DNA of 64,000 bases from Paenibacillus swuensis (GTDB taxonomy: Bacteria > Bacillota > Bacilli > Paenibacillales > DY6): the NCBI RefSeq assembly GCF_001644605.1, contig NZ_CP011388.1, forward strand, positions 1,845,001-1,909,000, read 5' to 3'. The notes below the pieces were generated by a model. It was given only the letters and a program-made list of their open reading frames with translations. It searched no databases and was not told where the DNA came from. Position 1 is the stretch's first letter. Each line of letters begins with the position of its first letter. Both the position numbers and the translations under genes were made by a program. Shown piece by piece: positions 1 to 64,000 of the stretch.

Positions 1-1299
1 CGATTATGGCCTCTGTCGAATGATGTCCGGTCCAAAATATACCTAAAACAACTCACTGCTCCCGACGGTCAACCGGAATCCATGATTCAACGGGTATGCC
101 GTCAGTTGGAGGCGTCGGGCTTGCTCAGCTCGACGATCATTGTCACGCATGCGTCCCAGGTTGAAATTACCCGCAATCATATCGGGTATTCGGTTCCGAT
201 TCTGGCCGAACCGATGAAGAAAGGGACCTTCACGGCGGTTGCCCTTGTGGCTGCCTTCATCCATGCTCAGTTGGGACTTCGTTCCGATGAGGTTCTGATC
301 GTGTTGCCGGCGGATGTATTCGCGGAGGACGGCTATTTCATTGCTTTATCGAAGTTGCCTAAAGTTCTGGATGCAACAAAAGCCGATTTGGCTTTCTTGG
401 GCACCGTGCCTTCGCAACCTTCGGAGCAGTTTGGGTACATCGTGCCGAAGGTGGGCAGCGATATTCGGAGCGGGGATGTGCTACAGGTAGACCGGTTTGT
501 GGAAAAACCTGAAGAAGAGCACGCCATGGGTTTAGTTCGGCAAGGAGCGTTGTGGAATTGCGGCGTATTCGCTTTCCAATTGGGATTCATGCTGGATAAG
601 ATGAAAGCCGCCGGTTTTCCTTGGAAGTTTGAAGATATGCTCTTGCAATATCCTGGACTGACGGAGCTTAGCTTCGACAAGGAGATTGCCGAGAAATCGG
701 GTAATGCCGTCGTTGTTCCCTATTGCGGCGCATGGACGGACTTGGGGCAGTGGGGGACGTTAACGGAGCTGTTTGACCGACAAGTATCCGGCTTTGGAAC
801 CGTGTCGCCCGACAGCGTTAACACCCATCTGGTTAATGAGCTGTCTGTGCCTGTGCATGTTATCAATATCAGCAACGCGATTATCGCCGCGGGTCCTGAC
901 GGCATCCTTGTTGCCGATAAGGAAAGCAGCGCCCGCATAAAAGAGGAACTTCTGCGTGCTCCGTTGCCTGTTGCGATGTATGAGGAGTGGAGCTGGGGTG
1001 AGTCCACAGTGTTGGATTTCACGCTGACCGGCAGCCTGGAAACGATCACTCGCAAGCTAAACGTTCGTCCCGGGGAAGTGATTGGAAAACAAGTTTATGC
1101 GACAAGCGATCTCGTTTGGGTGGTGCTGACAGGACGCGGGGAAGTCAGTTCAGGGAAGCTTATACGCGAATTGGCACCGGGTGAAAGCGTACAGATCCCG
1201 CGAGGTGTTGACCACAGCATTCGCGTTGTCGGGAATGAGGAATTGATGCTTCTGGAAGTAAGGACAGGTCAGGTGCTGGGGAAGAGCGGTAAAGTTTAA
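1..1299 (+). CDS. manC: Mannose-1-phosphate guanylyltransferase (ManC-type), 5' truncated by window
   Basis: Makes GDP-mannose from mannose-1-phosphate and GTP in the cytoplasm, a precursor for polysaccharide synthesis. The frame is open from base 1 and its first visible residues are RLWPLS, the second half of the nucleotidyltransferase signature that normally sits near the N terminus, so only about ten residues are missing; the ATG at 82 is internal. FVEKP, the conserved sugar-nucleotide motif, is at about visible residue 165. The last 90 residues form the cupin-like domain (PRGVDHSIRVVG) usual in long ManC proteins. About 432 residues are visible. It converges with the alpha-galactosidase gene and shares a terminator with it. 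It is not inside the eps operon, so its use for that polymer is only possible. Confidence 0.9.
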   Translation, partial: RLWPLSNDVRSKIYLKQLTAPDGQPESMIQRVCRQLEASGLLSSTIIVTHASQVEITRNHIGYSVPILAEPMKKGTFTAVALVAAFIHAQLGLRSDEVLIVLPADVFAEDGYFIALSKLPKVLDATKADLAFLGTVPSQPSEQFGYIVPKVGSDIRSGDVLQVDRFVEKPEEEHAMGLVRQGALWNCGVFAFQLGFMLDKMKAAGFPWKFEDMLLQYPGLTELSFDKEIAEKSGNAVVVPYCGAWTDLGQWGTLTELFDRQVSGFGTVSPDSVNTHLVNELSVPVHVINISNAIIAAGPDGILVADKESSARIKEELLRAPLPVAMYEEWSWGESTVLDFTLTGSLETITRKLNVRPGEVIGKQVYATSDLVWVVLTGRGEVSSGKLIRELAPGESVQIPRGVDHSIRVVGNEELMLLEVRTGQVLGKSGKV

Positions 1300-1311
1300 A
1301 GTTGATAATGG

Positions 1312-1347
1312 AAACAGCCCTCCCGAGAATCCCAGGGAGGGCTGTTT
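1312..1347. terminator. Bidirectional rho-independent terminator
   Basis: Perfect 13-bp stem, AAACAGCCCTCCC at 1312-1324 with its complement at 1335-1347, and a 10-nt loop. It lies between the convergent ends of manC and the alpha-galactosidase gene; A and T runs at the two edges let it serve both strands. Confidence 0.9.
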
Positions 1348-1358
1348 GCTGAACTCGC

Positions 1359-3548
1359 TTATTCTACGGCTTGCAAACGCCAAACCGCGCTTTGGTAATC
1401 ACCATGCAGCTCCGGCAATACCAAGCCCGCATACATCAGCACATCGCCGCCGTACACCTGACCTGTTTCAGCCACCTTGTAGCTGTGGTTCGGATCTAAG
1501 CCCTTGAAACGCAGCCGGCGAATGGCATCATTCGGCTCCGCCAGCACGCGGAAGTATGCCGCGAACACATCGCGCTGATCTTCGGAGACGAACATCCAGG
1601 CCGTCTCATTGCCTTCAAACGGACTGAGCAATCGGTAGAAATCGCCTTGCTGTACCAGCGACCGCACTTCCTTGTAGAATGCGACCTGCGCCTTCACGGT
1701 ACTTTTCTCTTCTTCCGTAAATTGCGTTAAATCCAGCTCATAACCGAAGTTGCCGGACATGGCCACATTGCCTCGCATATCGAGGGATGTCATGCGGTGA
1801 ACCTGATGATTAGGAACCGCGGAGACGTGGGAGCCCATGGAGCTGATCGGGTACACCATGCTTGTACCGTACTGAATTTTCAGACGGCTGATCGCATCGG
1901 TGTTATCGCTCGTCCAGGTTTGCGGCATGTAATACAACATCCCCGGATCGAACCGGCCTCCCCCGCCGGAACAGCTTTCGAACAGGATATGCGGGAATTT
2001 CGTCGTGATTTCCTCCAATACGCGGTACAATCCAAGCATATAACGGTGCGCGGTCTCGCGTTGACGTTGCGCAGGGAGCAATGCCGAGCCAATCTCCGTC
2101 ATATTGCGGTTCATATCCCACTTCACGTAAGTTATAGGAGCGCTGGATAGTACATCTGACAGTGACTTGATGATATAGTCACACACATCCTTACGCGAGA
2201 AATCAAGGATGAGCTGTTGGCGTCCTTCGGTTCTGCGGCGTCCCGGTACGTGCAGGCACCAGTCGGGATGAGCCCGGTACAGGTCACTGTCGGGTGAAAC
2301 CATTTCCGGCTCGAACCACAAGCCGAACTGCATCTCCATGTCTCGCACCCTCTTGACGAGATCCTCCAACCCGTTCGGGAGTTTCTTGCGGTCGACGATC
2401 CAATCTCCCAGGGAGCTGTTGTCTGAGTCACGCTTGCCGAACCAGCCGTCATCGAGAACAAATAACTCAATGCCCAGCTCTTTGCCGGCTTTGGCGATAT
2501 CTTCGATCTTCTCAGCATTGAAGTTAAAGTAAGTCGCTTCCCAGTTGTTGACCAGCACCGGACGCACTTCATCGCGGTACAGTCCACGGCAAAGACGGGT
2601 ACGGTAAAGCTTATGGAAACGGCGCGACATGCCTCCGAGTCCTTCCGGCGAATACACCAACACCGCCTCCGGCGTTTGGAACGATTGCCCCGGCTCGAGC
2701 AGCCAGGAGAAATCAAACGGGTTAATTCCCATGGATACGCGGGCTGTATCGTAAGCGTCCACTTCCACGCTTGCAAGGAAATTTCCGCTGTACACTAAAC
2801 TGAATCCGTATACATCTCCCTGCTCTTCTCCCGCGTCCTTGCTCATTAGAGCCAAGAAGGGGTTGTGTTGGTGCGAGCTGGAGCCGCGGCGGCTTTCAAT
2901 GGATTGCGTACCGACCGTGAGCGGACGCTTTGCGACATTGCGTTCCTTGGCCCATGCTCCCGCCAAGTGCAGCAGGTCAAAGTCTTTATGCGGGAAATCC
3001 ACGTTGGCGCTAAGCGCGCGTTGCAATTCTAGATTGTCCGTACCTTCGTTGACGAAGCGGACCGAGCGCGTAATCGCGTCCAACTCGCTGAACACCGTAT
3101 AGGAAAGAATAACTTTGAGTCCGGTCAGCTTGTCCAGCGTTGTAATTTCCAACGTTTCCGCTTCGCTCTCATCCTCCACGTAAGTTGCGGGAAGTACCTC
3201 CAGCTCCGGTTTACCGGCTGAAACCGTATGCGAAACATACAGTAACTCCGTAATGGTAGTGCCGTTGGCCAACTTTACGCCGTAGGCCGGTTGACGGAAA
3301 TCCGACGTACCGTATACCGGATATTCCTGCGGCAGCGTGTCCAGCGTCATCAGTTTGGACTTATCGGGCGTGGGATGGAAAGAACAGCGCTGGGCGTAAG
3401 TCAGAAGCTGTTCCGGTTGGAAGGCTTGCAGTCGTCGGCCCCAATACAGATGCGTCAAGAAGCCCATTTCATGTATTTGCAGAATATAACTGGTGCCGCG
3501 CGATTGAAGATGAAACGTCAGTTGTTGTTCATTTATAAGAATACCCAT
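1359..3548 (-). CDS. Alpha-galactosidase, GH36
   Basis: Hydrolyses terminal alpha-1,6-galactosyl residues of raffinose-family sugars or galactomannan. The 729-residue length is typical of bacterial GH36 tetrameric enzymes. The nucleophile motif KWDMNRN lies near residue 476 and the acid/base motif TSDNTDA near 547, the spacing known for the Geobacillus AgaN/AgaB enzymes. The segment ESCSGGGGRFDPG between them is also diagnostic. No signal peptide is visible, so the enzyme should be cytoplasmic. The ATG at 3548 is preceded by GGAGG at a rather long distance of about 12 nt. The divergent AraC gene next door is a likely regulator, as in melibiose and raffinose loci. Confidence 0.95.
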   Translation of the reverse strand: MGILINEQQLTFHLQSRGTSYILQIHEMGFLTHLYWGRRLQAFQPEQLLTYAQRCSFHPTPDKSKLMTLDTLPQEYPVYGTSDFRQPAYGVKLANGTTITELLYVSHTVSAGKPELEVLPATYVEDESEAETLEITTLDKLTGLKVILSYTVFSELDAITRSVRFVNEGTDNLELQRALSANVDFPHKDFDLLHLAGAWAKERNVAKRPLTVGTQSIESRRGSSSHQHNPFLALMSKDAGEEQGDVYGFSLVYSGNFLASVEVDAYDTARVSMGINPFDFSWLLEPGQSFQTPEAVLVYSPEGLGGMSRRFHKLYRTRLCRGLYRDEVRPVLVNNWEATYFNFNAEKIEDIAKAGKELGIELFVLDDGWFGKRDSDNSSLGDWIVDRKKLPNGLEDLVKRVRDMEMQFGLWFEPEMVSPDSDLYRAHPDWCLHVPGRRRTEGRQQLILDFSRKDVCDYIIKSLSDVLSSAPITYVKWDMNRNMTEIGSALLPAQRQRETAHRYMLGLYRVLEEITTKFPHILFESCSGGGGRFDPGMLYYMPQTWTSDNTDAISRLKIQYGTSMVYPISSMGSHVSAVPNHQVHRMTSLDMRGNVAMSGNFGYELDLTQFTEEEKSTVKAQVAFYKEVRSLVQQGDFYRLLSPFEGNETAWMFVSEDQRDVFAAYFRVLAEPNDAIRRLRFKGLDPNHSYKVAETGQVYGGDVLMYAGLVLPELHGDYQSAVWRLQAVE

Positions 3549-3565
3549 AGGTTGTATATGCCTCC

Positions 3566-3580
3566 AGTAAACGTTTTACT
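3566..3580. promoter_or_regulatory. Palindromic operator-like site before the alpha-galactosidase gene
   Basis: AGTAAACGTTTTACT has perfect 6-bp arms (AGTAAA/TTTACT) around CGT, the kind of site used by LacI-family proteins including CcpA. It overlaps the ribosome-binding region of the minus-strand alpha-galactosidase gene, in the divergent region shared with the AraC gene. It deviates from the cre consensus at three end positions, so the binding protein is unknown. Confidence 0.45.
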
Positions 3581-3705
3581 TAAATCATACACTTTTCCCG
3601 ACTTTTTGCCTATGGAGCCATAAAGGCTGGATATGGACGGATGTAGTTTTTGTGTGCGATAGTGGGAAGAGACGAACTGAATCCTATGAACTTAAGGAGA
3701 AATCA

Positions 3706-4536
3706 ATGTCGAAGGAACTTGAATTGGCGCATACCACGGCTCCGCCCGCCGGGTTGTTTATTTGTGACTATTTTGAGCAAAAAGAAGATTATTTCGCCTA
3801 TCGTCCGGACGGGACGCGGGATTGGCTGGTCATTGCGACGGTTTCCGGTGAAGGGGTGTTCCGGGTCGGGGAGGAGTCCATTGTGTGCAAAGCCGGTGAT
3901 CTTGCGTTAATCAAGCCGGGCACCATGCATCATTACACGACCTTTTCAGGGGGCCGGTGGAATTTTTATTGGGCTCACTTTTTGCCTAAAGCGGATTGGC
4001 CGCAGTACCTGCTCTGGTCTGAACCACTGAAAGGAATGTTGATGACGCAGATTGATTTAACGGATACGCGGGAGCGAATCTACAGTGCGTTTCGACGAAT
4101 GATTGAAGACAACCGGCAAGGGGGCAGGTACGGAGAAGCTTTGGCACAGAACAGCTTGCTTGAAGTGCTGATGTTAGCCGCGCGGCAACAAGCCTGGCAG
4201 ACGGAGAACGGAATGGATCACCGGGTTCAGGACGTGCTCAGGCGGATGGCGGAAAACTTAAAGGACCAGCACCGGGTGACCGCATTGGCCAAAGCCGTGC
4301 ACTTGTCGCCTTCGAGGCTGTCGCATTTGTTTAAAGAGCAGGTCGGGGATTCCATCATTGAAGTTTTGCTCAAAATGAGGCTGAAACAAGCAGGCCGCCT
4401 CCTCCATTACACCGACCGGCAGGTGCAGGAGATTGCGGAGGATGTCGGGTTTGCGAGTCCGTTTTATTTTACGGAACAGTTTACGCGTTTTTATGGGATG
4501 AATCCGTCGGAGTATCGAAGGTTGGGGATCGATTAG
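3706..4536 (+). CDS. AraC-family transcriptional regulator with cupin sensor domain
   Basis: A 276-residue one-component sugar regulator. The N-terminal half is an AraC cupin fold (GEGVFRVGEESIVCKAGDL, KPGTMHHYT). The C-terminal 100 residues hold two helix-turn-helix motifs, with HLSPSRLSHLFKEQVG and the family signature ending IAEDVGFASPFYFTEQFTRFYGMNPSEYR. An upstream in-frame ATG exists at 3652, but only the ATG at 3706 has a ribosome binding site (AAGGAGA at 3694-3700, 5 nt away), so it is chosen. Divergent from the GH36 alpha-galactosidase gene, which it probably activates in response to an alpha-galactoside; that pairing is inferred from position. Confidence 0.9.
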   Translation: MSKELELAHTTAPPAGLFICDYFEQKEDYFAYRPDGTRDWLVIATVSGEGVFRVGEESIVCKAGDLALIKPGTMHHYTTFSGGRWNFYWAHFLPKADWPQYLLWSEPLKGMLMTQIDLTDTRERIYSAFRRMIEDNRQGGRYGEALAQNSLLEVLMLAARQQAWQTENGMDHRVQDVLRRMAENLKDQHRVTALAKAVHLSPSRLSHLFKEQVGDSIIEVLLKMRLKQAGRLLHYTDRQVQEIAEDVGFASPFYFTEQFTRFYGMNPSEYRRLGID

Positions 4537-4589
4537 GAGCTGGGTAACTTGTCTGGGTGTTGCGTGTTTGGCAGGCGCGGTGTGCAGGG

Positions 4590-5075
4590 TTATCCCTTTC
4601 AGTCAGCTCGGCAGCTTACCCAGGAGTTATACTTTGCAAACGCCTAATGCTGGGTTATCCCTTTCAGTCAGCTCGGTAGCTTATCCAGCAGTTGTACTTT
4701 GCAAACGCCGAACGCTGGATTATCCCTTTCAGTCAGCTCGGTAGCTTATCCAGGAGTTATACTTTGCAAACGCCGAACGCTGGATTATCCCTTTCAGTCA
4801 GCTCGGCAGCTTATCCAGGAGTTATATTTTTCAAACGCCTAATGCTGGGTTATCCCTTTCAGTCAGCTCGGCAGCTTATCCAGCAGTTGTACTTTGCAAA
4901 CGCCTAATGCTGGATTATCCCTTTCAGTCAGCTCGGCAGCTTATCCAGCTTATCCAGCAGTTGTACTTTGCAAACGCCTAATGCTGGGTTATCCCTTTCA
5001 GTCAGCTCGGCAGCTTATCCAGCTGTTGTACTTTGCAAACGCCTAATGCTGGGTTATCCCTTTCAGTCAGCTCGG
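4590..5075. repeat. Tandem array A, 65-bp unit
   Basis: The core TTATCCCTTTCAGTCAGCTC recurs at 4590, 4655, 4720, 4785, 4850, 4915, 4989 and 5054. Spacing is exactly 65 bp except one 74-bp interval caused by a 9-nt local duplication (cttatccag). Units differ at a few positions (CGGTAG/CGGCAG, CAGGAG/CAGCAG, CTAATG/CGAACG). There are no unique spacers, so this is not CRISPR. Since 65 is not a multiple of 3, it cannot encode a repeated peptide. TGCTGG and CCAGCA inside most units could pair into short hairpins. Confidence 0.95.
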
Positions 5076-5130
5076 TGGTTGACGACTGAGTCTGGGGGAT
5101 AGCCCAGCATTTGGGATTAGCACGAGTTAA

Positions 5131-5673
5131 TGGGATAACCCAGCACTTGAGCTTTCACATACTACCTCGATGCCAATGAACGCGCCACTGAGTCAATGGG
5201 ATAACCCGGCACTTGAGCGCTCGCATACTTACTGGATACCGATGAACGCGCCACTGAGTCAATGGGATAACCCGGCACTTGAGCGTTCACATACTTACTC
5301 GATACCGATGAACGCGCCACTGAGTCAATGGGATAACCCGGCACTTGAGCGTTCACATACTTACTCGATACCGATGAACGCGCCACTGAGTCAATGGGAT
5401 AACCCGGCACCTGAACGCTCACATACTATCTCGATTCCAATGAACACGCCACTGAGTCAATGGGATAACCCGGCACCTGAACGCTCACATACTTACTCGA
5501 TACCGATGAACGCTCCACTGAGTTAATGGGATAACCCGGCACTTGAGCGCTCACATACTTACTCGATAGCGATGAACGCGCGCGCCACTGAGTCAATGGG
5601 ATAACCCAGCACTTGAGCGCTCGCATACTTACTCGATACCGATGAACGCGTCACTGAGTCAATGGGATAACCC
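5131..5673. repeat. Tandem array B, 66-bp unit, inverted relative to array A
   Basis: TGGGATAACCC recurs at 5131, 5197, 5263, 5329, 5395, 5461, 5527, 5597 and 5663. The spacing is 66 bp except one 70-bp interval with an extra CGCG. Read on the minus strand the core is GCCGGGTTATCCCATTGACT, clearly related to array A (GCTGGGTTATCCCTTTCAGT), so the two arrays are diverged relatives facing each other. A degenerate half copy lies between them near 5091-5110. The 66-bp period keeps reading frames open on both strands, but no ribosome binding site precedes them. The array runs up to the stop codon of the HD-GYP gene. Confidence 0.95.
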
Positions 5674-5674
5674 C

Positions 5675-7201
5675 TCATCCCGCCGCCACTGGAAACATCG
5701 GTGCAACAACCGCATGCTCCTTCCGCATCGCTTCCACAAACAAAGGCGTAAACACCGGATCCCACTGAACGCCCATCCCTTCTTCCAGAATGGAAATCGC
5801 TTTCTCCACCGGCATTCCCCTGCGGTAAGGCCTGTCCGACGTCATGGCGTCAAACGCGTCGGCAATCGCGATAATCCGTCCCAATTGAGGGATGTCACAA
5901 CCGGCCAAGCCGTCCGGGTATCCTCTTCCGTTATATTGCTCATGATGGGAACGCACTCCCGGCAGAATGACAGCCATGGCTTCCGCGGGCTCAATTTGCT
6001 TAAGAATATTTTCGCCTAACACCGGATGAAGCTTAATCAATTCAAACTCGTCGTCTGTCAGTCGACCTTCTTTCAACAGCACGGCGTCTCTTACGCCAAT
6101 CTTCCCTATATCATGCAACAATGCCGCTTTCCGCAAAATATCCATCTCCGGCTCCGAAAGCCCAGCCAAAGTTCCAATCATGCCGGAGTAACGCGCCACT
6201 CTCTCGGAATGGCCAGCCGTGTAAGGGTCTCTCGCATCCAACGCCGCCGCAAGGGTTGTAAAGTAACTTTGGAGCAGTTGGTTGTTCATACCCTCCCGGA
6301 ACTTGAGCCCGTTCACCATATGGTTAAACCCGGCTACCAACTGGGAGAACTCATCCGTGTAGATGTTACCCGCCTGTGTCTCGAAGTTCCCGTTCCGGAC
6401 ATCGTCCATCGCATTGCGTATACTCTCCATTGGTCCTTGAACATCCCTGGACAACAGCCAAGCGCCCAAAGCGGAAAACCCTACTCCGATGGCCAGTATA
6501 AGCGCAGCCCACTTCCAGTAATCCGCCGTATACTCGGAGGGCAGATCGCTTAACCGAACCTGGGAAGCCAGCGAAAACAGAAATACCGGGAACGTGCCGA
6601 TCAACAATGCGCTTAACTGGAACTTGCTTCGTATAGACACTAACACTTGTCCATCCAGGGCGACATCCACTCCGTATAACAGGATGGCACGTTGACGCAA
6701 CTCCTTCAACACCGGCCGAATCGCCTGATTATTGAGAAAAAATTCAATCAGCGCATGCATACTGGCAACCAGTACAGCCCCCAACGTCGCAAGCAAAATA
6801 TAAGTATACGGAAGCATCACCAGCTCAAAGTGGATCGCAGCTGCCAACATGGATGCCGCCGGAATGGACAAACCCAGGAAATGGGGTCCGTAAATACGGC
6901 GTACCGCCAGAACCGGAAAGCGATGCGCCTGCACATAAGCCCTTCTCAGTTCCTCCGCTGTTGGCTGCGCAGTAAGATAAGCTTGGCGTATAGGCCGGAT
7001 ATGGCGTGTAAACAACATGAATTCACAACTAAACATGATTAGCAATGAAACAAACAGCAAAAGGAACAAATAGTATGTCTCTCTAACGGATATTTGGAGC
7101 GTCGAGAAAATGAGAATACTCCCTACTCCCAATACGGCGGCAGACGAACCAAACAGATAATCCCGGATGAGTTGTTTCATAAACGAACGGTAAACGGACA
7201 T
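5675..7201 (-). CDS. Membrane HD-GYP domain protein, probable cyclic-di-GMP phosphodiesterase
   Basis: A 508-residue signalling protein. The first half contains about six hydrophobic segments. A HAMP-like linker follows near residues 255-305 (SRDVQGPMESIRNAMDDVRN). The C-terminal HD-GYP domain has HSERVARYSG, the metal-binding HDIGK near residue 363 and the HHEQYNGRGYP motif near residue 419. HD-GYP proteins of this form usually hydrolyse c-di-GMP to GMP. It is monocistronic; its stop codon abuts tandem array B. Relevant here because the window also holds a c-di-GMP riboswitch, though nothing in the sequence links the two directly. Some HD-GYP proteins lack phosphodiesterase activity, so the reaction is inferred. 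Confidence 0.88.
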   Translation of the reverse strand: MSVYRSFMKQLIRDYLFGSSAAVLGVGSILIFSTLQISVRETYYLFLLLFVSLLIMFSCEFMLFTRHIRPIRQAYLTAQPTAEELRRAYVQAHRFPVLAVRRIYGPHFLGLSIPAASMLAAAIHFELVMLPYTYILLATLGAVLVASMHALIEFFLNNQAIRPVLKELRQRAILLYGVDVALDGQVLVSIRSKFQLSALLIGTFPVFLFSLASQVRLSDLPSEYTADYWKWAALILAIGVGFSALGAWLLSRDVQGPMESIRNAMDDVRNGNFETQAGNIYTDEFSQLVAGFNHMVNGLKFREGMNNQLLQSYFTTLAAALDARDPYTAGHSERVARYSGMIGTLAGLSEPEMDILRKAALLHDIGKIGVRDAVLLKEGRLTDDEFELIKLHPVLGENILKQIEPAEAMAVILPGVRSHHEQYNGRGYPDGLAGCDIPQLGRIIAIADAFDAMTSDRPYRRGMPVEKAISILEEGMGVQWDPVFTPLFVEAMRKEHAVVAPMFPVAAG

Positions 7202-7401
7202 AAGCGAACCTGCACTCCTTCGGGTAAATCCTCTGCGAACAGCTTATTTACGGTTATACGCAGGAAATGTAGAATTGGATGGGTTGGATGACTTCATTTA
7301 TGTATTTCGGCTATTCTAAGCGATTTCATTTGCATTCAGCCAAAAAAATTCCCGATTCGAATGTGTTTGGGGTATTATGGGAAGAAAACCAGAGGTGTAC
7401 G

Positions 7402-8454
7402 ATGACAACGCGGAAAAAAGCCATCATTATTACAGATTATGCAGGTTATGTGCGTGAAAACTTTTATCCGGAGAACGGTGTCAATCTGGAGGTTATGGTC
7501 CGAAAACTGCGGGATTACGGCGTTGAAGCCCAGATCACAGGCTATCAGGATTTAGCAAACTCCACCTTTGAAATTAAGGATACGCTCATTCTATACTCCT
7601 CCTCCCAACAACCGGATTACAAAGCTTATATTGATGATATTCTATACGAACTCTCCAAACACAATCAGGTTGTGCCCCGGTATGAAATCTTTCGCGCCCA
7701 CGAGAATAAAGGGTATCAGGAACTATTGAAAGCCGCTCATGGGTTTTCGTCGCTGCATTGTCATTACTTGGCCACAGCGCGTGATTTCCTCAACATCGCA
7801 GATCAAATCAATTACCCTGTGGTGATCAAAAAAATGGACGGCAGCATGAGCAAAAACGTCGTTAAAGCTGACACGAGAGAGGAAGCTGTAAGACACGTAC
7901 ACAAGTTCACACAACCCGCACAGCCGATACGTTACTTTTTGAGTAAATGGCTCGATCAGTTTATTTTGAAGAAAAAATATGTGAATTACGAGCGGGAAAC
8001 GGACTATATCGGAAGGTACGTCGTACAGCAGTTTGTTCCGGGATTGCAGGAGGATTGGCGGGTGCTGGTGTGCGGGGATAAATATTATGTGCTGAAACGC
8101 GGTGTGCGCAAGCATGATTTTCGGGCAAGCGGAAGCGGGCTTTTCACTTTCGACCACCCGCCCGAAGGGATGCTGGATTATGCCAAGAGTCTATATACGA
8201 AGCTGGATTCTCCGTTCCTCTCTATGGATATTTGTAAGCATGAGGGAGGCTTTGATGTGTTTGAGTTTCAGGGCACTCACTTCGGACCTGCGGCGATCAT
8301 TAATTCTGAACATTATTACCGTCAACATGCGCAAGGCACATGGGAAAAAGTAGTTGGAAAATCCAACTACTCGGAAGTATATATAGAGGCGATTATCTCC
8401 TATCTCGACCATACTACAGGATTCAACCGGGATGCTGCGACATCGCCGGGCTGA
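7402..8454 (+). CDS. YheC/YheD-like ATP-grasp protein
   Basis: A 350-residue protein with an ATP-grasp fold like that of the YheC/YheD spore-coat-associated family and RimK-type ligases. Visible elements are the ATP-binding lysine strand YPVVIKKMDGSMSKNVVKA, the QQFVPGLQEDWRVLVCGDKY strand, and the metal-binding end FEFQGTHFGPAAI. It probably ligates a carboxylate to an amine, but the substrate cannot be told. An in-frame ATG at 7279 adds 41 poorly coding residues; the ATG at 7402 follows AGAGGTG and is preferred. Its last 55 bp overlap the end of the convergent PhyH gene. Confidence 0.75.
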   Translation: MTTRKKAIIITDYAGYVRENFYPENGVNLEVMVRKLRDYGVEAQITGYQDLANSTFEIKDTLILYSSSQQPDYKAYIDDILYELSKHNQVVPRYEIFRAHENKGYQELLKAAHGFSSLHCHYLATARDFLNIADQINYPVVIKKMDGSMSKNVVKADTREEAVRHVHKFTQPAQPIRYFLSKWLDQFILKKKYVNYERETDYIGRYVVQQFVPGLQEDWRVLVCGDKYYVLKRGVRKHDFRASGSGLFTFDHPPEGMLDYAKSLYTKLDSPFLSMDICKHEGGFDVFEFQGTHFGPAAIINSEHYYRQHAQGTWEKVVGKSNYSEVYIEAIISYLDHTTGFNRDAATSPG

Positions 8455-9200
8455 AGATCAGGAAACCAGCTCGCCAGATCGTTCTTGCGCGCATTACTGT
8501 CAGGCTCGGCGATTCGAACACCGTCCGCCATGTAAATAACGGTCATGACTTTGCGAATATGCTCCGTAGGATTGCCCGGCGCGGAATGTAAAGTCCAGCC
8601 CGCATGGAATGTGGCGTCGCCTGCGGCCATGGCGCCATGCGATACTTGCTCAAACCCCTTGCCTTCAATGTACTGCGCGAGGGTTCGGTGGGACTCGTCG
8701 GATATGACCATTTTGTTAATATAACCCGCCTCTTGCGAGCCGGATGCGAACGTCATGGAGCCCACTTCCTCCGGCACGTCCACCAGCGGCATCCACATCG
8801 TAATCGTCTTGTCCGTATCCAGCGGCCAGTAGATTTGATCCTGATGCCAAGGCGTATGCCCGCCTCCCGGCTCCTTGAACAGGGCCTGGTCATGATAAAT
8901 GCGCACGCTGTCCACGCCCATCAGCTCCGCCGCCACTTTGGCGAACCTCTCCGCCAGAACGAAGCGCGCAATGATCTCACTGTGCTGCCACAGGTTGCCT
9001 ACCTGAATGAATGCCTTCCCGTACGTATCCCTTTCGCTCAGGGGCTTATCATTGTAGTTCAGCTCCATCACCTTTTCGGTAATTACAGGTTCATAAGCTG
9101 CGATCTCCTCAGGTGCGGCGAGTTGCCGAACAAGGATATGCCCATTGCGGGTATATTGTTCTTTTTGCACATTGGAAATATCATATAAGGTTGAATTCAT
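8400..9200 (-). CDS. Phytanoyl-CoA dioxygenase (PhyH) family oxygenase
   Basis: A 266-residue Fe(II)/2-oxoglutarate-dependent oxygenase. The iron-binding HxD lies in TPWHQDQIYW (near residue 117), the distal histidine in HAGWTLHSAPG (near 204), and the 2-oxoglutarate-binding arginine in EHIRKVMTVIYM. The substrate is unknown; members of this family hydroxylate lipids, ectoine, antibiotics or small metabolites. The ATG follows GGAGGAGAAGTC. A TTGACA hexamer at 9278-9283 on this strand could be the -35 element. The gene is divergent from an AraC gene, its probable regulator, and its 3' end overlaps the convergent ATP-grasp gene by 55 bp. Confidence 0.85.
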   Translation of the reverse strand: MNSTLYDISNVQKEQYTRNGHILVRQLAAPEEIAAYEPVITEKVMELNYNDKPLSERDTYGKAFIQVGNLWQHSEIIARFVLAERFAKVAAELMGVDSVRIYHDQALFKEPGGGHTPWHQDQIYWPLDTDKTITMWMPLVDVPEEVGSMTFASGSQEAGYINKMVISDESHRTLAQYIEGKGFEQVSHGAMAAGDATFHAGWTLHSAPGNPTEHIRKVMTVIYMADGVRIAEPDSNARKNDLASWFPDLQPGDVAASRLNPVVWSR

Positions 9201-9316
9201 GACTTCTCCTCCTTGTACTTTTCTGTTATTCTACAGGAAGAATAAGCCGAATTCATTGTCATTATGTATAATATTTTTGTCAAAAACAACAATGTTAGTT
9301 AAGGAAGGAACTGCCC

Positions 9317-10207
9317 ATGAAGACCGTCCCTTGCAACGAGATCCGACCCGTGGTTCCCTATATCCGGGAAGGCGATTACGCGTCAAGAAAGCCTTGGTTT
9401 TACCCTGAACGCCGCTTGCTGGATTATTTGCTGGTATATGTGCAGGAGGGCTCCTGTTGTTTTCGGGTGGATGAGGAAGATTATCTGTTACATGCGGGGG
9501 AATTCTGCCTGGTGCAGCCCAACAGCCTCGTTCGTTTGGAAGGTTTGACGGATACCGTAACCCCTTTCGTGCATATGGACATCTTCTATCATCCTGACCG
9601 TGCGCAGAGTTTTCCTACCCGTCCCGGCCAAATTCATCTATCCGACTATGGGGATTTGTTACAACCGCGTTTGGCGGAGGTGTTTGGTGTCCATGTACCT
9701 GTGCGTTTCCGTGTTCGGGAGCCTCGTTCCTTCAAGGAGAAGCTGCTCCGGATTATCGATCTCTTTCATGAACACAATCCGTTGATGCAGCTCAAAGTAC
9801 AGACTTTGGCCACCGAGCTCGTGACAGAAATTCTGGAGTTGTACAGCCAGCCCGGCGACTCTCTTGGTACAGCAACGCACACCTTGAACTGGGTTCCGTC
9901 TTACATGTCCTTTCATCTCAGGGAGTCGATTTCTGTCGCAGACCTGGCCCGCCGCGCGCATCTGTCGGTTTCACGCTTCAACACGTTGTTTAAGGAACGG
10001 TTTCATACGCCGCCCCATCAATACTTGCTCCGCATGCGCATTCAACATGCCCAAGAGCTGCTGCAACGCACCTTGCTTACACAAGAGCAGATTGCCGAAT
10101 ATTGCGGATTTGCCGACGTTCACCATTTCTCCAAAGCGTTCAAGAAACGGACCGGTACACAGCCCGGGGAATGGACCAAGACGCGGAAACAGGATCGTGA
10201 TATTTAA
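9317..10207 (+). CDS. AraC-family transcriptional regulator
   Basis: A 296-residue regulator with an N-terminal cupin ([21 protein letters not shown], then [12 protein letters not shown]) and a C-terminal double helix-turn-helix ([40 protein letters not shown]). The ATG at 9317 follows AAGGAAGGAA. It is divergent from the PhyH oxygenase gene with 116 bp between start codons, so control of that gene is the simplest reading. The stop codon overlaps the end of the convergent hxlR gene by 4 bp. Confidence 0.9.
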
Positions 10208-10560
10208 TCCTTCCACACAAACGTGTTACCGTAATCCTGACCCCAGTCATACATCATGCGCAAAATAGGCATCAAGCTCTCTCCATGCGGCGTCAGCGTA
10301 TATTCCACCCGCGGAGGAACTTCGGCATACACTTTACGCTCCACCAGCCGGTCCTCCTCCAGTTCCCGAAGCTGGTTGGTCAACATCTTTTGGGTAATGG
10401 ACGGAATTAACCGCTTGAGTTCGCTGAACCGCTTCGTCCCCTCTAATCCCAAGTGCCATAGTATAATTAATTTCCATTTCCCCCCGATGACAGCCAAAGT
10501 TAATTCCTTCTCGCAATTGATTTCTTTCAGGTTAATCCGCTCTTTCAATTCACTTGCCAT
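10204..10560 (-). CDS. hxlR: HxlR-family winged-helix regulator
   Basis: A 118-residue MarR-like HxlR regulator with the family pattern [20 protein letters not shown], then [20 protein letters not shown] and [15 protein letters not shown]. In Bacillus subtilis HxlR activates hxlAB in response to formaldehyde. The divergent orientation to hxlA is identical here, supporting the same role. The conserved cysteine near residue 19, just before the helix-turn-helix, is present; in B. subtilis the equivalent N-terminal cysteine is the formaldehyde-sensing residue. Confidence 0.92.
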
Positions 10561-10609
10561 TCGCTTTCATCCCTTTCCCCGCACAATAGTATCTTCCAGG
10601 TAACTACAC

Positions 10610-10680
10610 CACTTCAAAGTGCGTACTTCCTGAATGGATCGTTCCTCTTTAGAATAAGTGTTGTTAAAGATAATAACAAC
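10610..10680. promoter_or_regulatory. hxlR-hxlA intergenic operators and promoter
   Basis: Two inverted repeats stand out. CACTTCAAAGTG at 10610-10621 has 5-bp arms around CA. A perfect 7-7-7 repeat, GTTGTTA / TAACAAC, covers 10660-10680. A possible hxlA promoter, TTGTTA (10661-10666) with TAGAAT (10685-10690) at an 18-bp spacing, brackets the second repeat. These are good candidates for HxlR binding sites; no experimental consensus was compared. Confidence 0.55.
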
Positions 10681-10710
10681 TTTCTAGAATAAAAAGGAGC
10701 GGATCTCATT

Positions 10711-11346
10711 ATGGAACTGCAATTGGCATTGGATTTGGTTAACATTACGGAAGCTAAGGAATTGGTTAAAGAGGTAGAAGCTTACATAGATATCGTAGAA
10801 ATCGGGACGCCTGTCGTGATCAATGAAGGACTGCATGCCGTTAAAGCGATTAAAGACGCATTCCCGAATCTGAAGGTCCTCGCTGACTTAAAAATTATGG
10901 ATGCCGGCGGCTATGAAGTGATGAAAGCTTCGGAAGCCGGAGCGGACATCATTACCGTATTGGGTGTGTCCGATAATTCCACGATCTCGGGCGCAGTCGC
11001 TGAAGCGCGCAAAAGCAACAAAAAAATCATGGTCGACATGATTAACGTTCAGAACCTGGAGCAACGCGCCATCGAAATCGATGCTCTGGGCGTGGATTAC
11101 ATCTGCGTACATTCCGGCTACGATCATCAGGCGGCGGGACGCAACTCCTTTGAAGAGCTTAGCGCCATCAAGCGGGTCGTGAAGAACGCCAAAACCGCCA
11201 TCGCGGGAGGCATCAAGCTGGAGACGCTTCCGGAAGTGATTAAAGCGAATCCGGACCTCGTCATTGTGGGCGGCGGCATTACCGGACAAGCGGACAAGAA
11301 GAAGGTAGCCGCGGAGATGCAGCAACTGGTTAAAGCAGGTGCCTAA
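10711..11346 (+). CDS. hxlA: 3-hexulose-6-phosphate synthase
   Basis: First enzyme of the ribulose monophosphate pathway: condenses formaldehyde with ribulose 5-phosphate to 3-hexulose 6-phosphate. The 211 residues form an orotidine-decarboxylase-like barrel with LQLALDLVN, DIVEIGTPVVI, the catalytic LADLKIMDAGG, DYICVHSGYDHQAAG and VIVGGGIT motifs, and length normal for the family. The start follows AAAGGAGCGG. In this non-methylotroph the role is most likely formaldehyde detoxification. Its 3' end overlaps hxlB by 8 bp. Confidence 0.95.
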   Translation: MELQLALDLVNITEAKELVKEVEAYIDIVEIGTPVVINEGLHAVKAIKDAFPNLKVLADLKIMDAGGYEVMKASEAGADIITVLGVSDNSTISGAVAEARKSNKKIMVDMINVQNLEQRAIEIDALGVDYICVHSGYDHQAAGRNSFEELSAIKRVVKNAKTAIAGGIKLETLPEVIKANPDLVIVGGGITGQADKKKVAAEMQQLVKAGA

Positions 11347-11974
11347 CATAGACTCGTCGGCTACCGAGCGCGCGGCCGCTGAGGCCACTGCGGGCCCGGC
11401 AGCCAGCGGCTCCTATACGTCCGCGATCCTGCTGGAGCTGCAGCGTACGCTGAGCCTCGTTGACCCGGCGGCCATCGACGCCCTCGCGGACCGCATCCGC
11501 GGCGCCGGCCAGATCATGGTCGCCGGGGCCGGGCGATCCGGGCTCATGATGCGCGCGTTCGCGATGCGCCTCATGCACATGGGCTTCCGCGCCTACGTCG
11601 TCGGCGAAACGGTAACGCCGGGCATCGGCCCCGGCGACCTGCTCCTGATCGGCTCCGGCTCGGGTGAAACCCGCAGCCTGGCCGGCATGGCGGAGCAGGC
11701 CGCGAAGCACGGCGCCGATGTGGCAGCCGTGACGATCCGGCCGGACTCGGCCATCGGACGCCAGTCGGCGGCGGTGGTGACGGTGCCGGCACAGCCGAAG
11801 GACGGCGCGGCGGGTGACACCGCCGAAGCCGCCGGAGCCGTTACAGCGCAGCCGATGGGCACGCTGTTCGAGCAGAGCCTGCTCATCGTGCTGGACGCGG
11901 TCGTGCTTAACCTCATGCGGCAGCTGGAAGCGAGCGGCGCCGCCATGTACACGAAGCACGCCAACCTGGAATAG
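11339..11974 (+). CDS. hxlB: 6-phospho-3-hexuloisomerase, GC-rich
   Basis: Second enzyme of the formaldehyde-fixing pair, isomerising 3-hexulose 6-phosphate to fructose 6-phosphate. A single SIS domain is visible with MVAGAGRSGLMMRAFAMRL, VGETVTPGIGPGD and the sugar-phosphate loop SGSGETRSLAG. The start is a GTG at 11339 overlapping the end of hxlA, so translation is coupled. Oddly, base composition changes abruptly at the junction: 11401-11460 counts 39/60 and 11461-11520 counts 45/60 G+C, against about 50% in hxlA. An alanine-rich N terminus and an extra linker (about residues 140-165, KDGAAGDTAEAAGAV) go with this bias. Confidence 0.93.
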   Translation: MPNIDSSATERAAAEATAGPAASGSYTSAILLELQRTLSLVDPAAIDALADRIRGAGQIMVAGAGRSGLMMRAFAMRLMHMGFRAYVVGETVTPGIGPGDLLLIGSGSGETRSLAGMAEQAAKHGADVAAVTIRPDSAIGRQSAAVVTVPAQPKDGAAGDTAEAAGAVTAQPMGTLFEQSLLIVLDAVVLNLMRQLEASGAAMYTKHANLE

Positions 11975-11992
11975 CCGTCATCGTACACAACA

Positions 11993-12035
11993 AAAAACCG
12001 GACCCGCATGGATTCCATTGCAGGGTCCGGTTTTT
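11993..12035. terminator. Bidirectional terminator after hxlB
   Basis: AAAAACCGGACCC (11993-12005) pairs perfectly with 12023-12035; the loop can extend the stem through ATGGA/TCCAT. It ends in T5 on the plus strand and also serves the convergent UPF0316 gene. Confidence 0.92.
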
Positions 12036-12040
12036 CGTTA

Positions 12041-12565
12041 TTATTGATCCGCTTTCTTCAGCGCGCTTGTCCAAAATCCGCCATGAAACTGCTTCGGTTC
12101 AATCACGATGACGAATGCCTTCGGGTCAATGCCCAGGATGGCTTTATATAGCTTTTGCTGATTTTTGCGTTTGGACAAAATCTCCATAACAAGCCGGTCG
12201 CCGTCCCGTCCATGCCCGATCCAGGAAGTAACCCCGTAGCCCTGTTCCCGCAGACGATGCGCCATATCCCGGTTCGTGTGATCACTGATGACTTTCAGCG
12301 TGATGTAACCGAGAGCGATTTTTTCCTCAAGCCAAGCCCCGACCAAGATGCCCAAAGCGTAACCCAGCGCATAGACAACCAAGCTTAAGAACTGATCCAG
12401 ATATTGAAGCACCAGATTCAGACCCAGCACATAAATTGTAATTTCGACTGTACTGATGGCCGCGGCAATATACTTTTGACCCTTTAAAGTCAGAATCATT
12501 CTCAAGGTAAAGGCGGAGACGTATATCACCTGGATGACGAAGATCGATAGCAGAATTTCTCCCAT
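12041..12565 (-). CDS. UPF0316 (DUF2179/DUF5698) membrane protein, YebE-like
   Basis: A 174-residue protein with three predicted membrane helices in the first 95 residues (ILLSIFVIQVIYVSAFTL, ISTVEITIYVLGLNLVL, SLVVYALGYALGILVGAWL). A soluble DUF2179 domain follows, with conserved GVTSWIGHGRDG and DPKAFVIVIEP. Function is unknown. The open frame extends to a GTG at 12574, but that codon lies inside the ribosome binding site (AGGAGGTG); the ATG at 12565, 8 nt from AGGAGG, is the better start. Confidence 0.9.
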   Translation of the reverse strand: MGEILLSIFVIQVIYVSAFTLRMILTLKGQKYIAAAISTVEITIYVLGLNLVLQYLDQFLSLVVYALGYALGILVGAWLEEKIALGYITLKVISDHTNRDMAHRLREQGYGVTSWIGHGRDGDRLVMEILSKRKNQQKLYKAILGIDPKAFVIVIEPKQFHGGFWTSALKKADQ

Positions 12566-12663
12566 GTGCAGCACCTCCTAAGTTAGCATATTACCCTGTA
12601 TGGCAGATTCTAAACTTCGATCCGGTTCTTATCCTTTCGAGGATGAGCTTACCGCGTCTACGC

Positions 12664-12697
12664 AAAAAAAGACCACCCCGCCTATGCAAGGGTGATC
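12664..12697 (-). terminator. Terminator of the glutamine-type ABC operon
   Basis: On the minus strand GATCACCC pairs with GGGTGGTC (one G-U pair) and is followed by seven T. It lies just after the last permease gene. Confidence 0.85.
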
Positions 12698-12721
12698 TCG
12701 CTCCTTACTGATATGCTGTTG

Positions 12722-13369
12722 TTACACTCGAACTTCAAGACGTCTGGCCAAGACAGATAGCGTGTAGTTTATGGCAAAATAAAGCGCGGCAACCAAGATC
12801 AGAATCGGGAACACGATATCCGGATCTTGCCCCATAACGATATTCGCATTGTGCATAAGCTCCGCAATCGAGATAATCACGACCAGCGACGTGTCCTTGA
12901 GCAGTGAGATGAATTGCGACACCATCGGTGGCACCATCCGTCTCAGTCCAATCGGCAGAACGATATGCTTCAACGTCTGCACATACGTCAAACCGGATGA
13001 ACGGCCGGCTTCCAGCAAGCCCTTATCTACCGAGTTCAGGCCGCTTCGCACAATCTCGGAAATCAGCGCAGCCTCGAAGACCGTTAAAGCCACGATGGCT
13101 GCCCAGAACGGGGTGAAACTGATTCCGAGCTCCGGCAAGCCGAAACGGGCGAACAGGATAAGCAACAGCAAGGGCAGGTTGCGAACCGTTTCTACGAAGA
13201 TGGTGAGGATCGGCGAAACGACAGGCACTTTGGCATACCGGACAATACCGAGCACGCATCCTAACAGGAAGCTGAAGATGATGGCCAGGAAAGCCAGCCA
13301 TAACGTCAGGCCAAACCCTTGAAACAAGAAGCTTAAATGATCCGGGGTATATGCGCTTTGAAAATCCAT
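12722..13369 (-). CDS. glnP: Amino-acid ABC transporter permease (GlnP-like)
   Basis: A 215-residue inner-membrane subunit of a polar amino-acid importer, with about five hydrophobic segments. The cytoplasmic EAA loop, which contacts the ATPase, is EAGRSSGLTYVQTLKHIVLPIGLR. It is the last gene of a four-gene minus-strand operon in the order ATPase, binding protein, permease, permease, the same as Bacillus subtilis glnQHMP. The start ATG follows AGGAGGGGG. Specificity for glutamine is inferred from gene order and family, not proven. Confidence 0.88.
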   Translation of the reverse strand: MDFQSAYTPDHLSFLFQGFGLTLWLAFLAIIFSFLLGCVLGIVRYAKVPVVSPILTIFVETVRNLPLLLLILFARFGLPELGISFTPFWAAIVALTVFEAALISEIVRSGLNSVDKGLLEAGRSSGLTYVQTLKHIVLPIGLRRMVPPMVSQFISLLKDTSLVVIISIAELMHNANIVMGQDPDIVFPILILVAALYFAINYTLSVLARRLEVRV

Positions 13370-13380
13370 GGCTCCCCCTC

Positions 13381-14034
13381 CTATCCGCTATGTGCCAGCC
13401 TGCGCTCAAGACTTCGCGAAGCGAAGCTGAGCGGGAAGGTCAGAAGTAAGTAGAATAAAGCAACGAATACATAGCTGCTCACCGCATCATAGGTGTCCGC
13501 GTTAACAATGTCACCGAAATACATCAGGTCTAGTCCGGCAACAACACCCAAGATCGATGAGTTCTTCACAAGATTTAGAAACTGATTGCTGATAGGCGGA
13601 ATAACGATCTTAATAGCCTGCGGCAGCACCACATACCGCATCGTCTGATTGTAGGTTAAGCCGGAAGAGCGCGCGGCTTCGGTCTGTCCGGAAGGGACGG
13701 ACCGGATACCGGCGCGGATCGCTTCCGCAATGTAAGATGACGTATAAATCATGAGTCCCAATGTGCCTGAAATAAATCCGTTCAAGGTTAATCCCAGCGC
13801 CGGCAGTCCCAGGAAGAACAAATAAACGACCAGCAACAGAGGAATGTTCCGGAAAAACTCGACATACACCGCGCCCAACGTGTTTAACACCTTGGAAGGA
13901 GCGATGCGGAATACGGCAACAATCACACCGAGGATAAAGCTGCCGATCAGTGCCAGCAAACTTGCTATAATCGTATTCCGAAAGCCTTCAAGATAGGAGC
14001 TCCAATTGTCTGTCAACACACTTAAATCAATCAT
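13381..14034 (-). CDS. glnM: Amino-acid ABC transporter permease (GlnM-like)
   Basis: A 217-residue permease, partner of the downstream one. It opens with the HisMQ-type segment YLEGFRNTIIASLLALIGSF, and its EAA loop reads EAARSSGLTYNQTMRYVVLP. The two permeases share this loop almost exactly and should form the heterodimeric channel. An 11-bp gap separates it from the next gene. The ATG follows AAGGAGA. Confidence 0.88.
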   Translation of the reverse strand: MIDLSVLTDNWSSYLEGFRNTIIASLLALIGSFILGVIVAVFRIAPSKVLNTLGAVYVEFFRNIPLLLVVYLFFLGLPALGLTLNGFISGTLGLMIYTSSYIAEAIRAGIRSVPSGQTEAARSSGLTYNQTMRYVVLPQAIKIVIPPISNQFLNLVKNSSILGVVAGLDLMYFGDIVNADTYDAVSSYVFVALFYLLLTFPLSFASRSLERRLAHSG

Positions 14035-14065
14035 GCAGCGTCTCCTTTCCCTTGATGCGTGTCAG

Positions 14066-14950
14066 TTACTCCGCGGCTGGCTTCTCGCCGATCCACTTCT
14101 CATAAATCTTGTCATATTCACCGCTGGACTTTAGCTCAGCCAGAAATTCATTAACGTAAGTAACCCATTCGGTTTCGCCTTTCTTCATCGCCATACCGTA
14201 AGGCTCGTCAGTAAAGATGTCGCCGGCCAACTCATAGTTTGGATCTTGCTGCGTCATACCGAACAGAATGGCGTTGTCCGTAGTCAACACTTCACCTTGA
14301 CCGGCTTTTAGCGCCGTAAAGGCCTCTTGGTAATTCTGATACTGTTGAACTTTCAGTCCGGCTACCTTCTCTTCAATGTTCTTAATGGAAGTCGCGCCCT
14401 TTACGCCAAGCACCTTCGTGTCTTTCGTAACATCGTCAAGTCCTTTAATCGCGCTGCCCTTCTTCACAAGCAGGGATTGACCGGCTTTAAAGTACACTTC
14501 GGAGAAATCCACTTCTTCTTTACGCTTCTCGGTAATAGTCATAGTCGCAACGATCAGATCAATCTCTCCGTTGTTTAACATCGGAATCCGGGTTTGGGAA
14601 GTCACTTCCTTCAACTCCAGCTTGCTCTCGTCGCCGAATAATTTCTTAGCCAACGCCTTGGCAATATCGATGTCAAACCCTTCCACGTTGCCTGTTCCCG
14701 GATCTTTCAAACCGAACAGTTTCGTATCGAATTTCACACCCGCTACCAGCTTGCCGCGTTCTTTAATGTCCGCAACAAGGCCGCTTTCCGCAGCACCGTT
14801 TCCTCCGTTTGTGCCGTTTCCTTCGGGTGCGTTTCCGTTACCGCCGTTCGCGCCGTTATTGTTACCGTTGCCGCATGCCGCCAATAATACAAGTACCATA
14901 ACCATTAACAAACTGACAATCCATCCTCTGTTACGAGCTCCGTTACGCAT
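14066..14950 (-). CDS. glnH: Amino-acid (glutamine-type) substrate-binding lipoprotein
   Basis: An extracellular solute-binding protein, SBP_bac_3 family. The signal peptide ends in the lipobox LLAAC, so the protein is lipid-anchored. A glycine/asparagine-rich linker of about 30 residues follows, then the binding domain (GKLVAGVKFDTKLFGLKD, GFDIDIAKALAKKLFG, DLIVATMTITEKRKEEVDFS). The last pattern is typical of glutamine and glutamate binders. An ATG also exists at 14956, but GGGAGAG abuts it; the ATG at 14950 has proper spacing and is used (294 residues). Confidence 0.9.
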   Translation of the reverse strand: MRNGARNRGWIVSLLMVMVLVLLAACGNGNNNGANGGNGNAPEGNGTNGGNGAAESGLVADIKERGKLVAGVKFDTKLFGLKDPGTGNVEGFDIDIAKALAKKLFGDESKLELKEVTSQTRIPMLNNGEIDLIVATMTITEKRKEEVDFSEVYFKAGQSLLVKKGSAIKGLDDVTKDTKVLGVKGATSIKNIEEKVAGLKVQQYQNYQEAFTALKAGQGEVLTTDNAILFGMTQQDPNYELAGDIFTDEPYGMAMKKGETEWVTYVNEFLAELKSSGEYDKIYEKWIGEKPAAE

Positions 14951-14995
14951 GAACATCTCTCCCTTTATATGTAAGAATGTGATACACCAGGTAAG

Positions 14996-15724
14996 TTAAT
15001 GATGAAGCAACCGGCTCAGAAACAGCCGCGCCCGTTCCTCTTCCGGCCGGGCAAAGAACGCATCCGGCTTGGCTTGCTCCACAATCCGGCCCTCGTCCAT
15101 AAAAATGACACGGTTAGCCACTTCTTTGGCGAAGCCCATCTCATGCGTCACGACAACCATGGTCATGCCTTCTCGCGTAAGTGTCTTCATGACGTCCAGC
15201 ACTTCTCCGATGACTTCAGGGTCCAATGCGGAGGTCGGCTCGTCGAACAACATAATCTTCGGCTTCATCGCAAGTCCTCGCGCAATGGCTACCCGTTGTT
15301 GTTGACCACCGGACAATTGAGAAGGAAACGAATCCGCTTTCTCGGGAATGCCCACCTTTTCTAAATAGAGCATAGCCGTTTCTTTCGCTTCCTTGGCGGA
15401 GACCCCCCGAACCTTCATGGGAGCAAGTGTGATATTATCGATTACCTTCATATGCGGGTAGAGGTTGAAATGTTGAAATACCATCCCGATTTCCTGCCGC
15501 ACCTGATTGATATCCGTACCCTTGGCATGAAGCTCCACATCGTTTACCGTGAGTTCGCCCTCGCTAATGGATTCCAGACGATTCATACAACGCAACAAAG
15601 TGCTCTTGCCTGAACCTGAGGGTCCGATGACCACGACTACTTCTCCGGATTCAATCTGCAAATGAATGTCCTTTAACACATGAAACTGACCAAAATACTT
15701 ATGTACGTTACGAAAAGTAATCAA
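14996..15724 (-). CDS. glnQ: Amino-acid ABC transporter ATPase
   Basis: A 242-residue ATPase of the polar amino-acid importer family. Walker [10 protein letters not shown], the Q loop [14 protein letters not shown], signature LSGGQQQR, Walker [15 protein letters not shown] and switch histidine VVVTHEM are all present. It is the first gene of the operon. The initiation codon is TTG at 15724, seven bases after GGGGGAGG; no ATG with a ribosome binding site is nearby. The 215-bp region upstream carries the operon promoter and the terminator of the preceding eps operon. Confidence 0.93.
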
Positions 15725-15898
15725 CGAGCCGCCTCCCCCTTAAGCTAATGTGATCCCTGTCCTGGATTTGGTTAGGAAGACAGATGAATTGCATATCATT
15801 ACCCAATATACATCCAAAATTAACATAATAGTTCCATTATTTATTAAATCGGTTCTTAGGACCCATTAAAAACGACCGCTATACCTATCCGTAAAGCC

Positions 15899-15934
15899 AA
15901 AAAAAGACCGGGCAGCCCTGTCGGACTGCCCGGT
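15899..15934 (-). terminator. Terminator at the 3' end of the eps operon
   Basis: ACCGGGCAG (15907-15915) pairs perfectly with CTGCCCGGT (15926-15934). On the minus strand the stem is followed by seven T. It lies immediately after the last gene of the long minus-strand operon and is the first strong terminator seen downstream of epsA. Confidence 0.92.
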
Positions 15935-15939
15935 ACGGC

Positions 15940-16842
15940 TTAACGGCCGTTGCTGATATTTACAATTTTCACACTGTCGGTTCCCAGAAACTTTACTCCG
16001 CTATGCGTTCCGCTTAAATATCCTGTGATATCGCCCGCATCAAAACCTGTTCCTTGAAACGGAAACACATAAATCTTATCTGCAAATCCGTCATAATTAA
16101 TATCTGTTGTATAAGACCAGAGCTTCGCTGACCCGGCATTGGGCTTGTCTCCGAAACGAACGGTGCTGTCATTCACATTGCGGACCGAGAAGGTCTGTGA
16201 TCCAAGCAAGGCGACAGGAATCAACCAGTTCGGATGATTAAGGATGCAGTTAGGGGAGAACCAGGGTTTAATATCAATTTTCGCAGGTTTGGCGCACAGA
16301 TAGTTGATCTCCAGCTTGGAGAAATCAATGGCAAAGCTGTCCTGCGGAGCTCCTTCGGCGTTAGTTACCAACACCTGAATATTGCCGTCCACCAGCAGGT
16401 TGAAGATGGATGGCTCCAGTTGAAAGACCGTAACTGTATCGGTCTGATTGTAAACACTGTCGAAGGCGTTCGCAATCTCGGCGCCGTCCACATACAGCTT
16501 CACATCAAAGGCGTTGTTCGCATCCTGCACATTAAATGACTTTATGGTCAGAACCGCGTCTGTAATCGTGCTGCCTGTCGGGATAGACACCGTATGCGTC
16601 CACATTTTTGGAGCCGGATTCCATGCATCGAATACACCGTCATCGGGTTCATGCGTGACATCCCAACAGCAGGTTTGCCTTCCGAAATTATCATCATCGC
16701 CCACAATGCTTACACAGGAGCAGCTGCCTCCTGTCGGAGCCGTACCTCCAGGCGGCACGGCAGCTCCTGAAGTTGCTTGGCCTACAGATACAGGCAGAAG
16801 TAATAACAAGGCCATCATAAGTACGATCATTTTTTTCATCAT
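15940..16842 (-). CDS. Secreted protein of unknown function at the end of the eps operon
   Basis: A 300-residue exported protein. A hydrophobic signal segment (MIVLMMALLLLLPVSVGQA) is followed by a short Pro/Gly linker and a cysteine-rich start (GGSCSCVSI, QTCCWDVTH). A beta-rich middle (TVSIPTGSTITDAVLTIKSF, FDVKLYVDGAEI) comes next. The C-terminal domain runs IDIKPWF...IPVALLGSQTF, STVRFG, DINYDGFADKIYVF and GTDSVKIV, a module seen in many bacterial surface proteins. Function not recognised; a matrix or cell-surface role is inferred from position. The frame extends to a TTG at 16884, but the ATG at 16842 precedes the signal peptide and follows GAGGGG. Confidence 0.75.
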   Translation of the reverse strand: MMKKMIVLMMALLLLLPVSVGQATSGAAVPPGGTAPTGGSCSCVSIVGDDDNFGRQTCCWDVTHEPDDGVFDAWNPAPKMWTHTVSIPTGSTITDAVLTIKSFNVQDANNAFDVKLYVDGAEIANAFDSVYNQTDTVTVFQLEPSIFNLLVDGNIQVLVTNAEGAPQDSFAIDFSKLEINYLCAKPAKIDIKPWFSPNCILNHPNWLIPVALLGSQTFSVRNVNDSTVRFGDKPNAGSAKLWSYTTDINYDGFADKIYVFPFQGTGFDAGDITGYLSGTHSGVKFLGTDSVKIVNISNGR

Positions 16843-16894
16843 CTTTATATTCGTCCCCTCTAATATAAGCTTATTTTGATTCAATCCTGAATCC

Positions 16895-19042
16895 TCAACG
16901 TTCCACAGCTCTTAACTCCAGAACAGCCTTTACCAGAACATTGTCCGAGATTTCATATGATGATGCCCCGATCCCGGCGTCCACCGTGGAAATCCCCTTA
17001 GCTCTGATGTTGGTCTTGATTTGATTCCCCCGAATGATCGCAGAAGACACATCCGAAACTGAGCCTCGCGCTCCATAGTTGTTTAACTTAATCAGCGCAA
17101 CTTCGGGATCTTTTAACTTCAGTGCTTGAATACGGTTACGGGTAATCCAAACTTGATTAGCCGATTCAACATAGATTGCGGCGTGTCCCTTCTTAAGCGC
17201 ACTCTCAATATGGAATTCGGACTGGTCGATGACAGCTTCCGTTTCCGGATTGGCAATAATCAACCCGCTTCCGTGCGACTTAAAGGAGCACTTGTTAAAT
17301 TCGTATCTCCCTGGCTTGTTAGCCACGGGTCCCGAATGCCCGGAGTCATTGGAGTCATCGAAGTGATCGGGGTCATCGGGATTTCCGGCCACGAATACAC
17401 AACGATTGTACATGCCTAACGGCAAATCCAGACCATAATATCCGTTATAATCCGATATGGTTAATCGTTCAAATACAGTTCCCTTCGCGCCTGTTCCAGC
17501 AATACTTCTCAATATTGTAGGCCCGGTAATGGTCACATCCTTGATCTGAACTGCCTTGCCATTGACTACGAGAGCATAATCCTGCTTTCGGTTATTGACC
17601 ATCCGAATGTCGGATAAGGTGACGCCGTTTGCCGCATTACTTTCAACGGTAAGGGTCGAGTCCTTCATATCCAGGTTCTGTACGACGGTTCGAGGACCTG
17701 TAAACTTCGCCCAACCCTCTTCCATCGCATTATTCTTGAAGCTGACCTCCTGACTCATCAGCACGTTTGAACCCTTGAATATATTATTTGTAATCAAAGC
17801 CTGTCGAAAGGAGTCCGTGGAAACCAAGCCAAACGCTCCTGCGGAGCCAAAGGTATTCCCGTCCACAACAGCATGCCTGCCGTCATAAAGAATGACATCA
17901 TACGCTTTATTGTTATAGAACGTATTACGGACAATACGAATCCGGCTGTTGGGGAAATAGCCGCCTTCTAAATCAACGCCCGATTGGGGGGCCGTGCCGG
18001 CTATGTCATGAATCTTATTGTTTTCAATGAGTACCTTATCCGCGCCGCCCACTGTAATTCCCTGCCTGCGATTGAATGATATTTCGGAGTTGCGCACAAT
18101 AATATCCTTAGATTTCGCCTGAGCGTAAACACCCACTTGAACGCCCTTCAGACCGGCTTGACGGAATACAACACGGAAATAAGCCGCATGGGGCGGAATG
18201 ATTAGATCGCTGTAAGCAAATTGCTGTTGTGTAAGTTTGCCGGCCAGGACACCGGTATTCGTATAGAAGTACAGATTAAACATGGCCGTGACACTTAAAT
18301 TCTTCGGTCTCGCTAATTGTAAAGCCGAGCGATTTAATAAATTCAAAGATTTCAACTTGGTTTTTGACAAAATTCGCGATCGGATTTCAATCTGGGAATC
18401 AATAGCTTTTCCCTCATGATTAATACTTCCTTTCTCGAAATCCTCCGGGTACAGGGAAACTACATAATGATCCGCGGCTCCGATACAGATGCCGTCCCCA
18501 GTGAAATTCTCCGCTTTTACACCGTCAATGACGACATTTGTGGCCCCTTCCACAAGGATCCCGTAACCGGATTCATGTGTCCCTCCTCCCTTGTACTCAT
18601 GGGTATCCTTATCCCCTCTGTAAGTTCCGCCCCGGAGAGTGACGTTGCTGACACCAGGACCGATGTAAAGCGTTTCATAGCGTTCCATACTGTTCGTTTC
18701 CTTCTGAATTACGGCCTTGGGATCCAATTCGAATTCCATATCGCTTACCATATTGATCCGGCTGTCTCTATCAATGAGGTACATTCCGGCAGGCAGCACA
18801 ACCTTCTTCCAGCCGTTCTGACCCGCCCATACCAAGGCTTTGTTGATTCCTTCTGTAGTGGTCTTGGCTTGCTCTCCATTATTGGATACATTCCATTGTT
18901 TCAAGTCCAAGGTGTATCCTTTATCCACCGCCAGCGCCACTTGATTTCCAGGTGCTGCGGCCTCGGTTGTCCGAATGGGGGCCGCCGGAGCTGCTGCGAG
19001 CAGGATGGTCAGGACCAGAAGTGCCGTGAACCTTGTTTTCAT
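16895..19042 (-). CDS. Secreted right-handed parallel beta-helix protein (pectate-lyase-like fold)
   Basis: A 715-residue exported protein. The signal peptide is MKTRFTALLVLTILLAAAPA. A pectate-lyase-like start follows (GINKALVWAGQNGWKKVVLP, AGMYLIDRDSRINMV), then many beta-helix coils with motifs such as NVVIDGVKAENFTGDGICIG and IIVRNSEISFNRRQGITVGG. A jelly-roll-like insertion (about residues 210-310, ending PPHAAYFRVVF) splits the helix. Likely a polysaccharide lyase, epimerase or hydrolase acting on the secreted polymer, but the active site is not identifiable. The open frame extends to 19285 inside ugd; the ATG at 19042 has AAGGTGAG and the signal peptide. It is a full-length paralog of the gene at 42344-44425. 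Confidence 0.85.
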   Translation of the reverse strand: MKTRFTALLVLTILLAAAPAAPIRTTEAAAPGNQVALAVDKGYTLDLKQWNVSNNGEQAKTTTEGINKALVWAGQNGWKKVVLPAGMYLIDRDSRINMVSDMEFELDPKAVIQKETNSMERYETLYIGPGVSNVTLRGGTYRGDKDTHEYKGGGTHESGYGILVEGATNVVIDGVKAENFTGDGICIGAADHYVVSLYPEDFEKGSINHEGKAIDSQIEIRSRILSKTKLKSLNLLNRSALQLARPKNLSVTAMFNLYFYTNTGVLAGKLTQQQFAYSDLIIPPHAAYFRVVFRQAGLKGVQVGVYAQAKSKDIIVRNSEISFNRRQGITVGGADKVLIENNKIHDIAGTAPQSGVDLEGGYFPNSRIRIVRNTFYNNKAYDVILYDGRHAVVDGNTFGSAGAFGLVSTDSFRQALITNNIFKGSNVLMSQEVSFKNNAMEEGWAKFTGPRTVVQNLDMKDSTLTVESNAANGVTLSDIRMVNNRKQDYALVVNGKAVQIKDVTITGPTILRSIAGTGAKGTVFERLTISDYNGYYGLDLPLGMYNRCVFVAGNPDDPDHFDDSNDSGHSGPVANKPGRYEFNKCSFKSHGSGLIIANPETEAVIDQSEFHIESALKKGHAAIYVESANQVWITRNRIQALKLKDPEVALIKLNNYGARGSVSDVSSAIIRGNQIKTNIRAKGISTVDAGIGASSYEISDNVLVKAVLELRAVER

Positions 19043-19083
19043 CGTAATATTCTCACCTTTGCTTTCCGCATCATGATTTTGTA

Positions 19084-20406
19084 CTAAACGAACAACCTTT
19101 CCTTCGCCACACTCTTTCGTCCAATGGAATGATACTCCACACCCGCGGCTGCCGCTTGTCCAAGCGAAAAACAGTTTCGCCCGTCGAACAACACGGCTTC
19201 CCTCATCCACAAGCTGACCTGATGCAAATCCAAAGCACAGATCTCGGCCCATTCTGTCAAAATAAAGCCGACATCCGCTTGCCACAAAGCTTCCTGCAAC
19301 GTCTCGGCATACCTTACCTGAACCGGTAAGACATGCTCCGCGTGACCGTTAGCCACAGGGTCATATCCGATGACTTCAGCCCCCAAATTAATCAGGTGAC
19401 GGGCGATCGCAATGGAAGGAGCTTCCCGCATGTCATCCGTATTCGGTTTAAATGCCAGTCCCAGCAAAGCAATTCGCTTGCCCCTGACGGTTCCGAACCG
19501 TTCCAGCGCTTTGCCGATCAAGATGGTTTGCTGATCCGCATTCACTTCAATGACCGATTTCAACAACTTAAAATCATAGTGAACGTTGCCCGCGATTTGC
19601 ATTAACGCCTTCGTATCTTTAGGAAAACAGGAACCGCCGTAGCCGATCCCCGCCTTGAGAAACTGATTTCCGATGCGCTTATCCAATCCCATGCCGATCG
19701 CGACACTTTCCACGTCCGCACCGAGTTTTTCGCAAACATTCGATATTTCGTTCATGAAACTGATTTTTGTCGCCAGAAAGGCATTCGAGGCATATTTAAT
19801 CATTTCGGAGGAGCGAATGTCAGTCGTATAAACAGGAATTTGAAGGTGGCTGTAAAGTTTCTCCATGATGCTCGCGCTTTCTTCATCCTCTGTACCGATG
19901 ATAATACGGTCGCCATGAAAGGTATCCTGCACGGCTGAACCTTCTCTGAGAAACTCCGGATTGGATACCATGCGAATGCGAACAGGATTTGCGAGCATGC
20001 CCTCTATTCTGTTTTTGACATATTCATTGGTACCCACCGGGACTGTGCTTTTAATTACGATAACCGCTTCCTTCTGCAAATGAGCGGCGATCTCATCCGC
20101 CACCTGACTGATGTGGGATAAATCAGCTGAACCGTCCTCTCTCGGAGGGGTTCCGACGGTAATATAGATGATCTCCGCGCTTGAGAGTCCTTCTTCCATG
20201 CTAGTCGTGAAATCAAGTCTCCCGGCATCCATATTGTCAATCATTAGCGGTTCCAGTCCGGGTTCATAAATGGGGGAAATACCGTCCCTGAGAATCGAGA
20301 TCTTATCCGGATTCTGATCGATGCAAATGACCCGGTGACCTAACTCGGATAAACAAACGCCCGTCACCAAGCCAACGTAACCTGTACCGATAACCGCTAT
20401 ATTCAT
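19084..20406 (-). CDS. ugd: UDP-glucose 6-dehydrogenase
   Basis: Oxidises UDP-glucose to UDP-glucuronate, giving acidic precursors for the exopolysaccharide. The 440-residue protein starts with the NAD-binding MNIAVIGTGYVGLVTG. It contains the TVPVGTNEYV loop, SNPEFLREGSAV, the catalytic cysteine in GIGYGGSCFPKDTKAL, and LLGLAFKPNTDDMREAPS. The upstream extension to 20493 is not coding-like; the ATG at 20406 follows CCAGGAGGAAAAGT. It follows the aminotransferase gene in the eps operon. Confidence 0.96.
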   Translation of the reverse strand: MNIAVIGTGYVGLVTGVCLSELGHRVICIDQNPDKISILRDGISPIYEPGLEPLMIDNMDAGRLDFTTSMEEGLSSAEIIYITVGTPPREDGSADLSHISQVADEIAAHLQKEAVIVIKSTVPVGTNEYVKNRIEGMLANPVRIRMVSNPEFLREGSAVQDTFHGDRIIIGTEDEESASIMEKLYSHLQIPVYTTDIRSSEMIKYASNAFLATKISFMNEISNVCEKLGADVESVAIGMGLDKRIGNQFLKAGIGYGGSCFPKDTKALMQIAGNVHYDFKLLKSVIEVNADQQTILIGKALERFGTVRGKRIALLGLAFKPNTDDMREAPSIAIARHLINLGAEVIGYDPVANGHAEHVLPVQVRYAETLQEALWQADVGFILTEWAEICALDLHQVSLWMREAVLFDGRNCFSLGQAAAAGVEYHSIGRKSVAKERLFV

Positions 20407-20479
20407 ACTTTTCCTCCTGGACATTGTAAAATAAACGCTAATCAAGCCGCTCGGCATGAGCGAAACGTAAAAATGGACT

Positions 20480-21658
20480 CTATGCCAGCTCAATACTAAA
20501 CTCTTGGGTAACTAAAGACCGGATGCGGTCTGTAACTCTGATCTGGTCATCAAGAGTTAAATTCGATCCCGATGGCAGGCATAATCCTGTCCGAAACAGT
20601 TCTTCAGATACGCTGTAATTCGGCCGGTGCGCATGGAAACGGCAACCGCGAAACAGCGGCTGGAGATGAAGGGGCTTCCAAACCGGCCTTGATTCCACGT
20701 TCGCTTCCGTTAATGCTGCAATGATGGAAGTCGGGGTCAAACCGGTTTTTGAGGGATCCACAGTTAAAGCCGTTAACCAGCGGTTCGTCGCGGTCTGCTT
20801 CAGTTCGGGCATCCAGTGCAAACCTTGTATGTCTTCCAGAAGCAGACGGTATCGCTCATACACTTGCCTTCGGGCTATCACTCGTTCTTCCAGGACCTGC
20901 AGCTGAGCTCGGCCGATTCCCGCCAGAATGTTGCTCATCCGGTAATTGTAGCCGAGTTGGCTATGCTGGTAGTGAAGTGCCGGATCGCGAGATTGCTGTG
21001 CCAGAAACCGGGCCTTCTCCAGGGCTCTCAAATTATCCGAGACGAGCATACCGCCTCCCGAGGTCGTTATGATTTTGTTTCCGTTAAATGAATAAAACCC
21101 GAACGCGCCCATGGTCCCGCTCGCTCTCCCTTTATAACTCGAACCGAGGGATTCCGCGGCGTCCTCTATAACCGGAACCTCATAACGGTTGCAGATTTCC
21201 ATAATCTCATCCATTCGGGCCGATTGACCGTACAAATGCACGACAACAACCGCTTTCGGGAGCCGGCCTTCGGCCTCGGCCGCAGAGAATGCGTCCTGCA
21301 GAGCATCCGGAGACATGTTCCAGGTTTGCGGTTCGGAATCAATAAATACCGGCTCCGCGCCGGTGTAAACGATAGGATTGGCGCTGGCCACGAACGTTAA
21401 AGCAGAGCAGAACACACGGTCACCGCTGCCGATTTCAAGTAAGCTCAGGGCGATATGCAGCGCGGCCGTACCGGAGCTTAGCGCGACCGCTCCCCTTGCG
21501 CCCACATGTGCGGCGCATTCCTGCTCGAACGCATCCAGGTTAGGACCTAACGGTGCTACCCAATTGGTGCGGAAAGCTTCTTCTATGTACACTTGTTCGT
21601 TCCCGCTCATATGCGGAGCAGATAAATAGATCCTTGACGGTACCGTATGATCCAACAT
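20480..21658 (-). CDS. epsN: PLP-dependent sugar aminotransferase (DegT/DnrJ/EryC1/StrS family)
   Basis: A 392-residue aminotransferase that adds an amino group to a 4-keto nucleotide sugar. The PLP lysine is in FYSFNGNKIITTSGGGM. SSGTAALHIAL and VIEDAAESLGSSYKG are also family hallmarks. With the 4,6-dehydratase EpsC encoded upstream in the same operon it should make a UDP-4-amino-4,6-dideoxy sugar, the bacillosamine route of Bacillus subtilis EpsC/N/M. No EpsM-like acetyltransferase is in the operon. Good ribosome binding site (AAGGAAG). Confidence 0.92.
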   Translation of the reverse strand: MLDHTVPSRIYLSAPHMSGNEQVYIEEAFRTNWVAPLGPNLDAFEQECAAHVGARGAVALSSGTAALHIALSLLEIGSGDRVFCSALTFVASANPIVYTGAEPVFIDSEPQTWNMSPDALQDAFSAAEAEGRLPKAVVVVHLYGQSARMDEIMEICNRYEVPVIEDAAESLGSSYKGRASGTMGAFGFYSFNGNKIITTSGGGMLVSDNLRALEKARFLAQQSRDPALHYQHSQLGYNYRMSNILAGIGRAQLQVLEERVIARRQVYERYRLLLEDIQGLHWMPELKQTATNRWLTALTVDPSKTGLTPTSIIAALTEANVESRPVWKPLHLQPLFRGCRFHAHRPNYSVSEELFRTGLCLPSGSNLTLDDQIRVTDRIRSLVTQEFSIELA

Positions 21659-21676
21659 CTCTGCACTTCCTTATCC

Positions 21677-22288
21677 TTAAGAATGAACTTTATAAAGGCG
21701 TTCCTTGTCCAAATCCGACATCACCGATCTTGGATCCACGATGACTTCATCCTTCAACAGCACGTTTCGAACCGTCAGCATGAGAATTCGCGCATCCAAC
21801 AGAAGAGACTGCCTTTCCACATACTGAACATCCAGCTCCAGTCTGTCGTTCCAGTTCAGCAAGTTCCTGCCCGAAACCTGGGCAAGTCCGGTCAACCCGG
21901 GTCGGACGTGATGCCTTTGACGTTCGCGCTCATTATAATAAGGCAAATATTTCTCCAGGAGCGGCCGCGGTCCGATGAAGCTCATATCCCCTTTCAGAAT
22001 GTTCACCAATTGGGGCAGTTCGTCAATGCTGGTTCTCCGCAGTACCTTTCCGAGATGGGTTAATCTTAAGTAATCTGAAAGCGGCATGCCGTCCCCGTCC
22101 AACTCGTCCCGCATCGTGCGGAACTTATACATGGTGAACCCTTTGCCGTGTAATCCCGGGCGTACCTGTCTGAACAATATCGGGCTGCCCATATGGCGGC
22201 GGATCAATATGGCTGAAATGAGAAGCAATGGCCATAACACGAGCAGACCGACCGCCGCAAACACTACATCCAAACCTCTCTTGATCAA
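21677..22288 (-). CDS. epsL: Initiating undecaprenyl-phosphate sugar phosphotransferase
   Basis: Starts exopolysaccharide repeat-unit assembly by moving a sugar phosphate onto undecaprenyl phosphate at the membrane. One N-terminal hydrophobic hairpin (LDVVFAAVGLLVLWPLLLIS) precedes the PHPT catalytic domain with FRQVRPGLHGKGFTMYKFRT, RRTSIDELPQLVNILKGDMS, GPRPLL and RPGLTGLAQVSGR. No ATG is suitable: the likely start is TTG at 22288, preceded by AAGGAGA and overlapping the upstream stop as TTGA. That gives 203 residues, almost the length of Bacillus subtilis EpsL. Confidence 0.9.
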   Translation of the reverse strand: MIKRGLDVVFAAVGLLVLWPLLLISAILIRRHMGSPILFRQVRPGLHGKGFTMYKFRTMRDELDGDGMPLSDYLRLTHLGKVLRRTSIDELPQLVNILKGDMSFIGPRPLLEKYLPYYNERERQRHHVRPGLTGLAQVSGRNLLNWNDRLELDVQYVERQSLLLDARILMLTVRNVLLKDEVIVDPRSVMSDLDKERLYKVHS

Positions 22289-23286
22289 AGCGCATTCTCC
22301 TTCTCCCACAAGTTTCGGCGCGGCTGAGTCCTTTGAAAGCTGCCGGTCAGTCGTTGAAGCCTCCAGAGCACATAATTCCGTTTGGCGTAATAATGTCCGT
22401 CCACCGCGATCATCCAATCTCCCTCGTCGAGCTGTAACTGATCAATATGGTGCATCCCGTCCTTACGCCAATCCCGGGGATTTCGGGATCCGTGCAGAAC
22501 CAGACTCGCCTCTTCCTCCCGATAAACGGTTTCCGTCAACGTATGGACGCGAATAATGCGGGTTGAGCTTCCGTAGAATGGCTGACCGTCTTGCGTATAT
22601 CTGTAGATGCTTTCACCATCCGCCAGAACCCTCCCCGCAGGTCTGCTGATGGTGGTATTGTCCTTAACCACAGGACTTGCCGGATGTTCCGTCCAAGGAC
22701 CCGTCAACTGATCCGCACCGAACAAATGCAGTTGTTTCCCCTTGGCTCCCGCGTACATCCACCATTTTCCTTCATGGGTAAAGACACTGGGATCGGTGTA
22801 CCTGCCCTTAAGTAAATCACCCGCCTCCTCCCAGAGATCAGGAAAGCGGGCGGCTTTAAATAAGATTACGCGGGAGGCCTCCACAGTTTCGGGAAGCATG
22901 TATATGCAGCCGTCCAATAGAAACACTTGCGGATAAGATAGATGAAAGTTCTCCCGAAGGATAACCTGACCATACTTCCACTTGTTTCCGTCGTCGCTTA
23001 CAGAGTACGCGATTTCACCTTTGCCGGTTGCTTGGTTCAGCACCTCGTAAAACAGGTAGAACCGCCCCCCATGCCTTAAAAGAAACGGATCCGCCACAAA
23101 GACCGCTTTCACATCGGTAACGTGTTTGGCCTGAATCGTAGGGGTAAGCAGGTCGCTGCTGTCCGGTTCATCGAATATGGGCCCGGCTGAACGAAAGATC
23201 TTAATTGACCAGACAGGTGTCGTGATTCTTATGACTGTTACCAAGACCAGCACCGCTATGGCCGAGATCAACACGAAGACGAACAT
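22285..23286 (-). CDS. GINT1-like five-bladed beta-propeller protein with membrane anchor
   Basis: A 333-residue protein with one N-terminal membrane helix (MFVFVLISAIAVLVLVTVI). The rest resembles the N-terminal domain of the glucosamine inositolphosphorylceramide transferase family, a GH43-like propeller: FVADPFLLRHGGRFYLFYEV, GEIAYSVSDDGNKWKYG, FHLSYPQVFLLDGCIYMLPE, YTDPSVFTHEGKWWMYAG and RPAGRVL. In bacteria such domains occur with sugar-modifying and formyltransferase genes; a role in modifying the polymer is inferred. The ATG at 23286 sits one base after the stop of the preceding small gene; AGGGGGC is the ribosome binding site. Confidence 0.75.
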   Translation of the reverse strand: MFVFVLISAIAVLVLVTVIRITTPVWSIKIFRSAGPIFDEPDSSDLLTPTIQAKHVTDVKAVFVADPFLLRHGGRFYLFYEVLNQATGKGEIAYSVSDDGNKWKYGQVILRENFHLSYPQVFLLDGCIYMLPETVEASRVILFKAARFPDLWEEAGDLLKGRYTDPSVFTHEGKWWMYAGAKGKQLHLFGADQLTGPWTEHPASPVVKDNTTISRPAGRVLADGESIYRYTQDGQPFYGSSTRIIRVHTLTETVYREEEASLVLHGSRNPRDWRKDGMHHIDQLQLDEGDWMIAVDGHYYAKRNYVLWRLQRLTGSFQRTQPRRNLWEKENAL

Positions 23287-23287
23287 A

Positions 23288-23455
23288 TCAAGCCCCCTCT
23301 CTTGACACTTGCCCTCTGACAACGCCAAGAATTTGCGTGCTAATCTCGTGAATCATGTCCGATGCTTCCGTGATTTCGGATCGAATGCCTTTGAAATACA
23401 CGTCCACAATGACCTCCAGCAGCTGTTGCTGTGTTAACTTCTCTGAAATTTGCAT
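23288..23455 (-). CDS. Small protein (55 aa) of unknown function in the eps operon
   Basis: A short gene between galE and the GINT1-like gene. It starts at an ATG at 23455 with a strong ribosome binding site (AAGGAGAGAAAC). The protein (starts MQISEKLTQQQLLEVIVDVY) is predicted to be almost all helical, slightly acidic, with no membrane segment or cysteine. The stop codon is followed after one base by the next ATG, so translation is probably coupled. No family recognised; it could be a partner of the glycan machinery. Confidence 0.65.
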   Translation of the reverse strand: MQISEKLTQQQLLEVIVDVYFKGIRSEITEASDMIHEISTQILGVVRGQVSREGA

Positions 23456-23465
23456 GTTTCTCTCC

Positions 23466-24545
23466 TTACATGGTGATGAGATGAGAAAAATCCCCGTTGC
23501 TTCCAGTACCAAGAAGCCTACGAGGATCTACATGTACCGGATAACCGGCAGGATTGGAATGTTGCCAACGCCACGCGTCCGCGGCCATTTCTTGTATTCC
23601 TTTCTCCGCCTGCCAGCCAAGCTCCGTTCTGGCCTTGTTCGGATTGGCGTAGCATACCGCGATATCTCCCGGCCGCCTGGCCTCGATCGTATATGCAATA
23701 TCACGACCGGTGACTTGTTCAAATACGCGGATCATCTCCAGAACGCTGTAACCTTGCCCCGTGCCCAGATTATAGGCATCGATCCCGAATGAACCCAACA
23801 CCTGCTTCAAGGCGCTGAGATGTCCGCGGGCCAGGTCGCTCACATGGATGTAATCACGAATGCCTGTCCCGTCAGGTGTCGAATAATCGTTGCCAAACAC
23901 CTTTAAGGAGGCGAGCTTGCCGGACGCAACTTGGGTAATATACGGAACCAGATTGTTAGGTATACCGTTCGGATCTTCCCCAAGCCGACCGCTTGGGTGT
24001 GCTCCAATAGGGTTGAAATACCGCAGCAATGCGATGCTCCAGCGCGAATCCGAATTGGCGAGGTCCTGAAGCATTTCCTCAAGCATCAGCTTCGTGCGGC
24101 CGTACGGATTCGTGGCCGATAACGGGAATGACTCCGTAATGGGCACCCTTTCCGGTAATCCGTACACCGTGGCGGAAGAACTGAACACCAGATTGCGTAC
24201 GCCGTACTTCTGCATGGTTTCGCATAAGATTAATGTCCCCATCACATTATTACGATAATAAGATAGCGGCCTATGAACGGACTCCCCAACCGCCTTCAAG
24301 CCGGCAAAGTGGATCACAGCCTCCACTTCATGCTTCTCGAATACGGCTTGAAGGCCGTCCCGGTCCAGTAAATCTGTTCCGTAGAAAGTTACCTTGTGAC
24401 CGCTGATTTCTTCTACTCGCCGAATCGCCTCATATTTGCTGTTGACCAGATTATCCGTAACGACAACTTCATGCCCCTCCGCTAACAGCTCGATGCAGGT
24501 GTGGCTTCCGATGTATCCGGCTCCCCCGGTGACAAGTATGGCCAT
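23466..24545 (-). CDS. galE: UDP-glucose 4-epimerase
   Basis: Interconverts UDP-glucose and UDP-galactose (or the N-acetyl forms), supplying galactose-type precursors. NAD-binding MAILVTGGAGYIGSHTC, SSSATVYGLPE and the catalytic YGRTK are all visible. The 359-residue protein is about 25 residues longer than usual: after the normal end WQHSNPAGYP it carries an extra tail (HVDPRRLLGTGSNGDFSHLI). The true start is ATG 24545 behind GAGGAGGAACGCGAT; the upstream extension to 24704 is not coding-like. Confidence 0.95.
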   Translation of the reverse strand: MAILVTGGAGYIGSHTCIELLAEGHEVVVTDNLVNSKYEAIRRVEEISGHKVTFYGTDLLDRDGLQAVFEKHEVEAVIHFAGLKAVGESVHRPLSYYRNNVMGTLILCETMQKYGVRNLVFSSSATVYGLPERVPITESFPLSATNPYGRTKLMLEEMLQDLANSDSRWSIALLRYFNPIGAHPSGRLGEDPNGIPNNLVPYITQVASGKLASLKVFGNDYSTPDGTGIRDYIHVSDLARGHLSALKQVLGSFGIDAYNLGTGQGYSVLEMIRVFEQVTGRDIAYTIEARRPGDIAVCYANPNKARTELGWQAEKGIQEMAADAWRWQHSNPAGYPVHVDPRRLLGTGSNGDFSHLITM

Positions 24546-24565
24546 ATCGCGTTCCTCCTCTTGAT

Positions 24566-26098
24566 TTAAGCCTGTTCCGGAATCGCGCGCGCAGGTCTCA
24601 GGCTTTGTCTTATTTGGCTGATAATCGCTTTCTCGGAAGCATTGGCGCCCCAATACCAGACAAGAGCAGCGTAACTCGCGGCGAATAAAATACATTTCAT
24701 GCAAAAAGCTCCCCAGCCTATGCCCGGGATGAGATGAATCAGAAAGCCTGCCGCGTAAGCTGCAGCCATCGAAGGCAGCAGCTTCGAGAGTTGCATGACA
24801 AAGAAGACCAGGTCATAACCTAGCCTTGAAGCATAATGAACATTAACTACAATCCAGTTCAGCGCAACGATTGCCAAGGCCAGACCCGCTGTCATGCCGA
24901 TTACACCGTATGCATCAACCAGAAGTACGCCCAGCACAGCCCCTACAACCATAAGAATAAGCTGATACATCGTGCGTGTTCCGTCCATCTTCTTCGCCCG
25001 CAGCATCATCACACAAGGATATTGGAGCGCTTGAACGAGCATCACCCCCATGAGAATCATGCCGATCCACCACGAGAGCGCATACTCCGGACCAATCCAG
25101 AGATGAATGAATTGTTGTCCGTACAATTGGAAGCCCATAAGGATGCAGCCTAACAACATCAACTGAACTCGCCCGACTCTGCTGCTGAACACGGTCAGTG
25201 CCCGGCTGTCAGCGCCTTCAACGACCATTTGAGTGACACGAGGAAACAGCTTGCCGTTTATGACGCCGGAAATATATTGAAAATAGCTGATTAAGGTAAT
25301 GCCGACGGCATAAACAGCAACCGCTTTAGCACCGGAAACCGCCCCCAGAACCAGCAATCCGATTCGCCAGAACATCAGATCCGCGATACTGCCGATAAAT
25401 ACGATGAACGAATAACGGGTAACTTCTCGTAACAGTTTAGAATCCCATTGTGAAAGTTTAATCCTCATGTCTAGCTTTGATCTGGCGTAAAGAACATACA
25501 CAAACCCGGTCGCTACATTTAGAACGGTGTCTATCGCGGCCACCGTAATGGATTTAAACCCCCAGGAGAGCAACAACGACAAGAGCGATATTCGAAGCAG
25601 TAATCGAACTATCGTAATCCCGTTCAGCATCGAGAATTTCTCATATGCTTGAATGTACGCGTTAAAGGCTCCAATAAAGAAGGACACTGTGATGTTTCCC
25701 AACAACATCAAGTAGATTGCTTTGGCAATACGCAACTCCTCCGCAGTGAGCCCGCTCCCGTATACTTGATCGAGAAAGAAATAGAACACACCGCCGACCA
25801 CGAACGAGATACACGCAATGAAGCCGTAGAGCACCAGACACATGGCGATGAAATTGGATTCTTGCTCCTTGCGTTTCTCCGTTCTGTATTGAGCGACGTA
25901 ACGGGTTATGGCATTCCCGAAACCAAAGTCCAGGATCGCCAGACTGGCGATAAAGGCCCCCATCAGGGAAAACACGCCGTATTCCGATTGCCCCAAAGAA
26001 CGAATCAGAAAGGGGGTAAACAGAATTCCGGCCAGGATATCAACCGTAAAGGTGCCGTACGAGGTCAAAATTCCTTTTTTTATATCCGATGTTGCCAT
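24566..26098 (-). CDS. epsK: Polysaccharide flippase (Wzx-type, MOP superfamily)
   Basis: A 510-residue integral membrane protein with about 12-14 hydrophobic segments. It begins with the typical flippase N terminus (GTFTVDILAGILFTPFLIRS, LGQSEYGVFSLMGAFIASLA). It should flip lipid-linked repeat units across the membrane for polymerisation outside. It sits beside an EpsJ-like glycosyltransferase gene as in the Bacillus subtilis eps operon. The start ATG follows GGAGGGAA. Confidence 0.88.
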   Translation of the reverse strand: MATSDIKKGILTSYGTFTVDILAGILFTPFLIRSLGQSEYGVFSLMGAFIASLAILDFGFGNAITRYVAQYRTEKRKEQESNFIAMCLVLYGFIACISFVVGGVFYFFLDQVYGSGLTAEELRIAKAIYLMLLGNITVSFFIGAFNAYIQAYEKFSMLNGITIVRLLLRISLLSLLLSWGFKSITVAAIDTVLNVATGFVYVLYARSKLDMRIKLSQWDSKLLREVTRYSFIVFIGSIADLMFWRIGLLVLGAVSGAKAVAVYAVGITLISYFQYISGVINGKLFPRVTQMVVEGADSRALTVFSSRVGRVQLMLLGCILMGFQLYGQQFIHLWIGPEYALSWWIGMILMGVMLVQALQYPCVMMLRAKKMDGTRTMYQLILMVVGAVLGVLLVDAYGVIGMTAGLALAIVALNWIVVNVHYASRLGYDLVFFVMQLSKLLPSMAAAYAAGFLIHLIPGIGWGAFCMKCILFAASYAALVWYWGANASEKAIISQIRQSLRPARAIPEQA

Positions 26099-26115
26099 GC
26101 GCGTATTCCCTCCAC

Positions 26116-27201
26116 CTATGCTTGCGGCGTTACGCTCCGTTTGACGACAGAGATGCTTCTTTTCAAGGAACGTCCCGTGCTCATTAACCTGTTATAGATC
26201 ATGGACACGATCATGACCATCGTCGTGTTCCCCGTGCGAATACCGTACAACAACGTGTCTTCGAATGTATTTCTTCCGGTGGAGGTAAAGGTAAGCGCCT
26301 GTTGCAAAGCCTCACTTGCCATCATTCGCCTTATTCTTGTTTTGCGTTCTCCATAAGATAAGTGGTTGGTCTTCCCGTATTCCATACCGATAACCTTTAA
26401 CGTTTGCCGAATAAACCATTCATTGACCGCCAGCCGGGAACTTTGCGATAAACTTAGTCGATCCAAAATCAGCTCTTTCTCTTTCATGAGCCGCAGTAAG
26501 GCCTCAAATATATCCGGGCGGAACTTCATCGTGTTTGAAGTAGAATGACGCCGAAAATAATACAGGGGCTCATCAACATAGACGACACAGCTCATATAGG
26601 ACACTGCGTTCTGATTGAATACAATGTCTTGCATTAAAGGCATGTCTTCGGGAGATTGAATGTCATGTGATTTCAGGATGGATGTCTTGTATATTTTGTT
26701 CCAGGTGAAGGCATGCAACTGACCCGAAAGAAGGGGTAACAATACTCCCTCCTGAACGGCTGTTTCTCCCTCCGCTGCCGGCTTCAGAAAGGGGTAATCC
26801 ACCTTGATCTGCTGCCCGGAATCCTCGTACCATTCATAAAAGGCGCAGATGGCGGCATCCGCTTGGCTATGAATCGCGGCTTCATATAACTTGGAGAACA
26901 TCTGAGGTCTGATCCAGTCATCCGGATCGACAAATCCGATGTATTCTCCGCTTGCGGCACGGATTCCGACATTCCTCGCGGTGCTGATACCCCCGTTGGG
27001 TTTATGAATGACCGTAATACGTTGATCTTCCTTCGCGTAACGCTCCGCAATTTCTCCGCACCGGTCGGGCGACCCGTCGTTGACCAGAATAATTTCGAGC
27101 TCATGCAGCGTCTGCGCCGTGATGGTTTCCAGACATGCGATTAAATAACGCTCAACGTTGTACATCGGAACAATAATACTGACTTTGGGCACAGGTTTCA
27201 T
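26116..27201 (-). CDS. Glycosyltransferase family 2 (EpsJ-like)
   Basis: A 361-residue inverting GT-A enzyme. KVSIIVPMYNVERYL starts the nucleotide-sugar-binding fold, with VNDGSPDRCGEIAERY, RNVGIRAASGEYIGFVDPDD (DxDD metal site) and a C-terminal extension usual in EPS enzymes. The frame reaches a GTG at 27210 inside the ribosome binding site (AGAGGTG); the ATG at 27201 is used. Donor and acceptor unknown. Confidence 0.88.
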   Translation of the reverse strand: MKPVPKVSIIVPMYNVERYLIACLETITAQTLHELEIILVNDGSPDRCGEIAERYAKEDQRITVIHKPNGGISTARNVGIRAASGEYIGFVDPDDWIRPQMFSKLYEAAIHSQADAAICAFYEWYEDSGQQIKVDYPFLKPAAEGETAVQEGVLLPLLSGQLHAFTWNKIYKTSILKSHDIQSPEDMPLMQDIVFNQNAVSYMSCVVYVDEPLYYFRRHSTSNTMKFRPDIFEALLRLMKEKELILDRLSLSQSSRLAVNEWFIRQTLKVIGMEYGKTNHLSYGERKTRIRRMMASEALQQALTFTSTGRNTFEDTLLYGIRTGNTTMVMIVSMIYNRLMSTGRSLKRSISVVKRSVTPQA

Positions 27202-27242
27202 AAAAGGCACCTCTTTTCTTCATCAAGCATCAAGCATCAAAC

Positions 27243-28430
27243 TTAAGCTTCAAGCAGGGCATAAAATTTATCCATCTCTTCCGGGTATCGGTTACCCGCC
27301 GCCTGGAGGTGTTCCGTAAGCTGTGACCGCAAGGCTTCTGACTTACAAAGATGTGATATCCCCTCCGCAATGGCCTCCGCGTTTGCTTGCACCCGATAAC
27401 CTGATTCCCCGTGGACCACTTGTCTTTGAAACGAGGGGATGTCCGTTACCACTACCGGGCGGTGCAATGCTAAAGCTTCCTCTACCGCGATACAATGCGC
27501 TTCGGTATACGATGGCTGCACATAAATGTCACACTCGGCCATATAGGGATACGGATTGGACTTCTCGCCCATCAGCACGAAATGCTCCTCAATTCCATAC
27601 CGGGCCGCTTGCCTGCTCAATTCATCACGAAGCAGTCCGTTTCCGATCAGGTACCATCGAACAGACCTACCTTGTTCCACGAGAATGCGGCAGGCTTCCA
27701 AAGCAAGCCGGACACCCTTCTCTTCCCCCAACCGGGCAACCGTCGCGATTCGAATGCCGTCAAAGCCGTCGGTGTAGCCTTCCTCCCGCGCAAGCCGCAT
27801 CACAGTACTGGTGGAAATTCGGTTGTGAATGACACGCATTTTGTCCGTAAACTCGGGGTAATAAGATTCCAGCGTCGCCCGGGCCGGTTCCGCGACCGAT
27901 ACAATGTAATCTCCAATCAGAAAGCTGCTTCTCTCCAGCGGCGGACATGGCCACCCTTGAAGCTCGCTGAACGCATAGTCCATATGGTTGTACAGAATTT
28001 TGCGCTTGGCGCGAACTTTCTCCGCTACGTAATAGTTACTGAAGAAATCCAGATAGCTGATCGCGGCATCGTAGGGAAAGGCTGTACTTCTCAGAGAATG
28101 GCGATAAACCGCCCAACGCAGGCCCACTCCCTTGCCTTTAGCGAACTTGGCAAGCGCGGGAGCAAGTAACTTTCCGGCCAGAACACGGATGTTGCCTGTA
28201 CGCAGCAATCGAGGTACCGCGACGGACAGAGGAACCGTAAACGTATCGAATAAAGGCGGAAGAATCCGGACTTGCGGCGGAACCATGGGGAACAGAACCC
28301 CGCTATGGTCAAACAACAGCAGATCCGCGTCATATCGGTCATAGTCCAAATCAGACAGCAAGGTCAACAGACTTTTCTCGGCTCCGCCGGTATGCAGATA
28401 TTGCGTAACAAACAGCAGCTTTTTCTTCAT
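27243..28430 (-). CDS. Glycosyltransferase family 4
   Basis: A 395-residue GT-B retaining glycosyltransferase. It has the N-terminal LLFVTQYLHTGGAEKSLLTL motif and the C-terminal glycosyltransferase group 1 domain (VARLGEEKGVRLALEACRIL, EAHCIAVEEALALHRPVVVT). The glutamate-rich ExxxxxxxE motif (EAHCIAVEE) binds the donor. Its ATG overlaps the upstream stop as ATGA, so translation is coupled with the GT32 gene. Confidence 0.9.
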   Translation of the reverse strand: MKKKLLFVTQYLHTGGAEKSLLTLLSDLDYDRYDADLLLFDHSGVLFPMVPPQVRILPPLFDTFTVPLSVAVPRLLRTGNIRVLAGKLLAPALAKFAKGKGVGLRWAVYRHSLRSTAFPYDAAISYLDFFSNYYVAEKVRAKRKILYNHMDYAFSELQGWPCPPLERSSFLIGDYIVSVAEPARATLESYYPEFTDKMRVIHNRISTSTVMRLAREEGYTDGFDGIRIATVARLGEEKGVRLALEACRILVEQGRSVRWYLIGNGLLRDELSRQAARYGIEEHFVLMGEKSNPYPYMAECDIYVQPSYTEAHCIAVEEALALHRPVVVTDIPSFQRQVVHGESGYRVQANAEAIAEGISHLCKSEALRSQLTEHLQAAGNRYPEEMDKFYALLEA

Positions 28431-29167
28431 TTGGAATTGACCAGAGCGCGTAACTTAGAAATCCAACCGGGTCCCAGATAACGACTGACCACCCTTTTGA
28501 TATCCCCGCGGACCCGGACATGAAGGGGCAGCCAGGATTTGGCGAAATGATGAATGGCATAGCTTTGTTCCGTTATAAAATTGGCGCCGTTAATGTAATC
28601 ATAGGGACAGAAGTACGTTCGAGGATAAAAGGTAACCCCGTTCGTCAGTACCTGATATACTCCATTTTCTTTAAATCCGTGCTTGGCGCAGCTTCTTGTA
28701 ATAATGGCCGTATTCGTGGTCATGTCATAGGCACCGTCCGCTAGATGGAACGGTCTGTCCCCATAATACTCCATCAGTTCGGCGATCCATGGATGTCCCG
28801 CGGCAGCTCCCATTAAACTGGACGAAGCGAATTGCTCGTCCTCGAACCCTGAAAAGGCTTCATGCGTCAGAAAGCGGTCTAATGGCTGCAGCACCTCCAC
28901 GTCGGTATCCATATAGATGCCTCCGTGGGTATAAAGCGCATGCAGTCTTACATAATCACTGACAAATGCGTATTTGCGGGCTTCATAAGCTTCCTTAACG
29001 TACCTGTTCGTGTTCAGATCGAAATTATCTTCATTCCACTCCATCAGTGTGTAATCGCCCAAATGCTTTTGCCAGCTCTTCATGCATCGCGCAATTTTAC
29101 CCGTCTTCTCCCCGCGACCGAACCAACAATAATGTATGACGCGAGGAATGTGCTTTTCATGCAACAT
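28427..29167 (-). CDS. Glycosyltransferase family 32 (capsular/Och1-like)
   Basis: A 246-residue GT-A fold enzyme with the GT32 pattern IPRVIHYCWFGRG, KYAFVSDYVRLHALYTHGG and the catalytic IYMDTDVEVL (DxD). Such enzymes transfer mannose, galactose or similar sugars. The ATG follows AAGGGGGGAAAACGG. It is not part of the Bacillus subtilis eps set, so it marks a species-specific part of the repeat unit. Confidence 0.88.
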   Translation of the reverse strand: MLHEKHIPRVIHYCWFGRGEKTGKIARCMKSWQKHLGDYTLMEWNEDNFDLNTNRYVKEAYEARKYAFVSDYVRLHALYTHGGIYMDTDVEVLQPLDRFLTHEAFSGFEDEQFASSSLMGAAAGHPWIAELMEYYGDRPFHLADGAYDMTTNTAIITRSCAKHGFKENGVYQVLTNGVTFYPRTYFCPYDYINGANFITEQSYAIHHFAKSWLPLHVRVRGDIKRVVSRYLGPGWISKLRALVNSK

Positions 29168-29214
29168 CCGTTTTCCCCCCTTTTGTGTACCCTATCCAAA
29201 ATCATTCTCTGGTC

Positions 29215-30282
29215 TCAGCCCAACATCAGCAAATCGCTCTTATACTCAATTCCCAAACTAATGACACATTCATAGAAATAGTAAATGAAATAGCAGATTA
29301 TGATGCCGTAATACACCACTTTGCGGTCCTTGTCCCTGAACACTTGAAAAATCCAGGAGATCAGGATGAGTTGATACAGCCCAAAGTAGATCGAGAACCG
29401 GGCAAAAATCCAATTTTGTGTCGAAATCAGCATGAACACAAAGCCCAGCAAAGCCATGTTGACAATGATATCGCTATGGACGTAAGCTTTGGCCAATGTA
29501 TCCCTGCCCCAGAACGCAATGAGCAAAGGAACGGCATTCACGAGAACACGAATCAGATTCGCCCCGCCTTCCTGGAACGTGCTGTATCCGCCGTACTGGG
29601 TATCCTCAATGACCGCAAACAGAATGGATGAAAATTGATTGAAACCGGCAACAATGACGATCGCCGCAATCAGCAGCACCAGCGTTTGCCAAGTCCAGGC
29701 TTTCCTACGGACCATAAAGTAAATGGGAATGAGGATCAGCGCTGTTTTATGCACGGTTGCCGCCAACAGAACGACGAACATGTACTTCTTGAAGCTTCCT
29801 TCCAAAAGGAATTTCGTCGCGGCGAACAGAATGGCCGCGGCCATAAACTGGCGGATTCCGTTCATGGAGGTGAGGAACATGCCGCCCGTTATGTACACGA
29901 AGATGCTGATTTCAAACCATCGGGTGTAGTAATACAGAACAAGAACAATGATTACGTTGGTGATTAACGCGGTGGTGAAAACAAGGAGCTGCGGATCCTT
30001 GGACAATTGCTGGAGCAGCATCTGAAAGAGATTGAACCCGAAATCACCGGTGTAGTCGATATTTTGCCATGTAAAAAAGTGCTGTTTGTAAGAATGCATA
30101 TAGAAGAAGGTGTCCCCGATGTTGTTACGCAAGCCCGCAATGATGACCAAGGACGCCATTACGCAAAATACCAGTAACGGTTGAGGCTTTACATAAGGCA
30201 CGACGGCTGACGGTCTGGAGAAATACCTGGCTACCACGGAGAAACCGTAAGCCAAGGATAAATTAAGCCAGAGCATCGTCAT
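29215..30282 (-). CDS. epsG: EpsG-like exopolysaccharide polymerase
   Basis: A 355-residue integral membrane protein with about nine to ten hydrophobic segments. Conserved EpsG features are LRNNIGDTFFYMHSY near the start and SMNGIRQFMAAAILFAATKF in the middle. This family is thought to polymerise repeat units, like Wzy. The start overlaps the stop of the preceding glycosyltransferase gene (ATGA). Confidence 0.88.
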   Translation of the reverse strand: MTMLWLNLSLAYGFSVVARYFSRPSAVVPYVKPQPLLVFCVMASLVIIAGLRNNIGDTFFYMHSYKQHFFTWQNIDYTGDFGFNLFQMLLQQLSKDPQLLVFTTALITNVIIVLVLYYYTRWFEISIFVYITGGMFLTSMNGIRQFMAAAILFAATKFLLEGSFKKYMFVVLLAATVHKTALILIPIYFMVRRKAWTWQTLVLLIAAIVIVAGFNQFSSILFAVIEDTQYGGYSTFQEGGANLIRVLVNAVPLLIAFWGRDTLAKAYVHSDIIVNMALLGFVFMLISTQNWIFARFSIYFGLYQLILISWIFQVFRDKDRKVVYYGIIICYFIYYFYECVISLGIEYKSDLLMLG

Positions 30283-31199
30283 GCGGATGTTCCTCTGGAG
30301 GGAAGTTTCATTAGCGCCGTCCGCTGCGTACTCAGGATATACACAAACAATACGATCCCAAGCGGGAGGGCGAGCAAGGTCGTACCCTTACAAGGCGACT
30401 CGTGCAGGAAGCGAGCATTCCGGATAAGCAAATTGCTGGACACGTAATGCATGGATTCCCGCAAGCGCTCCTTAAAGGACGGCGCATGGATCATCGCCAC
30501 TTTCCGGAAGAAGGAAAATCCTCTGGGATTGCGCTTATATTGTTTCAGCATATTCAGGCTTGAGCCGTCTTCCATATATTCCACATAGCACAGCACTTCG
30601 TTCATAACGAGTAACGGCGCCTGTTGATCAATGAGAATATATTTGTAGCTCAGCGGACAATACTTCTCGCCGGGGAACAGGGGATAAGGTGGGATTTGCC
30701 GCGTCAGCTCTGAGCGGTAGACCAGCTTCTTGTCGCCTTTCACTTTGTGTTTCGCGTACAGCGCCGTCAGCGTAGATGATTTCAGATGGTCCGGCATGGC
30801 CGTGCCTACGAGCTGACCGTCCGGCTTCGCATCCAGTCCCACAATCCCGGCAACACCGTTATGACCATTTAGACTCCAATAGGAAGTAACCTTCTCCACC
30901 GCGTCATCCGCCAGATAATCATCCGAATCAATGCACATATTTAATTCGGTCGATATGAGAGCATAGGCTGTGTTGTGCGCGCCGTGCATCCCCTGATTGT
31001 CCTGATAGACGTAACGAATCGGAACAGTATCCTCCGCGATCCACTCTTCCACAAGCGCTCGGGTGTTATCTTCGGAACCGTCATCAATAATAAGCCATGT
31101 AAAGTTCCTTGAAGACTGGCGTTTCAGACTCTCATAGCACTTGGATAACGTGTAGGCCCGGTTATACGTGGGTGTAAATACAGTCAATAGGGGGATCAT
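30279..31199 (-). CDS. Glycosyltransferase family 2
   Basis: A 306-residue GT-A enzyme: LLTVFTPTYNRAYTLSKCYE, WLIIDDGSEDNTRALVEEW and the metal-binding MCIDSDDYL. A hydrophobic C-terminal stretch (TTLLALPLGIVLFVYILS) probably anchors it to the membrane. It lies between the EpsF-like and EpsG-like genes, start behind GCGGAGGTATAGAAG. Sugar specificity unknown. Confidence 0.88.
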   Translation of the reverse strand: MIPLLTVFTPTYNRAYTLSKCYESLKRQSSRNFTWLIIDDGSEDNTRALVEEWIAEDTVPIRYVYQDNQGMHGAHNTAYALISTELNMCIDSDDYLADDAVEKVTSYWSLNGHNGVAGIVGLDAKPDGQLVGTAMPDHLKSSTLTALYAKHKVKGDKKLVYRSELTRQIPPYPLFPGEKYCPLSYKYILIDQQAPLLVMNEVLCYVEYMEDGSSLNMLKQYKRNPRGFSFFRKVAMIHAPSFKERLRESMHYVSSNLLIRNARFLHESPCKGTTLLALPLGIVLFVYILSTQRTALMKLPSRGTSA

Positions 31200-31217
31200 C
31201 TTCTATACCTCCGCAAT

Positions 31218-32327
31218 TCAACTATGTACGGGTTCACGCGACTCCTCCAGATAAACATTTCCTAACCATGCCGCCATCGTAGCCGTGTCATAACCGCGGG
31301 AACTCAGCAAGGCGGATGTATCCGCGTATTCGGTTGACATGTTGCTCAGCAAGCTTGCCCAATGCCTGGCAGGTTGTTTCAGGTCAGCGAAAGTCACGCG
31401 CCCCGTAATATTACATTCCTGTGTGATCGTATCGGAAATGAGGCAATTCAATCCCGCGGCCTGCGCCTCGATTAAGACAACTGGAAGACCTTCGAATAAG
31501 GACGGGAACAAGAACAAGTCAAAGCTTTGAAGCAATCTCGGTATATCTTCGCGCATCCCCAGAAAACGGACATGATCACCGATTCCCAGGTTCGACACTT
31601 TGTCTTCGATGCTCTGTCGAAGGTGGCCTTCACCAACCAGGAGCAGGATGACATTCGGGTCCTGCTTCACCGCCGCATTCATGATTTCTATTAGGAATTC
31701 GTGGTTCTTCTGTTTATTGAATCGGCCGATATGTCCGATGACGCGCTTCCCCACAAGTCCCAGCTCTTCTCGCACGGCGCTTCTTACCGCTTCGTCCCGC
31801 TTAAACTCCTTCGCGTCAACCGCGTTGTTAAGCACAGTCACTTCCCGCTCCTTGCCGAACAGCCAAGTACCCGCATTGCGGGAGCATGCGAAATATCGGG
31901 TAGGATGGTCCTTCATGGCCATCCTGGCGTAAAGGCGGAAAGGCAGCTTGATGTCGATGCCAAGGTCGCTTAAGTGACTGTGCGCAATCCGGCAAGGAAT
32001 TCCCGCACGATGAGCGGCTCCCAACACAAAGCTGCTGTTTTCATTGATGTGGGCATGCACAACCCTATATTCGGGATGGGCCTTAAAGAAATCATCAAGC
32101 TTGCCGAAGTAGCTGCGATAATGACCAGGTCGAATGTGCGGCATACGGTAGATGCGGCCGCCCAGAGCTTCAATTTCATCGTCGTAATGCCCCCGCTCCA
32201 TACGATGCACCATAAAGTCAAACTGAATCTGCCCGCGGTCCGTTTGACGGTAATAATTCATCAGCATCGTCTCCAACCCGCCCCGGTTCATGACGGTAAC
32301 TACTTGCAGTACACGTATCGGCACCAA
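31218..32327 (-). CDS. epsF: Glycosyltransferase family 4 (EpsF-like)
   Basis: A retaining GT-B enzyme of about 369 residues with RVLQVVTVMNRGGLETMLMN at the N terminus and GHIGRFNKQKNHEFLIEIM and FPSLFEGLPVVLIEAQAAGL in the C-terminal domain. The start is a TTG at 32327 or the adjacent GTG at 32324, 6 or 9 nt after AGGAGG. Order after epsA-D and an EpsE-like gene matches Bacillus subtilis epsF. Confidence 0.9.
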   Translation of the reverse strand: MVPIRVLQVVTVMNRGGLETMLMNYYRQTDRGQIQFDFMVHRMERGHYDDEIEALGGRIYRMPHIRPGHYRSYFGKLDDFFKAHPEYRVVHAHINENSSFVLGAAHRAGIPCRIAHSHLSDLGIDIKLPFRLYARMAMKDHPTRYFACSRNAGTWLFGKEREVTVLNNAVDAKEFKRDEAVRSAVREELGLVGKRVIGHIGRFNKQKNHEFLIEIMNAAVKQDPNVILLLVGEGHLRQSIEDKVSNLGIGDHVRFLGMREDIPRLLQSFDLFLFPSLFEGLPVVLIEAQAAGLNCLISDTITQECNITGRVTFADLKQPARHWASLLSNMSTEYADTSALLSSRGYDTATMAAWLGNVYLEESREPVHS

Positions 32328-32337
32328 GTCAATCCTC

Positions 32338-33405
32338 CTATCTGGCCCGGGTCCTTAGCCGGTCCGCGGCCGTCAGCATGAAGTATAATCCAAACGCGAA
32401 TTTATGCTTGGCAAACCAAAAAAACGTCTTCCAAACAACCGGGCAATGCGCCAGTTCGAATTGTTGGAGAGACCTTTTCATTTGGGCATCCTTCAGCAGA
32501 GCGCCGAGATCTTTTATTTTGGCCAAGCTGGAAGCATGATTTCCTCTGTTGACGGTGTTCAGTCCCAAACCCAGTGTGTTCATCCCGATTCGGTTATGAA
32601 GAGCCAGAACATATTCCTGTCCCAGTTCCTTTTCCCCCAAGAAATTTTCAATGGCCTGGTACAACGATTTGAATTGCTTGCTTAGCTGCGGATTATAAGA
32701 TGAGGTAACAGAACTGGTATTGGCGCGCCAGTAGTGATATAAAGGCTTGTTGAGAAAGATGAATGACCGGGAATAATACACGGCCTGGATATTAAACAAC
32801 GTATCTTCATTGCTGCCGATGAGCTGTAAATCCGTGAATTGCAGCCGGTGCCTGCGGAGGAGGTCCCCCCGATACAGCTTCGTCCATACCGTTCCCCAGG
32901 CATCCAGCATCTCCGGCTGAGCCACTTCAGGTCCCGCCGGCCCTACCAGCCGCCTAAGCACATGCTCATGCACTTCTTCGTTGCGGTAAGCGACTCGTTC
33001 CGGTAGCGGGAACGGCTTCGCTTTAGCATGGCTGCCGAATTCGCGTATGTACGTACACATGACGATATCGGCTTCCTCGCTGTCAGCGGTATGAACCAAC
33101 TCCTCATACATGTGAAGATTGACCCAATCATCCGGATCCACAAATCCGATGAATTCGCCCCGGGCCATTGCCAAGCCGGCATTTCTCGCGGAGGAAACGC
33201 CTCCGTTGTCCCGGTTGCACAGGATGAGTCTGGCGTCTTTCGCCGCATACGCATCAAGAATGCTGCCGCTGCTGTCGGTTGAGCCGTCATTCACAGCTAT
33301 AATTTCAAAGTCCGTGAAGCTTTGTTCGAGCAGGCTGTCCAAGCTCCGCCTGAGATAAGCCTCCATATTATAGATAGGCATGATGATACTCAGCTTCGGA
33401 TGCAT
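32338..33405 (-). CDS. epsE: Glycosyltransferase family 2 (EpsE-like)
   Basis: A 355-residue GT-A enzyme (PKLSIIMPIYNMEAYLRRSL, AVNDGSTDSSGSILDAYAAK, GFVDPDDWVNL). In Bacillus subtilis the equivalent EpsE is both a glycosyltransferase and a clutch that disables flagellar rotation; the clutch role cannot be judged here, and this protein is some 75 residues longer. The ATG at 33405 follows GAGGAGGAAACAC and overlaps the end of epsD by 38 bp; the frame extension to 33528 lies wholly inside epsD. Confidence 0.85.
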   Translation of the reverse strand: MHPKLSIIMPIYNMEAYLRRSLDSLLEQSFTDFEIIAVNDGSTDSSGSILDAYAAKDARLILCNRDNGGVSSARNAGLAMARGEFIGFVDPDDWVNLHMYEELVHTADSEEADIVMCTYIREFGSHAKAKPFPLPERVAYRNEEVHEHVLRRLVGPAGPEVAQPEMLDAWGTVWTKLYRGDLLRRHRLQFTDLQLIGSNEDTLFNIQAVYYSRSFIFLNKPLYHYWRANTSSVTSSYNPQLSKQFKSLYQAIENFLGEKELGQEYVLALHNRIGMNTLGLGLNTVNRGNHASSLAKIKDLGALLKDAQMKRSLQQFELAHCPVVWKTFFWFAKHKFAFGLYFMLTAADRLRTRAR

Positions 33406-34534
33406 GTGTTTCCTCCTCAATGTACACGTTGTAGATCTCACTGAGTTGCTGCCGAACCTGGAGGGAGGAGTAGGTCTGAACACGTCGCAAACTCTCCGCG
33501 GCCATTCGCTTCCGCAACGGCTCCGCATGATTCAGCCGGATCATCCGAACCGCGAAGTTCCAAGGATCATTCAACGGAACAATGAAGCCGTTCGCTTCGT
33601 CCGCAACCAACTCGGTATGCCCCCGGTTCGCGGTGGCAATGACCGGCAACCCGCACGCCATCGCCTCCATGATATTAACGGGAAGGCCTTCCCTGTAGCT
33701 CGCGCCGACAGCAACATCGCACATTTGCAATAGCGATGCTATATCCTGGCGATAGCCGAGAAAGTGCACTCGATCCGCGATCTGCATTTCCGCGGCTAAG
33801 GCACGGCAATGCTCCAGCAACGGCCCTTCCCCTGCCAGCAGCAATCTGCCCCCCGGCACTTTCTGCTTAATATAGGCAAGTGCCTGTATAAGAAGCTGCT
33901 GATTCTTGTTGGCGTTAAATTCCGCCGCATAAAAAAACAAGAAATCGTCCGGCGCGAAGCCGTGCTGATTTCTTAATTCCTGCTTGTAGCTGTCCTCTGC
34001 CGGTTTAAACCTTTCGGTATCCACCCCCACACCATGCACATGTACCACTCTTCCGGCGCCTAACTTACGATCCAGTGCCAGTTGATAATCCTCTGAATTA
34101 ATCGTAATCAGGCAGTCGGTACGGTGAGCCAGCATTCGTTCGATCGGATAATAAAGCAACCAGTTCAGCTTCGGCGCACCTTTGTAGAAATGAAACCCGT
34201 GCGCGGTGTAAATGACTTTGGCGCCTTTCTTTCTCGCCTTCCCGGCAGCCAGTCTTGCCAGCATCCCGCCCATCGGCGTATGACAATGGATGATATCATA
34301 TTCATGCTGGTTAATCAGCTTAAGGAGTTCGTGATAGGCCGATACATTTTCCAGTCGGAACGGAGAACGTTGTACTGGAATTTCAAACACCTGATCCGTA
34401 TACGGAAGCTCCAACTTCCCGTTGGCCGCGGCGTGAACTTCCCACCCCTGCTCTTGAAACCATTGGAAGACCGGCAGATGAAAGCCTTTAAAGTGCAAAT
34501 GGATATTGGCGCAAAATAATACTTTCTTCTTCAC
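33368..34534 (-). CDS. epsD: Glycosyltransferase family 4 (EpsD-like)
   Basis: A 388-residue GT-B enzyme closely following Bacillus subtilis EpsD: KKKVLFCANIHLHFKGFHLP, YDIIHCHTPMGGMLARLAAG, TAHGFHFYKGAPKLNWLLYY and EGLPVNIMEAMACGLPVIAT. The chosen start is GTG 34534 (ribosome binding site AGGTGA), which aligns with the family N terminus. An ATG at 34582, inside the end of epsC, would add 16 residues. Confidence 0.9.
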   Translation of the reverse strand: MKKKVLFCANIHLHFKGFHLPVFQWFQEQGWEVHAAANGKLELPYTDQVFEIPVQRSPFRLENVSAYHELLKLINQHEYDIIHCHTPMGGMLARLAAGKARKKGAKVIYTAHGFHFYKGAPKLNWLLYYPIERMLAHRTDCLITINSEDYQLALDRKLGAGRVVHVHGVGVDTERFKPAEDSYKQELRNQHGFAPDDFLFFYAAEFNANKNQQLLIQALAYIKQKVPGGRLLLAGEGPLLEHCRALAAEMQIADRVHFLGYRQDIASLLQMCDVAVGASYREGLPVNIMEAMACGLPVIATANRGHTELVADEANGFIVPLNDPWNFAVRMIRLNHAEPLRKRMAAESLRRVQTYSSLQVRQQLSEIYNVYIEEETHASEAEYHHAYL

Positions 34535-34562
34535 ACGTTCACCTAACCTTCGTGGACTCAGA

Positions 34563-36416
34563 TTAAACAGATAGGGCGACACGCGCTTCCATCACACGGT
34601 CGTTGGCTAATTCCAACAGTTTCTGCCGAAGCTCCGCTTTGTCATAGAGTTCGTAATGTTGGACTAGGTCCAGAATGTCGTTTGCGGGGACCGCCATCTT
34701 CTTGCCTACATAAATCTTGGGGTGAACCTGCATTTCGTGGGCTTCGTCATCCTTGAGCAGTTCCTCGAACAACTTCTCCCCGGGACGGATTCCGGTGAAA
34801 TCGATCCCGATCTCTTCCACCGAATTGCCGGACAGACGAATCAGATTGCGAGCCAGATCCACAATCTTCATCGGTTCTCCCATGTCCAGTACGAAGATCT
34901 CGCCGCCTTGCGCGAACGCGCCGGCCTGGATGACCAGCTTGGAAGCTTCCGGAATGGTCATGAAGTACCGGATCATATCCGGGTGGGTCACGGTAACGGG
35001 CCCGCCTGCCTCGATCTGCTGTTTAAACAGAGGAATAACACTTCCCCGACTCCCTAACACATTGCCAAAGCGAACCGCCACAAATTTCGTCGCGCTGCCT
35101 TCGTCCAGATGCTGGATCATCATTTCCGCCAAACGTTTCGTCGCGCCCATCACGCTTGTGGGATTAACCGCTTTGTCTGTAGAGATCATCACAAACGTCT
35201 GCACACCGCTTATACTCGCCGCGCGTCCCACGTTCAACGTGCCCTGGATATTATTCTTAAGGGCTTCCTCGGGGTTTCGTTCCATGAGGGGAACATGTTT
35301 ATGCGCGGCGGCATGATAGACCACATCGGGACGATATTTATGCATCACCGAAATCATCTTCGCGGCATCCTGGATGTCGGCGATTTCCGTGATAAATTCT
35401 ATAGATGCATGCCGGAACTGCTTTAACAGATCCAGTTCAATCGCATAAATTGAATTCTCGCCGTGTCCGAGCAGAATCAATTGCCGCGGATTAAACCGGG
35501 AAATCTGCCGGCAGATTTCAGATCCGATGGAGCCGCCGGCCCCAGTTACCAGTACGGTCCGGTCTGTGAGATAATCGGTAATGCTGCCCATATCCAGTTC
35601 CACAGGCTCTCTGCCCAACAGATCTTCCACACGCACATCCTGAAATTGATTAACCGATATTCTTCCCATGGCCAAATCTTCAAGCATAGGAATAATCTGC
35701 GTCTTGGCCTTCGTCTTGGCGCACTCCTGATAAATGGTGTAAATCTCCTTTCGGCGAAGCGAAGGGATGGCAATAACGATATTATCGATAAACAGTTCCG
35801 CTGCGATCCGTTCAATCTGGCTCACGCCTCCGACGACCGGTATGCCCAGAATATCGAGCTTATGCTTTTTGACATTGTCATCAATAAAGGCGACCGGTAG
35901 CAGCTCGGATTCGTTGTTGTTGATCAGTTGTCTTGCAACCATCGTTCCGGCCGATCCGGCTCCGATTACCAACGTTCGTTTCTTGTTGGGCATCATCGGC
36001 GCTTTTGGCGCCTGCGCATCCCCGAACACCCGCCGATAGAAGCGTGAACCTCCAATCAGCATCACATGAAGCATCCACGTTACCGTAAGCAGACGAAAGT
36101 GGATATCCTCCAACCACATTTGTTGGGCCACACCCGCCGTCAGAATGGAGAAAGATACGGCTTTCATAATGGTTATCAGTTCCCCGATGGAGGCGTACTC
36201 CCATGCTTTCTTATACAATTTGTATCGCAGGGAATAACAATGATGACTAAGGAGGAGGATGAGCGAGCTTACGACCACAGGTGTCGTAAAAACATTAAAG
36301 CTGGCGCTCAGCAGAAACCGGCTAAAAAAAATAGCCGTCAGCACAATGACGGAATCCAACACAATCAAGAACGAGAATCTTTGCCGATACGTCAAAAAGA
36401 ACCACCCTTCCCGCAT
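34563..36416 (-). CDS. epsC: Membrane-bound UDP-sugar 4,6-dehydratase (CapD/WbpM/EpsC)
   Basis: Converts UDP-GlcNAc to its 4-keto-6-deoxy form, the first step toward bacillosamine-type amino sugars. The 617-residue protein has about four N-terminal membrane helices, a first Rossmann domain (LVIGAGSAGTMVARQL), and the catalytic short-chain-dehydrogenase domain (VLVTGAGGSIGSEICRQ, MISTDKAVNPTSVMGATKRL, RFGNVLGSRGSVIPLF). The ATG at 36416 lies two bases after AGGTGA; a GTG at 36428 is possible. Gene order epsA-B-C matches Bacillus subtilis. A 277-bp leader with structured RNA precedes it. Confidence 0.93.
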   Translation of the reverse strand: MREGWFFLTYRQRFSFLIVLDSVIVLTAIFFSRFLLSASFNVFTTPVVVSSLILLLSHHCYSLRYKLYKKAWEYASIGELITIMKAVSFSILTAGVAQQMWLEDIHFRLLTVTWMLHVMLIGGSRFYRRVFGDAQAPKAPMMPNKKRTLVIGAGSAGTMVARQLINNNESELLPVAFIDDNVKKHKLDILGIPVVGGVSQIERIAAELFIDNIVIAIPSLRRKEIYTIYQECAKTKAKTQIIPMLEDLAMGRISVNQFQDVRVEDLLGREPVELDMGSITDYLTDRTVLVTGAGGSIGSEICRQISRFNPRQLILLGHGENSIYAIELDLLKQFRHASIEFITEIADIQDAAKMISVMHKYRPDVVYHAAAHKHVPLMERNPEEALKNNIQGTLNVGRAASISGVQTFVMISTDKAVNPTSVMGATKRLAEMMIQHLDEGSATKFVAVRFGNVLGSRGSVIPLFKQQIEAGGPVTVTHPDMIRYFMTIPEASKLVIQAGAFAQGGEIFVLDMGEPMKIVDLARNLIRLSGNSVEEIGIDFTGIRPGEKLFEELLKDDEAHEMQVHPKIYVGKKMAVPANDILDLVQHYELYDKAELRQKLLELANDRVMEARVALSV

Positions 36417-36448
36417 TTCACCTGTCACTTTAATGGAACTCTATCTAA

Positions 36449-36504
36449 AGTGTTTAACTAGGAGGTCCGATTCCAGGGAACTAAACCTCCTAGTTAAAAA
36501 CACT
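36449..36504 (-). other. Long hairpin in the epsC leader holding a masked Shine-Dalgarno sequence
   Basis: The arms 36449-36466 and 36485-36504 pair over 18 bp with a 2-nt bulge around an 18-nt loop; the central 13 bp (TTAACTAGGAGGT with its complement) are perfect. One arm contains a perfect AGGAGGT and the other its complement ACCTCCT. No start codon sits at a usable distance from that AGGAGGT. The transcript 3' of the stem lacks a U run, so it is not a normal terminator. Confidence 0.8.
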
Positions 36505-36511
36505 AGATTTT

Positions 36512-36600
36512 GTTTAACAGGGCATTAAACCCATCCTCACACCACACTCTTGACGACTGGCGTCTAAGGTTTATTTCAACCCACAGCATGGCCGAGTGCC
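36512..36600 (-). ncRNA. Structured leader RNA in the epsB-epsC gap, EAR-like candidate
   Basis: On the minus strand GCACTC (36594-36599) can pair with GAGTGTG (36543-36549). Inside this are a hairpin GGTT/AACC (36568-36581) and a hairpin GACG-CCAGT-CGTC (36552-36564). A further hairpin, GTTTAA/TTAAAC (36512-36530), follows. Bacillus subtilis carries the eps-associated RNA (EAR), a processive antitermination element, exactly between epsB and epsC. Position and branched structure agree; identity was not tested against the family model. Confidence 0.6.
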
Positions 36601-36635
36601 TCCGCGGATAACGGCTAGGAGACATTCCCAACGAA

Positions 36636-36664
36636 ATATTCTTTATAACGAACGTTTGATTCAA
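36636..36664 (-). promoter_or_regulatory. Candidate internal promoter before epsC with embedded SinR-type box
   Basis: On the minus strand TTGAAT (36659-36664) and GAATAT (36636-36641) are 17 bp apart. The box GTTCGTTATAAAGAAT (36638-36653) occupies most of the spacer and part of the -10. The box is identical to the one in the femAB-sinR promoter. The hexamers are weaker than in the other two promoters. Confidence 0.6.
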
Positions 36665-36693
36665 AAAAAATGCGCCTAACTATTTTATTTAAG

Positions 36694-37356
36694 CTATCTG
36701 TGCTTGTTCATGACGACGCCGATGACATTGGCTTTCACCCGTTCCAGCACTTTCTTCGCTTCCAGAGCGGCCGCTTTGTCTGTACGTCCGCTGTTGATGA
36801 CAAGAATTACGCCGTCGCATTGGTTAGCCATAATGGAAGTATCCGTAACCGTGAGGACGGAAGGACAATCGAACATCACCAGATCGTACCGTTCCCTGGC
36901 TTTGTGCAGCAAAATGTTGACGCCGTTCGAAGCGATTAACTCGGCTTCCCTGCCATGGACCGGTCCGCTGCACAACACATCCAGCCCGTGGATTTCCGTG
37001 TGACTGACGGCTTCGTGAAGAGTGAGCTTGCCTGTCAACATCCCGGATAGCCCGCTGACGTTCGGCACATTAAAGGTGACATGCAGCCTCGGTTTACTCA
37101 GATCCGCATCCACAAGCAGAACCCGATCTCCTCGCAAGGCCATGGAGACTGCCAGATTGACGGCTGTCGTTGTCTTGCCTTCGCCAATACCTGGAGAAGT
37201 GATGACCACGGATCGAACGGTTTGTTCACCTGCGAAAAACTTTATTTGATTGCGAATCGCCCGGTACTGCTCTGAAACCCGGGATTGTGGATTTACAAAC
37301 GTAAGCAAGTTTCTTTTCACTGCCGCTCTGCTAATACTAGGAACCAACGGTATCAC
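36694..37356 (-). CDS. epsB: Bacterial tyrosine kinase (CpsD/CapB/EpsB)
   Basis: A 220-residue cytoplasmic BY-kinase that phosphorylates proteins on tyrosine and controls polymer synthesis together with EpsA. Walker A is in SPGIGEGKTTTAVNL, Walker A' in RVLLVDADLSKPRLH and Walker B in YDLVMFDCPSV. Unusually, no tyrosine cluster is seen at the C terminus (ends ANVIGVVMNKHR), the usual autophosphorylation site. The start is a GTG at 37356, overlapping epsA by 20 bp. Confidence 0.92.
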   Translation of the reverse strand: MIPLVPSISRAAVKRNLLTFVNPQSRVSEQYRAIRNQIKFFAGEQTVRSVVITSPGIGEGKTTTAVNLAVSMALRGDRVLLVDADLSKPRLHVTFNVPNVSGLSGMLTGKLTLHEAVSHTEIHGLDVLCSGPVHGREAELIASNGVNILLHKARERYDLVMFDCPSVLTVTDTSIMANQCDGVILVINSGRTDKAAALEAKKVLERVKANVIGVVMNKHR

Positions 37357-38083
37357 CTCTCAGTCCTGCGGGGACGCTATTGCCTTTATTACGCCGAAAA
37401 TTCGTGTCCTTCTTCCGAATTCGCGAGACGGCCCCAAGGACAGGATAATCGAGCCATTGTTCCACATCCCGTTCCGTCTTTATGCTGTCATCCAGCGATT
37501 CCAGAAGAAAAATGATGCCGATGCCTAAGATCATACCTGCCAACAGGCTTAGGATAATCGTGCTTCTTCCGCTTGAAGTCAGCGGTTGAATCTCCGGAGG
37601 GGCAACAGCTTGGGAGAGTACTTTAATATCCGTAAAGTTCATTACCTTGGTAACGATTTCTTTATATTTCTCGATCGTGGTATTGGCGATCTTCGCAGCA
37701 AGAACAGGATCCGGATCCGCCACAGTTACGATCGCAACCAGGGAGTTATCTACGCTGGAAACTTGGATTTGATCCCGAAGCTCGCTTTCTGTAACCGGAA
37801 GGTTAAGCGCCTGAATCACTTGTTCCATGACCGCAGGCTCGCGAACCATCACTTTAAGTGTATTTAGCATTTCCGGTGTGGCTTTAATAACCACCCGTGT
37901 AGAGACTTCATACGTTGGAATTTCAGGTTTCATTTCATAAAGAACACCCAATGCAGTGAACACCGTCATGAACAGTAACATCATCCATATTCGACCTTTA
38001 ATCACAAGCCATAGTTGTTTCAGATTGATTTCTTTACCCGGAACAGGATTTGCTGTGTTGTGTAACGAGTTCGGATTCACCAT
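37337..38083 (-). CDS. epsA: Chain-length determinant / kinase activator (Wzz-CpsC-EpsA)
   Basis: A 248-residue membrane protein with two transmembrane helices, IWMMLLFMTVFTALGVLYEM near the N terminus and TIILSLLAGMILGIGIIFLL near the C terminus. An extracellular loop lies between them, and a cytoplasmic tail (ESLDDSIKTERDVEQWL) normally activates the partner kinase. It is the first gene of the eps operon. The ATG at 38083 follows AGGTGA; the GTG at 38092 lies inside that ribosome binding site. Confidence 0.92.
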   Translation of the reverse strand: MVNPNSLHNTANPVPGKEINLKQLWLVIKGRIWMMLLFMTVFTALGVLYEMKPEIPTYEVSTRVVIKATPEMLNTLKVMVREPAVMEQVIQALNLPVTESELRDQIQVSSVDNSLVAIVTVADPDPVLAAKIANTTIEKYKEIVTKVMNFTDIKVLSQAVAPPEIQPLTSSGRSTIILSLLAGMILGIGIIFLLESLDDSIKTERDVEQWLDYPVLGAVSRIRKKDTNFRRNKGNSVPAGLRGDTVGS

Positions 38084-38113
38084 AATGTTCACCTATGCCC
38101 TTAATTAAGTTTT

Positions 38114-38169
38114 GTTCTTTATAAAGAACTTAATACCCTCATGATAATTCTATATAACGAACAAGTCAA
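38114..38169 (-). promoter_or_regulatory. eps operon promoter with two SinR-type operators
   Basis: On the minus strand TTGACT (38164-38169) and TATCAT (38141-38146) are exactly 17 bp apart. The spacer is filled by GTTCGTTATATAGAAT (38147-38162). A second operator, the perfect palindrome GTTCTTTATAAAGAAC (38114-38129), lies just downstream near the expected transcription start. Bacillus subtilis SinR recognises GTTCTYT, so both sites fit repression by the SinR-like proteins encoded next door. Confidence 0.85.
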
Positions 38170-38188
38170 TTGTTTTTTACCCTAATGA

Positions 38189-38545
38189 TCAGCTGTTTGA
38201 ACCTTCTTTATGTTCATTCCATTTTAAATATTGCAGATAATCTTTAAGTCGCCGAAAATCTTTCTTGCTCATTCCTTCGTCAATCGCTTTATGGATCAGG
38301 AACTTCCATTCATCATCCAACACTCCGTTAACTTCCAGCCTTGAGGAATAGGTATTTCCCAACAGGTACTCAATGGTGGTGTCCAGAGGCCCGGCAATCT
38401 TGGACAGCATCTGCAGGGATGGATTGTTCTGCAGTTCACGTTCGATGTAACTTAGATAGGATTTGGAAATCCCTGCGAGCTCCGCAAGTTCCGATATGGA
38501 ATAACCTTTACGTTTCCGCAGCTCCTTAATACGTTGTCCGATCAT
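38189..38545 (-). CDS. sinR: SinR-like biofilm repressor (copy 1)
   Basis: A 118-residue repressor. The N-terminal helix-turn-helix begins MIGQRIKELRKRKGYSISEL and contains AGISKSYLSYIERELQNNPS, nearly the sequence of Bacillus subtilis SinR. The C-terminal part (LDDEWKFLIHKAIDEGMSKK) matches the SinR dimerisation domain that binds SinI. The ATG at 38545 follows AAAAAGGAGAGCCTT; the frame extends uselessly to 38590. It is cotranscribed with the upstream FemAB-like gene from a promoter carrying its own type of operator, so autoregulation is likely, and it lies directly upstream of the eps promoter. Confidence 0.9.
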   Translation of the reverse strand: MIGQRIKELRKRKGYSISELAELAGISKSYLSYIERELQNNPSLQMLSKIAGPLDTTIEYLLGNTYSSRLEVNGVLDDEWKFLIHKAIDEGMSKKDFRRLKDYLQYLKWNEHKEGSNS

Positions 38546-38607
38546 AAGGCTCTCCTTTTTTTGGGGTTCCGCAGGCTTTGAGCCGTTCAACTAACTTGAA
38601 CATCAAC

Positions 38608-39690
38608 TTAAACGCGGGAATACGTGCTCACACCTAATGAAGAATGTCGATATAACGGAAAAAAGTTGTCTTGAACCTGAATCTGCCGTGTAAGCATTTC
38701 GTAAATTTCCGGATTGTGAACTTTGCGTCCGATGTAGAAATCCAGGGGAGCCTTCTTACTAAACGTGCTTTTGAAACGGAATAATTCATCATTACCGCCG
38801 TATCCCCCGCCGAGGTGCAAATATTTATATCCCAGGGATTTAAAGTAACTGGCTGCTTCGCAAATCAGCAGATTATACGGCGCGAACTTTAGATAATCTT
38901 TATCCGAACCGGTGAGATGATATGTAACGTAGTCATTGTAATGAAGGAAGAACGTTGAGGCAATGACACGGCCCTCATACCGGGCGACAAATAAACTAAC
39001 GTGCTGATCCAGTAATTGGACCAGGTCTCTAAAGTAGGGTTCCGAGAAGTAATAGTAGGGATGCGCGTGATTCTTATCCATGGTTGCGTAGTACAGTTCA
39101 ATAAAGTCTTTGATTTGCGCAGGATCTTCTCTGGACACGCGGACTCCGTTCTTCTGAGCATAACGCACTCGGTTCCTGCATCCGGAGGTTAAGCTATCGA
39201 TTACGTCTTCCCTGGACGATGTCAGATCCATGCACACCGTATTTCGGAGCGGCGTGGGCTGAACTCCGGAATAGTCTTTTTCGTTATGAAAGAGGGGGTG
39301 AAAACGCACAAATTCCGTAACGATCCCGACCATGCGGCAATACGCGCTAAATACTTCGCCAAAGCGTTCGAACAAGGATACGCGTTCCTCTTCGTCCTTT
39401 ACATTGCATAGCGGTCCGCCATAACCGTAAGGTGTAACAATATCGTACATATTGCGTTGAAGTTGCTTTACCTCCGGCAAATTTAAATCATTAATACTTC
39501 TCATCAAGAATGCATAACAAATTATGAATTGTTGCTCACGGTAAACGAACAGTCGGGCCATGCCCTCATTGTTGTTTTCCGCCATCGCGCAATATCCCGG
39601 AGAGTAGTAAATATCCGCTCCTCCTACCGAGCGAAGGGCGTCATTCCATTCTTCCGTCTGGGAAGTCATGAATACTTCATAACTAAACAT
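38608..39690 (-). CDS. FemAB/GNAT-like aminoacyl- or acetyltransferase
   Basis: A 360-residue protein of the FemAB-like double-GNAT fold: GCRNRVRYAQKNGVRVSRED, LYYATMDKNHAHPYYYFSEP, RVIASTFFLHYNDYVTYHLT and the end YKYLHLGGGYGGNDELFRFK. Relatives transfer amino acids to peptidoglycan precursors or acetylate sugars; here it may modify the exopolysaccharide, which is inferred from position. The start ATG 39690 is chosen over ATG 39744, which lies inside an operator. The promoter with SinR boxes is just upstream and sinR follows after 62 bp. Confidence 0.75.
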   Translation of the reverse strand: MFSYEVFMTSQTEEWNDALRSVGGADIYYSPGYCAMAENNNEGMARLFVYREQQFIICYAFLMRSINDLNLPEVKQLQRNMYDIVTPYGYGGPLCNVKDEEERVSLFERFGEVFSAYCRMVGIVTEFVRFHPLFHNEKDYSGVQPTPLRNTVCMDLTSSREDVIDSLTSGCRNRVRYAQKNGVRVSREDPAQIKDFIELYYATMDKNHAHPYYYFSEPYFRDLVQLLDQHVSLFVARYEGRVIASTFFLHYNDYVTYHLTGSDKDYLKFAPYNLLICEAASYFKSLGYKYLHLGGGYGGNDELFRFKSTFSKKAPLDFYIGRKVHNPEIYEMLTRQIQVQDNFFPLYRHSSLGVSTYSRV

Positions 39691-39726
39691 GGATCGCCCA
39701 CCCCAACCTATTCTAAAAATAGTTTC

Positions 39727-39832
39727 GTTCTTTAAAAAGAACATTTTGATTAAAAAAATAGGCGCTAATCAGCGTCCCATCCACTATCTAGTTTTATTTA
39801 CCTAGTTTAATTCTTTATAACGAACATGTCAA
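39727..39832 (-). promoter_or_regulatory. Promoter of femAB-like/sinR transcript with two SinR-type operators
   Basis: On the minus strand TTGACA (39827-39832) and TAAACT (39804-39809) are 17 bp apart, with GTTCGTTATAAAGAAT (39810-39825) filling the spacer exactly as in the eps promoter. A second operator, GTTCTTT-N2-AAAGAAC (39727-39742), lies about 60 bp downstream and 37 bp before the start codon. Confidence 0.83.
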
Positions 39833-39855
39833 TGCGGGAATACGCGCTTTAATTT

Positions 39856-40608
39856 TTATAAACATTTATGCATACGGACGTTAGTGCTTATTAAACCGGC
39901 TTTAAAGATGCATTTCCATTCCGGCTCAGGCGTTATGATCAACAAAGAACAATGAGGAAATACAGTTACGATCTCCTCAAGTTGATGATCTTGCAGCAGG
40001 TTTCCGCTCCCGCCTGTTATCACACGCAAATATTTACGATGCAAGCAAGCCATGTGAACCTGCCCTGAGTCCGTATCCATCGTGATCTGTGATAAGCCGT
40101 CATACATGTCCCAAGCTCGAAAGCCATTTACTTGCCGGGCATCCCGATCAGCAACAGGACTTTCAATCATATGCCAATAAGCATTGGTCCTGATCTGAAA
40201 ACCCAAAGCTTTATAAAGGTTCAACGCGTTATCATTCCATACGAAACAGTCCAATTGAACTTGAGAGACACCTTGTTCGCGGGCGATGTCAAACGTATCG
40301 GACAGAAGCCGGCCGCCGATTCCCTTGCCTCGGTCTTGCTGACTCACCGCGAAGTTATTAATAAACAGACCGTCCTCATTCATAAAGTACTCTATAAATC
40401 CAGTTAGGCGCGTGCCCTCGTAAGCGCCCATGAAACACGCGCCGGACGAAGAATTTTCAAGAAGGTCTGTGGTGTAAGCAACATATCCCGGACAAGAAAA
40501 TTTGGTTAAGTGAAACACAGATGGTTGAACCATGGACATCCACTGCTCGGTCCATGCAGGAATATACTTGGCATCTTGCTTATGTAAAGAGTATGTTACG
40601 ATCTTCAT
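39856..40608 (-). CDS. GNAT acetyltransferase with C-terminal extension
   Basis: A 250-residue protein with a canonical GNAT domain in residues 1-150. NNFAVSQQDRGKGIGGRLLS holds the acetyl-CoA-binding RGxGxG-type motif, and DNALNLYKALGFQI is motif B. About 95 further residues have no recognised family. Its ATG overlaps the stop of the SinI-like gene (ATGA), so both are translated from one riboswitch-controlled mRNA. The acceptor is unknown; EpsM-like acetylation of the amino sugar is possible but unproven, since EpsM has a different fold. Confidence 0.8.
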   Translation of the reverse strand: MKIVTYSLHKQDAKYIPAWTEQWMSMVQPSVFHLTKFSCPGYVAYTTDLLENSSSGACFMGAYEGTRLTGFIEYFMNEDGLFINNFAVSQQDRGKGIGGRLLSDTFDIAREQGVSQVQLDCFVWNDNALNLYKALGFQIRTNAYWHMIESPVADRDARQVNGFRAWDMYDGLSQITMDTDSGQVHMACLHRKYLRVITGGSGNLLQDHQLEEIVTVFPHCSLLIITPEPEWKCIFKAGLISTNVRMHKCL

Positions 40609-40757
40609 GGTCTAATGGGCTTTAACGATCCCTGCTGCTTGAATTCCGCGAGAAAGCTCCGGACTTCCTCAACGGTAATGCCGAGCTCATAGGCTGACTT
40701 TAATAAATCGATCCACTCTGGATCCATATCTTCTCTATTGATCTGGACGGCTTTCAT
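40605..40757 (-). CDS. sinI: SinI-like antirepressor (50 aa)
   Basis: A 50-residue protein too short for usual gene-length cutoffs. The core MDPEWIDLLKSAYELGITVE followed by EVRSFLAEFK matches Bacillus subtilis SinI (DQEWVELMVEAKEANISPEE then IRKYL) and the C-terminal dimerisation domains of both SinR-like proteins in the window (DDEWKFLIHKAIDEGMSKKD; DPQWYELVREAMNSGISKEQ). There is no DNA-binding domain. SinI works by displacing SinR subunits from the SinR tetramer. The ATG at 40757 follows GGGGAGGATAAAC, and the stop overlaps the GNAT start as ATGA. A c-di-GMP riboswitch forms its leader. Confidence 0.88.
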   Translation of the reverse strand: MKAVQINREDMDPEWIDLLKSAYELGITVEEVRSFLAEFKQQGSLKPIRP

Positions 40758-40782
40758 GTTTATCCTCCCCAATGTAAAACAC

Positions 40783-40873
40783 GGATACCAAGCAATCCAG
40801 CTGTCTTAGTCAGGATACAACTTTAAGACCTGTGACTTTGCGTCCCTGCTTTTCAGTCAGGTTTGCCCTACGG
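40783..40873 (-). ncRNA. Cyclic-di-GMP class I riboswitch (GEMM-I)
   Basis: Read on the minus strand, the leader of the SinI-like gene shows the GEMM-I core in order. GGGCAAACC comes first, then a stem CCUG-A-CU closed by a GAAA tetraloop and AG-CAGG, the hallmark GGGACGCAAAG, then CACAGGUCUUAAAG and a second hairpin, and finally AAGACAGCUGGAUUGC. This is the conserved skeleton of class I c-di-GMP aptamers, including the tetraloop and its receptor side. The Shine-Dalgarno AGGAUA (40761-40766) can pair with UAUCCU inside the aptamer (40812-40817) or with UAUCC just after it (40783-40787), suggesting control of translation; the sign of control cannot be decided. Confidence 0.93.
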
Positions 40874-41076
40874 TTATTTCTACGTATATGATACTAGCTG
40901 TATGGTGAAAAGTATGTCGATTTTTATTGTCTAAAAATGTATTTTTTTACCGATATTATGAAGCGGTTACATTTCTTCCGTTAACCTATTGTTAATTAAA
41001 ACTTTTTCAGGTAACCTTGTGACAAATGCTCTGTTTGAAATGTAATTAAAAATCCCAAAAAAAGGATCGATTCTAC
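40874..41076. promoter_or_regulatory. Divergent control region between sinI-like and second sinR-like genes
   Basis: An AT-rich region without a gene. It contains a perfect inverted repeat ATTTTTA/TAAAAAT (40920-40926 and 40932-40938) around TTGTC, and next to it ATCGACA on the minus strand, one mismatch from the Spo0A box TTCGACA. It must hold the promoter of the riboswitch transcript (minus) and of the sinR-like gene 2 (plus). No GTTCTTT-type SinR box is present. Confidence 0.5.
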
Positions 41077-41415
41077 ATGATAGGACAACGGATTAAGAAT
41101 TATCGGTTATCGAAGAAGCTGTCCCTATCGGAACTGGCTGAGCGCGCTGGTGTCGCCAAGTCATATCTTAGCAATATGGAACGGGACATTCAGACCAACC
41201 CCTCTATTCAGTTCCTTGAGAAGATTGCCGATGCGCTTGACGTGACTGTTGATGATCTGCTGAACCCTATTCAGAAGCCGGAATCATCCGAAGTTGATCC
41301 CGACATGGATCCCCAATGGTACGAACTCGTCCGTGAAGCTATGAATTCCGGCATTAGCAAGGAACAGTTCAAGGAGTTTCTGGAATTCACACAATGGAAG
41401 ATGAATAATAAATGA
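41077..41415 (+). CDS. SinR-like repressor (copy 2)
   Basis: A 112-residue protein even closer to Bacillus subtilis SinR in sequence and length than copy 1. MIGQRIKNYRLSKKLSLSEL, AGVAKSYLSNMERDIQTNPS and IQFLEKIADALDVTVDDLL form the DNA-binding half. MDPQWYELVREAMNSGISKE and FKEFLEFTQWK form the SinI-binding half. Recognition-helix residues of the two copies are nearly the same, so both may bind the same GTTCTTT-type boxes. Its ribosome binding site (AAAGGATCG) is weak. Transcribed away from the sinI-like gene; 13 bp separate it from the phosphoesterase gene. Confidence 0.9.
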   Translation: MIGQRIKNYRLSKKLSLSELAERAGVAKSYLSNMERDIQTNPSIQFLEKIADALDVTVDDLLNPIQKPESSEVDPDMDPQWYELVREAMNSGISKEQFKEFLEFTQWKMNNK

Positions 41416-41428
41416 AGAAGATAAGTAT

Positions 41429-42289
41429 ATGAAGCCCGATATTCATTCTTCAAGGAGAAAGTTTCTGAAGCTGAGCGCCATGGTGTTCGGAGGTTTATTG
41501 ACCGCTCCCTTTGCCGGCTTCAGCTATGCGCGTTACCTGGAGCCGCAATTGTTGAAGATCAAGCGAATATCGTTAACCCTTCCCCGCCTTCCCGCTTCAT
41601 TCGACGGAATCCGCGTAGTGCATTTCAGTGATATCCATTTGGATTTTCACTATAGTACGGAACGGTTAGCTAAACTTGCCCATACCATTCAACGAATGAA
41701 ACCGGATCTCATCTGTTTTACCGGGGATTTATATGACCGCTCTATCGGGAATGAGGGGAAACGATGCGCTGAAATCCTGGCGGGTTTGAGCGCCCCTCTG
41801 GGCAAATGGGCTGTCCTTGGAAATCATGATCACATAACCGGTCCCGAGCAAGTAACCTCTATTCTGGATCAAGGCGGCTTCAGCGTATTAACGAACCGTT
41901 CAGCGGCGCTCACTCTGGATGGCGCTTCCATCTTGATCGCCGGTGTGGACGATGCGCTGATGGGGTCGCCAAATCTCAAAGAAGCTTTGTCCGGAAAGAG
42001 CGATATATTCACGTTATTGTTGTCTCATGTACCTGACTTTGCCGATATGGCTGCGCAATATCCGGTTGATTTGCAGCTTTCCGGACACAGCCATGGCGGA
42101 CAGGTGCGCATCCCGTTCTACGGCCATGTGTTTACGCCGGAATTCGCCAGGAAGTATCCGGACGGCTTATATCAGATCCGTGAAGGCAAGTTTCAACTTT
42201 ATACGAACAGGGGCATTGGCGTTTCAACGATACCGATTCGGTTCTGGTGCCGCCCTGAGCTTACGGTCTTTACGTTGCGTCATCATTAA
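41429..42289 (+). CDS. Tat-exported metallophosphoesterase (YkuE-like)
   Basis: A 286-residue calcineurin-like phosphoesterase. The N terminus SSRRKFLKLSAMVFGGLLTA is a twin-arginine signal, so the folded enzyme is exported by the Tat system, as known for Bacillus subtilis YkuE. The metal-binding motifs are all present: FSDIHLD, GDLYD, GNHDH, LLLSHVPD and SGHSHGGQ. Likely acts on a cell-envelope phosphoester. It is probably cotranscribed with the second sinR-like gene and is followed by a strong terminator. Confidence 0.9.
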   Translation: MKPDIHSSRRKFLKLSAMVFGGLLTAPFAGFSYARYLEPQLLKIKRISLTLPRLPASFDGIRVVHFSDIHLDFHYSTERLAKLAHTIQRMKPDLICFTGDLYDRSIGNEGKRCAEILAGLSAPLGKWAVLGNHDHITGPEQVTSILDQGGFSVLTNRSAALTLDGASILIAGVDDALMGSPNLKEALSGKSDIFTLLLSHVPDFADMAAQYPVDLQLSGHSHGGQVRIPFYGHVFTPEFARKYPDGLYQIREGKFQLYTNRGIGVSTIPIRFWCRPELTVFTLRHH

Positions 42290-42339
42290 AAAAGAAGCTG
42301 TTCCCAAGGTTGAGATACCCCCAGGGACAGCTTCTTCTT
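42290..42339. terminator. Bidirectional terminator
   Basis: AAGAAGCTGTTCCC (42292-42305) pairs with GGGACAGCTTCTT (42324-42336) with one bulged base. It is flanked by A-rich and T-rich sequence, between the convergent phosphoesterase and beta-helix genes. Confidence 0.9.
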
Positions 42340-42343
42340 CATG

Positions 42344-44425
42344 TTACTGTTCCACATTACCCGTGCTTTTGTCGTTTGGCTTTAATTGAAGTCGAGCCTT
42401 AAAGAGCACATTGTTCTCGACCGTATAACTCGGCGCTCCCGCACCTGCATTGACTGTGGAAATACCCTTAGCTGCTATATTAGTGGTAATGGTATTCCAT
42501 CTAAACTGCGCTTTATATACATCAACCGGAGCCGGTGTTGCCCAGTAACCCTTAACATTAATTACAGGGGTACTGGTAGAGTTCAGAAACATGGACGTAA
42601 TTTTACTATCCTGGATGAGCACGGATTTGGCCGCCTCGATCGCAATCGTTTCGCCTGTGCCCGTTGTTACGAATGTACTGTTCTGAACCGTAAATTCGCC
42701 GGCGGTATTCACCAGCAGCAAACTTGCGTTCTTTCCGGAGAACGTGCAGCGGTCAAATAAATATTGGCCCGCTTTGTTGGCTTGCGGCGCGGCCCCGGTT
42801 GTCGTGCGGAATTCGCAGTTGAAGTATTTACCCGCCGGGAGCTCGCTCGCGTTAAAATCATACATCCTGAGGTTCTCGAAGATCATATCGTTATGACCGT
42901 TGCCCGTAATCGCACGCACCAAGTTCGGTCCGTACACCGTTACATTTCGGAGATGCTGCGGCTGTCCGTTGACAACAATTGAGTTATGCATTTTGCCTGT
43001 ATTACGGATCGTTTCGTTCGATATATTCAGGATAAACGGCGCACTACCGGCTAAATCCAGGGTACCGTCCATATAAGTGTTGTTGTTGGCGATGATGTTC
43101 GGTCCGAAGAAACGGGCAAACGTATTACGCACCGTATTATTCGTGAAGATGACGTCATGCAACAACAAGGATGGCGCCCCGTCAAACAGGTTGTTACGGA
43201 TGACCGCGTTATAGAAGTTTGTGCTGGTCGACAAACCGACGACTTTGGACCGCAGGATGTTGTTCTCCACCACCGCATTCGTACCGTCGTAAAGGATAAT
43301 ATCATAGGCCGCATTGTTGTAGAATTCGTTCTGCCGGATCGTAACGTTATTGTTAAGGAATAATCCGCCTTCCAAATCAATGCCCGATTGCGGATTCGCG
43401 CCGCTCATATCATGAATCTTATTGTTCGTAATAAGCACGTTTTCCACGCCGCCGATGGTAATCCCCTGGCGGCGGTTAAACGCGAATTCCGAGTTCTTGA
43501 TCACGGAATGATGCGTGCGGACTTTGGCGTCGTAGCGGACGAGGAAACCGGAAGTGGAAGCTGTGTTGAATACGGCTCTGAAGTAACTTGCGCCCGCTGG
43601 AATGAATACATCTTCGTAAGTGTACCGAATCCCTTTTTGACTCGAAAGATAGGTCCCGTCCCCTTTATAAAAATACACATCGTAACGGGAATCCTTCGAC
43701 ACGCCCTGAGGATAGGAAAGCTGAAAAAACGGGACAACTTTAAATGTCTCGGACGTGAAGCCAAGGGGCTGCTTCAATCTGATTTTGCCAGAGTTCGGAA
43801 TTAATCTGCCGCTGTCATCAATCGCCCCGGACTCCACCTGGGCTTCGCTCACATTTCGAATATAGTTGTCACTCGTTCCAAAGCAAAGTCCGTCTCCCGT
43901 AAATTCAATGGCCTTCACACTGTCAATGGTAATGTTGTAACCGCCTTCAACAAGAATACCATATCCGTTTTCGTGAGTTCCTCCGCTGGAGTAATCATGC
44001 GTATATCGGTCTCCCTTATACGTCCCCCCGCGTAACGTTACGTTCCTGACCATCCGGTCCACATAAAGCGTTTCATACCTCGACAGGCCGTTGGTTTCTT
44101 TCTGGATCACCGCGCGGTCATTCAGCCAGAACGTAATGTTGCTCACCATGTTAATCCGGCTGTTCTTATCAATGAGATAGGTTCCCGCAGGCACGATAAA
44201 TTCGTTGACACCGTTCTGATTCGCCCAAATTAATGCTTTGTTGATGCCTTGCGTAGTTTCAACCGGGTGCGTCCCATCGTTGTAGATGCCCCATTTCTGC
44301 ATTTCTAACACATACGTTTTATTAGCTGTGGGAGCCGTTTCCGCAAGCGTGTTGCCTGTTAAACCCAACATAGCAAATACCATCATAACCGCCAGAAACG
44401 AAAGGAATGACTTCCTCATGCTCAT
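42344..44425 (-). CDS. Secreted right-handed parallel beta-helix protein (second paralog)
   Basis: A 693-residue exported protein with signal peptide (MRKSFLSFLAVMMVFAMLGL). It has the same layout as the protein encoded at 16895-19042: NGVNEFIVPAGTYLIDKNSR, NVTLRGGTYKGDRYTHDYSS, EFTGDGLCFGTSDNYIRNVS, a jelly-roll-like insertion ending PAGASYFRAVFN, SEFAFNRRQGITIGG and a common end AKGISTVNAGAGAPSYTVEN. The match over the whole length shows duplication. Probably acts on a polysaccharide, by analogy with pectate-lyase folds. It is monocistronic; start behind ACAGGAGGAGAAA. Confidence 0.85.
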   Translation of the reverse strand: MSMRKSFLSFLAVMMVFAMLGLTGNTLAETAPTANKTYVLEMQKWGIYNDGTHPVETTQGINKALIWANQNGVNEFIVPAGTYLIDKNSRINMVSNITFWLNDRAVIQKETNGLSRYETLYVDRMVRNVTLRGGTYKGDRYTHDYSSGGTHENGYGILVEGGYNITIDSVKAIEFTGDGLCFGTSDNYIRNVSEAQVESGAIDDSGRLIPNSGKIRLKQPLGFTSETFKVVPFFQLSYPQGVSKDSRYDVYFYKGDGTYLSSQKGIRYTYEDVFIPAGASYFRAVFNTASTSGFLVRYDAKVRTHHSVIKNSEFAFNRRQGITIGGVENVLITNNKIHDMSGANPQSGIDLEGGLFLNNNVTIRQNEFYNNAAYDIILYDGTNAVVENNILRSKVVGLSTSTNFYNAVIRNNLFDGAPSLLLHDVIFTNNTVRNTFARFFGPNIIANNNTYMDGTLDLAGSAPFILNISNETIRNTGKMHNSIVVNGQPQHLRNVTVYGPNLVRAITGNGHNDMIFENLRMYDFNASELPAGKYFNCEFRTTTGAAPQANKAGQYLFDRCTFSGKNASLLLVNTAGEFTVQNSTFVTTGTGETIAIEAAKSVLIQDSKITSMFLNSTSTPVINVKGYWATPAPVDVYKAQFRWNTITTNIAAKGISTVNAGAGAPSYTVENNVLFKARLQLKPNDKSTGNVEQ

Positions 44426-44530
44426 TTTCTCCTCCTGTGTGTGGAATAGTCACCGAGATACTCTATCATATGCCTGCTAGATTCATATGGAACTGGACAG
44501 AATGAGCTGATCATTTGTACCAATTTATGG

Positions 44531-44565
44531 CAAAATAAAAATAAACCAGCCCTCAAAGGACTGGT
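44531..44565 (-). terminator. Terminator of the lut transcript
   Basis: On the minus strand ACCAGTCCT and AGGGCTGGT form a stem with a short loop, followed by TTATTTTTATTTT. It comes directly after the GntR regulator gene. Confidence 0.85.
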
Positions 44566-44584
44566 CTTGAACGTTCCTATACTT

Positions 44585-45298
44585 CTATATGTATTTCAAA
44601 AGGATCCGCTCCACATGCGAAAGGTGAGCTTTCATACCCGAGGCGGCCGCTTCCGCATCCCTAGTGTTTATAGCGTCGTATATGAACGTATGCTCCTTTA
44701 ACAGTTGTCGGGACACCTCGGGGTCCGCATAGATCTCCACTCGGCGTATCTGCTGAATCCCTTGCTCCAACGGTTTAAGGACCGCATCAAACAGTTGCAC
44801 CATGATGGTATTGTGCGTAGCTTCCGCTAATGCCCGATGGAATCCGATATCCAGCCGTTCCCCTTCAAGATCTTGGCCCAAACTGCGCTCCATCTGCTGA
44901 ATCAGGCTCTGTAAACCTGCAACATCGCCTTCCGTTCTCTTGGCAGCGGCCATTCTGACGATCGACACTTCGAAGGCATGCCGCGCTTCAAGCAGCTCCA
45001 ACAAGCTGCTCTTGTTCATGCGCAGGGAATGAAGCTCGGGAAAGTCCCTGCCTGCCCCTCCGGGGGCGCTTGTGATGACCGTGCTGCCTCCGCCTTGGCG
45101 GATGTCGATATACCCCATCGCTTTCAACGCGCTCAAGGCTTCACGTGTCGTGGAACGACCTACGCCGAATTGCTCGGAGAGTTCCTTCGCGGAAGGCAGT
45201 TTGTCTCCCGCTTTGAGCGTACCGTCTATGATTCGGCGTTTTAACTGCTCCGTTATTTCTTCATAATGATTGCGTTTCTCAAGTTTCGATAGTTCCAT
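44585..45298 (-). CDS. lutR: GntR-family regulator (FadR subfamily), LutR-like
   Basis: A 237-residue regulator. The N-terminal winged helix reads RIIDGTLKAGDKLPSAKELS and FGVGRSTTREALSALKAMGY. The C-terminal FCD ligand domain (LLEARHAFEVSIVRMAAAKR, DIGFHRALAEATHN, HTFIYDAINTRDAEAA) keeps metal-binding Asp/His positions. In Bacillus subtilis LutR, also a GntR protein, represses lutABC and responds to L-lactate. Location just after lutC on the same strand supports that role. Start ATG behind CCGGAGGATCCC. Confidence 0.85.
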   Translation of the reverse strand: MELSKLEKRNHYEEITEQLKRRIIDGTLKAGDKLPSAKELSEQFGVGRSTTREALSALKAMGYIDIRQGGGSTVITSAPGGAGRDFPELHSLRMNKSSLLELLEARHAFEVSIVRMAAAKRTEGDVAGLQSLIQQMERSLGQDLEGERLDIGFHRALAEATHNTIMVQLFDAVLKPLEQGIQQIRRVEIYADPEVSRQLLKEHTFIYDAINTRDAEAAASGMKAHLSHVERILLKYI

Positions 45299-45315
45299 GG
45301 GATCCTCCGGATGGT

Positions 45316-46047
45316 TTAACCTACGATTAAAGTATAAACGATACCCGGGCCGTGTACACCTATCGTTAAATCATTCTCGATATCGGCGGAGCGGCTCGGG
45401 CCGGAGATGAAGTGCAAGCCTGCCGGCAGATGTTCCCGCCCGGCTTCATCAAGACCTACAAGCACTTCCCCAAGCCGGGTTTGCAACCGCTCCAAAGGTA
45501 AAATCACAATCAATACCGTAGGCAGTAAGCTTACGGATCTCCCTTGGGTTGCGGAGGAGCGCACGACAATGGATCCGGTATAGGCAACGGCATGGTCCGC
45601 CACCACAATGCCGATGTCCGCTTCGGCCGACCGGGCTTTCCAATCCACAGCTGGATCCCGATTCCAGATCGAGACGGTTGCCGAGGGCAGCGCCGCTTCA
45701 AGTTCCATCGTATTCAGCAGGGGCTGATCATTCCGAATGATCCATTGCGCGCCCAGCGCCTCAGCGTGCTCTAAGATAAACTGCTTCGCCTCGCTATACT
45801 GGTTCATGCGCCTAACATGGCCGCCGGCATTCCGGAAGTGAGTACTGAAATGTTCTATACGCTCCGGCACGGACCACTGCCATTCATTCCAGTAGGCGGG
45901 CGCTCCTCTGTAAGGATGCGCAGGCGGTTCCGTCAGAAACGGCCTGTTCAAGCGATTCGTAATATTCGCGATGAAAGCTTCTTGCTTTCTTCGCGATTCC
46001 GTTTCGAGCTGATTTAGCCAAGCTTCATGTGTATGCGGGTTAGACAT
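45316..46047 (-). CDS. lutC: Lactate utilization protein C (LUD domain)
   Basis: A 243-residue LUD-domain protein, third subunit of the LutABC L-lactate oxidation system that converts L-lactate to pyruvate. Recognisable segments are QWSVPERIEHFSTHFRNAGG, DIGIVVADHAVAYTGSIVV, LPTVLIVILPLERLQTRLGE and SGPSRSADIENDLTIGVHGP, the last being the family signature. Ribosome binding site AAAGGGGTGAGGGG. Follows lutB after 6 bp. Confidence 0.93.
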   Translation of the reverse strand: MSNPHTHEAWLNQLETESRRKQEAFIANITNRLNRPFLTEPPAHPYRGAPAYWNEWQWSVPERIEHFSTHFRNAGGHVRRMNQYSEAKQFILEHAEALGAQWIIRNDQPLLNTMELEAALPSATVSIWNRDPAVDWKARSAEADIGIVVADHAVAYTGSIVVRSSATQGRSVSLLPTVLIVILPLERLQTRLGEVLVGLDEAGREHLPAGLHFISGPSRSADIENDLTIGVHGPGIVYTLIVG

Positions 46048-46053
46048 GACCCC

Positions 46054-47574
46054 TCACCCCTTTCTATTCGCCAAGTGATCTTCCATCCGCTTCTTCATCG
46101 CCGGGTCCATCTCTTGAAGACCCGAGCGAATTTCTTGTTCCAAAGTACCCCATTGCTCGCGGAACGAATGCTTGGACAGGCTTGGGGCCACTCTGTACGA
46201 GTTCCATCCCTTCAAAGGACCCAATTTCAGGGAGATTCCGCCATCCCGCACGACTAGTCTTTGACCTAAGCGTCCGAGCTTCAGCAATCCTTTGTACCGT
46301 CCCGCATCCGACATGACCGCGGCGTAGGCCTTCATACCGAGTTTCTCTGCCGCATCCGTCTTACCGGATTCATTCTTTCTTCTGCGCAAATAGATTAGCA
46401 TCTCATGCAGAGGAATCTTGACCGGACAAGCTTCATAACATGCGCCGCATAAGCTCGAAGCGTTAGCGATATCGTCCCATTCCTCCACCGTCTTATTTAG
46501 CGCGGGTGTCAGCACCGCTCCGATCGGACCGCTGTAAGTGCCGCCGTAAGCATGACCGCCGATATGGCGATACACGGGGCAAGCGTTCAGACAGGCCCCG
46601 CAGCGTATACAATTCAGGAGCTCCTGAAATTCGGGATCTCCGAGCTGAAGGGAGCGGCCGTTATCAATGACAATGATATGCATTTCCTCCGGACCGTCGC
46701 CTTCTCCATCCCGCCGCGGTCCTGTAATGCCGGACATATAGACCGTAAGTCTCTGTCCGGTGGCGGACCTTGGCAGCAGCGTGGCCATCACCTCCAGATC
46801 CGCCCAGGATGGAATAATACGCTCCATACCCATCAGCGTAATCTGTGTCTTCGGAACCGTCGTTACCATGCGCGCGTTTCCTTCGTTCTCGAAGAGAACC
46901 ATGGAGCCCGTTTCGGCAATGGCGAAGTTACATCCCGTCATCCCGATATCCGCCTCCAGAAACTTCTCCCGCAGTTTTTTACGGACGAATCCCGCAAGGA
47001 TTGTCGTATCCGGCGCCAAATCCTCGCCGGCTTCCGCGGATAGGAGCTCCGCAATCTGATAGCGATTTTTGTGAATGGCCGGAATGATAATATGGGAGGG
47101 TGTTTCTCCCGCCAGCTGAATAATATATTCGCCCAGATCCGTTTCAATAGCCTCCACACCGATTCCCGCCAACGCTTGATTGAGGTGCAGTTCCTCCGTT
47201 ACCATCGACTTGGATTTAACTACAGTATTCGCCTGTTTCTGCTTTGCGATCGCTAATGATAAGCTCACCGCCTCCGCCGCAGTATCCGCAAAGTGGACAT
47301 GAACGCCGTTAGCGCGCGCGTTTTCCGCGAATTGCTGCAGATAATAATCCAGATGGGCAATCGTATGCAGACGAATATGCCGTCCCCGATCCCGCCATTC
47401 ATCCCAGTTCCCGTGATCCTCGGCTGCCGCTTGCTTACCGCCGCGCAGCCGCTCCGTGGTGAACTTAACCGCTTGACGGAGAAAGTCATCGTTCAGAGCG
47501 AGATCCGCGCGCTCTTTCACTGTGGCTCCTGCAGCTCCGGCGATGCCTGACCGGTTACCCCCAGCGTTGCTCAT
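46054..47574 (-). CDS. lutB: Lactate utilization iron-sulfur protein B
   Basis: A 506-residue iron-sulfur protein of the LutABC complex, with an N-terminal LUD domain (TVVKSKSMVTEELHLNQALA, MTGCNFAIAETGSMVLFENE) and two 4Fe-4S cysteine motifs (CIRCGACLNACPVYRHIGGH and CGACYEACPVKIPLHEML). The true start, ATG 47574, overlaps the lutA stop as ATGA; the frame extension to 47670 lies inside lutA. An unusually Gly/Ala-rich start of about 20 residues precedes the conserved part. Confidence 0.95.
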   Translation of the reverse strand: MSNAGGNRSGIAGAAGATVKERADLALNDDFLRQAVKFTTERLRGGKQAAAEDHGNWDEWRDRGRHIRLHTIAHLDYYLQQFAENARANGVHVHFADTAAEAVSLSLAIAKQKQANTVVKSKSMVTEELHLNQALAGIGVEAIETDLGEYIIQLAGETPSHIIIPAIHKNRYQIAELLSAEAGEDLAPDTTILAGFVRKKLREKFLEADIGMTGCNFAIAETGSMVLFENEGNARMVTTVPKTQITLMGMERIIPSWADLEVMATLLPRSATGQRLTVYMSGITGPRRDGEGDGPEEMHIIVIDNGRSLQLGDPEFQELLNCIRCGACLNACPVYRHIGGHAYGGTYSGPIGAVLTPALNKTVEEWDDIANASSLCGACYEACPVKIPLHEMLIYLRRRKNESGKTDAAEKLGMKAYAAVMSDAGRYKGLLKLGRLGQRLVVRDGGISLKLGPLKGWNSYRVAPSLSKHSFREQWGTLEQEIRSGLQEMDPAMKKRMEDHLANRKG

Positions 47575-48299
47575 GCTCCCTTCACTCCTTCGTATAGCAG
47601 CTCCGCCAAGTGCATGACTCGTACCGGCTGATTCCGATACCGTAAATTTCCCGCAATATTCATCAGACAAGCCAGATCCAGACCGACCAACACCTCAGCC
47701 TCGGTCTCCAGCACATGATCCGTCTTTTCGGTAACCATAGCTCCGGAGATATCAGACATCTTTACCGCGAACGTCCCGCCAAAGCCGCAGCAATCCTCTG
47801 CGAAAGGAAGCGGAATCAGCTCCATGCCCTTAACCTGGTTCAACAGGGCAAGCGGCTCGGCCGTAACCCCCAGTAAGCGGCTGCCGTGACAGGAAGGATG
47901 ATAAGTAACTTTATGCGGGAACACAGCCCCCACATCGCTTACCCCCAGAACCTGAACCATAAATTGCGTAAATTCATAAGATTTCCGCTGCAATTCCCGG
48001 GCCTTCGCAAGCATCACCGGGTCATGTTCGAACAACTTCGGATAATGATGAATCATGCCTGTACAGGAACCGGAAGGCGAGATGACAAAGTCGCTGTCTT
48101 GGAACGCCTCAATAATCGTTGCCGCGGTCGCCTTGGCTTCCTTCCAGTACCCGCTGTTGTAAGCCGGCTGCCCGCAGCAAGTCTGAACGGACGGAAACTG
48201 CAGACTAACACCGAATCTGGCCAATAACCGAACCATGGCTTCGCCTACCCGGGGATAAACCGCATCACTTAAACAAGTAATAAATAAGGACACTTTCAA
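47571..48299 (-). CDS. lutA: Lactate utilization protein A (cysteine-rich domains)
   Basis: A 242-residue protein with two cysteine-rich CCG domains (FPSVQTCCGQPAYNSGYWKE and PFAEDCCGFGGTFAVKMSDI), which hold iron-sulfur cofactors in L-lactate oxidation. The best start is TTG at 48299, eight bases after AGAGGTG and matching the family start (KVSLFITCLSD). An ATG at 48332 would add 11 residues that read through this ribosome binding site. First gene of lutABC. Confidence 0.93.
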   Translation of the reverse strand: MKVSLFITCLSDAVYPRVGEAMVRLLARFGVSLQFPSVQTCCGQPAYNSGYWKEAKATAATIIEAFQDSDFVISPSGSCTGMIHHYPKLFEHDPVMLAKARELQRKSYEFTQFMVQVLGVSDVGAVFPHKVTYHPSCHGSRLLGVTAEPLALLNQVKGMELIPLPFAEDCCGFGGTFAVKMSDISGAMVTEKTDHVLETEAEVLVGLDLACLMNIAGNLRYRNQPVRVMHLAELLYEGVKGA

Positions 48300-48335
48300 G
48301 ATGAACGCACCTCTTCTGTTAAAAATGAACAAAAT

Positions 48336-48351
48336 ATAACATCGATGTTAT
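48336..48351. promoter_or_regulatory. Palindromic operator candidate upstream of lutA
   Basis: ATAACATCGATGTTAT is a perfect 16-bp palindrome just upstream of lutA, suited to a dimeric regulator such as the GntR protein encoded at the end of the operon. Binding is inferred. Confidence 0.5.
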
Positions 48352-48381
48352 CAGGTTATCAGACAAGTTGAAGAAAATAAA

Positions 48382-48420
48382 GCTTATTCTTGAACCATTA
48401 TACATTCCGCAAGAATAAGC
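48382..48420 (-). terminator. Terminator of the rhamnose operon
   Basis: Perfect 11-bp inverted repeat GCTTATTCTTG / CAAGAATAAGC with a 17-nt loop, followed on the minus strand by TTTATTTTCTT. It separates the DeoR gene from lutA. Confidence 0.8.
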
Positions 48421-48427
48421 CTAAGTG

Positions 48428-49186
48428 TTATACCCGGGATACGGTTAACCCCTTCTCCGTTAACTGAACGTGGATGTCGTCCGGCAGCCGCTGATCGGTA
48501 ATAATGGTATGGACCCGATCGAGTCCGGCGACATGGGTGAAAGCCTGCACACCGAACTTACTGGCATCCGCGAGCAAAAAGGACTGGTCCGCAATAGCGA
48601 GCATTTTCTCTTTCACTCTGCCTTGAAGTTCATTCGATTCGCGTATGCCGCGGTCTAAATGCACGCCTTTGCAAGAAAAGAACAATTTGTTCACATGATA
48701 CGCATCCAGCGTCCGCTCGGCAAGAGGTCCTACGTAGGAAAGGGAACGCGCGGCAAGCAAACCGCCGGTAGAGATGACTTCAATCTTCTCTTTCCCGCTG
48801 AGCTCCACCGCCACTTTAATGGAATTGGTCAATACGGTGAGCGGAATGTCAGGAACATACGAGGCCATATACCATGCGGTCGTACTGGCATCCAGAAGGA
48901 TCCGGTCCATCGGCTGAATCTGCTTCACCGCTTCTTGGGCGATCCGCTTCTTCTCCTCGGCATGCATAATCTCCCGTTCGGTATAGGGCGTCTCCGCGTG
49001 AGTATCCCTCACGCTTACCGCGCCGCCATGCGAGCGCCGTAACCGCCCGGATTGCTCCAAGCGATCCAGGTCGCGGCGAATCGTCTCCTCCGTCACCTCG
49101 CACAACTCGCTCAGCTCGGTCACCCGCATACTCCCTCTTTCGTTCACCAGTTGAACAATCTTCTCATAGCGCTCCGCTACTAACAT
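48428..49186 (-). CDS. DeoR-family regulator of rhamnose genes
   Basis: A 252-residue DeoR repressor: helix-turn-helix RVTELSELCEVTEETIRRDL, then the sugar-phosphate-sensing domain with LLDASTTAWYMASY, VISTGGLLAARSLSYVG and LLADASKFG. It is the last gene of the rhaEW-rhaI-rhaB operon, so it should respond to a rhamnose phosphate intermediate, as Bacillus subtilis YulB (RhaR) does. The inducer is inferred. ATG behind AGGAAGAGGTACGTT. Confidence 0.88.
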   Translation of the reverse strand: MLVAERYEKIVQLVNERGSMRVTELSELCEVTEETIRRDLDRLEQSGRLRRSHGGAVSVRDTHAETPYTEREIMHAEEKKRIAQEAVKQIQPMDRILLDASTTAWYMASYVPDIPLTVLTNSIKVAVELSGKEKIEVISTGGLLAARSLSYVGPLAERTLDAYHVNKLFFSCKGVHLDRGIRESNELQGRVKEKMLAIADQSFLLADASKFGVQAFTHVAGLDRVHTIITDQRLPDDIHVQLTEKGLTVSRV

Positions 49187-49212
49187 AACGTACCTCTTCC
49201 TCTGCCTTGAAT

Positions 49213-50682
49213 TTATTGGAGTCCCGTCTTGTTGACATAACGTCCATACGCGTCTTTCCAGATTTCGGAGTGCTGAGGCTCATACGTTATCAACGGAAAT
49301 GACTCGCGAATGGCTCCCCGCGCCTCGCCGATATGGGCAAATTCGCCCTGGGCAATCCACTGAACGGCCAGATTGCCGATAGCGCTTCCCTCCGCGGGTC
49401 CTGCCCAAACCGGTTTCCCGACAGCATTCGCCGTCCATTGACACAAGAGCAAATTGTTAATGCCGCCGCCCACCATATGCAGACCGTTAAACGTCTTGCC
49501 GGAAATCTGTTCCGTCAACTCCATAGCATACCGATATTTTAACGCAAGACTTTCCAGGATGCATCTTGTAATTTCCCCCGGACCGTCCGGAACGGGCTGA
49601 CCCGTCTGCGCGCACCATGTCCGGATTCTCGCGGGCATATCTCCGGGGGTCAAGAACACGGCGCTATCCGGGTCAATCCAGCTTTGAAAAGCCGGCGCCG
49701 CCTCGGCGCGTTCGATAAGCTCGGGAAACGAGTACACCGCGCCTGCCCGCTCCCATGCCCGTTTACTCTCCTGCAGCAGCCACAGCCCCATAATGTTCTT
49801 CAGCAGCCGGAAGGTGCCGCTAACACCTCCTTCATTGGTGAAGTTTGCGGCCCTAGCCGCATCGCTCAGCACAGGCTTCTCCACTTCCGTTCCGATTAAG
49901 GACCAGGTTCCGCAGCTTAGATAGGCAAAAGAAGGCGAAAGCGCCGGCACGGCAGCCACCGCGGAGCCGGTATCATGCTCGGCGGCGGCATACACCTGCA
50001 CCGCTGATATACCAAGCTCGGCGGTCACAGTTGATCTCAACTGCCCAACGGCTGTGCCGGGCATCACCACTTGACCGAACAGCTTCTCCGGAAGGCCCAG
50101 CTGCCCGATTAATGCCCGGTCCCAATCCATCTGCACCGGATTATAAAGCTGCGTCGTCGTGGCGATGGAGAACTCATGATGCTTCTCCCCCGTAAGTAAA
50201 TATCGCAGCAGCTCCGGCATCAGCAGGAGGTGTTCGGCCTGCCCGAGGATGGAAGAATCCGCTTCTTTCATCGCATAAAGCTGATACAACGTATTGAAGG
50301 GTTGAAACTGAATTCCCGTCCGGCCGAAGAGGTCCGCGGCATCGTGCCTCAGCAGCACTTTCTCCATCATCCCCTCTGTATGTCCGTCGCGATAGTGATA
50401 CGGATTGCCCAGCAACTCGCCGTCCCGGCCCAATAAACCGAAATCCACGCCCCAGGTATCAATAGCGATACTCTTCAACTCCGTACCGCGGTGCTTGGTC
50501 TTCAGCAAGCCTTGCTTCATCTCATGCAAGATACGCAGGATATCCCAATGCAAGCGCGAGCCCACTTGAACCGGATCATTGGAAAACCGGTGAATTTCCT
50601 CCACCTCGATTCGCTGTCCCTTGATCCGGCCGAGCATCGCTCTGCCGCTGCTTGCACCAAGATCGTAGCCGAGGATGCTCAC
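49213..50682 (-). CDS. rhaB: Rhamnulokinase
   Basis: Phosphorylates L-rhamnulose at O-1 with ATP. A 489-residue FGGY-family kinase with the N-terminal phosphate loop SILGYDLGASSGRAMLGRI, SIAIDTWGVDFGLL, SCGTWSLIGTE and NGLHMVGGGINNLLLCQWTA in the ATP-binding domain. The start is GTG at 50682, overlapping the stop of the isomerase gene (GTGA), so the two are coupled. Confidence 0.95.
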   Translation of the reverse strand: MSILGYDLGASSGRAMLGRIKGQRIEVEEIHRFSNDPVQVGSRLHWDILRILHEMKQGLLKTKHRGTELKSIAIDTWGVDFGLLGRDGELLGNPYHYRDGHTEGMMEKVLLRHDAADLFGRTGIQFQPFNTLYQLYAMKEADSSILGQAEHLLLMPELLRYLLTGEKHHEFSIATTTQLYNPVQMDWDRALIGQLGLPEKLFGQVVMPGTAVGQLRSTVTAELGISAVQVYAAAEHDTGSAVAAVPALSPSFAYLSCGTWSLIGTEVEKPVLSDAARAANFTNEGGVSGTFRLLKNIMGLWLLQESKRAWERAGAVYSFPELIERAEAAPAFQSWIDPDSAVFLTPGDMPARIRTWCAQTGQPVPDGPGEITRCILESLALKYRYAMELTEQISGKTFNGLHMVGGGINNLLLCQWTANAVGKPVWAGPAEGSAIGNLAVQWIAQGEFAHIGEARGAIRESFPLITYEPQHSEIWKDAYGRYVNKTGLQ

Positions 50683-51899
50683 CAGCCGGCACCGCCCTTT
50701 CCTCTGGTCATCACGGACTTCCCATAATCGCTCTCCAAATAGGCTTTCATCGGATCCGCGGGCAAGCCTTGTTCCTCGCGAATCGCCTGCAATAAAGGCG
50801 TCACATCAAACTCATGCGCGCGCCGAACCGCGTCCTCCGCCCCCAGCACATCCCTTCGCTCCTGAGCCTCCGCCACTTCGGCATGGTTAACCAGCAGCGC
50901 TTTAGCGTACTGATTTTGCACGTTAAGAACAGACCGGATCATGGCGGGGATCTTCATCTCGATATTATGGGATTGATCAATCATATAAGCAATATTGTCG
51001 ACGGTACCGCGAACGGCTTCATCCGTATCTTGACCCGCGCATAAAATTTGGTAAAAAATCAAGAACAGCTCATACGGGTTCATCGAGCCTACAACCAGAT
51101 CATCATCAGCGTATTTGCGAGCATTAAAATGAAAGCCGCCTAAACGCTTCTCGTCGATCAGATAAGCTACTATGTGCTCAATATTCGCGCCCTGCAGATG
51201 ATGCCCGGTATCCACCAGCACCTCGGCTTGCGGTCCAAGCTTCAGCGCGAGATTATAGGCCATGCCCCAATCCGCCAAGTCTGTGTGGTAGAAAGCGGGC
51301 TCAAAGCATTTGTACTCAATCAGCATGCGCATCCGCGGCGTAAGCGCTTTATACATTTCGGCCAGACATTCATGCATCCAGGCTTTACGTTTACGGATAT
51401 CCCCTTGACCGGGATAATTCGTGCCGTCGGCGAACCATAAGCTTATATCCCGTGAACCGGTTTCTTTGGCGATATCCACACATTCAAGCAGATGCTCGGT
51501 TGCCTTACGGCGCACAGCCGCGTCTGTATTCGTCACACTGCCCAGCATATACTCCTCTTCCTGAAACAGGTTCGGATTAACGGCCCCGATCGTAAGTCCC
51601 AGACCCTCGGCATGACTGCGCAAAGCTCCGTAATCTTCCACATGATCCCATGGAATGTGAATGGCTACCGACGGGCATAAACCCGTCAGCTTGTGCACTT
51701 GTGCGGCGTCCTCGAATTTCTCAAACGCGTTGCGGGGCGCGCCTGCCTTCCTGAACACTTTAAAACGGGTGCCGGAATCCCCGTATCCCCAGGAGGGGGT
51801 CTCAATTCGCAATGAACTTAACTGCTTCTTTACTTGCTCCAAATCAATGCCTCTGGCTCGTTGTTGCTCTTCAAACAGTACGTAGGCGCGGTCCGTCAT
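50679..51899 (-). CDS. rhaI: L-rhamnose isomerase (RhaI type)
   Basis: Isomerises L-rhamnose to L-rhamnulose. This 406-residue protein is a xylose-isomerase-like barrel of the Pseudomonas stutzeri type, with metal-binding residues in LIEYKCFEPAFYHTD, VLVDTGHHLQGANIEH and GGFHFNARKYADDDL. These differ from the Escherichia coli RhaA type. Second gene of the operon; ATG behind GAGGGGAAGATGTCCC. Confidence 0.93.
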   Translation of the reverse strand: MTDRAYVLFEEQQRARGIDLEQVKKQLSSLRIETPSWGYGDSGTRFKVFRKAGAPRNAFEKFEDAAQVHKLTGLCPSVAIHIPWDHVEDYGALRSHAEGLGLTIGAVNPNLFQEEEYMLGSVTNTDAAVRRKATEHLLECVDIAKETGSRDISLWFADGTNYPGQGDIRKRKAWMHECLAEMYKALTPRMRMLIEYKCFEPAFYHTDLADWGMAYNLALKLGPQAEVLVDTGHHLQGANIEHIVAYLIDEKRLGGFHFNARKYADDDLVVGSMNPYELFLIFYQILCAGQDTDEAVRGTVDNIAYMIDQSHNIEMKIPAMIRSVLNVQNQYAKALLVNHAEVAEAQERRDVLGAEDAVRRAHEFDVTPLLQAIREEQGLPADPMKAYLESDYGKSVMTRGKGGAGW

Positions 51900-51939
51900 G
51901 GGACATCTTCCCCTCTGAATTGTAATGTTACAGTCTTGT

Positions 51940-54009
51940 TTATCTTGTAAAAGCCGCAGGTACGCCGCCGTCGATCGTCAGCATGCAGCCTGTGGTCTTG
52001 TCGGATTTCGAAGAAGCGAAGAAGGCAATGCCTTCGGCAATGTCACGCGGATAGATATTAACTAATAATGTAGTCCGTTTACGATAATATTCTTCCAGCT
52101 GATCCGGCTCAATGCCGTAAGCCGCGGCCCGTTCGTTACGCCAGCTTCCGTTCCAGATCGCCGAGCCTTGCAAGATCGCATCAGGCAAGATGGTATTGAC
52201 CCGAATCCCGAACTCCCCGCCTTCCGCCGCGATACAACGCGCCAGGTGAGCCTCCAATGCTTTGGCCGAACTGTAGGCTGTGGCATTCTTGCCGGCGTAG
52301 ACCGAATTTTTGGAGCCGATAAACACCATATTGCCGCCCAACCCTTGCTCCTTCATAAGCTTAAACGCCTCGCGCGCCACCAGGAAGTACCCGGTTCCGA
52401 GCACGCTCATATTCAAATTCCATTCCTTCAACGAAGTTTCATCGAACGGACTGGAAGTGGCCAAGCCGGCATTGTTGACGATAATATCTACACCGCCGTA
52501 GTTCAGCGCTGTTTCCGCATAAGCCGCGGCGACTTCTTCTTCCCTTGTCACATCCATCTTAACAGCGAGCGCACGGTTCTCGCCATACTTGCTGTTCATT
52601 TCATCGGCTACCTTCTGCGCGCCCTCCAAATTCAGATCCGCCAACACGACGTGCGCGCCTTCCGACACCAGGCGTCGGGCCGTTTCGCTGCCGATGCCGC
52701 CGGCGCCCCCGGTAATCAGCGCGATCTTGCGGCTGAATTCCGCTTCAGCCGGAGCCAGCGAGAGCTTATACAGCTCCAGCGGCCAATATTCCACATTGTA
52801 AGATTCGTTCTCGCTCAGCGATACGAATTGACCCAAGGCCGTCGCGCCCCGCATAACGGCAATAGCCCGGTGGTACAGGGCCCCGCTGATTTGCGACATG
52901 GCCCAGCTTTTGCCGGTATTAATCATACCGATGCCCGGAATGAGAATGACACGGGGAGCTGCTTCAAACATAACATCACCCTCATGCTTATTTCGTTCGA
53001 AATAGGCTCTGTATTGCGCTTTATAGGCTTCGATTCCTGATTTAAGTTTCTTCGTTAAACCCTCTAGATCCTCCGCATTCGGCGTCCAATCGATGAACAG
53101 TGGAACAACCTTCGTATGGACCAAGTGATCCGGGCAAGCCGCGCCGACTTGGGACAATGTGGCCGCATCCGCGCCGCCGACGAATTGCAGCACATCCGCG
53201 CCGTCATCATAACTGAGAATCATCTTCTTCGCATCGCTGACCGCGCCACGGATGACGGGCATAACCGCCGATGTCAATGCGCGTTGCACGTCCTTCGGCA
53301 AAGCCTCATGCTTAACTCCCCCGAACAGCTTCTCTTCTTGCACACGCGCTTCGATATAACGTTCCGCCTCGCTGATGATCTTGATCGTCTGCGCATAACA
53401 GGCTTCGGAAGTCTCCCCCCAAGTCACTAATCCGTGCTTCTCCATCAGTACGAGCTCCGCCTTCGGATTGGCCAGGACGCCTTCGGCGATCATCTTCGAT
53501 AACGTGAAGCCCGGCCGCACATAGGGCACCCAGACGAAACGCTCGCCGAAGATTTCCCGCGCTACGGAAGGACCGTTATCCGCGCAGCATAAGGCGATGA
53601 TCGCATCCGGATGCGTATGGTCCACGTGCTTGAACGGAAGAAACGCGTGTAACAGCGTTTCAATAGAAGCCCTTGGATGCTTGGCATCCACCATGCATTG
53701 GCTCAGATAAGCGACCATCTCTTCATCCGGCATTTCGTCGCGGTCGAACAACGGGCGGATGTCTTCCATCCGAAGCCCGGTGAAATTGCCGGCTTTCATG
53801 GATGCCAGATCAGAGCCGCTTCCTTTCACATACATCACTTCAATATCCCGGCCCCGAAAGTCTTTAACCGTTGTCTTCGCGGAAGTGTTGCCTCCGCCCC
53901 AATTACACACACGGCGATCACTGCCGATTCGGTTGGAGCGGTAAACCAATTCCTCAAGCCCCCCTTGCGCCTTCGATGCCTTATCAGACTCCCACAAACT
54001 TTGAACCAT
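51940..54009 (-). CDS. rhaEW: Bifunctional rhamnulose-1-phosphate aldolase / L-lactaldehyde dehydrogenase
   Basis: A 689-residue fusion. Residues 1-400 are a class II aldolase with zinc histidines in HVDHTHPDAI and a catalytic-type start (RVCNWGGGNTSAKTTVKDFR), cleaving L-rhamnulose 1-phosphate to dihydroxyacetone phosphate and L-lactaldehyde. Residues 430-689 are a short-chain dehydrogenase (ALITGGAGGIGSETARRL, IIVNNAGLA, catalytic YSSAK), which in this family oxidises lactaldehyde to L-lactate. First gene of the operon, start behind ACGGAGGTATAAAC. The lactate product fits the adjacent lutABC operon. Confidence 0.95.
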   Translation of the reverse strand: MVQSLWESDKASKAQGGLEELVYRSNRIGSDRRVCNWGGGNTSAKTTVKDFRGRDIEVMYVKGSGSDLASMKAGNFTGLRMEDIRPLFDRDEMPDEEMVAYLSQCMVDAKHPRASIETLLHAFLPFKHVDHTHPDAIIALCCADNGPSVAREIFGERFVWVPYVRPGFTLSKMIAEGVLANPKAELVLMEKHGLVTWGETSEACYAQTIKIISEAERYIEARVQEEKLFGGVKHEALPKDVQRALTSAVMPVIRGAVSDAKKMILSYDDGADVLQFVGGADAATLSQVGAACPDHLVHTKVVPLFIDWTPNAEDLEGLTKKLKSGIEAYKAQYRAYFERNKHEGDVMFEAAPRVILIPGIGMINTGKSWAMSQISGALYHRAIAVMRGATALGQFVSLSENESYNVEYWPLELYKLSLAPAEAEFSRKIALITGGAGGIGSETARRLVSEGAHVVLADLNLEGAQKVADEMNSKYGENRALAVKMDVTREEEVAAAYAETALNYGGVDIIVNNAGLATSSPFDETSLKEWNLNMSVLGTGYFLVAREAFKLMKEQGLGGNMVFIGSKNSVYAGKNATAYSSAKALEAHLARCIAAEGGEFGIRVNTILPDAILQGSAIWNGSWRNERAAAYGIEPDQLEEYYRKRTTLLVNIYPRDIAEGIAFFASSKSDKTTGCMLTIDGGVPAAFTR

Positions 54010-54025
54010 GTTTATACCTCCGTTT

Positions 54026-54069
54026 ATGTTTGTTTATTTTTGTTTATAAGGAGTTTACCATGTTTGTTT
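54026..54069. promoter_or_regulatory. Direct repeats upstream of the rhamnose operon
   Basis: Three 10-bp repeats, ATGTTTGTTT (54026-54035), ATTTTTGTTT (54036-54045) and ATGTTTGTTT (54060-54069), lie just upstream of the rhaEW ribosome binding site. DeoR-family repressors commonly bind A/T-rich direct repeats, so these are candidates for the regulator encoded in the operon. Confidence 0.5.
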
Positions 54070-54095
54070 CATTTTGAATATAGAAAAAACAAAAA

Positions 54096-54131
54096 AAACC
54101 GGAAGTGCACGGTTACGTGCACTTCCGGTTT
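54096..54131. terminator. Terminator after the ABC transporter genes
   Basis: Perfect 15-bp stem AAACCGGAAGTGCAC / GTGCACTTCCGGTTT around a 6-nt loop, followed on the minus strand by T-rich sequence. It isolates the importer operon from the rhamnose operon. Confidence 0.93.
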
Positions 54132-54136
54132 AAACC

Positions 54137-54961
54137 TTATTTCACCGAGCCCATCATTCCGGCGACAAAATGCTTCTGCATCGCGAAGAATAACAGCGCT
54201 GTCGGTAAAGTTGCGATGACAATGGCTGTCATAATGACCCCGAAATCCGGCGAGTAACTGGAGCCCAGATTGGAAATCAACAGCGGAATCGTCCGTTGCC
54301 CGGGCGACTGAAGCACCACCAGCGGCCACAGGAAGTTGTTCCAGCTGGACATGAACGTGATAATCGCGGCAGCGGCATAGGTGGTTTTCATCGTGGGCAC
54401 ATAAATACGGAAGAAGACCCCAAGCTCGTTCAAGCCGTCCATGCGTCCCGCTTCCAGCATATCCTTCGGAAACATCTTCGTGCTCTGACGGAAGAAGAAT
54501 ATCAAGAACGCCGTAGTCACCGTCGGCAGAATCACCGAGGCCGCGGTATCAATCCCGATAAACGGAAGCGCACCCGAGATGCTGCCGAACATACGGTACA
54601 GCGGCACCATCAGCGCGGCGAACGGAATCATCATAGACAAGAGCAGAATGTTGAAGATGCGATCCTTGGTTTTGCTTCTGAAAATTTCAAATCCGTATCC
54701 CGCTAAGGACGCGATCAGCAACGCCAGCAACGTGGTTGTAACGGATATTTTCGCCGAGTTCATCAAGGCCGGGACCAAGTCGACCGAATCCAGAAGTTTG
54801 TTGAAGTTTTGACCCAGATGGCTGCCTGGGAGCAATCGTCCTTTCGTCACATCTACAGACTTATTCGTGGCGCTTATAATCATCCACAGAAAAGGGAAAA
54901 TCGATACGATCGCGACAACGGTTAAGAAAAGATAAGTTAAACCGCGTTTCAGGTTACCCAT
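54137..54961 (-). CDS. Carbohydrate ABC transporter permease (MalG type)
   Basis: A 274-residue inner-membrane subunit, six hydrophobic segments, with the EAA loop EAGRMDGLNELGVFFRIYVP that docks the ATPase. The pair with the preceding permease and the binding protein resembles YesPQ/LplBC-type importers, which use a shared ATPase encoded elsewhere; none is in this operon. The ATG at 54961 follows AGGTGA; a GTG at 54970 lies within that site. Confidence 0.9.
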   Translation of the reverse strand: MGNLKRGLTYLFLTVVAIVSIFPFLWMIISATNKSVDVTKGRLLPGSHLGQNFNKLLDSVDLVPALMNSAKISVTTTLLALLIASLAGYGFEIFRSKTKDRIFNILLLSMMIPFAALMVPLYRMFGSISGALPFIGIDTAASVILPTVTTAFLIFFFRQSTKMFPKDMLEAGRMDGLNELGVFFRIYVPTMKTTYAAAAIITFMSSWNNFLWPLVVLQSPGQRTIPLLISNLGSSYSPDFGVIMTAIVIATLPTALLFFAMQKHFVAGMMGSVK

Positions 54962-55862
54962 TTCGATCACCTGCCACTTTAAACTGAATGATGGAAAAGA
55001 TTACAATCAGGATTACGATCGCGTAAGACACGGTGGCCGCATATCCGAAATCCGGGGTGTATTTAAACGATAGGTTGTAGATGTACTGGGACAGCGACAT
55101 GGTCGCATTACCCGGCCCGCCCTTCGTAATATTTACAACTTCATCAAATAATTGCAACGTACCGATGGTTGAAGTAATGGAGGTAAACAGAATGATCGGA
55201 CGCAGCATCGGCACAGTGATCCTGAAAAATTGCTGAAATGCGCTTGCGCCGTCAATCTTGGCTGCCTCATAGATCGAGTTATCTATATTTTGCAAAGCGG
55301 ACAGGTAGAAAATCATGTTATAACCGGTCCAACGCCAAGTGATAGCGATAATGATCGTCATTTTGGCCCAGAACGGGTCGGTCAGCCATTGAATCGGTTC
55401 ACCGATCAGCGCAACCTTCATTAGCATCGTGTTAATCAGTCCGTTATTGCTGAACAAATATTTAAAGATGACGGAATAGGCGACAAGTGATGTCACACAC
55501 GGCAGGAAGATGGCGGTACGGAAGAAGCCTTTGAACTTCAGCTTCGGATCATTCAACAGCACAGAGATGAACAATGCGAGAATAATCATAACCGGAACCT
55601 GAACGATCAGATAAATAAACGTATTGGTCACTGTGGCAATGAACGTTGGATCTGTAAACAGACGCTTGTAGTTATCCAGTCCGACAAATGTCAGGTTGGT
55701 GCCCGCTCCGGATTGGAATGACATTAACAATGCCTGGAGCATCGGGTAAAAATAAAATGCGAATATCATAAACACTGCAAGCGCGATAAAGCTCCACCCT
55801 ACCACATGCGTTTTCGTAAGCAAGTTCTTTCTGGATTGGGATTGGGTTTGTACGGCTCTCAA
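54954..55862 (-). CDS. Carbohydrate ABC transporter permease (MalF type)
   Basis: A roughly 302-residue permease with six hydrophobic segments and the EAA-loop segment EAAKIDGASAFQQFFRITVP, the usual MalF-type form. The most plausible start is TTG at 55862, eight bases after AAGGAG; a GTG at 55871 falls inside that ribosome binding site. Overlaps the next permease by 8 bp. Confidence 0.88.
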   Translation of the reverse strand: MRAVQTQSQSRKNLLTKTHVVGWSFIALAVFMIFAFYFYPMLQALLMSFQSGAGTNLTFVGLDNYKRLFTDPTFIATVTNTFIYLIVQVPVMIILALFISVLLNDPKLKFKGFFRTAIFLPCVTSLVAYSVIFKYLFSNNGLINTMLMKVALIGEPIQWLTDPFWAKMTIIIAITWRWTGYNMIFYLSALQNIDNSIYEAAKIDGASAFQQFFRITVPMLRPIILFTSITSTIGTLQLFDEVVNITKGGPGNATMSLSQYIYNLSFKYTPDFGYAATVSYAIVILIVIFSIIQFKVAGDRNG

Positions 55863-55898
55863 ATCATTCACTCCTTCCGAAGTTTTCTTAAAAGAAAT

Positions 55899-55975
55899 GA
55901 GCCTTGGCGGCTCTGCCCGGTTTTCCCGCCAACTCCGCTACCGGGAATCGGAGGAGCCGGCGAGTTCCAAGGCTC
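55899..55975 (-). other. Stem-loop between binding-protein and permease genes
   Basis: GAGCCTTGG (55899-55907) and CCAAGGCTC (55967-55975) form a 9-bp closing stem around an internal CCCGG/CCGGG hairpin, followed on the minus strand by TTTCTTTT. Such a partial terminator or mRNA-stabilising stem is common after binding-protein genes and allows the binding protein to be made in excess over the permeases. Confidence 0.75.
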
Positions 55976-56007
55976 TGTTCTGTGCTATAGCGTGCTGTCC
56001 TGCTGTG

Positions 56008-57297
56008 TTACTTCAGCTGCGCTTCCGCTTGCTTCTGCGCATCCTGCAGTACTTTCGTAATTTCTTTGCCGTTCAGGAAATCTTGCATGGCTACAATAAT
56101 TACATCCTCAATGGCATACGTATGCAAACCATAATTGATTTGAGGAATTTGCTCGGACCACTTGGCGAAATCGCCGATAATGTTCTGTCCGCCGAAGAAT
56201 TCGTCTTTCACTTGGTAAGCTTCGCCGCCGGCAGCAGGTTTGTAAGTACCCATAGCGCCGATTTCAGTAATAAACTTCTGGTACAACTCTTTGTTGGATC
56301 CGAACGTCTTCGCCAGGAAATCAGCCGCTTGCTCTTTACCCGGAACGTTCAGCACATACCATGAGCTGCCGCCCAGGTTGGAAGCGTGAACAGAGTTCGC
56401 TACGCCCGGAAGTGTCGGTTGAGGAACAACCGCCCATTTGCCGGATTGGGACGCTTCCGCTTTCACGGACGGTGTGATCCAGTTCCCTGTCGGTACCGTG
56501 GCGACTTCACCGCTGTTGAACGCCGCGAGGAATTGGCTCCAGTCGGAGTTTGGCGCAACGATATCCGCGTCAATCATCGCTTTGTAGGATTCAAATGCCA
56601 CTTTCAATGCTTCATTCTCTGCAACATCCGGCGTCACACCGTCATCTTTCGTGTACCATGCGCCGCTGGATTGAATCATCATTCGGATAAATCCAAGATC
56701 ATTCGGATCCAGTGTAATCATTTTCTTGCCTGTTTTCTCTTTCACTTTCTTGCCGATTTCAATGTATTGGTTCCAGTCGATATCTTGCAAATCTTCAGTC
56801 GTGTAACCCGCGTCTTTCAGGTAATCCGTTCTGACATACATACCCGATACGCCAGTGTCAAAAGGGAGACCATAATTTTTGCCGTCCAGAGAGGTCGGTG
56901 CGATTTTGTACTCCGCGAAATCTTCCGTTTTATATTTGCCTGTCATCTCGTAGAAGGAATCCGGGTAAGCTTGCAGGAAGCTTTGCGCCCGGTAGTCCTC
57001 AATCAGCACAATGTTCGGCAAACCTTTCGTAGTACCGGAGCTCAGGCCGGTGTTCAGCTTCTGGATAATATCCGCTTGCGCGTTTTCAATCACATTTACT
57101 TTTAAATCCGCGTTTTCTTTAGCGTAAGTTTCTTTGGCAAGTTCCAGAGCTTTGATGTTGAAGTTAGGATCCCAAGCCCATACAGAAATTTCTTTCGCTT
57201 CTTTGCCCTCTCCGGCATTGTTTCCGTTGCCCGCATTGGATCCGCAGGCGCTTAGGAACATGACACTGACAAGTAAAGCCGCCACCATTTTTCTCAT
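56008..57297 (-). CDS. Extracellular sugar-binding lipoprotein (SBP_bac_1)
   Basis: A 429-residue solute-binding protein. Signal peptide with lipobox LSAC, followed by a Gly/Asn linker and the SBP fold (ISVWAWDPNFNIKALELAKE, WSQFLAAFNSGEVATVPTGN, HASNLGGSSWYVLNVPGKEQ). It captures a sugar or oligosaccharide for the two permeases downstream. The substrate cannot be read; neighbours (YesMN-like regulators, rhamnose catabolism) suggest a pectin-derived sugar. Strong ribosome binding site GGAGGGG. Confidence 0.92.
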   Translation of the reverse strand: MRKMVAALLVSVMFLSACGSNAGNGNNAGEGKEAKEISVWAWDPNFNIKALELAKETYAKENADLKVNVIENAQADIIQKLNTGLSSGTTKGLPNIVLIEDYRAQSFLQAYPDSFYEMTGKYKTEDFAEYKIAPTSLDGKNYGLPFDTGVSGMYVRTDYLKDAGYTTEDLQDIDWNQYIEIGKKVKEKTGKKMITLDPNDLGFIRMMIQSSGAWYTKDDGVTPDVAENEALKVAFESYKAMIDADIVAPNSDWSQFLAAFNSGEVATVPTGNWITPSVKAEASQSGKWAVVPQPTLPGVANSVHASNLGGSSWYVLNVPGKEQAADFLAKTFGSNKELYQKFITEIGAMGTYKPAAGGEAYQVKDEFFGGQNIIGDFAKWSEQIPQINYGLHTYAIEDVIIVAMQDFLNGKEITKVLQDAQKQAEAQLK

Positions 57298-57327
57298 AGA
57301 GTACCCCTCCGTCTGTATATACTTTTT

Positions 57328-57369
57328 TGTAAGCGCTATCTTTATTACTTCATTATGATAGCACTTACA
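57328..57369. promoter_or_regulatory. Paired cre-like sites upstream of the sugar ABC operon
   Basis: TGTAAGCGCTATCT (57328-57341) matches the CcpA site TGWAANCGNTNWCA at all but its last base. The inverted TGTAAGTGCTATCA (57356-57369, minus strand) matches all but one. The two form an almost perfect 12-bp inverted repeat 31 bp upstream of the binding-protein start. Carbon catabolite repression is the likely function. Confidence 0.65.
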
Positions 57370-57474
57370 AAGAGATGTTCGTTAGGAATATATTCGTCAT
57401 GATTTGTTCAAATATCAGGGATTGTATGCGCTTACTTTAATGAAATTTGTAATATATTTAGAATTATAATGATT

Positions 57475-59241
57475 TCAAGATTTCAGAATATAAGGCAGTC
57501 TGATTCTTACTTTCGTACCTTCGTTTAACTTGCTTGTGATCGTCACGCCGTAAGTATCTCCGTACATTAACAGAATACGTTCATGCACATTTCTCACACC
57601 GATGCCTTCAAACAGCTTGCGCTTGCTCTTGAATTCCGGTAATTGATCATCCGCGGAAATTCGCATCCCGTCGCCGTTATCCACAACCTCACAAATGAGC
57701 GCATCCCCTTCATGCCACACCAAAACATTGATGGACCCTTCGGCCTTGCGGTTGAAGCCATGAAAGAAGGCGTTTTCCATGAACGGTTGAATAATCAGCT
57801 TGGGAATCACAACCTCCATACTGTCAGGAGAGATGAAGTAATTCACCTTGATCCGGTCCCCGTAACGCTTGTGGTTAATGAATACGTAATTCTTCAGATT
57901 CTCCAGTTCCTGTTCAATCGTAATCGTTTCACTCACATTACCAATCGCGTTCTGCAGCAGGGAAATAAGCGCATGAATGGTCGCGACCGCCTCTTCCTTG
58001 CCGCCTTGCTGCACCATAAATTTAATGGACGCCAACGTATTATAGAGGAAATGTGGATTTATCTGCTGTTGTAACGCCGCAAGCTCCGCATTACGAACTT
58101 TTTTCTCGGATTGCACCAGGTTTTCCACATATTCATGAAGCTCGTCCAGCATGGAGTTAAAGGCGATGCCGATTTGCCTCGTTTCGTAAGTGCCCGAAAC
58201 CGCCACATAATGGTCAAAATCATACTTTGAAACATTTCCGATTTGTTTTACCAGTCTGGACAGCGATTTGGTCAATCTCCGCGACACCAGGAATACAATA
58301 ATCAGCGCAACCGAGACGACCGCGATAATAATCATAACGATCGCTTGTTTATCAATATACCGGCCGATTGCGGTTTCTTTATCAATTCGGTTCACGAGAT
58401 ACATATCCAGTGAAGGCAGATATTCCGCCAGGACGATGTAATGCTTTCCGTTTTCGGTGGAATTCACATAAGAGAGACCTTCTTTTTCAATATTACGGGC
58501 ATGCTCCAACAACCCCATCGCAGGGTTACCAATCATTTCTGACCGGTTGGAGGATACGACCCTCCCGCTCTTGTTCATAATGACGACATCATTGCCCGTA
58601 CTTGTATAGCTTGAGTAAAACCTCTTAAATTGATTCTCTTTAATGGCAAAATACATCGCCCCGTAGATCGTCCCCGCACTACGCTCCATGAAAGCTTTAG
58701 AGATGATAATGGTAGGCTCGCCGCCTCCGCCAAACGGTGGAATATCATATTGATAGAGCAACCGGCGGGGATCCTCCAGGGTTTTCTTCGTAATGGTATG
58801 CCTGCGAAGTTCATCATCGGATACCGGCCAATAGCTTCGGTCCGTTGAAAAGCTGACGCCGTTCGCTCCTGTAATTGTAATTCCCATTTCATAGACATCC
58901 AGATTGGATTTCACGCGTTTCATCTGCTGATTAATATTATAATAAGCGCGCATTAACTCCGGATCCTTATAATCTTCCGTGAGAAATCGTTTAATCGCCC
59001 CGCTCTGCAATACATTATTAGACGCGATCACGACGGAATAATGAAAGGACTCGAAGCTTTCACGAATTTGATTCATCACTTTAGCGTTGGTAATGGAGAA
59101 TGTTTCGGCAAACAATTTCTCCGACATCCGAATGGTGGTCCACGTAATGATAACGGACACGGCAATCATGCTGACTACGGTAATGATGAACATTTTTACA
59201 AATAACCCGTTATGTTTAAATCGTTCCCGCCACAATTTCAT
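57475..59241 (-). CDS. Sensor histidine kinase (YesM family)
   Basis: A 588-residue membrane kinase. One N-terminal transmembrane helix (MFIITVVSMIAVSVIITWTT), an extracellular Cache-like sensor of about 250 residues, a second helix (IVMIIIAVVSVALIIVFLVS), a HAMP domain, then the His_kinase domain with the phosphoacceptor in LQQQINPHFLYNTLASIKFM and an ATPase domain (DNGDGMRI, GIGVRNVHERI). It signals to the adjacent AraC-type response regulator and likely controls the neighbouring importer. Confidence 0.93.
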   Translation of the reverse strand: MKLWRERFKHNGLFVKMFIITVVSMIAVSVIITWTTIRMSEKLFAETFSITNAKVMNQIRESFESFHYSVVIASNNVLQSGAIKRFLTEDYKDPELMRAYYNINQQMKRVKSNLDVYEMGITITGANGVSFSTDRSYWPVSDDELRRHTITKKTLEDPRRLLYQYDIPPFGGGGEPTIIISKAFMERSAGTIYGAMYFAIKENQFKRFYSSYTSTGNDVVIMNKSGRVVSSNRSEMIGNPAMGLLEHARNIEKEGLSYVNSTENGKHYIVLAEYLPSLDMYLVNRIDKETAIGRYIDKQAIVMIIIAVVSVALIIVFLVSRRLTKSLSRLVKQIGNVSKYDFDHYVAVSGTYETRQIGIAFNSMLDELHEYVENLVQSEKKVRNAELAALQQQINPHFLYNTLASIKFMVQQGGKEEAVATIHALISLLQNAIGNVSETITIEQELENLKNYVFINHKRYGDRIKVNYFISPDSMEVVIPKLIIQPFMENAFFHGFNRKAEGSINVLVWHEGDALICEVVDNGDGMRISADDQLPEFKSKRKLFEGIGVRNVHERILLMYGDTYGVTITSKLNEGTKVRIRLPYILKS

Positions 59242-59260
59242 AGGTTATCCATCTCTTCTC

Positions 59261-60781
59261 TTATCGTAAATGTTGTTTCCTGTATTGGCTTGGCGATACG
59301 CCGGTAATCCGTTTAAACACTTTGCAGAAATAACTGTGATCGGCGTAGCCGACCAGCCCGCTGATTTCGGATATGGGCGCGGCCTCTGTAATTAACAAAT
59401 CCGACGCTTTCTCAATCCGAATTTTGTTCACATACTCAATGAACCCTTCCTTGTTATGCGCTGTGAAGTAACTCGACAGATACGAAGGATTGAAATGAAA
59501 GTGTCTGGCCACCTCTGTCAAACTCAGCGGTTCGGCGTAATGCTCTTCAATATAATTCAGCAACATCTTCATATTCCCATTACCGGCGGGCTGCGTTTCG
59601 GAAGCCATATGGCGATGAACCTCATCCATGAATTGATGCCACAGCTTTAGTGCCTCCCCGACATGCCGCGCTTCATCCATTGCTTTGAAATAACTGTATT
59701 TCGCTTCTTCCAGCGCTTGAATTTTATAGTTCATGGAACTCAGTAACACTGTAATGTTAAATATAATGTTACTAAGAAATGACTTATACTCAAATACATC
59801 CATCGTATAGCAGAGAGACAACGCGTTAATATGATCATCAAGGTAAGCCAAGGCGTCATCTGTGCGTTCCCGCTTGAATTTCATCATAAACCGGTTTAAG
59901 TCAAACGCCTCCGCGCGCGGGGCCGGTTTGGGCAGTAGACTTCCGGACAAGAGATGCAGATCCGGGAAATAGAATCGATATTGCTGCAGCTTCGAGAGAT
60001 CATCCTTATAAATCTTGCTTACTTCGTGCAACTCATCGAACGCAGGACTTAACAAGAAACAGGCTTCCGGAACCTCTTGCGTAAATGCCTGCATGACGGC
60101 TGAACATTGATCCATCTCCGCTTGCCCGGCGTTAAGGATATAGGTCGCAGTGGAAGAGAAAGGTTTAAGCGGGTAGATTACGGTGAGCGGAAGCTTGTTT
60201 CGTACAAACTTCTCCCAGTCCCCTTTAGCGCTCTCCGGTTCTATGCCTGCCAGTACGTATCGGGCATGGGGGAATGTTCGCTCCGCCATGTCCATATCTT
60301 GATCTGCGACCTCATACCCGTTTAACAATCTGTCCAGCGTCTGTTCCGGGGAGAAGGGAAGCGAGGGTTCCCGCGCGGAGATTCGCAAGGAGGGAATTCT
60401 GCTTGAGGCCGCTTTCAATACATGGAGCAACCCTTCCGCTTCCAGCTTCGGCTTCAGAATGTAGTCCGCGACACCGCTTTGGAACGTGGACCGCACATAG
60501 TTGTATTCACCAAAACTGCTTAAGACGATGACCTCAATCTCGGGATAGGCAGTCTTGATGACCCGGGTGAGCTCTTCGCCGTCCATGATCGGCATTACCA
60601 TATCGGTAATGACAATGTGCGGTCTCTTCGCCTCGATGATGTCCAGCGCCTCTTGCCCGTTGGAAGCCTCACCGACGATTTCGAAGCCTTCCCGCTCCCA
60701 GTGAATATAATGTTTGATGCCTTGCCTGATGAGGATCTCGTCGTCAACAATCAATACTTTGCACAATACTTCCGATGACAC
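59261..60781 (-). CDS. AraC-type response regulator (YesN family)
   Basis: A 506-residue response regulator. The receiver domain has acidic pair and phosphoacceptor in KVLIVDDEILIRQGIKHYI and HIVITDMVMPIMDGEEL. A long middle region follows, then a C-terminal AraC DNA-binding domain (LSLTEVARHFHFNPSYLSSY, ISGLVGYADHSYFCKVFKRI). The likely start is GTG at 60781 after AGGGGGTACCATT. Forms an operon with the YesM-like kinase and should activate the sugar ABC genes. Confidence 0.92.
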   Translation of the reverse strand: MSSEVLCKVLIVDDEILIRQGIKHYIHWEREGFEIVGEASNGQEALDIIEAKRPHIVITDMVMPIMDGEELTRVIKTAYPEIEVIVLSSFGEYNYVRSTFQSGVADYILKPKLEAEGLLHVLKAASSRIPSLRISAREPSLPFSPEQTLDRLLNGYEVADQDMDMAERTFPHARYVLAGIEPESAKGDWEKFVRNKLPLTVIYPLKPFSSTATYILNAGQAEMDQCSAVMQAFTQEVPEACFLLSPAFDELHEVSKIYKDDLSKLQQYRFYFPDLHLLSGSLLPKPAPRAEAFDLNRFMMKFKRERTDDALAYLDDHINALSLCYTMDVFEYKSFLSNIIFNITVLLSSMNYKIQALEEAKYSYFKAMDEARHVGEALKLWHQFMDEVHRHMASETQPAGNGNMKMLLNYIEEHYAEPLSLTEVARHFHFNPSYLSSYFTAHNKEGFIEYVNKIRIEKASDLLITEAAPISEISGLVGYADHSYFCKVFKRITGVSPSQYRKQHLR

Positions 60782-60803
60782 AATGGTACCCCCTATCACA
60801 TAG

Positions 60804-60831
60804 TAAAACGCCAGCCCCAGAGCTGACGTTT
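60804..60831 (-). terminator. Terminator after the sulfite-oxidase-like gene
   Basis: AAACGCCAGC and GCTGACGTTT (one mismatch) form a stem-loop followed on the minus strand by TTTTACTAT. It lies between the oxidoreductase gene and the response regulator gene. Confidence 0.65.
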
Positions 60832-60840
60832 CATGCATTT

Positions 60841-61413
60841 TTAGTCGAAATCATACCTTTCCTCTTTCCAGGGATCTCCGTACATATGATATCCGTTCCG
60901 CTCCCAGAACCCCGGCTTATCCTTGGGCATGAATTCAATTCCCCGCAGCCACTTCGCGCTTTTCCAAAAGTACAGATGCGGCACCACCATGCGCACAGGA
61001 TAACCATGGTCGGGCGTCAGCAATTCGCCGTTATGACGGAAGCCCAGGAAGGAAGTTTCCGCTAAAAAATCCTCAATCGGCAAGTTTGTCGTCCAACCTT
61101 CTTCGGCATGCAGCATCACATACTTGGCTTCCGGTTTGAGCTTCACCTTTTCCATAATGGCGGCGACCGGCACCCCTTCCCATACGTTATCCAGCTTCGA
61201 CCAGGTGGTTACACAATGAATATCATTATGAAACTCTCGGGTTGGCAGCTTCATAAATTCCTTATAGGACAAGGTAATATCCTCTTCAACCAAACCGAAA
61301 ATCCGCAGATCCCACTTGCTCATGTCGTTATAATAAGGAACGGATCCGTAGTGTAACACCGGAAACCCCTCGGTCAGCCGTTGCCCCGGCGGGGTGCGCT
61401 CACTTTTGTCCAT
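60841..61413 (-). CDS. Sulfite-oxidase-like molybdopterin oxidoreductase (YuiH-like)
   Basis: A 190-residue cytoplasmic protein made of the molybdopterin-binding domain of the sulfite oxidase family. The Mo-ligand cysteine is in DIHCVTTWSKLD; GYPVRMVVPHLYFWKSAKWL is the cofactor-binding signature. It lacks a signal peptide, heme domain and dimerisation domain, like YuiH and its short homologs. Substrate unknown. Ribosome binding site GAAGGAGTGATTGAATC. Confidence 0.88.
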   Translation of the reverse strand: MDKSERTPPGQRLTEGFPVLHYGSVPYYNDMSKWDLRIFGLVEEDITLSYKEFMKLPTREFHNDIHCVTTWSKLDNVWEGVPVAAIMEKVKLKPEAKYVMLHAEEGWTTNLPIEDFLAETSFLGFRHNGELLTPDHGYPVRMVVPHLYFWKSAKWLRGIEFMPKDKPGFWERNGYHMYGDPWKEERYDFD

Positions 61414-61454
61414 GATTCAATCACTCCTTCTCTTATTGTATTTACCCCTAGCAT

Positions 61455-62756
61455 TTACATAGATACAGAGTTCCCTGAGCCCTTCAACCACTTTATCTTC
61501 GGCTCCAGCAATATCTTTCTGCCTATCATCACCACAATCCCCAGCATTATCCCGCCAACTACGGCCGCGATGCCATAGGCTTCAATCCAGTTCGGCCAAG
61601 TACGCGCCCCCTTGAATAGCATGCCCCCGATCAGGGGCCCCAAGAACCCCGTAATTCCCGTCAAGCCTGAATACACCGCGATATAAATAGGAACATCGGC
61701 CCGTGGAGCATCCTCAATGATGAGGTTAAAGACCAGTTGGTTAAATCCTCCGGTACCAAATCCAAGCAGAATATGGATGGCCACCAACACAGGAAGAATC
61801 GGCAAGAGGCTGCCTGCTCCCCATAACAGACAAGAAAGACCTATCATCGGTAAGGTCCAAAACAACAAGGTGCGGGTCCGATAACGAGCGTTCAAATTCC
61901 CCCAGATGTAATAGCTGGCCATCATGACCAACATTTGCATCGTGGTAATGATGGAAACCCATTGAATGGAAATGCCGTGCACATCAAGCATCATATAGGA
62001 GAATAGAGGCACAACCGCATTTTGTAACAGAATCCAGAGCGCCAGAAACAACGATGCCTTAAAAAATGTCCGATCCTTGAAAGGCTTTAACAGCAGCTTG
62101 TAAGACTTGCTTTCACTCGCTTCGGCCATAGTCGGGTTGGGGTAGCAGGCCAAATAATAGATGTTGACGACTGTACAGATCAGGGCGATAGCATATAAAA
62201 TCATAAATCCCGTTTCTTCCGGCCAACGATCCAGAATTTGTCCACCCACCAGAACAGCCAAGGCTGCCACAGCCCCATGAATCGTATTCCGAATTCCGAA
62301 ATAGCGCCCTCTGACTTTAGCGGGAACGATATCCGCCACCAATGAGGTCCAGAACACGCCTGAAGCGGAAGCCATCACGAAGGATAACAGAAACATCCCG
62401 ATAAACGTCCCGACCCACAACTCCTTGGGCATAAGGAAAGGAATGAATCCCGTCAAAGCCCACAGGATGCGGTGACTCCCTCCTAGCAGCACTAAAGCCA
62501 GTTTCCGGTTAGGGAACCGATGCATATAGAAAGCGATGAACAGTTGAATCAAATTGGCAAAAGCGGGGATCGCGAGCGCGATGCCCACTTGCTCTGAAGT
62601 AGCGCCCAGATACAACATATACCCTGTTAAGAACGGCCCACCCAGCAGGTTTCCGACCATTAAAGCCGGTACACCTTCCAGTGTAAGAGTTCTTAAGCTC
62701 CGTCGATTCACCGAAGGCGGTTTATGAAGCTGGGCAGCATTTCGGATCCTTTGCAT
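61455..62756 (-). CDS. Major facilitator superfamily transporter
   Basis: A 433-residue membrane protein with about 12 hydrophobic segments and the loop motif KVRGRYFGIRNTIHGAVAAL between the two halves of its N-terminal bundle. Family features point to an uncharacterised MFS efflux or uptake carrier; substrate unknown. The ATG follows AAGGGGCAACT. It lies between the aminopeptidase and oxidoreductase genes on one strand. Confidence 0.85.
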   Translation of the reverse strand: MQRIRNAAQLHKPPSVNRRSLRTLTLEGVPALMVGNLLGGPFLTGYMLYLGATSEQVGIALAIPAFANLIQLFIAFYMHRFPNRKLALVLLGGSHRILWALTGFIPFLMPKELWVGTFIGMFLLSFVMASASGVFWTSLVADIVPAKVRGRYFGIRNTIHGAVAALAVLVGGQILDRWPEETGFMILYAIALICTVVNIYYLACYPNPTMAEASESKSYKLLLKPFKDRTFFKASLFLALWILLQNAVVPLFSYMMLDVHGISIQWVSIITTMQMLVMMASYYIWGNLNARYRTRTLLFWTLPMIGLSCLLWGAGSLLPILPVLVAIHILLGFGTGGFNQLVFNLIIEDAPRADVPIYIAVYSGLTGITGFLGPLIGGMLFKGARTWPNWIEAYGIAAVVGGIMLGIVVMIGRKILLEPKIKWLKGSGNSVSM

Positions 62757-62768
62757 AGTAGTTGCCCC

Positions 62769-64000
62769 TTATGTCAGGATAAGTTCAAGTACCGTGCGTA
62801 CCATCGACCCCGTGGCTCCTTTAGGCTCCGTTCCCTTGTCGCTCCATAACCATGCGGTTCCGCCGGTATCCAGATGAATCCAGGGTGCGCCTTCAGCAAA
62901 GGTGCCGATGAACAATCCGGCGGTAATGGCCGCCGCCCACCGCCCTTGCGCGTTCTTGATGTCCGCTACGTCGCTCTTCAGCATATCCCAGTATTCGGGG
63001 TAAGAAGGGAGCGGCCATACCTTCTCTCCTGCGCGCTTGGAGGCGGCTTGAAGCTCATGCAGAAAAGTCTCGTCATTCGTTACAGCGCCCGTCGCCACAT
63101 CCCCGAAGTTGATGAGAATCGCACCGGTTAACGTGGCGACATCAATCAGCTTCTCCGCTCCCAATTGTCTGGCGTAAGTCATGCCGTCCGCCAGCACAAT
63201 CCGTCCTTCCGCATCCGTGTTCAATACTTCAATGGTGCGTCCGCTCATAGAGGTAATGACGTCCCCTGGTTTGAACGCGTTCCCCGCGGGCATGTTCTCA
63301 GCCGCGGGGATGACCGTAATTAGGTTTACCTTCGGCTTTAGGCGGCCGACTGCATCCATGACACCCAGCAACGTGGCGGCGCCGCCCATGTCGCTGATCA
63401 TTTCCTCCATGCCTTCGCCTTTCTTAAGCGAAATACCGCCTGTGTCGAACGTGATACCTTTGCCGACCAGACCCAGCACATCCGTCCATTCGTCGGCGCC
63501 TTGGTATTTCATAACGATCATGCGCGGAGGATTTGCGCTGCCTTTTCCCACGGCAGCCAACCCTCCCATACCCAAGCGTTCAATCTCAACTTCATCATGG
63601 ACCTCGCAGAACATGCCGTGCTTGGAGGCGATCCGGACCGCCTCCTCCGCCATCCCTTGCGGTGTCAGCAGATTGCCGGGCATGTTCGTGAGATCCCGAG
63701 CCACATTCGTAGCTTCACCGTAGACATTCCCTATGAGAAGTTCCCGAGCGGAAATTTCTTGCGCAGGGAGTTGTTTCGCCAGAATATTCACCTGTGTTAA
63801 TCGGACGTCTTCAGATTTCAACATAGCGTAAGTCCGCATCCGGTAACTGCCTAAAGTGATTCCCTCGGCGATTTTACGCAACAGGATGCCATGATCCATA
63901 ACCAAAGCGGTACTCGCTCCTGTAGCAGCACCCTGAACCCCGTTACTTTCAGGCAGCGGTGACAACGATACGGTTAACGTTTCAATCTGAAGTTTAAATG
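62769..64000 (-). CDS. pepA: Leucyl aminopeptidase (M17), 5' truncated by window
   Basis: Removes N-terminal residues from peptides in the cytoplasm using two metal ions. The catalytic C-terminal domain is complete: GKGITFDTGGISLKKGEGME, MISDMGGAATLLG and the M17 signature NTDAEGRIVLADG. The frame continues without a stop to the window edge (visible upstream residues FKLQIETLTVSLSPLP), so the N-terminal domain and start lie beyond base 64000; a TTG at 63965 is internal. Confidence 0.94.
   Translation of the reverse strand, partial: FKLQIETLTVSLSPLPESNGVQGAATGASTALVMDHGILLRKIAEGITLGSYRMRTYAMLKSEDVRLTQVNILAKQLPAQEISARELLIGNVYGEATNVARDLTNMPGNLLTPQGMAEEAVRIASKHGMFCEVHDEVEIERLGMGGLAAVGKGSANPPRMIVMKYQGADEWTDVLGLVGKGITFDTGGISLKKGEGMEEMISDMGGAATLLGVMDAVGRLKPKVNLITVIPAAENMPAGNAFKPGDVITSMSGRTIEVLNTDAEGRIVLADGMTYARQLGAEKLIDVATLTGAILINFGDVATGAVTNDETFLHELQAASKRAGEKVWPLPSYPEYWDMLKSDVADIKNAQGRWAAAITAGLFIGTFAEGAPWIHLDTGGTAWLWSDKGTEPKGATGSMVRTVLELILT

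Follow-up and report, generated by a model that had tools for sequence, protein, structure and literature searches.

The choice between SinI and SinR in Bacillus subtilis is the textbook switch for matrix production, and c-di-GMP generally favours matrix. To our knowledge, the B. subtilis switch is not wired to this second messenger by RNA. In this organism sinI is under the control of Spo0A, and SinR recognizes the consensus GTTCTYT, with inverted repeats of it being bound more tightly (PMC3163267). In Bacillus thuringiensis, high c-di-GMP accompanies higher sinI expression, with a riboswitch on sinI going unmentioned in the accessible part of that paper, which also tabulates one 'off' and one 'on' case of c-di-GMP riboswitches (PMC7793685). 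An RNA-seq table for Bacillus methanolicus MGA3 lists '(c-di-GMP)-sinI' (Irla et al. 2015, PMC4342826), and a 2023 paper proposes an antisense c-di-GMP-I riboswitch acting on P40081_02330, a SinR homologue of Paenibacillus sp. FSL P4, with the orientation of the riboswitch being taken from the KEGG gene annotation (PMC9943018). The riboswitch-sinI link is therefore partly in print already, as far as the accessible portions of these papers go, and a preliminary description of the locus studied here, which knew of no described case, has to be corrected on this point. Within the literature that we covered, which mostly excludes subscription papers, we found no mechanism, class II case or survey of this link.

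The window analysed here is a stretch of 64,000 nucleotides from Paenibacillus swuensis, in which the preliminary description had called a c-di-GMP riboswitch of class I upstream of a SinI-like antirepressor gene. A covariance search of the whole window (cmscan) with the GEMM-I model RF01051 (c-di-GMP-I) confirmed this call by a significant, full-length match (model 1-87 of 87) on the minus strand at 40877-40788, scoring 61.6 bits with an E-value of 1.3e-9 against a gathering score of 35 bits. The aptamer as originally placed (40783-40873) thus stands, with its coordinates being off by about 5 nt relative to the Rfam boundaries (40788-40877). It lies in the predicted 5' leader of the sinI-like gene, on the same strand, with 30 nt separating its end from the ATG. 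From our reading of the sequence, the P1 stem would be formed by the 5' strand AUAACC (40872-40877, minus) and its partner GGUAU (40785-40789). The adjoining UAUCC (40783-40787, minus), which has UAU in common with the 3' strand of P1, could pair with GGAUA (40761-40765), which overlaps the Shine-Dalgarno sequence, as judged from the letters and a short-transcript fold. On reading the leader we also noticed that UAUCCU of an aptamer loop is complementary to AGGAUA at the Shine-Dalgarno sequence.

Comparison of 16 leaders from 12 genera points to a conserved RNA structure: none of the 176 cells of the aptamer pairs is non-canonical and both sides have changed in 6 of 11 pairs, including C-G/U-A/A-U at a single pair, in an alignment that leans towards structure because the script located stems via patterns presupposing some stem letters. 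The host genome encodes 11 GGDEF and 7 EAL domain matches, and c-di-GMP turnover is therefore to be expected in it. It holds five c-di-GMP-I matches, among which the sinI-leader aptamer has the second-lowest score (61.6 bits). That score, along with the existence of GEMM-I RNAs that prefer 3',3'-cGAMP, would be in line with the aptamer being a relic or a sensor of another cyclic dinucleotide, with no c-di-GMP circuit operating here. We regard this as very improbable in view of the full-length match well above the cut-off, the compensatory changes kept in the 16 leaders, the complement of GGDEF and EAL domains, and the presence of class II c-di-GMP riboswitches at the same place in one genome (G035) and upstream of sinI in another (G016). 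Only one of the other four host riboswitches (L001), situated ahead of an S-layer-like gene as judged by eye, carries the search pattern.

The sinI-like gene (40605-40757, minus) encodes 50 amino acids and is preceded by the Shine-Dalgarno sequence GGGGAGG (40764-40770, minus), 6 nt ahead of its ATG. Its product matches PF08671 (SinI) with 41.7 bits over a cut-off of 31.4, which bears out the SinI-like identity first proposed for it, and consists of a SinI-type dimerisation domain with no helix-turn-helix (HTH) match in Pfam. With NF046031, the equivalog model for SinI of Bacillus, it scores 34.4 bits, under the cut-off of 80, and we accordingly term it SinI-like and not an equivalog of B. subtilis SinI. 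It also matches SinI in the PDB (1b0n_B) with an E-value of 0.0025, in a search in which repeat proteins lacking a passing stretch attain lower E-values. The start of the next gene, a GNAT acetyltransferase (39856-40608, minus; ORF and Pfam), overlaps the stop of sinI in the tetranucleotide ATGA, on account of which the two are probably co-translated. Searches of 5.8 billion protein sequences with the window SinI (E<=1e-3, 2 candidates) and the window GNAT protein (E<=1e-15, 207 candidates) returned the window's own proteins only, and a first scan of genome contigs with the window SinI as query gave no match.

On the opposite strand, and divergent from sinI, lies a gene for a SinR-like repressor (41077-41415, plus), in which Pfam detects an HTH_3 domain followed by a C-terminal SinI-type dimerisation domain, the architecture of SinR repressors; its best match among solved structures is B. 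subtilis SinR (1b0n_A, E 3.2e-37, residues 1-111, almost the full length). In the direction of sinI and the GNAT gene there follow a FemAB/GNAT-like gene (38608-39744, minus; Pfam; with an alternative ATG start possible at 39690), a second SinR/SlrR-like gene (38189-38590, minus; Pfam; 46% identical to the divergent one), epsA/epsB-like genes for a chain-length determinant and a tyrosine kinase (36694-38092, minus; ORFs, Pfam and NCBIfam), the epsC RNA or EAR element (36519-36630, minus; RF01735, 105 bits), whose function is processive antitermination, and a large polysaccharide gene. The SinR boxes that the preliminary description had placed in the eps promoter are well supported: allowing up to 2 mismatches, GTTCKTTWTAAAGAA has 9 strand-matches at five places in the window against 0.47 expected, a count reached in none of 100 shuffles (both strands), and GTTCTTTATAAAGAAC is a predicted SinR-type operator of the window. 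By this pattern scan, two putative operators precede the FemAB-like gene, one (39811-39825, minus) in the spacer of a promoter-like site at 39832-39804 and a second at 39728-39742 (minus); two precede the epsA-like gene, one (38148-38162, minus, 1 mismatch) in the spacer of a promoter-like site at 38169-38141 and the other a palindrome (38114-38129, minus); and one lies between the epsB-like gene and the epsC RNA (36639-36653, minus). These predicted operators are distributed over three transcription units, and none of the 9 matches is upstream of sinI. The second SinR/SlrR-like gene itself stands among the genes with SinR-type operators, and the repressor family may feed back on itself. Between the operator-bearing promoter-like site and the FemAB-like gene we noted by eye an inverted repeat followed by a T run (39752-39778, minus), a possible attenuator that the terminator scan of the window does not list.

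A c-di-GMP riboswitch in front of sinI recurs across the Bacilli. We searched 98-99 genomes of Paenibacillales, including the host, which is the sole genome of its family among the relatives drawn, for c-di-GMP-I, c-di-GMP-II and SinI domains, and scanned the resulting loci with Rfam. A same-strand upstream c-di-GMP riboswitch is found for 20 of 37 sinI-like genes lacking an HTH, in 19 of 32 genomes; the 37 genes are the sum of 23, 6 and 8, with 12 longer-frame PF08671 matches elsewhere in those genomes left out and with four SinR-sized frames beside a riboswitch-bearing sinI (G059, G072, G074 and G088) omitted from the HTH check. The remaining 17 of the 37 have no riboswitch at the gathering score. 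Among the 20 riboswitches 17 are of class I, their aptamers lying 60-90 nt from the SinI domain, and 3 of class II, two of them in G035 (at 60 and 51 nt) and one in G016 (at 326 nt); both class II matches of G035 (L074 and L075) precede SinI-like genes. When named genomes were scanned with five SinI queries from Paenibacillus, a class I riboswitch was present at 25 of 25 loci, 24 titled Paenibacillus and one Bacillus sp., with at least 4 of the genomes also belonging to the 98-genome set. Outside the order, the SinI domain is preceded by a class I riboswitch at a distance of 52-74 nt in at least 10 genomes belonging to six families, these being places picked by eye among the matches listed for 43 SinI-bearing genomes of the class and not a rate.

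Some of these loci have neighbours of their own. In G051, one neighbour of sinR belongs to the camelysin family (PF12389, 260.8 bits), of which TasA is a member, and the other resembles a signal peptidase by eye, with no Pfam match; the next ORF has at its 5' end two SinR-like palindromes (with 1 mismatch permitted) against 0.23 expected, with at least 2 occurring in 11 of 200 shuffles. In G062, the riboswitch-sinI pair (L081) is followed by a gene that by eye encodes a cell-wall-anchored-like protein and by a sortase gene (PF04203). At L153 of G247, and likewise in G237 and G266, a SinR-sized frame containing a SinI domain is closely followed, on its own strand, by a class I riboswitch.

In the Paenibacillus-type loci sinR is convergent, with its 3' end facing the riboswitch, the geometry that was scored as antisense in PMC9943018, and one might accordingly suppose that it acts in antisense on the neighbouring sinR, with sinI being incidental. 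This we hold to be the least probable of the alternatives, with hardly any weight of its own: all 45 class I aptamers are followed at 26-41 nt by a sinI-like ORF; the leader transcript of the window does not cross sinR, which is divergent there; and about 4 kb separate the sinI with the riboswitch from the sinR-like match in G037, G076 and G090. Judging from comparable Paenibacillus loci, we think that the riboswitch described in the accessible part of PMC9943018 would be the sense leader of an overlooked sinI. Short antirepressor genes of this kind may be overlooked when they begin with TTG, the start in 26 of the 27 distinct Paenibacillus sinI-like genes.

The aptamer very probably controls sinI. 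With start codons as we assigned them, the distance of 26-41 nt from aptamer to start holds over 45 class I leaders, 39 of them distinct. A terminator-like pattern occurs between aptamer and start in only 4 of the 45, each time as the Shine-Dalgarno hairpin itself, and none of the 45 has a convincing terminator in this interval. Both the short spacing and the nature of these patterns make translational control the most likely mode. Transcriptional attenuation at the window sinI was considered and rejected, the scan having returned no terminator-like site between aptamer and ATG; a weak site that the scan does list, at 40724-40710 on both strands, is located within the sinI coding sequence.

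The ligand stabilises P1 in class I structures. If pairing of P1 and pairing of the Shine-Dalgarno/start region exclude one another, the ligand would therefore turn translation on. We excised the segment that runs from the 3' strand of P1 to codon 8, leaving out the aptamer, and compared its folding with that of dinucleotide shuffles, using one leader of our choice for each of 12 genera. The minimum-energy fold pairs letters of the P1 3' strand with the Shine-Dalgarno/start region in 11 of the 12, as in CCUGAAAUAC/GUAUUUUAGG, where the last letters are the Shine-Dalgarno sequence. The segment is more stable than shuffles (p<=0.05) in 7 of 12 genera, with a combined p of 2.6e-6, the representatives being in part favourable ones (p is 0.002 for L143, against 0.083 and 0.223 for L147 and L148 of its genus). 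In a second run p<=0.05 was obtained for 24 of 34 distinct segments, most of them close relatives, with L150 shifting from 0.046 in one run to 0.056 in the other. The segments of G062 and G004 are unremarkable (p 0.535 and 0.772), and so is that of the window, which is no more stable than shuffles (z +1.24, p 0.916; 0.93 in the second run). In the window leader, -20 to +18 costs as much to open with aptamer and P1 forced as before (11.3 to 11.2 kcal/mol). Folds of the window leader vary with the position of the 3' cut, for which reason we draw no sign from this leader alone.

In the Paenibacillus-type leaders the coding sequence itself appears as a candidate pairing partner. Here CCUGGGGAC of P1 can pair with GUCC-AA-CCAGG, which spans codons 3-7 of sinI. 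Codons 4-6 read TCC, AAC and CAG in all 27 distinct Paenibacillus genes, against two to four codons at each of the 8 other residues that are invariant yet open to synonymous change in the columns compared; the genus (g10) of the named Paenibacillus loci was assumed from likeness. In G037, G076 and G090, which belong to another genus, GUCC and CCAGG are kept and the letters between them vary. The N-terminus of Paenibacillus SinI resembles that of the L113 gene, which has no riboswitch, and the codon conservation may therefore be due in part to the protein and in part to the RNA. The energy of the duplex between the 3' strand and the coding sequence falls below synonymous-codon shuffles (p<=0.05) for one leader out of 10, and for none of the 10 does it fall below letter shuffles. 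With the bound state forced, opening becomes easier for -20 to +18 (14.3 to 12.7; 17 of 28 Paenibacillus-type leaders) and for +3 to +21 (9.6 to 7.7; 23 of 28). Forcing the aptamer without P1 had little effect and caused no consistent change.

These calculations bear on the opposite sign, namely an OFF switch in which the ligand would hide the ribosome-binding site, with SinI being lowered and SinR repression tightened. When the bound state is forced on Paenibacillus-type leaders, the interval from Shine-Dalgarno to start is not easier but slightly costlier to open (7.20 to 7.53, with a lower cost in 8 of 27; L037, L076 and L114 were dropped as they have no P1 motif), the folds of the window itself do not favour ON, and c-di-GMP riboswitches of both signs are known, as the accessible table of PMC7793685 attests. 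Against this stand the alternative pairing that involves the 3' strand of P1, which recurs in 11 of 12 genera and outdoes shuffles in 7, and the class II leader L054, in which a 7-bp terminator stem reuses the 3' end of the aptamer and hence competes with it. The general tendency of c-di-GMP to favour matrix also argues against an OFF switch, which we deem unlikely. The L054 stem, which has a loop of 11 that exceeds the limit of the terminator scan and is absent from its listing, is predicted to give ON; our class II platform reading comes from this leader, with the two class II leaders of G035 left out. By homology with the relatives we therefore predict the ON sign for the window as the likely one.

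The leader has a promoter-like site (TCGACA, 18 nt, TAGTAT; 40891-40920, minus) with 9 of 12 consensus letters, from a scan in which such sites are about as numerous as in shuffles (19 versus 16.4). Its -35 element overlaps ATCGACA (40915-40921, minus), one mismatch from TTCGACA, a Spo0A-box-like heptamer consensus. We observed ATCGACA again ahead of several sinI leaders from Paenibacillus and other Bacilli. A scan for Spo0A-type boxes found them in 10 of 18 leaders, many of these being close relatives, against a mean of 3.4 and a maximum of 9 in shuffles. A Spo0A-type box is hence a possible second input to the sinI leader.

Given the aptamer, the genes of SinI and SinR type, the SinR-type operators and the recurrence of a riboswitch before sinI across the Bacilli, we consider a path in which c-di-GMP raises SinI, SinI inhibits SinR and SinR represses matrix genes to be plausible. 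The direct path to matrix production proposed in the preliminary description remains sound as a proposal, with the ON sign coming from the relatives and not from the window leader alone. In the reading that we favour as rather probable, a translational ON switch raises SinI and relieves SinR-like repression of the FemAB-like and eps operons. Here the aptamer would be stabilised by c-di-GMP together with its P1 stem. Going by the relatives, P1 and a sequestered Shine-Dalgarno/start region would be mutually exclusive; the ribosome-binding site would be freed and SinI would rise; and SinI, following the B. subtilis paradigm, would titrate the SinR-like repressor, which would then leave the FemAB-like and eps matrix operons downstream. 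A more encompassing proposal, to which we give slightly less than even chances, is that of a recurrent matrix switch of the Bacilli, which would have been built on at least two occasions, from the unrelated aptamer classes I and II. The first part of the sinI mRNA (in Paenibacillus including codons 4-6) would provide the OFF hairpin to be opened by c-di-GMP, a Spo0A-type box retained at the promoter would make for a two-input gate, and the published 'antisense' case would be a sense leader.

The riboswitch-sinI pair of the window belongs to a recurrent, predicted connection between c-di-GMP and the SinI/SinR matrix switch that has attracted little notice. In the window, as in many of the sampled Bacilli, c-di-GMP appears to enter this switch at the mRNA of the antirepressor. 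This would explain how c-di-GMP could act on matrix genes of the eps and tasA type with no protein receptor dedicated to it, in a compact and testable circuit that also offers a correction to the antisense-riboswitch reading, as far as the accessible part of that paper allows (PMC9943018).

Among the known systems, B. methanolicus MGA3 shares with the window a predicted c-di-GMP riboswitch in the 5' UTR of sinI, described there as the SinR antagonist; in the accessible part of the paper the case consists of one table row and one sentence, and the sign, mechanism, SinR operators and wider distribution are not given (PMC4342826). The accessible text on the Paenibacillus case has the same riboswitch class, regulator family and genus as the Paenibacillus loci studied here, but reads the riboswitch as antisense on a sinR homologue, whereas in our loci a sense sinI-like ORF follows the aptamer (PMC9943018). 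The Bc1 and Bc2 riboswitches of B. thuringiensis are, like that of the window, c-di-GMP riboswitches in 5' UTRs of Bacilli; in the portions of the reports open to us, Bc1 differs in having a long platform with two terminators, and Bc2 in preceding a collagen-adhesion gene and not an antirepressor (PMC11218506, PMC4933901). The 14 control genomes, B. subtilis among them, gave no c-di-GMP-I match, in contrast to the window host. With the sinI-sinR-eps circuit of B. subtilis, as set out in the accessible part of its description, the window has in common the SinI and SinR families, operators of the GTTCTYT type and the eps genes (PMC3163267).
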